35,897 bases of DNA from Aquipuribacter hungaricus (GTDB lineage: Bacteria > Actinomycetota > Actinomycetes > Actinomycetales > JBBAYJ01): positions 1 to 35,897 of the forward strand of contig NZ_JBBEOI010000014.1 in NCBI RefSeq assembly GCF_037860755.1. Reading direction: 5' to 3'. The notes below the pieces were generated by a model. That model had not been told where the DNA came from. It saw only the letters and a program-made list of their open reading frames with translations, and did not search any database. Position 1 is the stretch's first letter; each line of letters starts with the position of its first letter. The translations under genes and the position numbers were made by a program. Of the stretch, positions 1-35,897 are shown one piece after another.

Positions 1-585
1 GCCCGCCCGCCCGCCGGGGCCGCCGCGCCCGCCGACGCCGCCCCGGAGGCCACCCCGGCCGCTGCCCCCGACCTCACCGCAGACCCCACCGCGGACCTGG
101 TGGCCGGCGACCCCGCGGGCCCGCTCGCGGGGATGCCCGGGCTGCTGGGCGTGGACCACGTCGGCGTCGCCGTGCCCGACCTCGAGGCCGCGGTGGAGTG
201 GCACACCCGGGTGCTGGGCCTCGTGGTCGTCCACCGCGAGACCAACGACGAGCAGCAGGTCGAGGAGGCCATGCTCGCCGCGCCCGGCTCGCCGCCCGGC
301 GCCGCCCAGGTGCAGCTGCTCGCCCCGACCGACCCGGGCTCGACGCTCGCCCGCTTCCTCACCAGGTCCGGCCCCGGCCTGCAGCAACTGGCCTACCGGG
401 TGCAGGACGTGGTCGCGGCCGCGGCGCACCTGCGGGCGCACGGGGTCCGGGTGCTGTCGGAGGAGCCGCGGCGCGGCACCGCGGGCAGCCTGGTCGTGTT
501 CGCCCACCCCAAGGACTGCGGCGGCGTCCTCGTGGAGCTCGTGCAGCCTGCGCGAGCACCGGACGGCACGGACGTCGGCGTCTAG
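1..585 (+). CDS. mce: Methylmalonyl-CoA epimerase, VOC superfamily (5' end probably outside window)
   Basis: Likely interconverts (2R)- and (2S)-methylmalonyl-CoA in propionyl-CoA/odd-chain catabolism, in the cytoplasm. From the ATG at 133 the protein reads like the family: an opening VDHVGVAVPDLEAAVEWH, then VQLLAP, GLQQLAYRV, a HPKDCGGVLVELVQP ending. Of the usual four metal ligands, the first His (DHVG), the Gln (VQLL) and the C-terminal Glu (VELV) are visible, but the usual third ligand, the His of GLHH, is Gln here; I recall this form from other actinobacterial members. The reading frame is open to base 1 with strong third-position G/C bias, encoding an Ala/Pro/Asp-rich stretch, so the gene probably starts upstream with a disordered extension. 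Internal starts at GTG 100 and ATG 133 are possible, but neither has a Shine-Dalgarno site or close -10. Function well supported; start unresolved. Confidence 0.85.
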   Translation, partial: ARPPAGAAAPADAAPEATPAAAPDLTADPTADLVAGDPAGPLAGMPGLLGVDHVGVAVPDLEAAVEWHTRVLGLVVVHRETNDEQQVEEAMLAAPGSPPGAAQVQLLAPTDPGSTLARFLTRSGPGLQQLAYRVQDVVAAAAHLRAHGVRVLSEEPRRGTAGSLVVFAHPKDCGGVLVELVQPARAPDGTDVGV

Positions 586-627
586 TCTCGGGACAGACCC
601 CGGCACCACCGACGAGGAGCCCCGCCT

Positions 628-1974
628 GTGAGCGACCCCAGTACCAGCCCGTTCGCCGTCGTCATGCGCGGGTACGACCGCGGCCAGGTGGAGGCACGCC
701 TCGGCCAGCTCGAGCGCTCCCTGCGCGAGGCGCGCTCCCGGGTGGAGGAGCTGGACGCCCGCTCCCTCGCCCAGGCCGGCGAGCTCGCCGAGGCCCAGCG
801 CCAGCTCCACGAGGGCGAGCGCCCGTCGTACTCCGGGCTGGGGTCGCGCATCGAGCAGCTGCTCCGCCTCGCGGAGGAGCAGTCGTCGGACATGGTCGCC
901 CAGGCCACCGAGCACGCCGAGGAGCTCCGGGCCCAGGCGCGCCTGGAGGTCGCCGAGCTGCGGGCCTCCACCGAGAACGCGCTCGCCGAGAGCCACGCGA
1001 CCCTGTCCCGGCAGGCGCAGGAGACCCTCGACGCCGCCCGCGACGACGCCGACCAGCTGCGCGCGGACGCCCAGCGCCGCGCCGACGAGCTGGTGCAGGA
1101 GGCCGAGCAGCACGTCGCCCGGATCCTGTCCGCCGCCGACCAGGACGCCGCCGAGCGCCGCTCGGGTGCCGACCGTGACGTCGCCCGGCTCCGCGCCACC
1201 GCCGAGCGCGAGGCGACCGAGGTCCGCGTCGGCGCCCAGCGCGACGCCGACGACGTCCGCTCCGCCGCCAAGCACGACGCCGACACCATGCGGGCCGAGG
1301 CGCAGACCCTGCTCGAGCGGGTCCGTGCCGAGACCGGGCAGCTGCGGGCGGACCTGGAGATGGAGCTCGCCCAGGCCCGCGAGGCGTCCGAGCGGGACGT
1401 CGCCGACCGGCACGACACCGCGGTGCAGACCGCGCAGGCCATGGTCAGGGACGCCGAGAACCGGGCGGCCGCCGCCGAGGACCGCGCCCGCAAGGCCGGC
1501 GAGGCCGCCGAGGTCACCCGCCGCAGCACGGACGAGCAGGCCAAGGCGCTGCTCGCCAACGCCCGCCGCAACGCCGACGAGGCCCTCGCCCAGGCGCGCC
1601 TGCACGCCGAGCGCGTGCTGTCCGAGGCACGCGCCGAGGCCGAGCGGACCCGCACGGGCGTCCAGCGCGAGGTCGACGACCTGGTCCGCCAGCGGGAGTC
1701 CGTCACCGGCCACCTCAACCAGCTGCGCACCCTGCTCGGCGGCGGCGGCGACGCCCCGGCGGCGATCGACCCGGCCGTCGGGCGCGGCGCGCTCACCGGC
1801 GGGCCCGCGGCGACCAGCGGTGCCGACGGCGGCAGCGGGACCGGCGGCGCGGGCGACGGCCGGACCGACGGGACGCTGCCCGGCGGCGACGACGTGGTCG
1901 ACGGCGAGCTGGTCGAGCACGACGAGCAGACCGCGCAGCACGACGGCGCGCCGGAGCCCGTCGAGCACCGCTGA
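628..1974 (+). CDS. DivIVA-domain, long coiled-coil cytoskeletal-type protein
   Basis: 448 residues. The N-terminus (FAVVMRGYDRGQVEARLGQL, about residues 9-28) matches the DivIVA/Wag31 membrane-curvature domain opening. Residues about 30-370 are an almost unbroken Ala/Glu/Arg/Gln-rich coiled coil with few helix breakers, and the last ~75 residues are a Gly/Asp/Thr-rich disordered tail. No signal peptide or membrane segment. Family knowledge: such proteins (DivIVA, Scy, FilP relatives) organise polar growth and division in actinobacteria; the long rod is more like the Scy/FilP accessory scaffolds than DivIVA itself, which is an inference from length and composition. GTG start chosen for the GAGGAG at 613-618. 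A -10-like TAGTCT (583-588) overlaps the stop codon of the preceding gene, suggesting its own promoter. Confidence 0.8.
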   Translation: MSDPSTSPFAVVMRGYDRGQVEARLGQLERSLREARSRVEELDARSLAQAGELAEAQRQLHEGERPSYSGLGSRIEQLLRLAEEQSSDMVAQATEHAEELRAQARLEVAELRASTENALAESHATLSRQAQETLDAARDDADQLRADAQRRADELVQEAEQHVARILSAADQDAAERRSGADRDVARLRATAEREATEVRVGAQRDADDVRSAAKHDADTMRAEAQTLLERVRAETGQLRADLEMELAQAREASERDVADRHDTAVQTAQAMVRDAENRAAAAEDRARKAGEAAEVTRRSTDEQAKALLANARRNADEALAQARLHAERVLSEARAEAERTRTGVQREVDDLVRQRESVTGHLNQLRTLLGGGGDAPAAIDPAVGRGALTGGPAATSGADGGSGTGGAGDGRTDGTLPGGDDVVDGELVEHDEQTAQHDGAPEPVEHR

Positions 1975-2016
1975 CGTGCGGGCCCGCCCGGGCCGGCACG
2001 TGGCTACCGTGACCCG

Positions 2017-3315
2017 GTGAGCACGCGGACCACCACCGGCCCGGGACCCGAGCCCGCCGCCGAGGGCCCGCGGCCGGCGACCGCCGCGACGCGGGAGCCT
2101 CCGGCCGTGCCCGACCGCCCGACCGGACCGGCTGCGACCGTCGGACCCGACGGACCCGACGGCCCTGATCGGGACGTCGACCCGGTCACGGCCGCCGGGG
2201 CGGACGAGCCGACCACCGGCCCATCGGCTCCCGCGGAGGGCACCCGCACGGCACCGGTCGTCACCGTCTCCTCCGGCGGGCGCCACCTGTCCCCGTTCGC
2301 CATCGGGTTCACCGGCGCGATGGGCGTGCTGCTCGCCGTCGGGCTCGTGCAGGCCGTCGTGCAGGCGGGGCAGATCGTCACCCTGGTCTTCGCGGCGCTC
2401 TTCCTCGCGCTCAGCCTGGACCCGTTCGTCACCTGGCTGCAGCGGCACGGGCTCCGGCGGGGCGCGGCGGTCGCGGTGACGTTCGGCCTGCTCGTGGTCC
2501 TCGTCGGCGGGTTCGTCGCCTCGGTGGCACCGCTCGTGCTGTCGGAGTCCAGCCAGCTGCTGCGGGTGACGCCGATCTACGTCCGCCGGCTCGAGCAGAC
2601 CGACCTGGCGCAGACCCTGGACACCCGCTTCGGCATCTTCGAGCGCATCAACACCGAGGTGGAGAACCGGCTGTCTTCCAGCTCGACCATCGACGCTCTC
2701 TTCGGCGGGGTGCTGGGCGCCGGGCGCGCCGTGGTCACCGGGGTGTTCTCGGTGCTGCTCGTCCTGGTCCTCACCCTGTACTTCCTGGCCTCCCTGCGCA
2801 GCATCACCTCCGGGGCCTACCGGCTGGTGCCCAGCAGCAGCCGCGAGCGCTGGCGCGAGATCGGCGACGAGGCGCAGCGCCGGGTGGGCGGCTACGTCCT
2901 CGGCCAGCTCGGCGTGGCCTCGCTCAACGGCGTGCTCGCGTTCCTCGTCATGACCGTGCTCGAGGTCCGGTACTCCGTCGCGCTCGCCTTCGCCGTCGGT
3001 GTCTGCGGGCTCATCCCGCTCGTCGGCGCCACCATCGGCGCCGTCCTCGCCTGCACCGTCGCGGCCCTCGGCGAGGGGAGCGACGGGATCGCGCTCGCCG
3101 TCTGGTTCCTCGTCTACCAGCAGGTCGAGAACTACGTGATCCTGCCGCGGATCATGTCCCGGACGGTGGCGGTGCCGAGCACGCTCGCGGTCGTGGCCGC
3201 GCTGCTCGGGGGCTCGCTGCTCGGCCTCATCGGCGCGCTCGTGGCGATCCCGCTCGCGGCCACCGTCCTGCTCGTGGTCCAGCGGGTGGTCTACCCGCGC
3301 CAGGAGCGTGCCTGA
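2017..3315 (+). CDS. AI-2E family transporter (PerM/YdiK-type membrane protein)
   Basis: 432 residues. About 87 N-terminal residues are Pro/Gly/Asp/Ala-rich and disordered, with a repeated GPDGPD stretch; then follow roughly seven or eight hydrophobic segments, starting SPFAIGFTGAMGVLLAVGLV, with the paired segments near the N-terminus (LFLALSLDPFVTWLQRHG) and the C-terminal block containing YQQVENYVILPRIM typical of the AI-2 exporter/PerM family (PF01594). Substrates of this family are varied (autoinducer-2 in TqsA, Na+/H+ exchange in some others), so no substrate is assigned. The start is GTG 2017: a -10-like TACCGT at 2005-2010 ends exactly six bases upstream and no Shine-Dalgarno is present, pointing to a leaderless mRNA. 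The long cytosolic N-terminal tail is not usual for the family. Confidence 0.85.
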   Translation: MSTRTTTGPGPEPAAEGPRPATAATREPPAVPDRPTGPAATVGPDGPDGPDRDVDPVTAAGADEPTTGPSAPAEGTRTAPVVTVSSGGRHLSPFAIGFTGAMGVLLAVGLVQAVVQAGQIVTLVFAALFLALSLDPFVTWLQRHGLRRGAAVAVTFGLLVVLVGGFVASVAPLVLSESSQLLRVTPIYVRRLEQTDLAQTLDTRFGIFERINTEVENRLSSSSTIDALFGGVLGAGRAVVTGVFSVLLVLVLTLYFLASLRSITSGAYRLVPSSSRERWREIGDEAQRRVGGYVLGQLGVASLNGVLAFLVMTVLEVRYSVALAFAVGVCGLIPLVGATIGAVLACTVAALGEGSDGIALAVWFLVYQQVENYVILPRIMSRTVAVPSTLAVVAALLGGSLLGLIGALVAIPLAATVLLVVQRVVYPRQERA

Positions 3316-3333
3316 GCGTGCGCGCCCCGGTCA

Positions 3334-3390
3334 CGGTCCGGTAGCGGTCCGCCCCGCCACCGTGGTGGTACGCCCCGTGTGCGCTATACA
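3334..3390 (+). promoter_or_regulatory. Candidate promoter and operator for the leader ORF-cstA operon
   Basis: TATACA at 3385-3390 is the best -10 hexamer in this gap; the -35 region (around 3362-3367) is weak. Just upstream lies a direct repeat of CGGTCCG at 3334-3340 and 3345-3351, spaced exactly 11 bases, and CCACC-GT-GGTGG at 3357-3368 overlaps the -35 area. Two direct repeats one helical turn apart next to a weak -35 are typical of response-regulator activation. Predicted start of transcription is near 3397, giving a leader of about 120 bases before cstA. Seen: the repeats; inferred: the regulation. Confidence 0.4.
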
Positions 3391-3448
3391 TCCCGGGAGG
3401 CTGGCGCCGCCGCGACCGGGGACGCCGCTGCGACGAAGGAGTCGACGC

Positions 3449-3520
3449 ATGCCCCACCGGCCCAGCGCCCACCACAGCGCCCCGCCCCCTGTCCCCACCC
3501 TCCCCGGGAGCCCCGCATGA
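3449..3520 (+). CDS. 23-residue proline/histidine-rich leader peptide upstream of cstA
   Basis: Short ORF in the cstA leader, beginning MPHRPSAHHS and containing APPPVPTLPG. It has a better Shine-Dalgarno (GAAGGAG, 3435-3441, eight bases before ATG 3449) than most genes in the window. Its TGA (3518-3520) overlaps the cstA ATG (3517-3519) as ATGA, so cstA translation is probably coupled to it. The PPP run is a known class of ribosome-slowing motif (relieved by EF-P), so it could act as a translational attenuator sensing proline or ribosome state; this is inference. The alternative is a non-coding leader in which the frame is chance, but the strong SD plus exact overlap argue against that. Confidence 0.5.
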   Translation: MPHRPSAHHSAPPPVPTLPGSPA

Positions 3521-5721
3521 GCACCGTCTCCGGCGACCGTCCGTCGCCCCGGTCCGACACCGGCATCCCCGCGCCGCCCGCGTCGCGGCGCAGCCCGCTC
3601 CAGGTCGCCGTCTGGGTGGCCGTCGCCGTCCTCGGCGGCGTCGCCTGGACCGTCCTGGCGCTGTCGCGCGGGGAGGAGGTGTCAGCCCTGTGGGTCCTGT
3701 TCGCGGCGCTGGCCTCCTACGCCATCGCCTACCGCTTCTACAGCCGCTTCATCGCCTACCGCGTCCTGCTCGTCGACGACACCCGCGCCACCCCGGCCGA
3801 GCGCCTGGACAACGGGGTCGACTACGAGGTGACCGACCGGCGCGTCCTGTTCGGCCACCACTTCGCCGCGATCGCCGGCGCCGGCCCGCTGGTCGGGCCC
3901 GTGCTCGCCGCGCAGATGGGCTACCTGCCGGGCACGATCTGGATCGTCGTCGGCGTCATCTTCGCCGGCGCCGTGCAGGACATGGTCGTCATGTTCTTCT
4001 CGATGCGCCGCAACGGGAAGAGCCTCGGCCAGATGGTCCGCGAGGAGATCGGGCCCGTGGGCGGCGTCGCGGCCCTCATCGCCGTGTTCGCCATCATGAT
4101 CATCATCCTGGCGGTGCTCGCGCTCATCGTCGTCAACGCCCTCGCCGAGTCCCCCTGGGGCGTCTTCTCCATCGCGCTCACCATCCCGATCGCCCTGTTC
4201 ATGGGCGTGTACCTGCGGGTCATCCGGCCCGGGCGGGTCATGGAGGCCACCGCCATCGGCGTCGTCCTGCTGCTGCTGGCCATCGTCGGCGGCGGGTACG
4301 TCGAGGCCTCGGGCCTGGCCGACGCGCTGACCCTGAGCAAGGAGACCCTGGTCGTCGCGCTCGTCGTGTACGGCTTCGTCGCCTCGGTCCTGCCGGTGTG
4401 GATGCTGCTCACGCCGCGCGACTACCTGTCGACGTTCATGAAGATCGGCGTCATCGTCCTGCTCGCCCTGGCCCTGCTGCTCGCCCGCCCGGTCCTGGCC
4501 AACGACGCCGTCAGCCAGTTCGCGATCGAGGGCAACGGGCCCGTCTTCGCCGGCTCGCTGTTCCCGTTCGTCTTCATCACCATCGCCTGCGGCGCCCTGT
4601 CCGGCTTCCACGCGCTCATCAGCTCGGGCACGACGCCCAAGATGATCGCCAAGGAGAGCCAGGTCCGGTTCATCGGCTACGGCGGCATGCTCATGGAGAG
4701 CTTCGTCGCCATCAGCGCCCTCATCGCCGCCTCGGTCATCGACCAGGGCCTGTACTTCGCCATCAACTCCCCCGCCGGCGCGACGGGCGGCACGCCGGAG
4801 TCCGCGGCCGCGTTCGTCCAGGGCCTCGGCTTCGACACCTCCGCAGCGCAGATCTCGGCCGAGGCGGCCGCGGTCGAGGAGGACCTGGTCTCCCGGACCG
4901 GCGGCGCCCCGACCCTGGCGCTCGGCATCTCGCAGATCTTCGCCAGCGCGTTCGGCGGCGGCCTGCAGGCGTTCTGGTACCACTTCGCGATCATGTTCGA
5001 GGCGCTGTTCATCCTCACCGCCGTCGACGCCGGGACCCGCGTCGGCCGCTTCATGCTCCAGGACACGGTCGGCAACGTGTGGAAGAAGTTCGGCGACCTG
5101 TCGTGGCGACCGGCCAACTACCTGGCCAGCGCCGTGGTCGTGGGCGCGTGGGGGTACTTCCTCTACGTCGGCGTCACCGACCCCCTCGGCGGCATCAACC
5201 AGCTCTTCCCGCTGTTCGGCATCGCCAACCAGCTGCTCGCCGCCATCGCCCTCACGCTGTGCGTCACGCTGATGATCAAGCACGGCAAGGTGCGCTGGGC
5301 CTGGGTGCCCGGCATCCCGCTGGTCTGGGACCTCGTCGTCACCATGACGGCCAGCTACCAGAAGGTGTTCAGCGACGTCCCGGCCATCGGCTACTTCGCC
5401 CAGCGGGCCCGGTACGCCGACGCGCTCGAGGCCGGCGAGGTCCTGCCGCCGGCCGCCGACGCGGGCCAGATGCAGCAGATCGTCACCAACTCCACGACGA
5501 ACGGCGTCCTGCAGTCGGTGTTCGCGCTGCTCGTGCTCGTCGTCGTCGCCAACGCCGTGGTGACGATCGTCAAGGCGCTCCGGCAGGGCAGCCTGGCCAC
5601 CACGGAGGTCCCGCACACGCCGAGCCGCATCGTCGAGCCGGCCGGGCTGTTCGCCACGCCCGAGGAGAAGGCCGCCATCGCCGCGCACGAGGACCGGCTG
5701 GTCAGCGGGGGCCAGCAGTGA
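3517..5721 (+). CDS. cstA: Carbon starvation protein CstA (pyruvate/peptide transporter family)
   Basis: 734 residues, close to E. coli CstA (701). After a ~25-residue polar tail there are many membrane segments. The conserved core GHHFAAIAGAGPLVGPVLAA, followed by QMGYLPGTIWI and a QDMVVMFFSMRRNGKS loop, is diagnostic, as is the CGALSGFHALISSGTTPK segment. Family members CstA and BtsT import pyruvate, and CstA has been linked to peptide use during carbon starvation. The ATG at 3517 is preceded by GGGAG at 3506-3510 and overlaps the leader ORF stop; the frame is open upstream to a GTG at 3379, but that lies in the promoter. The downstream ybdD-like gene overlaps its stop codon as GTGA, the classic cstA-ybdD / btsT-yjiX pairing. 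Strong family call; substrate inferred. Confidence 0.95.
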   Translation: MSTVSGDRPSPRSDTGIPAPPASRRSPLQVAVWVAVAVLGGVAWTVLALSRGEEVSALWVLFAALASYAIAYRFYSRFIAYRVLLVDDTRATPAERLDNGVDYEVTDRRVLFGHHFAAIAGAGPLVGPVLAAQMGYLPGTIWIVVGVIFAGAVQDMVVMFFSMRRNGKSLGQMVREEIGPVGGVAALIAVFAIMIIILAVLALIVVNALAESPWGVFSIALTIPIALFMGVYLRVIRPGRVMEATAIGVVLLLLAIVGGGYVEASGLADALTLSKETLVVALVVYGFVASVLPVWMLLTPRDYLSTFMKIGVIVLLALALLLARPVLANDAVSQFAIEGNGPVFAGSLFPFVFITIACGALSGFHALISSGTTPKMIAKESQVRFIGYGGMLMESFVAISALIAASVIDQGLYFAINSPAGATGGTPESAAAFVQGLGFDTSAAQISAEAAAVEEDLVSRTGGAPTLALGISQIFASAFGGGLQAFWYHFAIMFEALFILTAVDAGTRVGRFMLQDTVGNVWKKFGDLSWRPANYLASAVVVGAWGYFLYVGVTDPLGGINQLFPLFGIANQLLAAIALTLCVTLMIKHGKVRWAWVPGIPLVWDLVVTMTASYQKVFSDVPAIGYFAQRARYADALEAGEVLPPAADAGQMQQIVTNSTTNGVLQSVFALLVLVVVANAVVTIVKALRQGSLATTEVPHTPSRIVEPAGLFATPEEKAAIAAHEDRLVSGGQQ

Positions 5722-5975
5722 CCGTGCCGCAGGCCCGCACCCCCTGGACGCAGGCGCCGGCGGGTCACGAGCCCGCCGTGCCGGCGCTGCCCGGGCTGCT
5801 CGCCCGGGGCTGGCGGGGGCTGGTCTGGTACCTGCGCGCGGTCACCGGCGAGGACCGGTGGGACGCCCACGTCCGCGAGTGCGCCGCCCACGGGCACCCC
5901 GCCGGGACGCGGCGGGAGTTCGAGCGGCAGCGCCAGGACCGGGCGGAGGGCGCGGCGGTCGACCGCTGCTGCTGA
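5718..5975 (+). CDS. YbdD/YjiX family small protein, partner of CstA
   Basis: 85 residues from GTG 5718, which overlaps the cstA stop by four bases (GTGA). The C-terminal half carries the family pattern: a WYLRAVTGEDRWDAHV segment, then HGHPAGTRREFERQRQD and the terminal Cys-Cys (DRCC). E. coli YbdD and YjiX are about 65 residues and end the same way; the extra ~20 N-terminal residues here (Pro/Ala-rich) are an extension. YbdD/YjiX are required with CstA/BtsT for pyruvate uptake in enterobacteria, so the two products probably form one transport system. A GTG at 5724 is an alternative start. The gene ends just before a strong hairpin. Confidence 0.85.
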   Translation: MTVPQARTPWTQAPAGHEPAVPALPGLLARGWRGLVWYLRAVTGEDRWDAHVRECAAHGHPAGTRREFERQRQDRAEGAAVDRCC

Positions 5976-5995
5976 CACCACCGCACCGTCCCGAC

Positions 5996-6045
5996 CAGGG
6001 CCGGGGCCGGCCGCACCCGTCGAGGGTCCGTCGGCCCCGGCCCTG
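5996..6045. terminator. Hairpin terminator between convergent ybdD-like gene and hydrolase
   Basis: Perfect 14-base inverted repeat, CAGGGCCGGGGCCG (5996-6009) and its complement (6032-6045), with a 22-base loop. It lies 20 bases after the ybdD-like stop and 22 bases beyond the stop of the opposing hydrolase, so it can serve both strands. There is no U-tract, as is common for actinobacterial terminators. Confidence 0.65.
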
Positions 6046-6066
6046 TCGCGTCGGGGGCCGGGGTGC

Positions 6067-6855
6067 TCAGCCGATCCGCGTGGTCACGCGCTCGTAGGGC
6101 CCGTCCCACGTGGTCGGCAGCGGGTGGGCGCCCGGCGCGGCGGCTTCGACCACGTGATCGAGGACGGTCCGGACGTGGCTCTCGCCGACGACCAGGTGCT
6201 TGGCGCCCACGAGCGGCACGACCCGCGCCTGCGGCACCAGCGAGAAGCGCTCGACGGCCTCCGGCGGGCGCAGGTAGTCGTCGTGCTCGGGCACCAGCGC
6301 CGTCACGGGCCGGCCGTCGGCGGCCCACCAGCGCAGGTCGTCGTCGCCGGTGTACCGCAGCGGCGGGGACAGCAGCACGAGCTGGGTGACGAGCGGGTCG
6401 CGGGCGTGCAGCAGCGACAGGTCCGTGCCGAACGACCAGCCCAGCACGGTGACCGCGGGCAGGCCGTGGTCCTCGACGAAGGCGAGCGCCGCGGTGACGT
6501 CGTGCCGCTCCGCGTCACCGGCGTCGAAGGTGCCCTCCGACGTACCGCGCGGGCTGGTGACGCCTCGCAGGTTGAAGCGGAGCACGGCGAGGTCGGCCAG
6601 TGCGGGCAGCCGCTGCGACGCCTTGAGCAGGACGTGGGAGTCCATGTAGCCGCCGTGCGTGGGCAGGGGGTGCAGGCACACGAGCGTGGCGACGGGGTCG
6701 CGGTCGGCGGGCAGCGCGAGCTCCCCGACCAGGCGCAGGCCGTCCGGGGTGTGCAGCTCGACGTCCTCGCGGCGGGCGGGCAGCCGTACGGCGGGGCCGA
6801 GCTCGACGGGACCCTGGGCGGGGACCACCTGCTGGCTGAGGGAGGGCGGGACCAC
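6067..6855 (-). CDS. Alpha/beta hydrolase (dienelactone-hydrolase/esterase-like)
   Basis: 262 residues. Seen: oxyanion-loop region CLHPLPTHGG (about 60-69), nucleophile elbow GWSFG with Ser141, acid in PEHDDYL (Asp192 or 193) and catalytic His220 in GAKHLVVGE; the order and spacing fit a complete serine hydrolase. No signal peptide, so cytoplasmic. Substrate unknown; the MDSHVLLKASQRLP segment after the HG motif resembles alpha/beta hydrolases of the short OsmC-like/dienelactone type rather than lipases. GTG 6855 is chosen because TAGCGT (complement of 6862-6867) ends six bases upstream with no Shine-Dalgarno, i.e. a likely leaderless start. Monocistronic, convergent with the cstA operon. Confidence 0.85.
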   Translation of the reverse strand: MVPPSLSQQVVPAQGPVELGPAVRLPARREDVELHTPDGLRLVGELALPADRDPVATLVCLHPLPTHGGYMDSHVLLKASQRLPALADLAVLRFNLRGVTSPRGTSEGTFDAGDAERHDVTAALAFVEDHGLPAVTVLGWSFGTDLSLLHARDPLVTQLVLLSPPLRYTGDDDLRWWAADGRPVTALVPEHDDYLRPPEAVERFSLVPQARVVPLVGAKHLVVGESHVRTVLDHVVEAAAPGAHPLPTTWDGPYERVTTRIG

Positions 6856-6898
6856 GGCGCCACGCTAGCCGCCGGGGTGCGGGACGAAGGCTCAGCCC

Positions 6899-7144
6899 CT
6901 AGCGGCGGTCGCGCTCCTGCTCGAGGAAGAACGTGACCGCGACCACCGGGGAGACCACCAGGAGCAGCTGCAGCCAGGACGGACCGTCGAGGAGGCTCAC
7001 CGCCCCTCCCAGGACGGCTGCCACAGCGACGAAGGGCAGGGTCCGCCACATCGCCCTCAGGGTGTGACGTGCGCCCGGTCGGGGTCTGTCGTCGACGAGA
7101 CCCAGGAACGTCGCGACGCGCCGCCGACGCGCCGGGTCAGCCAT
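6899..7144 (-). CDS. Small two-helix membrane protein, function unknown
   Basis: 81 residues: a basic N-terminal half (MADPARRRRVATFLGLVDDR) followed by two hydrophobic segments, roughly residues 36-50 and 57-74, and a charged tail ending EQERDRR. I do not recognise a family. Support for being real comes from the initiation site: ATG 7144 has TAGGGT (complement of 7151-7156) ending exactly six bases upstream, the same leaderless layout as its neighbours. The hydrolase gene follows 43 bases downstream on the same strand but has its own promoter-like hexamer. Confidence 0.6.
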   Translation of the reverse strand: MADPARRRRVATFLGLVDDRPRPGARHTLRAMWRTLPFVAVAAVLGGAVSLLDGPSWLQLLLVVSPVVAVTFFLEQERDRR

Positions 7145-7178
7145 GCGGTGACCCTAGGGCGCCGCGGTCGTCGGGACC

Positions 7179-7748
7179 TCAGGCGTCGGTCAGCGCGCGA
7201 CCACGGTCGCCGGCCGGACGGCGGCGCGGGTAGAGCAGCTCCAGCGCCTCGCACACGACGAGCATGTCGCCGGTGAAGCTGCGCCCGGCCGCGGTGAGCT
7301 CCTCGGCGAAGACCCGCCGGTGGTTCTCTCTCCAGTGCGCCAGGGAGAGGTCGCCCTCGCCCTCGGCCCGGGCGTGCTCCTCCCCCACCTCGGAGAACGG
7401 CACGACGTCGACCGCGACGGTGCGCACGAGCGCCCGAGGACGACCCGCACCGTCGAGGACGATGGAGAGCTCACCGGGCCGGGGCAGCTGCTGACCTTCG
7501 ACCTCGTACGGCCAGCGGGCGCCGGACGTCGCGGTCTTCGTCCCGTCGAGCACGAGGGCCAGCAGCTCGTCGGCCTCCTCGGGGGTCCCGCCGAAGGCCC
7601 ACGCGGGCGGCGGCACGACGGCCGCCGACGTCAGGCCCGTCACGACCGCGAGCCGGCCCAGACCGGCGCTGCTGCGCGCCGTCTCCCAGAAGCGCACGAT
7701 CGCGCTGTCGCCGCCCGTCGTCCCCGCGGCGAGCTCCTCGGCATCCAC
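7179..7748 (-). CDS. ASCH domain-containing protein
   Basis: 189 residues. The ASCH pattern is clear: WAFGGTPEEADELLALVLDG then TKTATSG, a LPRPGELSIVLDGAGRPRAL strand pair, VVPFSEVGEEHARAEGEGD and SLAHWRENHRRVFAEE. ASCH domains have a PUA-like fold and are thought to bind RNA; E. coli YqfB, a member, is an N4-acetylcytidine amidohydrolase. Whether this protein has that activity is not clear from sequence. Soluble, cytoplasmic. GTG 7748 is chosen because CAGACT (complement of 7755-7760) ends six bases upstream. The ~60 residues before the core are more variable and may be a separate helical cap. Confidence 0.85.
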   Translation of the reverse strand: MDAEELAAGTTGGDSAIVRFWETARSSAGLGRLAVVTGLTSAAVVPPPAWAFGGTPEEADELLALVLDGTKTATSGARWPYEVEGQQLPRPGELSIVLDGAGRPRALVRTVAVDVVPFSEVGEEHARAEGEGDLSLAHWRENHRRVFAEELTAAGRSFTGDMLVVCEALELLYPRRRPAGDRGRALTDA

Positions 7749-7914
7749 GCCGTCAGTCTGCCCTCCGGCCGCCCGCCGACGAGGGACCGGTCGTGAGTGG
7801 CGGGCGTCCTCCCGGGCCCGGCGGCGACCGCGGCGAGGGCGTCGGGTCGACGGTCCCCCAGCGACGTGCGTCGATCACCGACGCTGCCGTCCCCGCCCGA
7901 CCTACGGTGGCACC

Positions 7915-8334
7915 GTGGACGCCGCGGCCCCTGCCTCCAGCAGCCCGCCCGGGACCCGTCGGTGGGCGCGAGCGCTGCTCTGGCTGCCTGCGGTGGTCTG
8001 GTTCGTCGGGACCCCGCTGCTCGTCCTGCACCACCTCGGCCAGTCGCTCACGTTCTTCGGGGAGCAGCTGTCGCCCCAGGAGGTCGCGGCGGCGAGGGTC
8101 ACGCTGGTCTGGGCTGCGGTCTGCTCTGCGGGCGCACCGGTGGCCGGGCTGGCCCTGGCCGGGCTCGCACGGAGCTCTCGCGCGCTACGGCTCTACGGCG
8201 TCGCCGTCGTCCTCGGCTGCATGCCTGGGCTGTTCTGGGCGGCCCTCGTCGACCACCGGACACCGACCCCCGTCGAGCGCGTGACCACGTGCCAGGAGCA
8301 CAGCGGCGGGGACACGCGCTGCCCGGGAGGGTGA
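7915..8334 (+). CDS. Integral membrane protein, function unknown
   Basis: 139 residues with three hydrophobic segments: LLWLPAVVWFVGTPLLVLHH (about 21-40), a segment around residues 62-84 and one around 91-109, then a polar tail with two Cys (TTCQEH, DTRCPGG). The pattern of a short N-terminal tail, three helices and a polar C-terminus is seen; no family is recognised. GTG 7915 has TACGGT at 7903-7908 ending six bases upstream and no Shine-Dalgarno, supporting both the gene and a leaderless mRNA. It is divergent from the ASCH gene with a 166-base gap holding both promoters. Confidence 0.6.
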   Translation: MDAAAPASSSPPGTRRWARALLWLPAVVWFVGTPLLVLHHLGQSLTFFGEQLSPQEVAAARVTLVWAAVCSAGAPVAGLALAGLARSSRALRLYGVAVVLGCMPGLFWAALVDHRTPTPVERVTTCQEHSGGDTRCPGG

Positions 8335-8447
8335 ACGTCGACCGGCACCGACCGCGGCAGCCGCCTCGTCCGGACACCGCGTCCACGCCCACAGGTCCTC
8401 CCTTCGGCCAGTAGAGGACCGTCCCGGGAGTGCCGCAGGATGGGCGT

Positions 8448-8783
8448 GTGAACGCTCTCACGGCCTTCGTCACGCACCGGTTGTCGGACCTCGCTGACGG
8501 TGCCCCAGCTGACGGTCGCGACCCCGTCGACGGGCCGGACCAGCCCTGGGCGGACGGCTGGCAGGACCTGCTCGCCGACTACGAGGACGCCGTCCACCTC
8601 TCCGAACGCTGGGCGGTCCTGGAGGTGGCGGTCCGGCAGCTGGCGGCACGCTTCTGCGACCACCCGGGGTTCGACCCCCGGTGGGCGCTGCCCCGGACCC
8701 GGCTCCCGCGCCCGGCGCGGTCCTGGAGCGGGCGGCCAGGCAGCACCGACGCGCCAGGACGCGTCTCGCGCGTCCCTGCCTGA
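8448..8783 (+). CDS. Small hypothetical protein, DUF6221-like
   Basis: 111 residues starting MNALTAFVTHRLSDL. The opening ALTAFhxxRL, a central charged stretch, the helix AVLEVAVRQLAARFCDHP and the ending GFDPRWAL resemble the DUF6221 family of small actinobacterial proteins, in which a DHPDYRxEW-type motif closes the protein. After that motif about 25 further residues are Arg/Pro/Ser-rich and unlike the family, so the original stop may have been lost by a frameshift. GTG 8448 is preferred over the in-frame GTG 8430 because CAGGAT (8436-8441) ends six bases before it. Function unknown. Confidence 0.5.
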   Translation: MNALTAFVTHRLSDLADGAPADGRDPVDGPDQPWADGWQDLLADYEDAVHLSERWAVLEVAVRQLAARFCDHPGFDPRWALPRTRLPRPARSWSGRPGSTDAPGRVSRVPA

Positions 8784-8856
8784 CGCACCGACACGGCGGC
8801 GGGGCCACCCGCCTCACGTCGACGACGGTCCTCGTCGTCGCGGTCCGTGCGCGCCT

Positions 8857-8892
8857 CCTGCCGGCGGCCGCCCGGAGGTGGCCGCCGGCAGG
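8857..8892 (-). terminator. Hairpin terminator for the first lectin gene
   Basis: Perfect 13-base inverted repeat CCTGCCGGCGGCC (8857-8869) / complement (8880-8892) with a 10-base loop, starting 8 bases after the stop codon of the minus-strand lectin gene. No T-tract. It could also stop transcription arriving from the plus strand. Confidence 0.6.
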
Positions 8893-8900
8893 GACGTGCC

Positions 8901-10112
8901 TCAGCGCGGGTAGAGCACCCTGCCGCCCTCGGAGCGGACGTACACCTGGCCGGCGTCCGGCACGACGAGGGTCGCGCCGGGGTTGCCCTGGGTCCGGGTC
9001 TGGGCGAGGACCTCGACCCCGCCGGGCACGCTGTCCCCGACCGCGTAGACGACGAAGTTGCCGTCCTCCTGCATCACGGCGAGGTTGGCGCCGCTGAGGC
9101 GCGTCCCGCTCTGCCAGACGGCCCGGCCGTCGCGGTAGTGGACCAGGTTCTCGTCGGCCTGGAACACCAGCACGCCGCGGCCGTCGGGCGAACGGCGGCG
9201 GTCGCCCGGGAGCAGCGACTGCCCGAACTCCACCGTCGGGCTGGTCCACGCGGAGCCGTAGACGGACGACAGCCTCTCCGCCCCCTGGACCACGGAGAAC
9301 TCGCCGACGCCCAGACGGAGGACCGTGGAGTCCGGGAACTCCGTCGTCACCGTCCGGGTCGAGAACACCGCCCGCGAGCCGGCGTAGACGACGAAGTTGC
9401 CGTCGGACTGCAGGACGGCGTCCGCGCCGACGTTGTCGGGCGAGTTGGTCCCGGACTGGAACACCGCCTGGCCGTACCGGTACAGGACCAGGTTGCCGTC
9501 ACCCTGCATGACCAGGACGGACGCAAGGTCCGAGGAGATCATCCGGTCACCGGACAGCAGCGCCTGGCCGGGCACGAGACGCTCCAGCGAGATGGTCTGG
9601 AACGAGCGGACGGTCTGGTCGCTGCCGGCGTACCGGGAGTACAGCACCACGTTGCGGTCGTCCTGCACGACGAAGTAGTCCGCGCCCGTGCCCTCGGTGG
9701 CATAGTTCTCGGCCACGCTGCCGTCGGGGTCGTACATCACCAGGTTGCCGTCCTCCTGCATGATCAATCGCGCACCGGGCTCTCCCTGCCCGAGGCGCTC
9801 GAGCACCACCGGCGCAGGGTTGAACCGCGTCGGCTGGAGCACGAGGACCAGCGCCCCGTCGGTCCTGAGCGTCAGGGCGTACCGGCCCGACGGCGAGACC
9901 AGCGACTGCCCCGGCTGGAGCGTCTCGCCCGAGGTCAGGCTCGTCGGGACCGCGGCTGCCGCGACGCCGTCCGCGGCGGCGACCGCGTCCCGCACCGCCG
10001 ACGGCTCCTGCAGGCCCTGCAGCACCCCCGTCCCCGCCGTCGCAGGCCCTGCTCCCGCGACCAGCGCGGCCACGAGCACCCCCGCCGCGACCGTCGTCCT
10101 CCGTACCGTCAT
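8901..10112 (-). CDS. Secreted bulb-type (mannose-binding-like) lectin repeat protein, paralogue 1
   Basis: 403 residues from ATG 10112, which has a GGGGGAGA site upstream; a longer in-frame start (10172) lacks one. Residues 1-26 (MTVRRTTVAAGVLVAALVAG and a following PATAG) form a Sec signal peptide. The rest is B-lectin beta-prism repeats: six good copies of QxDxNxVxY (e.g. MQEDGNLVMY, MQGDGNLVLY, MQEDGNFVVY) plus degenerate ones, consistent with two or more tandem domains. No catalytic domain, anchor helix or sorting signal; it ends shortly after the last repeat (VLYPR), so it should be released. QxDxNxVxY is the monocot-type mannose-binding signature; sugar binding or lectin-like bacteriocin activity is inferred. 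It is divergent from the sigma factor gene and closely similar to the protein at 13178-14392. Confidence 0.85.
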   Translation of the reverse strand: MTVRRTTVAAGVLVAALVAGAGPATAGTGVLQGLQEPSAVRDAVAAADGVAAAAVPTSLTSGETLQPGQSLVSPSGRYALTLRTDGALVLVLQPTRFNPAPVVLERLGQGEPGARLIMQEDGNLVMYDPDGSVAENYATEGTGADYFVVQDDRNVVLYSRYAGSDQTVRSFQTISLERLVPGQALLSGDRMISSDLASVLVMQGDGNLVLYRYGQAVFQSGTNSPDNVGADAVLQSDGNFVVYAGSRAVFSTRTVTTEFPDSTVLRLGVGEFSVVQGAERLSSVYGSAWTSPTVEFGQSLLPGDRRRSPDGRGVLVFQADENLVHYRDGRAVWQSGTRLSGANLAVMQEDGNFVVYAVGDSVPGGVEVLAQTRTQGNPGATLVVPDAGQVYVRSEGGRVLYPR

Positions 10113-10318
10113 CTGCTTCTCCCCCGTCTCGGGGCGTCCTCTGTGACGCCCGCGCGCGCCAGCGTGCACCATGCGGGACCTGCGGACCCGGCGGACGGCG
10201 GGTCCCGTCCGGGAAGGTCCGGGTGCCGAGGGTGTCCGCGGTCGCCCCGCCGGCGACCGGGGCCAGGCTGGGGACGGGAGAGGACAACCTTCTCGACGGT
10301 CTGCACCCTTCTACCGGC
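10113..10318. promoter_or_regulatory. Divergent intergenic region, lectin gene / sigma factor
   Basis: 206 bases holding the promoters of both genes. The lectin side has the GGGGGAGA ribosome site just before 10112. On the sigma side, GGACAACC at 10282-10289 resembles ECF -35 elements; a start of transcription near the ATG at 10319 would be about 30 bases downstream, but no convincing -10 is present. Possible autoregulation by the encoded sigma factor is only a suggestion. Confidence 0.25.
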
Positions 10319-10852
10319 ATGGGGGACGCGCGACTGATGGTCGACGAAGCCGGCTTCCGGCAGTACGTGACGCTGCGGCAGCGCGCCCTGCTGCGGACGG
10401 CGTGGCTGCTCACGGGTGACTGGGCCACGGCCGAGGACCTGGTCCAGGCGACCCTGCTGACGATGTGGGGCCGGTGGGCCCGCATCAGCACGGGTCGGGA
10501 CCACGCCAGCCTCGACGGCTACGCCCGACGCGTCCTGCTGAGCACGTACCTGGGCTGGCGGAGGCGACGGTGGCACGGGGAGCGACCGACCCCGGTCCTG
10601 CCCGACACGGCGGCGCCGTCGGGTGACGGCTACGAGGTCCGCTGCGTGATGGCGGACGCGGTGCGGTCCCTGCCGCCCCGGCAGCGGGCGGTCGTCGTGC
10701 TGCGCTTCTTCGACGACCTCACCGAGCGGGACACCGCCGCGGCGCTCGGCTGCTCCGTCGGCACGGTGAAGAGCCAGACGTCCAAGGCGCTGGCCACCCT
10801 GCGCCGGCACCCCGACCTGACGACCCTCGACCTCGAAGGGAGCCCCGCATGA
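10319..10852 (+). CDS. SigE-family (ECF-like) RNA polymerase sigma factor
   Basis: 177 residues from ATG 10319. Region 2 is seen as YVTLRQRALLRTAWLLTGDW, AEDLVQATLLTMWGRW; region 4 as SLPPRQRAVVVLRFFDDLTE followed by the helix-turn-helix AALGCSVGTVKSQTSKALATL. The short region 2 with TAWLLTGDWATAEDLVQ is the actinobacterial SigE-family hallmark. Alternative starts are ATG 10337 (with GGGGGA ten bases upstream, MVDEAGF) and the upstream GTG 10223. Its stop overlaps the next gene's start (ATGA), and that gene looks like an anti-sigma factor, so the pair is probably a transmembrane-signalling switch. Target genes unknown; the flanking lectin genes are obvious candidates. Confidence 0.9.
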   Translation: MGDARLMVDEAGFRQYVTLRQRALLRTAWLLTGDWATAEDLVQATLLTMWGRWARISTGRDHASLDGYARRVLLSTYLGWRRRRWHGERPTPVLPDTAAPSGDGYEVRCVMADAVRSLPPRQRAVVVLRFFDDLTERDTAAALGCSVGTVKSQTSKALATLRRHPDLTTLDLEGSPA

Positions 10853-11547
10853 GTCACGACCTGGCCGGCGCGCTCAGACGTGACGTCCCCGAACCTCCTC
10901 GCGTCCTCGACCCGGACGCCCTGATCCGCACGCACCGCGAGCGCCGGCAGCGCCGCCGGGCCGCGGTCGTCGCGGGGTCCCTCGCCCTGGCCGCGGTCGG
11001 CGGGTCCGCCGCGGTCCTCGGCTCCCCCGACCGGACGCAGCCGGGTCCCGCCGGCCGCCCTGCGACGGCACAGGTGTCGGCGCTGGAGGACACCGTCGCG
11101 CTGCCCCAGGAGTGGAGGCAGCTCCGCCCCTTCCTCCCGGAGCGGGCCAGCCAGGTCGCCACGATGGAGGGCGACGCGGCGGCCTACCTCTGGGCCGACG
11201 AGGACCGGCTCTGCCTGGCCGTGCTGTTCGGGGTGGACGGGGAGGTCCCTGGCGGGGGCGTGCCCACGGGCCGGGACGGCTGCACCCCGGCCGACGCGCT
11301 GCTCGAGGACGGGCTGGTGCTGGTCGCGCAGGGCAGCAGCCCGGCCGGGACCTTCCAGCACCTCGTCGCCGTCCTCCCGGACGGGTACACCGAGGCCACC
11401 CTCGGCACCCGGACCGTGACGGTGACGGGCAACGCCGCCGTCTTCGGCTGGGACTACGTGGCCGACGTCGGGTCGCTCTCGCGCGCCACCGGCGGTCTGC
11501 TCGTCGAGGGCCCGGGCCGGCCGAGCGTGACGCTGCCGCTGCCCTGA
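10849..11547 (+). CDS. Single-pass membrane protein, probable anti-sigma factor
   Basis: 232 residues. An N-terminal cytosolic part of about 40 residues with a basic HRERRQRRR stop-transfer stretch is followed by one membrane segment (AAVVAGSLALAAVGGSAAVL, about 38-57) and an extracytoplasmic domain of ~170 residues with two Cys (RLCLAV and GRDGCTPAD) that could form a disulfide. No zinc HxxxCxxC motif is seen, so it is not a ZAS anti-sigma factor. The four-base ATGA overlap with the sigma gene and the one-helix topology are the grounds for the call; homologous proteins beside SigE-family factors are usually annotated as hypothetical. Confidence 0.6.
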   Translation: MSHDLAGALRRDVPEPPRVLDPDALIRTHRERRQRRRAAVVAGSLALAAVGGSAAVLGSPDRTQPGPAGRPATAQVSALEDTVALPQEWRQLRPFLPERASQVATMEGDAAAYLWADEDRLCLAVLFGVDGEVPGGGVPTGRDGCTPADALLEDGLVLVAQGSSPAGTFQHLVAVLPDGYTEATLGTRTVTVTGNAAVFGWDYVADVGSLSRATGGLLVEGPGRPSVTLPLP

Positions 11548-11600
11548 CCGGTCGTCGTCCTCGACGACGTCCACGAGGACCTGCGTGCTCGAGGGCGTCG

Positions 11601-12026
11601 TCAGCGCCCGGGTGGGCTGTCCAGCAGGGTCATGAGCAGCGAGGGCAGAGCCACGATGCCCTCCCGCACAGGTGGACCGGCCAGGGCGGCGGCGCGCAGG
11701 GCGGGAGCGGTCTGGCCGAGGTCGACCAGGACGCGGTCGAGGTGCTGGCCTTCCAGGCTCACCCCGGTGATGCACCAGGACCCGTCGGCGACGGCGAGGT
11801 CGACGACCAGGTCGGTGCACCTGCCGCGCCACCCGTCTGGTGGCTCACGGCTGGTCGGCAGCGCCGGGGCACGCGCGGCGAGCTCGTCAGCGGCGGCGCA
11901 CCAGACGATCTGACCCTCCGTCCCGTCGGCACCGCCCTGGCCGGCAGCGAACCCCCGCGGCACCAGGACGGCGTCGACAGCGGCCCGCAGCGCAGCGACC
12001 GGGGCGGGGTCCTCGTCCACGCGCAC
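11601..12026 (-). CDS. Conserved-looking hypothetical protein
   Basis: 141 residues starting MRVDEDPAPVAALRAAVDAV. An alpha/beta pattern is visible: helix, VLVPRGFAAGQGG, a strand QIVWCAA, then CTDLVVDLAVAD, GSWCITGVSLEG and a closing amphipathic helix. This resembles small actinobacterial proteins of the form 'start helix, GF...G, VVWC...F, DL.V.' often listed as DUFs, but I cannot name the family. The start at GTG 12026 is supported by CACACT (complement of 12033-12038) ending six bases upstream. Convergent with the anti-sigma gene (53-base gap), divergent from the methyltransferase. Confidence 0.55.
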   Translation of the reverse strand: MRVDEDPAPVAALRAAVDAVLVPRGFAAGQGGADGTEGQIVWCAAADELAARAPALPTSREPPDGWRGRCTDLVVDLAVADGSWCITGVSLEGQHLDRVLVDLGQTAPALRAAALAGPPVREGIVALPSLLMTLLDSPPGR

Positions 12027-12125
12027 CGTCCGAGTGTGCCTCCCACGCCGTGCGCGCCTCGTCGTCCAGGGTCCAGCGCCTGACTCTGCGTCCCGTGCCG
12101 GTGGTCCTGGCCGCACACTCCCCGC
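12027..12125. promoter_or_regulatory. Divergent leaderless promoters with matching -10 hexamers
   Basis: 99-base gap between two divergent genes. The same hexamer, CACACT, lies six bases before each start codon: complement of 12033-12038 for the hypothetical gene and 12114-12119 for the methyltransferase. Neither gene has a Shine-Dalgarno at that place. This mirror arrangement suggests both are made as leaderless mRNAs from promoters of the same class. Confidence 0.5.
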
Positions 12126-13034
12126 ATGGACGAGCCAGCTGTCGTGCGTGCCCTGTCAGCCCTGGTGGACGGCGACGTCGACCTCGCCCGCCGAGAGGTC
12201 GCCGGCGGCGGCTCGCTGCTGGAGAGGGCCCTCGCCGAGCACCTGGGCGGTGACGGCCACGGGTCGGTCTACGACCGGCCGGCGGCGTTCGAGGCGTTCA
12301 TCCGCGGCGGCGGCAACGTGCCGCTGTACGCCGCGGTCGGCGCGGTGCTGGCCGACCTCTACGACAGCCACCGGCCCGCCTCGCTGCTCGACGTCGGCTG
12401 CGGGGACGGCACAGCACTGCTCGGGGCGCTGCAGGCGGCCCGGCACCGACCCGCCCACCTGGACGTCCTGGAGCCCTCGCCGGCCTTGCTCGCCACCGCC
12501 CTGGAACAGCTCCACCGGTGGCAGCAGGACGGGGTCCCGCAGACCGAGGTGGACAGCTGGCCGGTCACCGTCCAGAGCCTCGTCAGCGACCTGGACACCG
12601 ACCCCGGCGCGGGACGGACCTGGGACCTGGTGCAGTCCACCTTCGCCCTGCACGCGGTCGACCACGACCAGCGCACCGCGGTCCTGCGCGACCTGCGCCC
12701 GAGCGTGGGCCTGCTGGCCGTCGTCGAGTTCGACGTCCCCGACGTCGCGGTGGGCAGCCTGGACCACCTGCGCTTCCTGGCCCGGACCTACGAGCGCGGC
12801 CTGGCCGAGTACACCGACGACCGCGACCTGGTGGCGCAGGGCTTCCTCATGCCCGTGCTCACCGGGCAGCTGCGGCCCGGTGCCGTGCGTGCCACGTTCG
12901 AGCAGCCGGCGACCGCCTGGGTGCGGCAGCTGCGCGAGACCGGCTGGACCGACGTGACGGTCCGGCCGGTGCACGACTACTGGTCCTCGCCGGCCTTCCT
13001 GCTCACCGCCCGCGGGGCGGCCGGCAGCTCCTGA
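12126..13034 (+). CDS. Class I SAM-dependent methyltransferase
   Basis: 302 residues. Motif I is SLLDVGCGDGTALLGAL (about residues 84-100) with the acidic motif II in HLDVLEPSPALL; motif post-I/IV is near DLVQSTFALHAVDHD. The N-terminal ~80 residues contain VYDRPAAFEAFIRGGGNVPL, a substrate-binding or lid helix region typical of AprD/ubiquinone-like methyltransferases that act on small molecules. Substrate unknown. Leaderless start at ATG 12126 (CACACT at 12114-12119). Monocistronic by spacing; the lectin gene follows after 143 bases. Confidence 0.8.
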   Translation: MDEPAVVRALSALVDGDVDLARREVAGGGSLLERALAEHLGGDGHGSVYDRPAAFEAFIRGGGNVPLYAAVGAVLADLYDSHRPASLLDVGCGDGTALLGALQAARHRPAHLDVLEPSPALLATALEQLHRWQQDGVPQTEVDSWPVTVQSLVSDLDTDPGAGRTWDLVQSTFALHAVDHDQRTAVLRDLRPSVGLLAVVEFDVPDVAVGSLDHLRFLARTYERGLAEYTDDRDLVAQGFLMPVLTGQLRPGAVRATFEQPATAWVRQLRETGWTDVTVRPVHDYWSSPAFLLTARGAAGSS

Positions 13035-13114
13035 CCCGCTGGCCTGCGTCTCGCCTCTGATCGCGGGGCCGGACCGCTGGGCACGGGCGGCCGTGTGCAG
13101 CAGAGTGGCGGCAT

Positions 13115-13158
13115 GGGCGCGCACGGGGGCGCGCACGGGGGCGCGCACGGGGGCGCGC
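13115..13158 (+). repeat. 12-base tandem repeat upstream of second lectin gene
   Basis: Three exact copies of GGGCGCGCACGG (13115-13126, 13127-13138, 13139-13150) and a partial fourth (GGGCGCGC). It ends 19 bases before the ATG of the lectin gene, in its probable 5' leader or promoter. Copy number of such short GC-rich repeats changes readily by slippage. Confidence 0.8.
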
Positions 13159-13177
13159 CGGACTCTGGGGGGCACGG

Positions 13178-14392
13178 ATGAGACCACGTACTGGCCTGGC
13201 AGGCGTCGCTCTGGCCGCGGCGCTGCTGGTGGGGGCGGGCGCCGGACCGGCGACCGCAGGGCCGCCGACCACAGCCGGCGGGGCTGGCGCGGGCTCCGTC
13301 GTGCGCGCCGCACCCGCTGCGCCTCAGCCGACCCAGCGGGACGCGTGCAGCGTGGACGACCGGGGCGGCAGCATCATCTGGACGATCTGGCACGGGTACC
13401 CGCTGCCCTCGGCGTCCGGTCGCTATGCCGCGGCCATCACCGAGGACGGCAGGCTGCAGGTGGTGCTGCAGCCCAACCGGTTGAACCGCGAGCCGGTGGT
13501 CGTCCGCGAGATCGCAGCAGGCCGACCGGGGGCCCAGCTCAGGCTCCAGGTGGACGGCAACCTCGTCCTGTACGACCCCGAGGGGGCGGTCGCCACGAAC
13601 TACGGCACCGTCGGGAGCGGTGCGATGGCCATCGTCATGCAGGACGACCGCAACCTCGTGGTGTACGCCTGCGACAACCGCCCCGTGCTCAGCCTCAGCT
13701 CACCGGTCCTCCCCACCCTGGTCCCCGGCCAGGCCCTGCTGTCGGGCGACTCTCTCCTCAGCGAGGACGGCTCCACCCTGGTGATGCAGGGGGACGGCAA
13801 CCTCGTGCTCTACCAGGGCGGCCAGGCGCGGTTCCAGTCCGGGACGAACTCCCCGGCCAACGCCGGCGCCGACGCTGTCCTCCAGCCGGACGGCAACCTC
13901 GTCGTCGTCGCCGGGTCCCGGGTGGTCTTCGAGAGCGGCACCGGTACGGCGGGACCCGGTGCGCGCACGACGCTCCGGCTGGCCGACGGCGCCTTCAGGA
14001 TCCTGCGGCACCCGGGCAACGGGACCGAGGTGCCGGTGTACGGCTCGGCCTGGGCGACGGCGGCGGTCGCACCCGGTCAGACCCTGCTGCACGGCGAGTC
14101 CCGCCGCTCCGCCGACGGGCGCTCGGTCCTGCGCTTCCAGGTCGACGGCAACCTGGTCCTGTACCGAGACGGGCAGCCCACCTTCCGGACCGGGACACAG
14201 GGGACCGGGGCGGTGGTCGCCGCCATGCAGTCCGACGGCAACCTCGTCCTCTACCGTCCCAGCGCCGCAGGCCCCGAGGTGGTCTTCCAGACGCGGACGG
14301 CGGGCAACCCCGGCGCCCAGCTCGTCATCACCGACGACGGGAGCACCGTGGTGGTCCGCTCCCGGTCCGGCTCGGTCCTCTTCCCTCGCTGA
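13178..14392 (+). CDS. Secreted bulb-type lectin repeat protein, paralogue 2
   Basis: 404 residues. Signal peptide MRPRTGLAGVALAAALLVGA with cleavage expected after the ATAG that follows. Mature part: B-lectin repeats with QxDxNxVxY-type motifs LQVDGNLVLY, MQDDRNLVVY, MQGDGNLVLY, FQVDGNLVLY, MQSDGNLVLY and degenerate copies. It aligns along its full length with the paralogue at 8901-10112, sharing blocks such as LVPGQALLSGD, FQSGTNSP, GADAVLQ and VYGSAW, so the two arose by duplication and now face opposite ways around the sigma pair. It has four Cys in the first domain (DACSVDD, VYACDN) not seen in paralogue 1. No enzymatic domain or wall anchor. A GGGGGG run at 13167-13172 precedes the ATG. 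Confidence 0.85.
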   Translation: MRPRTGLAGVALAAALLVGAGAGPATAGPPTTAGGAGAGSVVRAAPAAPQPTQRDACSVDDRGGSIIWTIWHGYPLPSASGRYAAAITEDGRLQVVLQPNRLNREPVVVREIAAGRPGAQLRLQVDGNLVLYDPEGAVATNYGTVGSGAMAIVMQDDRNLVVYACDNRPVLSLSSPVLPTLVPGQALLSGDSLLSEDGSTLVMQGDGNLVLYQGGQARFQSGTNSPANAGADAVLQPDGNLVVVAGSRVVFESGTGTAGPGARTTLRLADGAFRILRHPGNGTEVPVYGSAWATAAVAPGQTLLHGESRRSADGRSVLRFQVDGNLVLYRDGQPTFRTGTQGTGAVVAAMQSDGNLVLYRPSAAGPEVVFQTRTAGNPGAQLVITDDGSTVVVRSRSGSVLFPR

Positions 14393-14413
14393 CAGGGTTG
14401 CCCCGCCCCTGGA

Positions 14414-14439
14414 GGTCGGGCTCGTCCCGGAGCCCGACC
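14414..14439 (+). terminator. Hairpin terminator after second lectin gene
   Basis: Perfect 10-base stem GGTCGGGCTC (14414-14423) / GAGCCCGACC (14430-14439) with a 6-base loop, 21 bases after the stop codon. No T-run follows. Confidence 0.6.
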
Positions 14440-14470
14440 AGGGTGGTCCCCGGAGGGCGCGCCCCGTGGA

Positions 14471-14518
14471 CGCGCTGTCCGCGGCCGCGCCGTAGGTCGC
14501 GCTGTCCGCGGCCGCGCC
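14471..14518. repeat. 27-base-period direct repeat in non-coding gap
   Basis: A 21-base unit starting CGCGCTGTCCGCGG occurs at 14471-14491 and again, identical, at 14498-14518, separated by a six-base spacer (GTAGGT, then TTACGT after the second copy, followed by the start of a third, CGCGCC). The 14393-14630 gap holds this, the terminator at 14414-14439 and nothing else I can support. The unit contains the NotI-like palindrome GCGGCCGC. Confidence 0.7.
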
Positions 14519-14630
14519 TTACGTCGCGCCGGCCCGCCGCCACGTACGCCTGGGTCGGACCGGCCGGCTGCTGCTGGCGCACCACCACCGGTGCGTGCTG
14601 GTGACGGGCGTGCGCGGGGCGACCCGCGGG

Positions 14631-15047
14631 TCAGGCGGCGCTGCTCTCCTGCCAGGAGACGCCGAGGGCGAGCGGGAAGCCGAGCGGGAGGGGCACCGGC
14701 TCTCCGTCCGTCCGCAGCATGACGACGTCGGCATCGCTGCGCTCCGGCGACGCACGGAAGCCGCTGACCTGCCCCCACGCCGTCGACGCCGGTCTCCGGT
14801 ACCTCGCCCTGACAGTGACCCCGGCCTCGTCGGCGTCCACCCGCGCCCGGGGACGCACCGCCTCCAGCAGGCCACCCGCCGCGAAGGCCACCGTGACCGG
14901 CGCGACGTACCTCAGCGGGGCGCTCGCCCCCCATGCCCACGCCATCAGGGTCAGCGCCAGGGCCACCGCGACCATGAGGGCGGCCAGCAGGACCCGCCCG
15001 CGTGACGGGTAGGGCTCGACCCAGCTGGGGCTCTCGAGCGGCGCCAT
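14631..15047 (-). CDS. Small membrane protein with PH-like C-terminal domain, unknown function
   Basis: 138 residues: two hydrophobic segments (VLLAALMVAVALALTLMAW, about 19-37, and YVAPVTVAFAAGGLLEAV, 47-64) followed by a soluble beta-rich part (ARVDADEAGVTVRARYRR, WGQVSGFRA, VVMLRTDGEPVPLPL). The layout of two helices, then VDxxGvtvR...W.xVxgf, is that of bacterial PH-domain (YdbS/DUF304-like) membrane proteins. The terminal WQESSAA suggests a complete protein. A hexamer TAGACA (complement of 15053-15058) lies five bases before ATG 15047. The protein at 31238-31654 has a comparable arrangement. Confidence 0.6.
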   Translation of the reverse strand: MAPLESPSWVEPYPSRGRVLLAALMVAVALALTLMAWAWGASAPLRYVAPVTVAFAAGGLLEAVRPRARVDADEAGVTVRARYRRPASTAWGQVSGFRASPERSDADVVMLRTDGEPVPLPLGFPLALGVSWQESSAA

Positions 15048-15089
15048 GCCCCTGTCTACCGTGCGCTGGTCGGACCGGCGGCGTCCGCC

Positions 15090-15776
15090 TCAGCTCTCGT
15101 GGCGCACGGGCGCCAGGTGCGAGGTGTCGTCCACGCTGACGAGCGTCCGGTTGTGGAACCGGGCGTCCTCCTCCAGCACCGTGATGCCGCCGCTGCTCGT
15201 GCGCACCGCGACCCGGCCCGCCGCCTCGAGCGGCATCCCCACGAAGGCCGCGACCACGAACGTGAGCGCGAACCCGTGCGTGACGACGACCTGCTGACGG
15301 CAGGGGCTCGCCAGGACCTGCTCCGTGGCCGCGTAGACGCGCGCGGCGAGCTGGCGCCGCGTCTCCGCGCCCTCGATGCCGACGTCGTGGTCCAGCCGGT
15401 CGTCCGCCGCCGGCGGCGGGACGAACCGTTCCCGCAGCCATGCCTCCGGACGGCCCTCGGCGACCCCGTAGGAGATCTCCCGCAGCCCGGGCAGCAGCAC
15501 AGGCTGCACCCCGAGCCGGAGGGCGACGACCTCCGCCGTCTGCGAGGCACGTCGCAGGTCCGACGACCACACCTCGACCGTCTCCCCGGTCGGGACCAGC
15601 GACCTGAGCCGGGCGGCGACCGCCTCGGCCTGCCGGAGCCCCAGCGGGGTGAGCCGCGAGTCGTACCAGCCGCCGACGAGACCGTCGACGTGGTGGGTGG
15701 CCTCCGGGTGGGCGGCCACGTAGAACCGCCTGGACGGGCCGGGGTCAGCGTCCGCCGAGGCCGCGTGGTCGGGCAC
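15090..15776 (-). CDS. Histidine phosphatase family protein with altered RHG motif
   Basis: 228 residues from GTG 15776, chosen because TATCGT (complement of 15783-15788) ends six bases upstream; the frame is open further up. The family scaffold is present: SRLTPLGLRQAEAVAARL, WSSDLRRASQTAEVVA (phosphate-binding Arg), REISYGVAEGR and VVVTHGFALTFVV (second catalytic His). The catalytic first motif, normally RHGE/Q, is AAHPEATHHV: the phosphorylated His is kept, but the preceding Arg is Ala and the Gly is Pro. I recall an actinobacterial subgroup with an HPEA(T/S)HH motif, so this may be a distinct clade with different chemistry or substrate rather than a decayed gene. Substrate unknown. Confidence 0.8.
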   Translation of the reverse strand: MPDHAASADADPGPSRRFYVAAHPEATHHVDGLVGGWYDSRLTPLGLRQAEAVAARLRSLVPTGETVEVWSSDLRRASQTAEVVALRLGVQPVLLPGLREISYGVAEGRPEAWLRERFVPPPAADDRLDHDVGIEGAETRRQLAARVYAATEQVLASPCRQQVVVTHGFALTFVVAAFVGMPLEAAGRVAVRTSSGGITVLEEDARFHNRTLVSVDDTSHLAPVRHES

Positions 15777-15946
15777 CCGGCGACGATAGAGCTCGCGGGG
15801 ACACACGCCGCTCCCCCCGTGCACGACGACCGGACCGACTGTCCGGGACGGGCGCGGCGCTCCCCCTCGTCCCCCACCAGTACGGGCTGGGCCCCCAGGA
15901 GGTTGCCCTGTCGTCGGGACCGACCGGCAGCTGCCGCCCGCCAGCC

Positions 15947-16327
15947 CTACCGGGTCAGCATGACAAGGGTGCCGTCAGGGTCCGCCACCCACGCCGTGCG
16001 CTCGCCCCAGGGGCTGTCGCCGGGGGCGACGACGACCTCGAACCCGGCCGCCCCCACGCGGGCGAACGTCGCGTCGACGTCGTCGACGTACAGGCACAGG
16101 TCGACCAGGTGCCCCGACGCCGGCCGCTGCGGACGGCCGTGCGGAGGGTCGGCGGCGATCCCGCCGAGACCGATCTCGGAGCCCTCGCCCATGCTCAGCG
16201 TGACGAACGCCGGCTCGCCGTCGTCCGGGAAGCGGTACGTCTCCCGACCGCCGAGCACCTCGCCGTAGAACAACAGCGACCGGGCGAGGTCGGAGCAGGA
16301 CAGCATCGGGAACAGCCTCGGCGCCAT
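15947..16327 (-). CDS. VOC family protein (glyoxalase/bleomycin-resistance-like)
   Basis: 126 residues from ATG 16327 (MAPRLFPMLSCSDLARSLLF). One complete VOC module: first beta-alpha unit with FYGEVLGG, ETYRFPDD, AFVTLSMGEGSEIGLGG, then the second unit HLVDLCLYVDDVDATFARV, SPWGERTAWVADPDGTLVML. The ending WVADPDGTLVML is the commonest VOC signature; the first metal-ligand His is replaced (MLSCSD), so a binding rather than metalloenzyme role is possible. CACCAT (complement of 16334-16339) ends six bases before the start. Lies between the phosphatase-like gene and marR on the same strand; the marR stop is 47 bases upstream. Confidence 0.85.
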   Translation of the reverse strand: MAPRLFPMLSCSDLARSLLFYGEVLGGRETYRFPDDGEPAFVTLSMGEGSEIGLGGIAADPPHGRPQRPASGHLVDLCLYVDDVDATFARVGAAGFEVVVAPGDSPWGERTAWVADPDGTLVMLTR

Positions 16328-16374
16328 CGGCCCATGGTGCCGCGAGCGCCCGGGAGCGCGACCTCCCGGCGGGG

Positions 16375-16881
16375 TCACCCCGGTCCGCCCCCGGGGGTCG
16401 TGCACGGCTCCGACGGGTCGGTCGACCGCGCCACGCGCACCAGCAGGGCGCGCAGCTGGGCGGCCTCGGCCGGGTCGAGCGCCCCCAGCAGCTGCTCCTC
16501 CGTGGCGCGCAGGGCACCCCGGGCGCGGGTCAGCGCCTGCATCCCGTCGGGCGTGATGGCGACGTGGCGGACGCGGCGGTCCGTCGCGTGCGGCTGGCGG
16601 ACCACCAGGCCGGCTGCCTCGAGCGCGTCCACGAGGTAGGTCATCGCCGTGCGGTCGATGCCCAGCCGCTGGGCCAGGGCCAGCTGCGACGACGGCGGGT
16701 CGGCGTCCACCGCCACCAGCACCTGGTAGCCCCGGGAGCCCCCGGGGACGTCGGCGACGGAGTCGGCAGCGGACTGCCGGAAGCCGCCGTAGACGCGGTG
16801 CAGCGACCAGCCGAGCTCGTCCTCCAGGCCGCCGTGCCCGACGGGCAGCCCCGTCCGGTCGTGCGCCTCCGCTGTCGTCAT
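16375..16881 (-). CDS. MarR family transcriptional regulator
   Basis: 168 residues from ATG 16881. Winged helix-turn-helix: LALAQRLGIDRTAMTYLVDA (recognition region), LEAAGLVVRQPHATDRRVRH wing with the conserved DRR, VAITPDGMQALTRARGAL dimer helix. The long open frame continues upstream to 17730 on this strand, but only this part is the gene: TATGGT (complement of 16888-16893) ends six bases before the ATG, and the upstream part is antisense to the epoxide hydrolase. Divergent from the epoxide hydrolase gene, so it probably represses it and itself. Ligand unknown; aromatic or epoxide compounds are plausible given the neighbour. Confidence 0.9.
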   Translation of the reverse strand: MTTAEAHDRTGLPVGHGGLEDELGWSLHRVYGGFRQSAADSVADVPGGSRGYQVLVAVDADPPSSQLALAQRLGIDRTAMTYLVDALEAAGLVVRQPHATDRRVRHVAITPDGMQALTRARGALRATEEQLLGALDPAEAAQLRALLVRVARSTDPSEPCTTPGGGPG

Positions 16882-16920
16882 GAGGAGACCATAGCGTTCT
16901 GATACGTTCCGGATCTCAGA
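16882..16920. promoter_or_regulatory. marR promoter and candidate MarR operator
   Basis: On the minus strand, TATGGT is the -10 for leaderless marR. An imperfect inverted repeat, TCTGATA (16898-16904) and TCTCAGA (16914-16920), with a nine-base spacer and one mismatch, lies where a repressor would cover this promoter; TACGTT at 16903-16908 inside it could be the -10 for the epoxide hydrolase on the plus strand. Confidence 0.35.
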
Positions 16921-17007
16921 CGATCTGCTGTCGGGATGGTGTGGCGTGACGGGTCGTCGGGGGACCGAGCCGTGGCCGCCCACCCGACCGCCCACCAGGA
17001 GGCAGCC

Positions 17008-18228
17008 ATGACCACCACAGCCCGCACCGACCCCGCGACGGACGACCTCACCCAGCCCCCGGCAGACCCGGCCGGCCACGAGCAGGTGCGCCCCTTCGCG
17101 CCGGACGTGCCGCAGGCCGCCCTGGACGACCTGCGCCGCCGGCTGCAGCAGACCCGCTGGCCGGACCCGGAGACGGTCGACGACTCCAGCCAGGGCCCCC
17201 GCCTGTCCAGGCTGCAGGCGCTCGTCGAGCACTGGCGCGACCGCTACGCCTGGCGGCGCTGCGAGGCGCTGCTGGCCGGCCTCGGGCAGTCGGTGACGAC
17301 CATCGACGGGCTGGACATCCACTTCCTCCACGTCCGCTCGCCGGAGCCCGGCGCGCTGCCCCTGGTCCTGACCCACGGCTGGCCCGGCTCGGTGCTGGAG
17401 TTCCGGCACGTCATCGGTCCGCTCACCGACCCTGTCGCTCACGGCGGGCGGGCCGAGGACGCGTTCCACGTCGTCGTCCCGTCCCTGCCGGGCTTCGGCT
17501 TCTCGGGCAGGCCGACGGGGACGGGGTGGGGGCTCGCCCGGACCGCCGCGGCGTGGTCGACCCTGGTGCAGCGGCTGGGCTACGACCGCTGGGTCGCGCA
17601 GGGCGGCGACTGGGGCGCCGCCGTCACCACCGTGCTCGCCCACATGGGCCCTGGGGGGCTGGCAGGCATCCACCTCAACCTCGTCGCGTTCCGGCCGACC
17701 GCCGAGGAGGTGGCCGCCGCGACGCCCCACGAGCAGCGGATGCTCGACGACGCCGCCCGCTACGGCCGCGAGCTGTCGGCCTACATGCCGTTGCAGGCGA
17801 CGCGGCCGCAGACGATCGGGTACTCCCTGGCGGACTCCCCCGTCGGCCAGGCAGCGTGGATCTACGCCATGTTCCAGGACGTGTCGGACAGCGGCGGCGA
17901 CGCCGAGAGCGTCTTCACCCTCGACGAGATGCTCGACGACATCACCCTGTACTGGCTCACGAACACCGCAGCGTCCTCGGCCCGGCTGTACTGGGAGGCG
18001 ATGGGCCCGGGCGCCGCCGGCCCTCCCCCGTCGGGTCCGGTGACGCTCCCCACCGGCATCAGCATGTTCCCCGCGGAGCAGGTCCGGCTGTCACGGCGCT
18101 GGGCCGAGAGCCGGTTCAGCAGCCTGGTCCACTTCGACGAGCTCGAGGCCGGCGGGCACTTCGCCGCCCTGGAGCAGCCGGCCCTGTTCGTCGACCAGCT
18201 GCGGACGACCTTCCGCGGGCTGCGCTGA
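17008..18228 (+). CDS. Epoxide hydrolase (alpha/beta-hydrolase with EHN domain)
   Basis: 406 residues. N-terminal EHN region (VRPFAPDVPQAALDDLRRRL, then TRWPDPE) typical of microsomal-type bacterial epoxide hydrolases, followed by the hydrolase fold: oxyanion motif HGWPGS (123-128), VPSLPGFGFSG, nucleophile Asp201 in GGDWGA and His384 in AGGHFAALEQP. It should open epoxides to diols through an alkyl-enzyme ester; lid tyrosines would lie in the LVAFRPT-to-TIGYSL interval. Length matches the ~400-residue family. ATG 17008 chosen for AGGAGG at 16998-17003. Divergent from marR (126-base gap), so likely induced by its substrate or a related xenobiotic. Convergent with the sugar transporter. Confidence 0.92.
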   Translation: MTTTARTDPATDDLTQPPADPAGHEQVRPFAPDVPQAALDDLRRRLQQTRWPDPETVDDSSQGPRLSRLQALVEHWRDRYAWRRCEALLAGLGQSVTTIDGLDIHFLHVRSPEPGALPLVLTHGWPGSVLEFRHVIGPLTDPVAHGGRAEDAFHVVVPSLPGFGFSGRPTGTGWGLARTAAAWSTLVQRLGYDRWVAQGGDWGAAVTTVLAHMGPGGLAGIHLNLVAFRPTAEEVAAATPHEQRMLDDAARYGRELSAYMPLQATRPQTIGYSLADSPVGQAAWIYAMFQDVSDSGGDAESVFTLDEMLDDITLYWLTNTAASSARLYWEAMGPGAAGPPPSGPVTLPTGISMFPAEQVRLSRRWAESRFSSLVHFDELEAGGHFAALEQPALFVDQLRTTFRGLR

Positions 18229-18231
18229 CCG

Positions 18232-18270
18232 CGACGGTGCCCGGGGCGGGTGACCGCCCGGGCACCGTCG
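18232..18270. terminator. Bidirectional hairpin terminator, epoxide hydrolase / MFS transporter
   Basis: Perfect 14-base inverted repeat CGACGGTGCCCGGG (18232-18245) / complement (18257-18270), 11-base loop that can extend the stem. It sits 4 bases after the hydrolase stop and 5 before the transporter stop on the other strand. Confidence 0.7.
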
Positions 18271-18274
18271 ACCC

Positions 18275-19777
18275 TCAGTGGTCCGACCGGCCCCCGCCGG
18301 TGCCGGCGTCCCCGCGGGCGGCGGCGTCCCCGCGGGGCGTCCCCGCCACCGGGTGCGCGAGGTCGGCGGGCGTGAACCTCCCGCTGCGGAGGTGGCCCTC
18401 GATCTGCTCGAGGCTGCGGCCGGTCAGCTCGGGCATCTTCCGGTAGAGGAAGACGAAGGCGGCCACGTTGAACGCCGCGTACAGCCAGAACGTCTGCCCC
18501 GTCCCGATCGTGTTGATGATGGTGAGCAGGGTCAGCGTGATGAGCAGGTTCGTGCCCCACAGCGAGGCGGACTGGGCTGCGGCACCCGCGGCCCGGGTGG
18601 CCAGCGGGTAGATCTCCGAGCCGGTGAGCCAGCCCATCAGCTGGATGCCGCCCGCGGTGAACGCCATGAAGACCACGAGCGTCGCGACGATCCACGGCAC
18701 CATCTCCGGGCCGTCGTTGCCGGTGACGAAGAACGTGCCCAGCACGAGGAGCGCCAGCGCCGCCCCCGGCAGGGTGAGCAGGGTCAGACGGCGACGGCCG
18801 ACCTTGTCGATGATGGCCAGCCCGATGAGCTGGGTGACCAGGTAGGTGACGCCGAGGGCGACGGACACCCGCAGGGCGGCGGAGTCCGAGAAGCCGTTGT
18901 CGGTGAGGATCGTCGGCGAGTAGTAGATGATCATCTCGATCCCCGACAGCTGGGTGAAGACCGCCAGGCCGCAGCCGACGACGAGCGCGGGACGCACCCA
19001 GCCCTCGCGCAGCCCCCGCCAGCCGCGGGTGGTCTCCTGCTCCTCCGCCCGGACCGCCTCGCGCACCTCGTCCAGCTCGGGACCCACGTCGGAGCCCTGC
19101 GAGCGCACCCGCTCCAGGGCGGCACGGGCGCCGTCGTCGTCACCACGTGCCGCGAGCCACCGGGGGCTCTCCGGCAGCCGGAGCATGAGCACGAGCATGA
19201 TGGCGGCGGGGACCGAGGCCGCACCGACGGCCACCCGCCAGTCGACCACCTCTGCCGCCCCGACCACGGTGGAGATGACGATGCCGACGCCGATCGCCAC
19301 CTGGAAGAACAGGACCAGGCGGCCGCGGAACTTCGTCGGGGCCAGCTCGGCGACGTAGATGGGCGCGGTCTGCGTGGCCCCGCCGACGGCGAAGCCGAGC
19401 ACCAGGCGGCCGAGGACGAGCATGAGCGGGTTCGGCGCCAGCGCCGCCCACAGCGCCCCGACGACGAACACGACGGCGACCAGCACCAGGGTCGTGCGCC
19501 GCCCCCGCGTCTCCGACAGCCGGCTGCAGGTCAGCGCGCCGACCACCGCGCCGAGCAGGATGGACGCCGCGATCACCTGCTGCATGCCGTCGCCCACGCC
19601 GAAGTCGTCGGTGATCTGCAGCAGGGCCCCGGAGATGATCCCGGTGTCGTAGCCGTACAGCAGCCCCGAGATCGCCGACACCAGGGCGACCACGACCACC
19701 GACCCGGTCAGCCGCCCGCCGTCGTCCCCGCTGCCGCCGTGGTCCACGCCCTGCTCCGTCGCGCGCGCTGGCTCCAT
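18275..19777 (-). CDS. Sugar porter family MFS transporter
   Basis: 500 residues with about 12 membrane helices. Sugar-porter signatures are clear: LLYGYDTGIISGALLQI (helix 1), SETRGRRTTLVLVAV (loop 2-3), APTKFRGRLV, PESPRWLAARG before the central loop, KVGRRRLTLLTLPG (loop 8-9) and YRKMPELTGRSLEQIE at the end of helix 12. These predict proton-coupled import of a monosaccharide or polyol across the cytoplasmic membrane. The last ~40 residues are an Asp/Arg/Ala-rich disordered tail. ATG 19777 has a purine-rich GGAGGGGCAGG stretch upstream. No sugar-catabolic genes are beside it, so the substrate is open. Confidence 0.92.
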   Translation of the reverse strand: MEPARATEQGVDHGGSGDDGGRLTGSVVVVALVSAISGLLYGYDTGIISGALLQITDDFGVGDGMQQVIAASILLGAVVGALTCSRLSETRGRRTTLVLVAVVFVVGALWAALAPNPLMLVLGRLVLGFAVGGATQTAPIYVAELAPTKFRGRLVLFFQVAIGVGIVISTVVGAAEVVDWRVAVGAASVPAAIMLVLMLRLPESPRWLAARGDDDGARAALERVRSQGSDVGPELDEVREAVRAEEQETTRGWRGLREGWVRPALVVGCGLAVFTQLSGIEMIIYYSPTILTDNGFSDSAALRVSVALGVTYLVTQLIGLAIIDKVGRRRLTLLTLPGAALALLVLGTFFVTGNDGPEMVPWIVATLVVFMAFTAGGIQLMGWLTGSEIYPLATRAAGAAAQSASLWGTNLLITLTLLTIINTIGTGQTFWLYAAFNVAAFVFLYRKMPELTGRSLEQIEGHLRSGRFTPADLAHPVAGTPRGDAAARGDAGTGGGRSDH

Positions 19778-19879
19778 GACCCCTGCACCTGCCCCTCCGG
19801 GTGACCCCCGGCCCCCGAGGTGCGTCAGAGGCTAGGGACGCCCCACCGAGCGCGCCACCGGCCGCGGCGGGCGGAGGGC

Positions 19880-19917
19880 TTGACCCTGACGCTGCGTCAG
19901 GGCCGGACGCTGGCGCC
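19880..19917 (+). promoter_or_regulatory. MerR-type operator/promoter of the drrAB operon
   Basis: A perfect 19-base palindrome, CCCTGACGC-T-GCGTCAGGG (19884-19902), overlaps a consensus -35, TTGACC (19880-19885). A -10-like GACGCT at 19906-19911 leaves a spacer of 20 bases, the over-long spacing MerR activators correct by twisting DNA. Six bases later is the drrA ATG. A MerR gene is the third gene of this operon (21587), so a feedback loop is likely. Confidence 0.65.
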
Positions 19918-20706
19918 ATGACCACGACACCCGCACTGCAGACCGTGGGGCTGACGAAGTCCTACGGCGACCACGCCGTGCTCCGGGGGGTGGACCTCAC
20001 CGTCCCCCGGGGCAGCGTCCAGGCCCTCCTGGGGTCCAACGGCGCCGGCAAGACCACCACGGTGAAGATCCTGGCCACCCTGCTCAGGGCCGACGGCGGG
20101 ACCGCCACCGTCGCCGGCCACGACGTGGCCACCGACCCGGCCGGCGTGAGGAGGGCCATCAGCCTCACCGGGCAGTTCGCCGCCGTCGACGACGTCCTGA
20201 CCGGTCGCGAGAACCTCCTCCTCGTCGCCGCGCTCAGGCGCCTGCCCCGACCCCGCGCGGCCGCGGACGACCTGCTGGACCGGTTCGACCTGGCAGACGC
20301 CGCCGGTCGCCGGGCGGCGACGTACTCCGGCGGCATGCGCCGGCGCCTGGACCTCGCCATGAGCCTGGTCGGGGACCCGGCCGTGCTGTTCCTCGACGAG
20401 CCGACGACCGGGCTGGACCCGCAGTCCCGGGCCGAGGTCTGGCGGACCGTCCGGGAGCTGGCGGGGCGGGGCACGACGGTCCTGCTCACCACGCAGCACC
20501 TGGAGGAGGCCGAGCACCTGGCCGACCGGGTCGCCATCCTCCACGAGGGGCGCGTCATCGCCGACGGGACGGTCGCCGAGCTCCGGCGGCTGCTGCCGCC
20601 GGCCCGGGTCGAGCTCGTCGAGAAGCAGCCGAGCCTGGAGGACGTGTTCCTCGCGGTCGTCGGCGACGGCCCCACCGCACGCGACCAGGACGGGGACCGA
20701 CGATGA
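19918..20706 (+). CDS. ABC exporter ATP-binding protein, DrrA type
   Basis: 262 residues. Walker A GSNGAGKTT (39-47), Q-loop TGQFAAVDD (84-92), signature YSGGM (136-140), Walker B VLFLDEPTTGLD (156-167) and H-loop TTQHLEEAEHLADR. The TGQFAAVD and C-terminal SLEDVFLAVVG pieces are typical of the daunorubicin-resistance (DrrA/CcmA) group that powers drug, lipid or polysaccharide export. ATG 19918 has no Shine-Dalgarno and lies where transcription from the MerR-type promoter should begin, hence a leaderless mRNA. Overlaps the permease gene by four bases (ATGA). A drug-efflux role is inferred from family and MerR control. Confidence 0.92.
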   Translation: MTTTPALQTVGLTKSYGDHAVLRGVDLTVPRGSVQALLGSNGAGKTTTVKILATLLRADGGTATVAGHDVATDPAGVRRAISLTGQFAAVDDVLTGRENLLLVAALRRLPRPRAAADDLLDRFDLADAAGRRAATYSGGMRRRLDLAMSLVGDPAVLFLDEPTTGLDPQSRAEVWRTVRELAGRGTTVLLTTQHLEEAEHLADRVAILHEGRVIADGTVAELRRLLPPARVELVEKQPSLEDVFLAVVGDGPTARDQDGDRR

Positions 20707-21464
20707 CCACGGCCGTCCTCCACGACACCCGGACCATGCTCGGGCGGTGCCTGCGTCACGTCGTGCGCAGCCCCGACACGATCATCACGACGGCCGTGAC
20801 GCCGGTGGCGATGCTCCTGCTGTTCGTCTACGTCTTCGGCGGCGCGATCGACGCGGGGGGCGAGGACTACGTCGGCTACCTGCTGCCGGGGGTCCTCCTG
20901 GTGACGATCGCCTCGAGCGTCGCCTACACCGCCTTCCGGCTGTACACCGACGTCTCGGGCGGGCTCTTCGAGCGGTTCCGCTCCATGCCCGTCGCCCGCC
21001 AGGCCCTGCTGTGGGGCCACGTCCTGACCTCCGTCGTGGCCACGCTCGTGTCCCTCGCGCTGGTCGTCGTCGTCGCGCTCGTCATGGGCTTCCGGTCCGG
21101 GGCGGGGCCGCTGGCGTGGCTGGCCGTGCTCGGCATCCTCGTGCTCCTCACCCTGGCCCTGACCTGGCTCGCGGTGGTGCCCGGGCTGACGGCGCGCTCC
21201 GTGGACGGCGTCAGCGGGTTCTCCTACCCGCTGGTGTTCCTGCCGTTCGTCAGCTCCGCCTTCGTGCCGACCGACGGCATGCCCGCCCCGGTGCGCTGGT
21301 TCGCCGAGAACCAGCCCGTCACGGCCATCGTCGACACCGTCCGGAGCCTCCTCGCCGAGCAGCCCGTCGGGGGCCAGGGCTGGCTCGCCGTCGCGTGGTG
21401 CCTAGGTCTGCTGCTCGTCGCCTACCTGCTCGCCCTGGCCACCTACCGCCGCACGACCGGGTAG
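20703..21464 (+). CDS. ABC-2 type exporter permease, DrrB type
   Basis: 253 residues with six hydrophobic segments, beginning near TIITTAVTPVAMLLLFVYVF. The ABC-2 features are present: GEDYVGYLLPGVLLVTIASS, the coupling region GGLFERFRSMPVARQALLWG between helices 2 and 3, and the C-terminal FAENQPVTAIVDTVRSLL motif followed by the last helix. Partner of the ATPase encoded by the overlapping gene; the pair probably assembles as a dimer of each. Predicted export of a hydrophobic compound that is also the MerR inducer. The stop at 21464 is followed by 66 bases and then a leader ORF for merR. Confidence 0.92.
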   Translation: MTTAVLHDTRTMLGRCLRHVVRSPDTIITTAVTPVAMLLLFVYVFGGAIDAGGEDYVGYLLPGVLLVTIASSVAYTAFRLYTDVSGGLFERFRSMPVARQALLWGHVLTSVVATLVSLALVVVVALVMGFRSGAGPLAWLAVLGILVLLTLALTWLAVVPGLTARSVDGVSGFSYPLVFLPFVSSAFVPTDGMPAPVRWFAENQPVTAIVDTVRSLLAEQPVGGQGWLAVAWCLGLLLVAYLLALATYRRTTG

Positions 21465-21530
21465 AGCAGCATCGGCCGACGACCGACCATGCGACGACCC
21501 GCCGCCGCCGGCGCGGAGGAGGAGCACGAC

Positions 21531-21593
21531 ATGCAGGCACCCGACGTCGGGGACGGGACGGACGCCGCGGTCCGGGGGGCCGTGCGGTGCTGA
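21531..21593 (+). CDS. 20-residue leader ORF overlapping the merR start
   Basis: Begins MQAPDVGDGT and ends AVRGAVRC. Preceded by GGAGGAGGAG (21515-21524), the strongest Shine-Dalgarno in the window, six bases before ATG 21531. Its TGA (21591-21593) lies inside merR, overlapping the merR GTG (21587) by seven bases in another frame, so ribosomes ending here could restart on merR, whose own site is only a G run (21574-21579). An in-frame ATG at 21489 would give 34 residues. The composition shows no amino-acid run typical of attenuators. Probably a translational coupler; no function is known. Confidence 0.45.
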   Translation: MQAPDVGDGTDAAVRGAVRC

Positions 21594-22444
21594 CCATCGG
21601 GCAGCTGGCGGCCTACGCCGGCGTGACGGTCCGGACCGTGCGGCACTACCACGCCACGGGCCTGCTGCCCGAGCCCGAGAGGGACGCGTCGGGCTACCGG
21701 CGCTACGACGCCACGGCCGTGGTCGACCTGGTCAAGGTCCGCACCCTGGCCGAGGCCGGCGTCCCGCTGTCCCGGGTGCAGCAGCTGCTGGCCGCCGACG
21801 AGGAAGAGTTCGCGGCGGCGGTGCAGGAGATCGACCGGAGACTGCGCGCCGGCATCCGCGACCTCCAGCGCCACCGCAGCCGCATCGCGCAGCTGGCGGC
21901 CGGCGACAGCCTCGCGCTGCCGCCCGAGGCGGTCGCCTACCTGGACCGGATGCGCGAGCTCGGGTTCCGGGAGCGGATGGTCGAGGTGGAGCGCGACAGC
22001 TGGATCCTCATCGCGGCGCGGATGCCGGAGCAGGTCCCGGCGTTCATGGCCATGAAGCACGCGACCCTGGAGAACGAGACGCTGCGCCGCCTCTACCTGG
22101 CGATGGGCGAGCTCGCCGACTGCGGCCCCGACGACCCCCGGCTGCCCGCGCTGGCCGACAACGTCGCGGCGTTCCTCGAGGCCGAGACCGCGGCCGCCGA
22201 GGCCGCCCTCGCCGTCACGGGGACCGACCCTCGGACCGAGGAGCCGTCGGTCAGCGCGGACCTCGTCGCCCTGCTCGACGGCGCGTTCGTCGAGTCCTTC
22301 CCCTGCGCGCCGCGGCTGCTGCGCCTGCTGGAGGAGCGCGGCTGGACGGGGTGGACCGACGTCAGGCGGACAGAGGTCGCCTCCTCCGTCGGCGAGGGCC
22401 GCACCGAGGGCGTCGGCTCCCAGGGCACGCTCACCGTCCGCTGA
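21587..22444 (+). CDS. MerR family transcriptional regulator of the drr operon
   Basis: 285 residues. N-terminal MerR DNA-binding domain: LTIGQLAAYAGVTVRTVRHY with HATGLLPEPERD, SGYRRYDATAVVDLVKVRTL, AEAGVPLSRVQQLLAADEEE, then a dimerisation helix. The ~165-residue C-terminal part is helical and contains MRELGFRERMVEVERDSW and several acidic helices; I do not recognise it as a GyrI or TipAS domain, so ligand unknown. Third gene of drrAB-merR. The perfect palindrome 5' of drrA is the expected binding site, giving an autoregulated efflux module that could be switched on by the exported compound. GTG 21587 is the first start matching the family N-terminus. Confidence 0.9.
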   Translation: MLTIGQLAAYAGVTVRTVRHYHATGLLPEPERDASGYRRYDATAVVDLVKVRTLAEAGVPLSRVQQLLAADEEEFAAAVQEIDRRLRAGIRDLQRHRSRIAQLAAGDSLALPPEAVAYLDRMRELGFRERMVEVERDSWILIAARMPEQVPAFMAMKHATLENETLRRLYLAMGELADCGPDDPRLPALADNVAAFLEAETAAAEAALAVTGTDPRTEEPSVSADLVALLDGAFVESFPCAPRLLRLLEERGWTGWTDVRRTEVASSVGEGRTEGVGSQGTLTVR

Positions 22445-22471
22445 CCCGGGCCTGTGTGCTGGGATCACCGC

Positions 22472-23497
22472 ATGAGCCCTGACGCTGACCTGGCCGACCG
22501 GGTGCGGGACGCCGCCCAGCGGGAGGCGCGTCGGCACGACGGGCTCGTGGTGGCCGCGGTCGCCGGTGGGCGCACCGCCGTCCACGGCGCGGGGCGGGGC
22601 GCCGCGGCCGCGCCGGACGGGAGCACCCTGTTCCAGGTCGGGTCGGTCACCAAGGTGTTCACCACCCTCGCCCTCGCGGCGGCGGTGACCCGCGGCGAGC
22701 TGTCGCTCGACACCCCCGTGGACGACCTGCTCCCCGCGCTGCCCACGCCGGCTCCCCGGCCGCCGATCACCCTGGCGCAGCTCGCCTCCCACTCCTCGGG
22801 CCTGCCGCGCCTGCCCCCCGGGGTGCTGCTGCGCGGCCTGCGCCAGCGCTCGGACCCCTACCGCGGCCTCGGCCCCGAGGACCTGCTCGCCGCCTACGCC
22901 AGGGCCCGGCCCAGCGCCCGCCCGGGACGGCGGGTGACCTACTCCAACTTCGGCGTCGCCCTGCTCGGGGCTGCCCTGGCCCGGCACGCGGGCACCTCGT
23001 GGGAGCAGCTGGTCGCCGACGAGGTCACCGGTCCGCTCGGGCTGCGTGACACCGTGCCCGCCGTGCGCCCGGACCAGCAGGACCGCCGGGCCGCCGGGCA
23101 CTCGCGCCGTGGCCGACCGGTGCCGGACTGGGACCTGGCCGCGGTCGCGCCCGCCGGCGGCCTGTGGTCGAGCGCGGACGACGTGCTCGCCTTCGTCCGC
23201 GCCCACCTCGTCCCCCAGGAAGGCCCGCTGTCCGGTGCCCTGCGGCTGGTGCAGGAGCCGCAGGCACGCGCCAACCGGTGGCTGCAGGTCTGCTCCGGCT
23301 GGATGCTCACCCCGCTGCGGGGGTCCGACCACCCCGTCTGGTGGCACAACGGGGGCACCGGCGGATTCGCGTCGTTCGTCGGCTTCCAGCCGGACCTGGG
23401 GACCGGGGTCGTCGTCCTGAGCTCCACCGCACGCTCGGTGGACCGGGCCGGCATGTCGTTGCTGACCGAGCTCGTCAACACTGCCGAGGCCGGCTGA
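22472..23497 (+). CDS. Serine hydrolase, class C beta-lactamase/DD-peptidase family
   Basis: 341 residues from ATG 22472. The three active-site elements are seen: SxxK in FQVGSVTKVFTTLA (Ser about 61), YxN as VTYSNFGVALLG and the HxG-type motif WWHNGGTGGFASF. The surrounding LDTPVDDLLP and LASHSSGLPRLP blocks are typical of this family (beta-lactamase-related, esterase EstB, D-aminopeptidases). There is no signal peptide, so a cytoplasmic esterase or peptidase role is more likely than antibiotic resistance. It begins 27 bases after merR and may be in the same operon; TGGGAT ending six bases before the ATG is a weak leaderless hexamer. Confidence 0.88.
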   Translation: MSPDADLADRVRDAAQREARRHDGLVVAAVAGGRTAVHGAGRGAAAAPDGSTLFQVGSVTKVFTTLALAAAVTRGELSLDTPVDDLLPALPTPAPRPPITLAQLASHSSGLPRLPPGVLLRGLRQRSDPYRGLGPEDLLAAYARARPSARPGRRVTYSNFGVALLGAALARHAGTSWEQLVADEVTGPLGLRDTVPAVRPDQQDRRAAGHSRRGRPVPDWDLAAVAPAGGLWSSADDVLAFVRAHLVPQEGPLSGALRLVQEPQARANRWLQVCSGWMLTPLRGSDHPVWWHNGGTGGFASFVGFQPDLGTGVVVLSSTARSVDRAGMSLLTELVNTAEAG

Positions 23498-23524
23498 GGC
23501 GTCAGCGTCTCGCGGCGCCGCGCC

Positions 23525-23980
23525 CTACCCGTCCGTGAGCGCGGCGACCGCGTCCACCTCGACGAGCTGGTCCGCGTAGCCCAGGGCGGCGACCCCGAGC
23601 AGGGTGCTGGGCGGGTCGTGCGGCGCGAGCGCGTCGCGCACGACCTCCCACGCGGCGACGAGGTCGCGCTGGTCGGAGGAGGCGACGTAGACGGTCGTGC
23701 GCACGATGTCGCCCAGGCCGGCGCCGGCCTCCTCCAGGCTGGTCGCCAGGTTGGACATCACCTGCGCGGCCTGCGCCCGCACGTCACCGGCACCCACCGT
23801 GGCGCCGTCCTCGTCGAGCGGGCAGGCGCCGGCCGCGAACACCAGGCGCGCCCCCGCCGGGGTGACCGCGGCGTAGGCGTACTCCGCGGCGCTGGACAGC
23901 CGGACGCTCCGCACGAGCCGGGCAGCCGGAGGCATGCCGCAGCCTCCCGCGGCCGGTCCGGCCGTGTCGACAGCGCTCAC
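23525..23980 (-). CDS. RidA family protein lacking the catalytic arginine
   Basis: 151 residues. RidA/YjgF fold elements: RLVFAAGACPLDEDGATV, DVRAQAAQVMSNLATSLEEA, VRTTVYVASSDQRDLVAAWE, and the terminal VEVDAVAALT. In canonical RidA the segment before the last strand holds the Arg (PARSCVEV) that binds the imine substrate's carboxylate; here that segment is DPPSTLLGVAALG with no Arg, so classical 2-aminoacrylate deaminase activity is doubtful and a Rid-subfamily role is more likely. GTG 23980 overlaps the preceding nucleotidyltransferase stop by four bases (GTGA), with AGGA upstream, so translation is coupled; ATG 23935 is an alternative. Confidence 0.82.
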   Translation of the reverse strand: MSAVDTAGPAAGGCGMPPAARLVRSVRLSSAAEYAYAAVTPAGARLVFAAGACPLDEDGATVGAGDVRAQAAQVMSNLATSLEEAGAGLGDIVRTTVYVASSDQRDLVAAWEVVRDALAPHDPPSTLLGVAALGYADQLVEVDAVAALTDG

Positions 23981-24576
23981 CGTTCCTGGCGCGATGGCTC
24001 CCGGTCCGAAAGCTCCGACCGCTCCGACCGCTCCGACCGCTCCGACGGCTCCGACCGGTCAGCGAGCAGCTGCCGCAGCAGCCGGACGTCCGCGGCGTGC
24101 GCGGGCGGCAGGTCGTAGCCCTGGTGGCAGGCCAGCTGCAGGTCGGCCGTCATGCAGCGCACCCGGACCCCGCCGACGGTGCCGGTGCCGCTGAGACCGG
24201 CCGTGGTGAGCACCACGTCGGTGTCCCACAGGAGGACGACGCCGGTGTCCAGGCCGTCGCAGACGTGGACGTCGACCTCGCGGCCGTCCGTGCAGGCGAG
24301 GACAAAGGCCGACGGGGGCGGGTCACCCAGGAGCGGGTGGCGCCCGGGGAGGTCACGGCTCTCCGGCCACGCGCGGGCGAGCCGGAACCCCTCCTCCGCC
24401 AGGAGGTCGAGCACCCCCGGGAGGGCGGCGAGGTCGACGACGACGTCCAGGTCCTTGTGCTCCCGCGTCACGCGACCCGCGAGCGCATCGACGCCCCACC
24501 CACCCAGGACGCACCAGTCGAACTCGCGTCCGCGCAGCCGGAGCTGGAGGCCCGCCACCTGCTCGGCGCTCATCAC
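23977..24576 (-). CDS. Nucleotidyltransferase domain protein (LinA/ANT(2'')-like)
   Basis: 199 residues. Motif CVLGGWGVDALAGRVTREHK followed by DLDVVVD is the GGxxxDxxxG...R.H.DxDxxV nucleotidyltransferase signature of lincosamide and aminoglycoside-2''-O-nucleotidyltransferases; VDVHVCDG gives a third acidic position. Later, MTADLQLACHQGYDLPPAHA DVRLL-type text matches family C-termini. Drug modification is possible, but many chromosomal members are uncharacterised. The start GTG 24576 is set by CACCAT (complement of 24583-24588) ending six bases upstream. The last ~25 residues are a Ser-Glu-Arg tripeptide repeat. Coupled to the RidA-like gene and divergent from the S66 peptidase gene. Confidence 0.8.
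   Translation of the reverse strand: MMSAEQVAGLQLRLRGREFDWCVLGGWGVDALAGRVTREHKDLDVVVDLAALPGVLDLLAEEGFRLARAWPESRDLPGRHPLLGDPPPSAFVLACTDGREVDVHVCDGLDTGVVLLWDTDVVLTTAGLSGTGTVGGVRVRCMTADLQLACHQGYDLPPAHAADVRLLRQLLADRSEPSERSERSERSELSDREPSRQER
24012..24056. repeat. 9-base tandem repeat in the nucleotidyltransferase C-terminus
   Basis: Five head-to-tail copies of GCTCCGACC (one with a single change, the fourth), read on the minus strand as repeated Ser-Glu-Arg codons. In-frame copy changes would lengthen or shorten the tail without breaking the gene. Confidence 0.85.
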
Positions 24577-24632
24577 GCGGACATGGTGCCGCGCACGCGG
24601 GACCGCCGGGCCGCTGCGCTTGACTGGCACGC

Positions 24633-25682
24633 ATGGTCGAGCCCCTGGTCCACCCGCCCAAGGCGGTCCCCGGCGACAAGGTCGCGGTCGTCTCCCCCTC
24701 CTTCGCGGCGCCGTCGGTCGGACCGCGGGTGCACGAGCAGGCGATGCGGCGGCTCACGGAGCTGACCGGGCTCGTCCCTGTCGAGTACCCGACGACCCGT
24801 GCGGCGGGCTCCTCGCCCGAGGCCAGGGCGGCGGACCTCGACGCGGCCTTCGGGGACCCGGAGATCCGGGCCGTGCTCGCCACCGTCGGCGGCGAGGACC
24901 TGATCACCGTCGTCCCGCACCTGGACCCCGCCCTGGTCCGTGCGGACCCCAAGCCGTTCCTCGGCTACAGCGACTGCACCAACCTGCTCAGCTGGCTGTG
25001 GACCCACGGGGTCGCCGGGTTCTACGGCGGCTCCACGCAGGTGCACCTGGGCGCCGGGCCCGCCGTCGACGACGTCCACGCGCGCTCGCTGCGGGCGGCG
25101 CTGCTGACCGGCGGCACCCTGGAGGTCACGGAGCCCGGCGAGTCCGAGGACTTCGGCAGGCCGTGGGACGACCCCGCCGCCCTGACCGAGCACGGCGACC
25201 GCGAGCCGACCGAGGCCTGGACCTGGGCCGGGCCCGCCCGCTCCGTGACGGGTCGGACCTGGGGAGGGTGCGTCGAGGTCCTGCAGTGGCTGCTCACCGC
25301 GGGCCGGTTCCCGACCGACCCCGCCGTGCTGGCGGGCGGGGTCCTCCTGCTCGAGACCTCCGAGGAGCTCGTCCCCGCCCGGGAGCTCGGGTGGGTGCTG
25401 CGCTCCCTCGGCGAGCGGGGCCTGCTCGAGGCGGTGGACGCCGTCGTCGTCGCCCGGCCCCCGGCCTCCTCCCCCGACGTCCGCCGCGGTCGCGAGGAGC
25501 GGGCCGCCCACCGGGCCGAGCAGCGGGACACGGCGCTCGCGGTGCTGGGCCGCTACAACCCGGGGGCCGTGGTCGTCGTGGGGGTGCCGTTCGGCCACAC
25601 CCGGCCCCAGTGGGTCCTCCCCTACGGCGGCCTCGTCACCGTCGACGGCGCGACCCGCACCATGCGGGCCGACTACTCCTGA
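24633..25682 (+). CDS. S66 family peptidase (LD-carboxypeptidase / MccF-like)
   Basis: 349 residues, the size of MccF (about 344). The serine protease triad is visible with family spacing: nucleophile Ser113 in FLGYSDCTNLLSWL, Glu241 in LLLETSEELVPARELG and His322 in VPFGHTRPQWVLPYGG. Also typical are VAVVSPSFAAP at the start and FYGGSTQVHLG. S66 enzymes either recycle peptidoglycan tetrapeptides (LdcA) or inactivate microcin C-like peptide-nucleotides (MccF); the Glu at position 241 and overall length favour the MccF branch, but substrate is unproven. No signal peptide. TTGACT lies seven bases before ATG 24633. Next to the nucleotidyltransferase: a possible small self-protection cluster. Confidence 0.88.
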   Translation: MVEPLVHPPKAVPGDKVAVVSPSFAAPSVGPRVHEQAMRRLTELTGLVPVEYPTTRAAGSSPEARAADLDAAFGDPEIRAVLATVGGEDLITVVPHLDPALVRADPKPFLGYSDCTNLLSWLWTHGVAGFYGGSTQVHLGAGPAVDDVHARSLRAALLTGGTLEVTEPGESEDFGRPWDDPAALTEHGDREPTEAWTWAGPARSVTGRTWGGCVEVLQWLLTAGRFPTDPAVLAGGVLLLETSEELVPARELGWVLRSLGERGLLEAVDAVVVARPPASSPDVRRGREERAAHRAEQRDTALAVLGRYNPGAVVVVGVPFGHTRPQWVLPYGGLVTVDGATRTMRADYS

Positions 25683-25716
25683 CTCACCGGCACCCCGGCG
25701 TCACCTCACCGCCACG

Positions 25717-26361
25717 TCACCGCCGCCAGAAGAGGTGGTGCACCACCCCGCTGGGGCTCGGGACGACGTCGTGGTGGAACCGGTCGTCGAGCTCGTCCGG
25801 CGACTCCCAGAGCCTGGTGCCCGACCTGAGCTCCAGGGGGGCCACCGCGACGTGCAGGGTGTCGACGAGGTCCGCGTCGAGGAAGGCACGGACGGTCTGC
25901 GCGCCGCCGCCGAGGCGGACGTCACGGCCACCGGCCGCCCCGCGGGCCTGGTCGAGCACCTCCGCCGGCGTCCCGTCGACGAAGTGGAACGTCGTCGCGC
26001 CCAGGCTGAACGACGGCCGCAGGTGGTGGGTGAGGACGAAGACCGGCGTGCGGAACGGCGGCTCGTCGCCCCACCAGCCCTGCCACGCGTGGTCGGTCCA
26101 CGGCCCCCGCTGCGGGCCGAACTTGTTGCGCCCCATGATCTCGGCGCCGATCCCGTGGTGGAAGTCCCGGACCAGGGAGTCGTCGAGCCCCCGGGTACCG
26201 CCGGGGCCGGCCCGGCCGGGGAAGCTCGCGGTCGCCAGCACCCAGGCCATGAGGTCGCGCGGGTCGGCGTGGCCGAAAGGACGCTCGAGGGTCTGGTCCT
26301 CACCGGCACCGTAGCCGTCGGCGGACACGGTGAAGTTCTGGACCTTCAGCAGCTGGGGCAC
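25717..26361 (-). CDS. Dihydrofolate reductase family protein (RibD C-terminal-like)
   Basis: 214 residues from GTG 26361. The family opening VQNFTVSADGYGAGEDQTLE (strand, S-x-DG) is followed by MGRNKFGP, FVLTHHLRPSF, GGAQTVRAFLDADLVDTLHV and APLELRSGTRLWES. These are the NADPH-binding and substrate regions of the RibD-C/DfrA superfamily; actual substrate unknown and most such actinobacterial proteins are orphan reductases. The GTG is only five bases after the stop of the upstream lectin gene on the same strand, so the two are co-transcribed and probably translationally coupled. Convergent with the S66 gene. Confidence 0.85.
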   Translation of the reverse strand: MPQLLKVQNFTVSADGYGAGEDQTLERPFGHADPRDLMAWVLATASFPGRAGPGGTRGLDDSLVRDFHHGIGAEIMGRNKFGPQRGPWTDHAWQGWWGDEPPFRTPVFVLTHHLRPSFSLGATTFHFVDGTPAEVLDQARGAAGGRDVRLGGGAQTVRAFLDADLVDTLHVAVAPLELRSGTRLWESPDELDDRFHHDVVPSPSGVVHHLFWRR

Positions 26362-26366
26362 GGGGC

Positions 26367-27593
26367 CTACCGCGCGGAGAAGAGCGGGCGGTCGGTCCGG
26401 GAGTACACCACCGCGTTGCCGTCGTCCTGGGTGACGAACCGGGCGCCGGGGTTGCCCGCCGTGCGCGTGCTCCACACCGCCGACAGCGCCGTCACCGTCC
26501 CGGTCGAGCCGCGCACCTCGCGGTACAGCACGAGGTTCCCGTCGCCCTGCATGACGGCGACGTCGACGCCGGCCGTACGGCTGGCCCACACCGCCCGCCC
26601 GTCGCGGTAGGTCACCAGGTTCCCGTCGCCCTGCAGCACGGTCACCACCCGACCGCCGGGCGCGGTCCGCCGGTCGCCGGCGCGCAGCACCTCACCGGGC
26701 TGCACCGTCGGCACCGACCAGGCGCTGCTCCAGACCGTCGGGGACGACCCGGCGCCGGTGGGGTCGCCGGTGAGGACCATGGCGCCGGCCACGGGGAGCA
26801 CGAGCCCGGCCTCGCGGCCCTGGTACTGCGACCCCCCCAGGCTGCCGACGGTCCCGGTGGCGAACACCGGGCGCAGGTCCGGGGTGTAGACCACGCCGTT
26901 GCCGTCGGTCTGCCGGACGAACGCCGAGCCGGGGACAGAGGTGCGCGAGGACCAGCGGGCGACCCCGTCCAGGTAGACCACGAGGTTGCCGTCGGTCTGC
27001 ATGACCAGCTGCGTCCCGTCGGCACCGACGAGCCGCTCGCCGGGCAGCAGCTGACCGCCCCTGCGGAGCTCGGCCCGCGGGGCTGCCCCGGCGTCGAAGG
27101 CGGCCACCACGGCCGGGCCTGCGTACAGCAGGAGACGGCCCTCGTCGGTCAGCACGAGCCGGTCGGCACCGGCCTCGGCCGGGCTGAAGACCCGCTCGTA
27201 CGTCCGGCCGGTCGCGACGAGCGAGCCGTCCTCGCGCAGCGTCAGGACGCACGCGTAGATACCGCAGAACCCGGTGTCGGCGACCAGGTACGCCGGCCCG
27301 AAACGGGTCGCGGGGCTGACTATGCCCAGCACCGGGTCGATGGTGTTCGCCCGCGACGGGTCCACCACCAGCTCCAGCGAGTACCGGCCACCGGGTGACA
27401 CGAGCTGCACGTCCGCCGTGCTCTCGCCCCGGCGCAGCTCGTCCCTGACGACGGCCTCGGCGACGGTCGTCACGGACACCGGGACGGCCTCCGCCCCGGA
27501 CGAGGCGAGCGCGGCCGGGGCCGTCAGCCCCACCCCCAGCAGCACGGCGAGCGCGGTCGTCACGAGCCGGCGCGAGGCGCCCCCAGGTCCCAT
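26367..27593 (-). CDS. Secreted bulb-type lectin repeat protein, paralogue 3
   Basis: 408 residues from ATG 27593 (MGPGGASRRLVTTALAVLLG), chosen because TACCGT (complement of 27600-27605) ends six bases upstream. Signal peptide ends near APAALASSGA. Mature protein: B-lectin motifs MQTDGNLVVY, RQTDGNGVVY, LQGDGNLVTY, MQGDGNLVLY and TQDDGNAVVY, with more degenerate repeats in the first ~130 residues, which also hold two Cys (TGFCGIYACVL). The C-terminus (WSTRTAGNPGARFVTQDDGN) matches paralogues 1 and 2. No enzymatic or anchoring domain. Followed immediately by the DHFR-family gene in one transcript. Sugar binding inferred from the QxDxNxVxY motif. Confidence 0.85.
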   Translation of the reverse strand: MGPGGASRRLVTTALAVLLGVGLTAPAALASSGAEAVPVSVTTVAEAVVRDELRRGESTADVQLVSPGGRYSLELVVDPSRANTIDPVLGIVSPATRFGPAYLVADTGFCGIYACVLTLREDGSLVATGRTYERVFSPAEAGADRLVLTDEGRLLLYAGPAVVAAFDAGAAPRAELRRGGQLLPGERLVGADGTQLVMQTDGNLVVYLDGVARWSSRTSVPGSAFVRQTDGNGVVYTPDLRPVFATGTVGSLGGSQYQGREAGLVLPVAGAMVLTGDPTGAGSSPTVWSSAWSVPTVQPGEVLRAGDRRTAPGGRVVTVLQGDGNLVTYRDGRAVWASRTAGVDVAVMQGDGNLVLYREVRGSTGTVTALSAVWSTRTAGNPGARFVTQDDGNAVVYSRTDRPLFSAR

Positions 27594-27641
27594 GGCCGGA
27601 CGGTATCCCCGGCAGGCGACCGCCACGCCGTGTTCGACGCA

Positions 27642-28034
27642 TCACGTCCCGATGTGCAGCTCGCTCACCAGCCCCTCCCGCAGCGTGAACCGGTACCCGA
27701 GGTCGGCGACCCCGCCCGGGAAGTCGCCCTCGATGCGGACGGCCACGAGCCACTGCCCGTCGCCCGTGCGGGAGGCCCCGAGCACCTGCGTGGTGTACGT
27801 GAACTCCGCGCCGGACTCGGCGAGGAACCGCCCGACCTCGTCCGCGCCGCGGAACGTGCGGCCCTCGTCGGTGACGACCGCGTCAGGGGCGAAGGCGCGC
27901 ATCCCGGTCGTCACGTCGCGGACGGCGTGGGCGTCGAGGAAGTCCAGGACGACGGCCGGGAGCACGTCGGTCGCGGTGCCGGTGGTGGAGGTGGAGGTGC
28001 GGGTGGAGGGCGTGGTGCTGCTGGTGTCCGTCAT
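27642..28034 (-). CDS. SnoaL/NTF2-like protein
   Basis: 130 residues. After a 20-residue Ser/Thr-rich tail, the alpha+beta cone fold is indicated by VLDFLDAHAVRDVTTGMRAF, APDAVVTDEGRTFRGADEV, a middle helix RFLAESGAEFTYTTQV and strands WLVAVRIEGDFPGGVADLGY, RFTLREGLVSELHIG. This is the SnoaL-like domain used in polyketide cyclases, limonene-epoxide hydrolase and many binding proteins. Function unknown. ATG 28034 has GACGGT (complement of 28041-28046) ending six bases before. It is divergent from a MerR gene with the MerR operator in the gap, so is likely part of that regulon. Confidence 0.8.
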   Translation of the reverse strand: MTDTSSTTPSTRTSTSTTGTATDVLPAVVLDFLDAHAVRDVTTGMRAFAPDAVVTDEGRTFRGADEVGRFLAESGAEFTYTTQVLGASRTGDGQWLVAVRIEGDFPGGVADLGYRFTLREGLVSELHIGT

Positions 28035-28074
28035 GGGACCACCGTCGGCGCTGCCCCGGCGGGAGGGTCAAGGG

Positions 28075-28112
28075 CTCGACCCTCTCCCCGGGAGAGGGTG
28101 CACAGTTCTCGG
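28075..28112. promoter_or_regulatory. MerR-type operator, autoregulatory
   Basis: A perfect 21-base palindrome, ACCCTCTCCC-C-GGGAGAGGGT with arms at 28079-28088 and 28090-28099, sits at the start of the MerR gene, with CTCGAC (28075-28080) as -35-like and CACAGT (28101-28106) as -10. The centre is 24 bases from the merR start codon, one less than in the drrA operator. The minus-strand SnoaL gene begins 40 bases away. Confidence 0.65.
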
Positions 28113-28937
28113 GTGCTGGCGATCGGCGAGTTCTCCCGGGTGACCCACCTGAGCGTGCGCACGCTGCGCCGCTACCACGACGCGGGGCTGCTGGAGCCGG
28201 AGGCGGTCGATCCCGTCAGCGGCTACCGCTCCTACGGCACGCACCAGATCCCGGCAGCCCAGGTCATCCACCGCCTGCGCGAGCTCGACGTGCCGCTGGC
28301 CGACGTCCGCCGGATCATGGGCTGCCCGGACCCGGGCGACCGCGCGGGGCTGGTCCAGGAGCACCTGCGGCGGCTGGAGACCGAGCTGGAGCGCACCCGG
28401 GCGGCGGTCGCCTCGCTGCGCCGGCTGCTGGACCCCGCCCCGCCGCCCCTGGACGTCCGGCTGCGCACGGTGCCGGCCACCCTCGTCGCCGCGGTGCAGG
28501 ACGACGGGGCGCTCGAGGACGTCCTCGGCTGGTACGCCGGCGCCACGGCGGAGCTGGACGCCGTGGTGGCAGACCCGGTCGGACCCCCGGGCGGGCTGTA
28601 CGACGACGAGCTCTTCACCCTCGGCCGCGGGCACGTGCTCGTCTACCGCGAGACGCCCCGACCTCCCCGCAGCGGCCGCGTGCACCCGGTGACCCTGCCC
28701 GCCGTCGAGCTCGCGGTCACCACGCACCACGGCGACCACGACGACATCGACGTCACCTACGGCGAGCTCGGCGCATGGGTGACGGCGGACGCGCTCGCCG
28801 TGGCCGGACCGGTGCGCGAGCGGTACCTGGTCGGCCCGCGCGACACCGCCGACCCCTCGGCCTGGCGCACCGAGATCGGCTGGCCCGTGTTCCGGCTGTC
28901 CCCGGGGGACGTGCCCGGTCCGGCCGCGGGCAGCTGA
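28113..28937 (+). CDS. MerR family regulator with GyrI-like effector domain
   Basis: 274 residues. MerR domain: AIGEFSRVTHLSVRTLRRYH with DAGLLEPEAVD, SGYRSYGTHQIPAAQVIHRL, RELDVPLADVRRIMGCPDPG, then the dimer helix. From about residue 130, a beta-rich domain (LRTVPATLVAAVQDDGALED, GRVHPVTLPAVELAVTTHHG) and the DVTYGELGAWV core identify a GyrI-like small-molecule-binding domain, as in BltR/BmrR and other multidrug sensors. GTG 28113 chosen: CACAGT ends six bases before, and an alternative GTG at 28098 lies within the operator. It probably controls itself and the divergent SnoaL gene in response to a hydrophobic ligand. Confidence 0.9.
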   Translation: MLAIGEFSRVTHLSVRTLRRYHDAGLLEPEAVDPVSGYRSYGTHQIPAAQVIHRLRELDVPLADVRRIMGCPDPGDRAGLVQEHLRRLETELERTRAAVASLRRLLDPAPPPLDVRLRTVPATLVAAVQDDGALEDVLGWYAGATAELDAVVADPVGPPGGLYDDELFTLGRGHVLVYRETPRPPRSGRVHPVTLPAVELAVTTHHGDHDDIDVTYGELGAWVTADALAVAGPVRERYLVGPRDTADPSAWRTEIGWPVFRLSPGDVPGPAAGS

Positions 28938-28961
28938 GCCGTCCGGCCCTGGCGCGGCCGC

Positions 28962-29621
28962 TCAGGGTCGGCGGGCCACGAGCAGCACCTGCGGGCGGCC
29001 CACGGGGGGCGCCGGCGGGAAGCGCAGCTCGACCACCGGCTCCAGGCCCGCGGCGACGAGCAGCGCGGACAGCTGCTCCGGCTGCCACAGGTGGGTGGTC
29101 CACCGGACCGGGACGCCGCCGTAGGCCTCGGTGCGCCGGACGTCGCCGTCGCCCGCGTGGGTCCCGACGACCACCTGCCCGCCCGGCACGAGCGCCGCGG
29201 CGAACGACGCCAGCACGCCGGGGAGCACGTCCCGGGGCAGGTTGAACAGCGACCACCAACCGAGCACGCCGCCGAGCGAGGCCGGCCCCAGCCGCAGGTC
29301 GGTCGCGGAGGCCACCGAGAAGCGCTGCCCCGGGTGCAGCCGGCGGGCGTGGTCGACCATCCGCGGTGACAGGTCCACGCCCCGCACGTCGACACCCAGG
29401 CCGGCCAGGTGCGCGGTGACCGTCCCCGGGCCGCAGCCGACGTCGAGCACGGGCCCCCGGCCGCGGACCTCCTCGGCGAACGCCGAGAGCACGGCGCGCA
29501 GCCACGGCTCGGGCGACAGGTCGCCCGCCCCCATCTCGACGTAGGCGTCCGCCACCCGGTCGTAGGAGTCCCGCACCTCGGCCAGGTCGGCCGGCTGCTG
29601 CGGCCCCGGTGCGTCCGTCAT
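28962..29621 (-). CDS. Class I SAM-dependent methyltransferase
   Basis: 219 residues from ATG 29621 (MTDAPGPQQPADLAEVRDSY). An opening helix SYDRVADAYVEMG, motif I VLDVGCGPGTVTAHLAGLGV, motif II VRGVDLSPRMVDHARRLHPG, motif III FSVASATDLRL, then the PGVLASFAAALVPGGQVVVG segment of the Methyltransf_11/25 group. The C-terminal VGRPQVLLVARRP strand ends the fold. Substrate unknown. Ends 25 bases from the convergent stop of the MerR gene; CAGGCT lies eight bases before the start. No partner biosynthetic genes nearby. Confidence 0.85.
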   Translation of the reverse strand: MTDAPGPQQPADLAEVRDSYDRVADAYVEMGAGDLSPEPWLRAVLSAFAEEVRGRGPVLDVGCGPGTVTAHLAGLGVDVRGVDLSPRMVDHARRLHPGQRFSVASATDLRLGPASLGGVLGWWSLFNLPRDVLPGVLASFAAALVPGGQVVVGTHAGDGDVRRTEAYGGVPVRWTTHLWQPEQLSALLVAAGLEPVVELRFPPAPPVGRPQVLLVARRP

Positions 29622-29807
29622 GGGGCGCGAGCCTGCCAGCACGGGGCGGGAGCACCTGCGGTACCGCGCCGGCCCCGACGGCCCTGGCTACCGTCGGGCC
29701 TGTGCGCTCCGCCGTGCCACCCGCCCGCCCGTGGCACCGGTCGGGATGGTGTCCGGCTACCGCCTGCTCGGCGCCCGTCGCGGCCGCTGAGCCGGGCGAC
29801 GGGGACG

Positions 29808-29847
29808 GCAGGGGCGCACCCCGCCGACCGGCGGGGTGCGCCCCTGC
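29808..29847 (-). terminator. Strong hairpin terminator after fourth lectin gene
   Basis: Perfect 19-base stem, arms 29808-29826 and 29829-29847, nominal two-base loop, 45 bases beyond the lectin stop codon. The longest perfect hairpin seen in the window. Outside it, the 29622-29892 gap holds the lectin and methyltransferase flanks and no gene I can support. Confidence 0.75.
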
Positions 29848-29892
29848 GTGGTGCCCGGGTCAGGTCCGGACCAGGCGGCGGTCAGGCGGTGC

Positions 29893-31113
29893 TCAGCCGA
29901 TCCGCCCGGTGGTGCGGCTCCACGTCGGGCGCCCGGCGGGGCCGTAGACGACGACGTTGGAGTCGGCCTGGACGACGAGCGAGCTGCCCGGCGTCCGGGT
30001 GCGGGTGTCGAACACCGGGCCCGTGATGCCGCCGAACGCCGTCACCCGGTAGACGACGAAGTTGCCGTCCGGCTGCATGATCGCCAGGCCGGTGACGAAC
30101 TCCTCGCTGTTGGACGACCCGCGCGGCACGCCGGTGCTGAAGACCGCCCGCACCCCGGTCGCGGTGGAGCAGTACTCGACGAGGTTGCCGTCGGCCTGCA
30201 TGACGAGGGTGCACGCGCCGGCGGTGCGGAACTCGCCCGGCTCCAGCTCGTCACCGGGCACGAGCACGCCGTCGGTCCCGCGGGGGTCGCCCGCGCGGCG
30301 GGAGTTGCTGGCCCACAGCGACACCGGCACACCGGGGTCCGAGCCGCCGGCGGTGAGCCGCTTGACGCTCAGCTCGGTGTCCTCGACCTCGAGCAGGACG
30401 ATGCTCTCGCTGTCGCCGGTGACGACGCTGCCGCTCGCGTACAGCGGGCGCCGGTCGGCCGCGTACACGACCAGGTTGCCGTCGGCCTGCACCACGGCGG
30501 CGGCGCCGGGGTTGCCCGACGTGCGGCTGTCCCACAGCGGGGTGGTGCCGCGGTACAGGACGAGGTTGCCGTCGGTCTGCATCCGCACGGCGGTGCCGCC
30601 CGCGCCGGGGACCGCGTCACCGGGCAGCAGCGCGGTGCCCTGGAGCACGAGCTCCTGCTGGTAGGTCGAGGCGTCGGCGACGACCGCGCCGCCCGCGCCG
30701 GAGAACACGATGTTGCGGTCGTCCTGCACCCGCACCGCGGTGGCGCCGCTGCCGTCGGTCTCGAAGCTGCTGAGCACCCCGCCCTGCGGGGACAGGACGA
30801 CGAGGTTGCCGTCGCCCTGCAGCACGACCGAGCCGACCCCGGTCTCCAGCGGCAGCTCGACCGCCGCGACGAAGGCGTTGGCCCGCTCGGTGAGCAGCAG
30901 CTCGCCGGTGCGGACCTCCAGGGCGTAGCGGCCGCTCGGGGAGACCAGCCGGTCGCCCTCGACGAGCCGTTCGCCGGTGGTGAGGACGGTGTCGTCGGCC
31001 GCGGACGCGGGCGCCGCGGCGACGAGCACGAGGCCGCAGGCCCCGAGGACGGACACCGCGGCAGCGGCGACGGTCCGGCGGGCGCGGGTGGGACGGGACA
31101 GCTGCTGGAGCAC
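29893..31113 (-). CDS. Secreted bulb-type lectin repeat protein, paralogue 4
   Basis: 406 residues from GTG 31113, with GGGGGAAG just upstream. Signal peptide: basic RPTRARR then VAAAAVSVLGACGLVLVAAA, cleaved near ASA|ADD. Mature protein opens LTTGERLVEGDRLVSPSGRY, as in the other paralogues, and carries motifs LQGDGNLVVL, VQDDRNIVFS, MQTDGNLVLY, VQADGNLVVY, MQADGNLVEY, MQPDGNFVVY and VQADSNVVVY; two Cys (ACTLVM, VEYCST) flank one repeat. The most divergent of the four, with a longer central linker (VKRLTAGGSDPGVPVSLW). A TACGGT (complement of 31169-31174) is a likely -10, so this member has a leadered mRNA. Followed by the 19-base hairpin. Extracellular sugar binding inferred. Confidence 0.85.
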   Translation of the reverse strand: MLQQLSRPTRARRTVAAAAVSVLGACGLVLVAAAPASAADDTVLTTGERLVEGDRLVSPSGRYALEVRTGELLLTERANAFVAAVELPLETGVGSVVLQGDGNLVVLSPQGGVLSSFETDGSGATAVRVQDDRNIVFSGAGGAVVADASTYQQELVLQGTALLPGDAVPGAGGTAVRMQTDGNLVLYRGTTPLWDSRTSGNPGAAAVVQADGNLVVYAADRRPLYASGSVVTGDSESIVLLEVEDTELSVKRLTAGGSDPGVPVSLWASNSRRAGDPRGTDGVLVPGDELEPGEFRTAGACTLVMQADGNLVEYCSTATGVRAVFSTGVPRGSSNSEEFVTGLAIMQPDGNFVVYRVTAFGGITGPVFDTRTRTPGSSLVVQADSNVVVYGPAGRPTWSRTTGRIG

Positions 31114-31237
31114 GGGCTTCCCCCTGGTGTCTGTGGTGGCGCGCCTCGGTGCCCGCCCCCCACGGTGACCGTAGGGCGACGGTGCCGCCCGCGCCGGGGA
31201 TCGCTGGAGATCGCTGGGACCCGCCTACGCTGCGGCC

Positions 31238-31654
31238 GTGAGCCCGCCCAGCCGACGGTGGCCGCCCACGCCCGCGGTCCGCGCGACCCACGCGGCGGTG
31301 AGCGTCCTCCTCGTGGTGATCGCCTGCGGCATGGTCGTGCGCGGGGAGTGGCTGGGGGCCCTCGTGCCGACGACCGGCGCGGTCGCCCTGCTGCTCGCCG
31401 CCTTCGCGACCTCGCTCGACGTCCGCGACGGCCGCCTGGTGGCCCGCAACCTCGGCCTGTGCCGGTCGGTGCCCCTGGCCGACGTCCAGGTCGTCACCAT
31501 GACGCACCGGGGCCTGTGCTGCGGGAGGTACGACCACGGACCCGTCGTCGCGCTGGCGGTGAGGGGGTCGTGGCTGGCCACCGTGCGGGGCCGGCCGTCG
31601 CGGGCCGACCGCGTCGTCGAGGAGCTGCGGCAGCTGCAGGCCGACCTCCGCTGA
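31238..31654 (+). CDS. Membrane protein with PH-like domain, unknown function
   Basis: 138 residues. Two hydrophobic segments (AAVSVLLVVIACGMVV, about 19-34, and ALVPTTGAVALLLAAFAT, 41-58) are followed by a soluble beta-rich part, LDVRDGRLVARNLGLCRSVP, LADVQVVTMTHR, VVALAVRGSWLATVRGRPSR and a C-terminal helix. This is the layout of bacterial PH-domain membrane proteins, like the protein at 14631-15047. GTG 31238 has TACGCT (31226-31231) ending six bases before it. Divergent from the fourth lectin gene, convergent with the SRPBCC gene. Confidence 0.65.
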   Translation: MSPPSRRWPPTPAVRATHAAVSVLLVVIACGMVVRGEWLGALVPTTGAVALLLAAFATSLDVRDGRLVARNLGLCRSVPLADVQVVTMTHRGLCCGRYDHGPVVALAVRGSWLATVRGRPSRADRVVEELRQLQADLR

Positions 31655-31684
31655 CGGTCCGGCGGTGGGTCCGGACCCCGCGGG

Positions 31685-32149
31685 CTACAGGTCCTGTCCC
31701 CGCGCCGCCGCGACCGTCGCGAGATGGGCGCCGCGCTCGCGCAGCAGCCGACGGAGGTGCGGCCACAGCACCGTCCGCCCCGCCAGCGCACCGACCGGGC
31801 CGAGCGGCGCGACGACGTGCATCCGGTCGGTCATCACGGTGCCGCCGTCGCCGTCGGCCTCGAACAGGTGCTCGTGGCGCATGGACGCGAACGGGCCCCG
31901 CACCTGCTCGTCGACGAAGCGGTGCGGCCGCTCGTGCTCGGTGATGCGGCTGCTGAGGCGCCACCGCACCCCCAGGTGCCGTGCCGTGAACGTCACCTCG
32001 TCGCCCGGGCCCAGCACGCGGGCCCCCCTGGTCGTCGCCGTCTCCCGGCTGCGCGGCAGCGACTCCGCGTGCGCGTCGACGTCGAGCGCCAGGTCGAAGA
32101 GGACCGCGGGCGAGCACCGGGCCCGGGTGACGACCACCAGCAGCGGCAC
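31685..32149 (-). CDS. SRPBCC family protein (polyketide cyclase/START-like)
   Basis: 154 residues. Helix-grip fold: VVTRARCSPAVLFDLALDVD opening, GPGDEVTFTARHLGVRWRLS, SRITEHERPHRFVDEQVRGP, MRHEHLFEADGDGGTVMTDR, then the long C-terminal helix GRTVLWPHLRRLLRERGAHL. The order and the F-E-A-D-G-G-T-x-M strand are typical of SRPBCC proteins that bind hydrophobic ligands. Function unknown. GTG 32149 has TAGGCT (complement of 32157-32162) seven bases before. Divergent from the glutamine synthetase homologue (58-base gap). Confidence 0.82.
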   Translation of the reverse strand: MPLLVVVTRARCSPAVLFDLALDVDAHAESLPRSRETATTRGARVLGPGDEVTFTARHLGVRWRLSSRITEHERPHRFVDEQVRGPFASMRHEHLFEADGDGGTVMTDRMHVVAPLGPVGALAGRTVLWPHLRRLLRERGAHLATVAAARGQDL

Positions 32150-32207
32150 GGTCCGCAGCCTAGGCAGTCACCGGGACCCGGACGTCCCCGCGCTGGTAGA
32201 AACGGGG

Positions 32208-33722
32208 ATGGCCATCGACGCCCTGGAGCCCGACCCCCTCGTCCGCCTGCTGGGGCCCTCGACCGGCTGGGACGCCGCGGACCTCGTCCGGGCGGTCGAG
32301 CAGCTGCAGCTGCGGCAGGTCAACCTCCGCTACGTCGGCGGCGACGGACGGCTCAAGACGCTGGCCTTCCCCGTCGGCTCGCGCGAGCACGTGACGGAGG
32401 TGCTGGTCCGCGGCGAGCGGGTCGACGGCTCGAGCATCTTCACCGGGACCGACGCCGGGGCCAGCGACGTCTACCTGGTCCCCCGCCACCGGACCGCCTT
32501 CGTCAACCCGTTCGGGGAGCGGCCGTCCCTGGACGTGCTGTGCTCGTTCTACGACCCGTCCGGGGCGCCGCTGCCGTACGCCCGCGAGCAGGTCGTGCGC
32601 CGGGCGGCGGAGGTGCTGGAGGAGGAGACCGGCATGACGCTGGAGGCCTTCGGCGAGCTGGAGTACTACCTCGTCGACGAGCCGGACCCGCTGTACCCGG
32701 TGGAGGCGGAGCGCGGCTACCAGGAGTCGGGGCCGTTCGCCAAGGGCGAGCGGGTCCGCGAGCAGGTCCTGGGGCACCTCACCGCCATGGGGGTGCAGGT
32801 CAAGTACGTCCACGGCGAGGTGGGCAGCATCCTCGAGGACGACCGGCAGCTCGTGCAGCACGAGATCGAGCTGCGGCCGGTCCTCCTCGAGCAGGCGGCC
32901 GACGCCCTGGTGCTCACCCGGTGGGTGGTGCGCGAGGTGGCGGCCTCCCACGGCCTGGAGGCCACCTTCGCCCCGCTCGTCAGCGACCAGGGGGCCGGCA
33001 ACGGCCTGCACGTGCACAGCCGGCTGGTGCGCGACGGCGTCAACGAGACCGTCGACGACGACGGCCTCAGCGTCACCGGTCGGCGGCTCGTGGCGGGGTA
33101 CCTGTCCGCCGCGCGGGCGCTGACCGCCTTCGCCTGCACGGTCCCCACGTCCTACCTGCGCCTGGAGCTGGGCGAGGAGTCGCCGGAGGAGGTGTGCTGG
33201 GGCGAGCAGGACCGGACCGGCCTGGTGCGCGTCCCGCTCGCGTGGGGCGGGGACGTGCTGCCCGGCATGGTGGCGCACGCCAACCCCGGCATGCCCGTCC
33301 CGGTCCTGCCCCCGACGACCCACCCGCAGACCGTCGAGCTGCGCCTCGGCGACGGCTCGGCCGACGTCCACCTGCTGCTGGCCGGGATGGCGGTCGCGGC
33401 GCGGCAGGGGCTGGCCGACCCCGGCAGCCTCGAGCTGGCCAGGCGGCTGTCGACGGCCGGCCGCGGCGACAGCGACGACGGTCCCGCCGGGGACTCCGAC
33501 GAGGGCTCCGCCGCCGACCGGCTGCCCGCCTCGTGCGGCGAGTCGGCGGACGCCCTCGAGGCCGCGCGCGGGCTGTTCGAGGCGCACGGGGTCTTCCCGC
33601 CCGCCCTCGTCGACCAGGTGCTCGGGCAGCTGCGCGAGGCCGACGAGGCCACCGCCGGCGAGGACGGGCCGGACGGCGGCGGTCCGGAGGAGCTCGTCCG
33701 CCGCTACTGGCACGTGGCCTGA
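32208..33722 (+). CDS. Glutamine synthetase family protein (GlnA-like, divergent)
   Basis: 504 residues. GS landmarks are all recognisable: DGSSIFTGTDAGASDVYLVP (substrate loop), metal ligands in AFGELEYYLVDE and QHEIELRPVL, the ATP/glutamate region QGAGNGLHVHSRL, TSYLRLELGEE in place of the usual PGYEAP, and a final VELRLGDGSADVHLLLAGMA. The N-terminal beta-grasp part is present but short. It lacks the standard RSA-type lower motif (here GEQDRTGLVRVPLAWGG), so it is not the housekeeping GlnA; it could act on another amine (gamma-glutamyl-polyamine or anilide synthetases are relatives). An Asp/Gly/Ser-rich insertion lies near residues 418-440. ATG 32208 lies five bases after TAGAAA. Followed by an ATPase gene after 42 bases. 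Confidence 0.82.
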   Translation: MAIDALEPDPLVRLLGPSTGWDAADLVRAVEQLQLRQVNLRYVGGDGRLKTLAFPVGSREHVTEVLVRGERVDGSSIFTGTDAGASDVYLVPRHRTAFVNPFGERPSLDVLCSFYDPSGAPLPYAREQVVRRAAEVLEEETGMTLEAFGELEYYLVDEPDPLYPVEAERGYQESGPFAKGERVREQVLGHLTAMGVQVKYVHGEVGSILEDDRQLVQHEIELRPVLLEQAADALVLTRWVVREVAASHGLEATFAPLVSDQGAGNGLHVHSRLVRDGVNETVDDDGLSVTGRRLVAGYLSAARALTAFACTVPTSYLRLELGEESPEEVCWGEQDRTGLVRVPLAWGGDVLPGMVAHANPGMPVPVLPPTTHPQTVELRLGDGSADVHLLLAGMAVAARQGLADPGSLELARRLSTAGRGDSDDGPAGDSDEGSAADRLPASCGESADALEAARGLFEAHGVFPPALVDQVLGQLREADEATAGEDGPDGGGPEELVRRYWHVA

Positions 33723-33764
33723 CGGGGCCCCGCCCCGCGACCCTGGGTGGGCCAGGCTGGGCGG

Positions 33765-34493
33765 GTGGACACGAGCGGGTGGGGCCTGCCGGTGCGACGG
33801 CTCGAGCGCGACCCGGCGCACGGCCGCCCGTCGTCGTGGGCGGCCCGGGTGCCCGCGGTGGCCCAGGTGCTCGACCAGGGCTGGGACCTCGGCCCGGCGA
33901 CCGTGCTCGTCGGGGAGAACGGGGCCGGCAAGTCGACGCTCGTCGAGGCGCTCGCCGGCGCCGCCGGGCTGGACGTGCGCGGGGGCAGCACGAACACCGC
34001 CGGTATGGGCGGCGACGCGCACCCCGACCCGTTGGCCGGGGCGCTGCGCGTGCGGCGCGGCGCCGGCGCCGCACGGTGGGGGTTCTTCCTGCGGGCCGAG
34101 ACCATGCACGGCGTCTTCGACCGGGTGCACGGCTCGCGGGACGACCCCGACGACTTCCACGCCATGAGCCACGGCGAGTCGTTCCTGTCCCTGCTCGGCA
34201 CCCGGCGCTTCAGCGGGTCCGGTCTCTACGTCCTCGACGAGCCGGAGAGCGCCCTGTCGTTCACCAGCTGCCTGTCCCTGGTCGGGGTCCTCCACGACCT
34301 CGTCGCCACCGGCACCGCGCAGGTCGTGGTGGCGACCCACTCCCCCGTCCTGGCGGCGCTGCCGGGGGCGGACCTGCTGGTGGTGGACGGGGACGGGCTG
34401 ACCCCGTCGGCGTGGGAGGACCTGCCGCTCGTCGCGCACTGGCGGACGTTCATGGACGACCCGCGCCGGTACCTGCGGCACGTCGTCCCGTGA
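33765..34493 (+). CDS. Stand-alone ABC-type AAA ATPase
   Basis: 242 residues. Walker A VGENGAGKSTLVEALAG, a signature-like AMSHGESFLSLLG, Walker B GLYVLDEPESALSF and H-loop VVATHSPVLAALPGADLLVV. The order and the missing membrane partner place it with predicted ATPases of the AAA_21/YbjD kind (OLD- or RecF-like), not with transporters. It should hydrolyse ATP, but client is unknown. GTG 33765 is set by CAGGCT (33753-33758) ending six bases before. It follows the glutamine synthetase homologue by 42 bases but has its own promoter-like hexamer, so co-transcription is possible, not certain. Confidence 0.8.
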   Translation: MDTSGWGLPVRRLERDPAHGRPSSWAARVPAVAQVLDQGWDLGPATVLVGENGAGKSTLVEALAGAAGLDVRGGSTNTAGMGGDAHPDPLAGALRVRRGAGAARWGFFLRAETMHGVFDRVHGSRDDPDDFHAMSHGESFLSLLGTRRFSGSGLYVLDEPESALSFTSCLSLVGVLHDLVATGTAQVVVATHSPVLAALPGADLLVVDGDGLTPSAWEDLPLVAHWRTFMDDPRRYLRHVVP

Positions 34494-34621
34494 GGCCCCG
34501 GCGGGCGACCGGGGGCGGCCCGCGGGGGTGACACCCCGGGCGCCCTCGCACCACCGGCCCCCCGCGGGGCTAGGTTGGCCCGGCGGCGCGCGAGGTACCG
34601 CCAGGAGAGGCTGAGGAGACC
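34494..34621 (+). promoter_or_regulatory. Upstream region of the diguanylate cyclase gene
   Basis: A -10-like TAGGTT at 34571-34576 and a Shine-Dalgarno GAGGAG (34613-34618) before GTG 34622 give a leader of about 40 bases, unlike the leaderless neighbours. The repeated GGCCC/GGGCC runs may form weak hairpins but no perfect long one. Confidence 0.4.
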
Positions 34622-35620
34622 GTGGGCGACGACGACCACCAGGACGGGGCCGGCACCGCGGCGACCGTCCCGGGCTCCCCGTTCCCCGGCTTCGCGGAGG
34701 CCGCCGAGGCCGTCCTCGCGGACCTGCAGGGGCGCCTCGGCCTCACGCTCTGGCTGGTGACCCGGGCCGTCGGCGAGCACCAGGTCGTCCTGCACGCCCA
34801 GGACGCGCCCGAGGGCTACGGCATCACCGCGGGCACGGTGCTCAGCTGGAGCGGCTCGCTGTGCACGGTCATGGCGGCCGGCGACGGCCCGCACGTCGCG
34901 CCGCGGGTGGCGGACGTGCCGGCGTACGCCACCGCTCCCAACCGCGCCGTCGCACCCATCGAGGCCTACGTCGGGGTGCCGCTGGTGCAGCCGGACGGGG
35001 AGCTGTTCGGGACCCTCTGCGCCTTCGACCCCGAGCCCCAGCCGGGCGCCCTGGTCGAGGCCGAGGACCTCGTCGTCCTGCAGGCGCGCCTGCTGTCGAC
35101 GGTGCTGCACCTGGAGCTCGGCACCGAGGAACTCCACCGCCGGGCGGAGCGGGCCGAGACCGACGCCACGACCGACGTGCTCACCGGGCTCGGCAACCGT
35201 CGCGGCTGGGAGCAGGTGCTCGCGGCGGAGGAGACGCGGTGCAGCCGGTACGGCCACCCCGCGAGCGTCCTCGTCGTCGACCTGGACGAGCTCAAGGTCG
35301 TCAACGACGGGTCCGGCCACGCCGCCGGGGACGAGCTGCTGCGCCGGGCCGCGGAGGTGCTGCACGGCTCCCTGCGCAGCACCGACTACGTCGCCCGGGT
35401 CGGCGGGGACGAGTTCGCCGTCCTCGCGGTGGAGACCGGGCCCGAGGGCGGCCGGGTGGAGGCAGACCGGCTGCGCGAGGCGCTGCGCGGGGCGGGGATC
35501 GCCGCCGCGCTGGGGCTGGGCTCGCGCGCGCCGGACCGCAGCCTCACCGACGCCTGGCGCGACGCCGACGCGGACATGTACCGGCAGAAGCCGTCGCGGC
35601 GGACCGCCCGGCAGGACTAG
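34622..35620 (+). CDS. GAF-GGDEF diguanylate cyclase
   Basis: 332 residues. A GAF-like sensor covers about residues 22-165 (strands LTLWLVTRAV, VVLHAQDAPEGYG, SGSLCTVMAAGDGPHVAPRV, the VGVPLVQPDGELFGTLCAFD core). A short helix (EELHRRAERAETDATTDVLT) leads to the GGDEF domain: LTGLGNRRGWEQVL, VDLDELKVVND, and the active-site GGDEF at 261-265. The product-inhibition I-site RxxD (R252, D255) sits at the usual place before it. It should make cyclic di-GMP from GTP in the cytoplasm in response to a ligand bound by the GAF. No EAL domain. The closing ADADMYRQK is the family's final helix. Confidence 0.9.
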   Translation: MGDDDHQDGAGTAATVPGSPFPGFAEAAEAVLADLQGRLGLTLWLVTRAVGEHQVVLHAQDAPEGYGITAGTVLSWSGSLCTVMAAGDGPHVAPRVADVPAYATAPNRAVAPIEAYVGVPLVQPDGELFGTLCAFDPEPQPGALVEAEDLVVLQARLLSTVLHLELGTEELHRRAERAETDATTDVLTGLGNRRGWEQVLAAEETRCSRYGHPASVLVVDLDELKVVNDGSGHAAGDELLRRAAEVLHGSLRSTDYVARVGGDEFAVLAVETGPEGGRVEADRLREALRGAGIAAALGLGSRAPDRSLTDAWRDADADMYRQKPSRRTARQD

Positions 35621-35645
35621 GGGCGGCCCGCGGCGGACGGCCGGG

Positions 35646-35897
35646 TCAGAGCCGCTCGACCCGGTCGGCCTGCGGGCCGCGGTCGCTCTGTCGGACGCTG
35701 AACCGCACCCGGTCGCCCTCGACCAGCGTCGCGCCGCCCAGGACGGACACGTGCACGAACAGGTCGGCGCCCCCGGAGTCCGGGGTGATGAAGCCGAAGC
35801 CGCGCTCCGCGTCGTACCGGGCGACCACGCCCTCCCCCGCGCGCGCCGGGGCGCCGCCGGTGCGGGCGCCCGCCTGGCGCGGGGGCGCCGACGTGCG
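35646..35897 (-). CDS. Cold-shock-domain protein with unusual N-terminal extension (5' end off the window)
   Basis: The cold shock domain is clear: GVVARYDAERGFGFITPDSG (RNP1 RGFGFI), LFVHVSVLGG (RNP2), a core ending RGPQADRVERL. It binds single-stranded RNA or DNA. The usual GTVKWFN start is GVVARYD here, so the canonical Trp is Tyr and the Phe is Asp. An internal GTG (35828) would cut off the first strand, so the true start is upstream: the frame stays open to the edge through at least 23 more residues that are Arg/Pro/Ala/Gly-rich (e.g. TSAPPRQAGARTGGAPA). Either a longer N-terminal tail or the end of another domain lies beyond. Stops 25 bases from the convergent cyclase gene stop. Confidence 0.82.
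   Translation of the reverse strand, partial: RTSAPPRQAGARTGGAPARAGEGVVARYDAERGFGFITPDSGGADLFVHVSVLGGATLVEGDRVRFSVRQSDRGPQADRVERL

Follow-up and report, generated by a model that had tools for sequence, protein, structure and literature searches.

A short leader ORF overlapping the start of merR in a drrAB-merR operon of Aquipuribacter hungaricus may relay ribosomes to the regulator gene

How does a regulator gene at the end of a drrAB-merR operon begin its translation when a short ORF with its own Shine-Dalgarno sequence (SD) runs across its start codon? The question is raised by a 35,897-nt stretch of Aquipuribacter hungaricus DNA (contig NZ_JBBEOI010000014.1, positions 1 to 35,897; hereafter the window), in which the SD run GGAGGAGGAG (21515-21524, + strand), recognised by its sequence and duplex energy, is followed after 6 nt by the ATG of a 20-codon leader ORF (21531-21593, + strand). 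Its sense codons are MQAPDVGDGTDAAVRGAVRC, and its TGA (21591-21593) ends seven bases into merR, within the GTGCTGA that forms the first bases of that gene, giving a 7-nt overlap. All of these elements, first described in a first-pass annotation of the window, were confirmed in the sequence. The same annotation had called this the strongest SD in the window, which is not the case: with a 16S-tail duplex of -10.1 kcal/mol it comes 37th when the 1,895 start-codon contexts of both strands are ranked, and among 305 genes called in a sample of this genome 8.2% equal or beat it. The genome has a single copy of the pattern GGCTGGATCACCTCCTT, and in the window GGAGG-N8-RTG occurs 3 times against 4.97 expected. 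The leader frame is open right from the drrB stop, and an alternative in-frame ATG at 21489, whose SD is poor (-1.7 kcal/mol), would lengthen the ORF to 34 aa. We considered the leader as drrB readthrough or the remnant of a longer ancestral drrB, given that it lies in the drrB frame, and rejected this, since DrrB of relatives stops at the same place. Elsewhere in the window, a 23-codon SD-led ORF (3449-3520) shares an ATGA overlap with the start, at 3517, of a gene for a CstA-like pyruvate symporter (NCBIfam match below cut-off), and this is probably the other start-overlapping leader ORF of the first-pass annotation.

The merR gene itself (21587-22444, + strand) starts with GTG and encodes a 285-aa MerR-family regulator with Pfam MerR_1 and MerR matches. 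Its start at GTG 21587 is supported, as a start codon stands at the aligned residue in 221 of 227 homologous loci. A G6 run (21574-21579, + strand), 7 nt before the GTG, is a possible SD of merR itself, pairing with the 16S tail at -9.1 kcal/mol, a value matched or exceeded by 16% of the 305 genes. The first-pass annotation had credited merR with only a G run; a G run is indeed all there is, but at this energy it constitutes a usable predicted SD, so that merR is not without an SD-like element. No NANNNT box was found at -12 or -13 of the merR start, which has neither the -10-like box of leaderless genes nor a GGAG-type SD. Checked as a downstream gene lacking a signal of its own, merR therefore gives a divided answer: no box, no GGAG-type SD and a start predicted to be folded, yet a G6 run that pairs appreciably with the 16S tail. 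The window also holds a second MerR-family protein (28116-28800), 38% identical to merR over its N-terminal part.

Upstream of merR lie genes for a drrA-like ABC ATPase (19918-20706, + strand; Pfam ABC_tran, NCBIfam drrA at 289.7 bits, below the cut-off of 312.45) and a drrB-like ABC-2 membrane protein (20703-21464, + strand; Pfam ABC2_membrane, NCBIfam DrrB-family models below cut-off), and a 122-nt drrB-merR spacer (21465-21586, + strand) without the -10-like box. The drrA start was set at ATG 19918 from its promoter distance and from the ATGACCAC of its homologs. In promoters of the MerR type, the -35 and -10 elements stand 19-20 bp apart and the spacer holds a palindrome. The drrA promoter (19880-19917, + strand) has this layout, with TTGACC, a 20-bp spacer and GACGCT (19880-19911), and an operator palindrome, CCCTGACG-CTG-CGTCAGGG, that begins in the last -35 base and extends into the spacer; GACGCT is then followed by six bases to the drrA ATG, a leaderless layout. 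Before drrA, 37 of the 51 homologous loci scanned show, by eye, a variant of the block TTGACCTTGACGCAGNGTCAGGGTTGCACGCT-N6-ATG, L026, L029 and L050 among them; the scan script flagged 38 of the 51, one of them unrelated. The drrAB-merR operon proposed in the first-pass annotation is thus supported by the recurrent MerR-type operator at drrA, by co-directional genes and by the lack of a terminator-like site, none having been found in 19600-22600. No sigma-70-like site was found in the same interval, by a scan that was also blank on shuffles and was confined to that promoter type. Given the MerR-type operator and the leaderless layout at drrA, the operon is probably autoregulated through this operator, to which the regulator would bind.

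Homologs were collected as 51 loci from named genomes and through whole-genome searches, with loci fetched for part of the matches. A match was present in 33 of 396 genomes of the order (E limit 1e-30), in 72 of 394 of the class (E limit 1e-50) and in 12/112, 3/5, 44/186 and 83/341 genomes of four families (E limit 1e-50), these sets overlapping; two genus-mate genomes gave no merR match at E 1e-20. The final set retained 227 of 265 loci, after dropping 34 duplicates, 3 loci with too little upstream DNA and 1 whose match began too late (an earlier set had retained 145 of 160 matched loci), and plasmid homologs (422 records) lay outside the compared set.

A -10-like box 12-13 nt before the start codon is the layout expected of a leaderless transcript in actinobacteria. 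Such a box, starting 12 or 13 nt upstream, accompanies 168 of 221 homologous merR starts; 145 of the 227 loci have NANNNT starting at -12 and 24 have it at -13, with no more than 17 at any other listed offset from -30 to -6. The sister merR genes of the window's own, from two Kineosporia and one related genome, have the leaderless box. These leaderless loci encode a homologous regulator, and many share the drrAB neighbour and the operator, but they differ in having the box 12-13 nt before the start, with no leader needed. At some loci an SD stands in place of the box, for example in several genomes of one family, probably Geodermatophilaceae. The starts with neither box nor SD number 26, and an SD-led mini-ORF lies in the drrB-merR spacer at the window, L026, L029 and L050. 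At the remaining ones an upstream gene abuts merR or nearly so (L102, L116, L220, L221 and L257, by eye), or there are weak SDs or boxes slightly off register. By eye, what looks like the end of a gene other than drrB precedes merR in L017, L019, L020, L031, L036, L042, L220 and L221, in some cases abutting it.

The first-pass annotation had proposed asking whether the leader is conserved in related drrAB-merR operons, and the answer is mixed: similar mini-ORFs occur in three box-less relatives, while peptide and layout are poorly conserved. The three are Motilibacter (L026) and two Blastococcus loci (L029 and L050), all with a long drrB-merR spacer. The leaders of the window, L029 and L050 end at the same TGA, and the L026 stop codon begins 13 nt before merR. 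A listing of spacers, which took in only loci whose upstream frame ends DrrB-like, holds 20 loci with a drrB-like end 45-260 nt upstream, and the spacer reaches at least 80 nt in five. The four of these that lack the box (the window and the three relatives) all have an SD-led mini-ORF, an association that is post hoc, the long-spacer subset having been picked after looking at the data; the fifth, L037, has the box and no mini-ORF. The per-locus chance of a leader in shuffles is 0.021 for the window, 0.018 for L026, 0.152 for L029 and 0.061 for L050.

Alignment of the leader-spacer DNA, with 15 pairs tested and P values uncorrected, links L029 and L050 (0 of 300 shuffles) and L029 and L026 (P 0.01); L026 and the window align weakly, with SD and ATG in register (P 0.04), and the window spacer did not align with those of L029 and L050 beyond chance (P 0.12 and 0.44). 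Shortly downstream of a leader start, L029 and L050 have about 24 nt in common, GTCC.GACC.GGACCGTCGGCGGC. We rejected a conserved leader peptide, as a loosely defined M[RK]..MTG-like motif is present only in L026, L029, L140 and L265, and the window does not fit it. A single origin of the leader was likewise rejected: the four leader loci do not form one clade on the merR tree, and on a tree of 79 merR proteins the leader label calls for 4 changes, the number also required in 500/500 shuffles of that label.

SD-led leaders of any kind were flagged in 13 of the 227 loci, four of the 13 reading as upstream-gene ends, and some precede merR genes that have a box or SD of their own (L020, L064, L076, L238 and L265). 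A flagged leader was present in 5 of 21 neither-signal loci versus 4 of 118 others (Fisher P 0.004, or 0.016 without the window), where shuffles would give 0.7 and 3.2. We give this association little weight, because it counted L042 and L036, which read as parts of the upstream gene; without them the counts are 4/21 versus 3/118, the P values being those of the uncut counts. Among loci fetched after the idea had formed, leaders were flagged at 2 of 5 neither-signal starts versus 2 of 77 others; the two flagged, L220 and L221, are upstream-gene ends by eye, so that new mini-leaders were found at 0 of these 5.

Codon composition is suggestive of translation of the leader. Under a codon table trained on this genome, the score is +3.5 for the leader frame and -11.0 and -7.4 for the other two frames; only 3.9% of open 20-codon intergenic windows score as well (placing the leader above 96%), as do 3.2% of shuffles with the start codon left out. 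For the relatives, the corresponding shuffle fractions are 4.9% for L050 and 5.3% and 3.6% for the two starts of L029, and the L026 leader is not coding-like by this score, 36% of shuffles doing as well. RNA folding predictions distinguish the two starts of the window, with an opening energy of 11.2 kcal/mol at the leader start (equalled or exceeded by 76% of 305 genes) and 19.9 kcal/mol at the merR start (by 14%), and in L026, L029 and L050 the merR start is likewise predicted to be harder to open than the leader start. Among starts with neither box nor SD at 60% or more identity, the leader loci have opening energies of 15.1, 16.5, 19.9 and 20.0 kcal/mol, and 4 of 14 non-leader starts are at or above 15.1 kcal/mol, so that a folded merR start is not peculiar to leader loci. 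A structured RNA element was considered and rejected, 21510-21640 being no stabler than shuffles (z 0.30) and 21300-21800 having no Rfam match.

The reading that we prefer, which we hold tentatively and at a little under an even chance, is that this upstream ORF (uORF) relays ribosomes to merR. Its strongest competitor, quite possible though short of probable in our judgment, is that the leader has arisen by chance in a GC-rich spacer and that merR is translated independently from its G6 run. Several observations fit such an origin, beginning with the pairing of the G6 run with the 16S tail at -9.1 kcal/mol. Strict SD-plus-start sites often lie elsewhere than at gene starts, since of 128 in the sampled sequence 77 are inside called genes but not where these begin, and the first codons of merR, (A/G)TGCTGA, themselves supply a TGA in the leader frame. 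In a sample of the genome, in which gene starts come from our own codon-score gene caller and are rough, a leader ORF precedes 7 of 204 genes with a spacer of at least 45 nt; 3.7 are expected, and a count of 7 is reached in 5 of 100 shuffles, which amounts to mild enrichment at most. Shuffles of the 122-nt spacer yield an SD-led leader ORF in 3.4% of cases (5,000 shuffles), or in 2.1% when the start is confined to the spacer (1,000 shuffles). Against a chance origin stand the presence of such an ORF at each of the four listed long-spacer loci that lack the box, the coding-like composition of the leader frame, and a merR start that is predicted to be strongly folded. The points that count against a relay are the usable G6 SD, the lack of peptide conservation, leaders that do not form a clade, leaders at loci where merR has a signal of its own, the post hoc nature of the association, the lack of a new case among the loci fetched later, the unremarkable RNA stability around the start and the 2-3% shuffle chance. 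A relay of this kind has already been demonstrated elsewhere, and chance remains a strong explanation here.

The other explanations are less probable. If merR were transcribed separately from an unrecognised promoter near its start, the leader and the drrAB messenger would be irrelevant; the promoter-like box at 168 of 221 homologous starts speaks for this, but the window has no NANNNT at -12/-13 and the sigma-70 scan described above (equally blank on shuffles) found no site, and we consider it improbable. Very improbable, in our estimate, is that merR really starts at the SD and ATG at 21515-21533, with the frame broken at the G6 run by a one-base error or mutation, or restored there by -1 ribosomal frameshifting, so that the protein would carry a 19-residue N-terminal extension. 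The two frames are one base apart with the G6 run between them, the assembly is a draft of 547 contigs, and some distant homologs, by reading, begin upstream in frame (16 extra residues in L093, six in L067). Against this, the residue at which merR starts here has a start codon in 221 of 227 loci, the leaders of L029 and L050 are out of frame in the same register in independent assemblies, and only two of 145 loci have an earlier in-frame start with an SD match of at least 5 nt, lying 1 and 3 residues before the aligned one. Leader peptides that control neighbouring genes exist, and this is what would recommend an attenuator or a functional small-peptide gene in place of a ribosome relay; we regard this as hardly credible, as the leader has no single-codon run, 19600-22600 no terminator-like site and 21300-21800 no Rfam match, and the leaders read show no peptide conservation.

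The nearest known system is uPPE2-PPE2 of Mycobacterium tuberculosis, where PPE2 is described as lacking an SD and uPPE2 as an SD-led, out-of-frame short ORF overlapping the PPE2 start (PMC11260477). Removing the SD or start codon of the uORF severely cut reporter expression, to its authors' knowledge the first such demonstration in M. tuberculosis (PMC11260477). The leader-merR arrangement shares with it the SD-led, out-of-frame short ORF overlapping the start of the downstream gene. It differs in that uPPE2-PPE2 has a 4-nt AUGA overlap and sits under a B12 riboswitch (PMC11260477), whereas leader-merR has a 7-nt overlap, no Rfam match, a merR G run and a coupling that is predicted. A review sets out unfolding and reinitiation models of coupling, in which a short upstream ORF may deliver the ribosome, and suggests that delivery by short overlapping ORFs is widespread (PMC12548453). 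Both layout and suggested role correspond to leader-merR, and the unfolding model would suit a structured merR start, which here is predicted. According to a further source, coupling needs overlaps or very short gaps, 4-nt and 1-nt overlaps being common (PMC10666635); the 7-nt overlap satisfies this, yet differs from these common lengths. In a limited literature search, no description of a leader ORF preceding merR in a drrAB operon came up.

A ribosome relay at this locus would proceed as follows. On the drrAB-merR messenger, the SD of the 20-codon ORF would direct its translation, and ribosomes ending at the TGA within GTGCTGA would raise merR initiation; alternatively, ribosomes would do so by unfolding the merR start en route. 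The leader would replace the leaderless promoter-start found at merR in most relatives. What can be read directly from the DNA is the ORF with its SD, the overlap, the missing box, the operator and the similar layout in three relatives. That merR translation depends on the leader, as the first-pass annotation suggested, is plausible. Leader translation, coupling and autoregulation are what we infer from them. As the drrA operator makes the operon the likely target of its own MerR, such a relay would couple the supply of the regulator to transcription of the operon.

The interest of this arrangement is that merR is placed in an operon whose drrA promoter bears a recurrent MerR-type operator. 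One broader scenario, which we consider doubtful, is that, over evolution, the merR start alternates between a leaderless promoter of its own and a mini-ORF relay in an enlarged spacer of the autoregulated operon, the mini-ORFs of the window, Motilibacter and Blastococcus being parallel or distantly homologous cases; if so, the relay mode would make regulator output track operon transcription. Since homologous merR genes are leaderless in many species and preceded by an SD-led leader in a few, the effect of the type of start on the level of the regulator is directly measurable.
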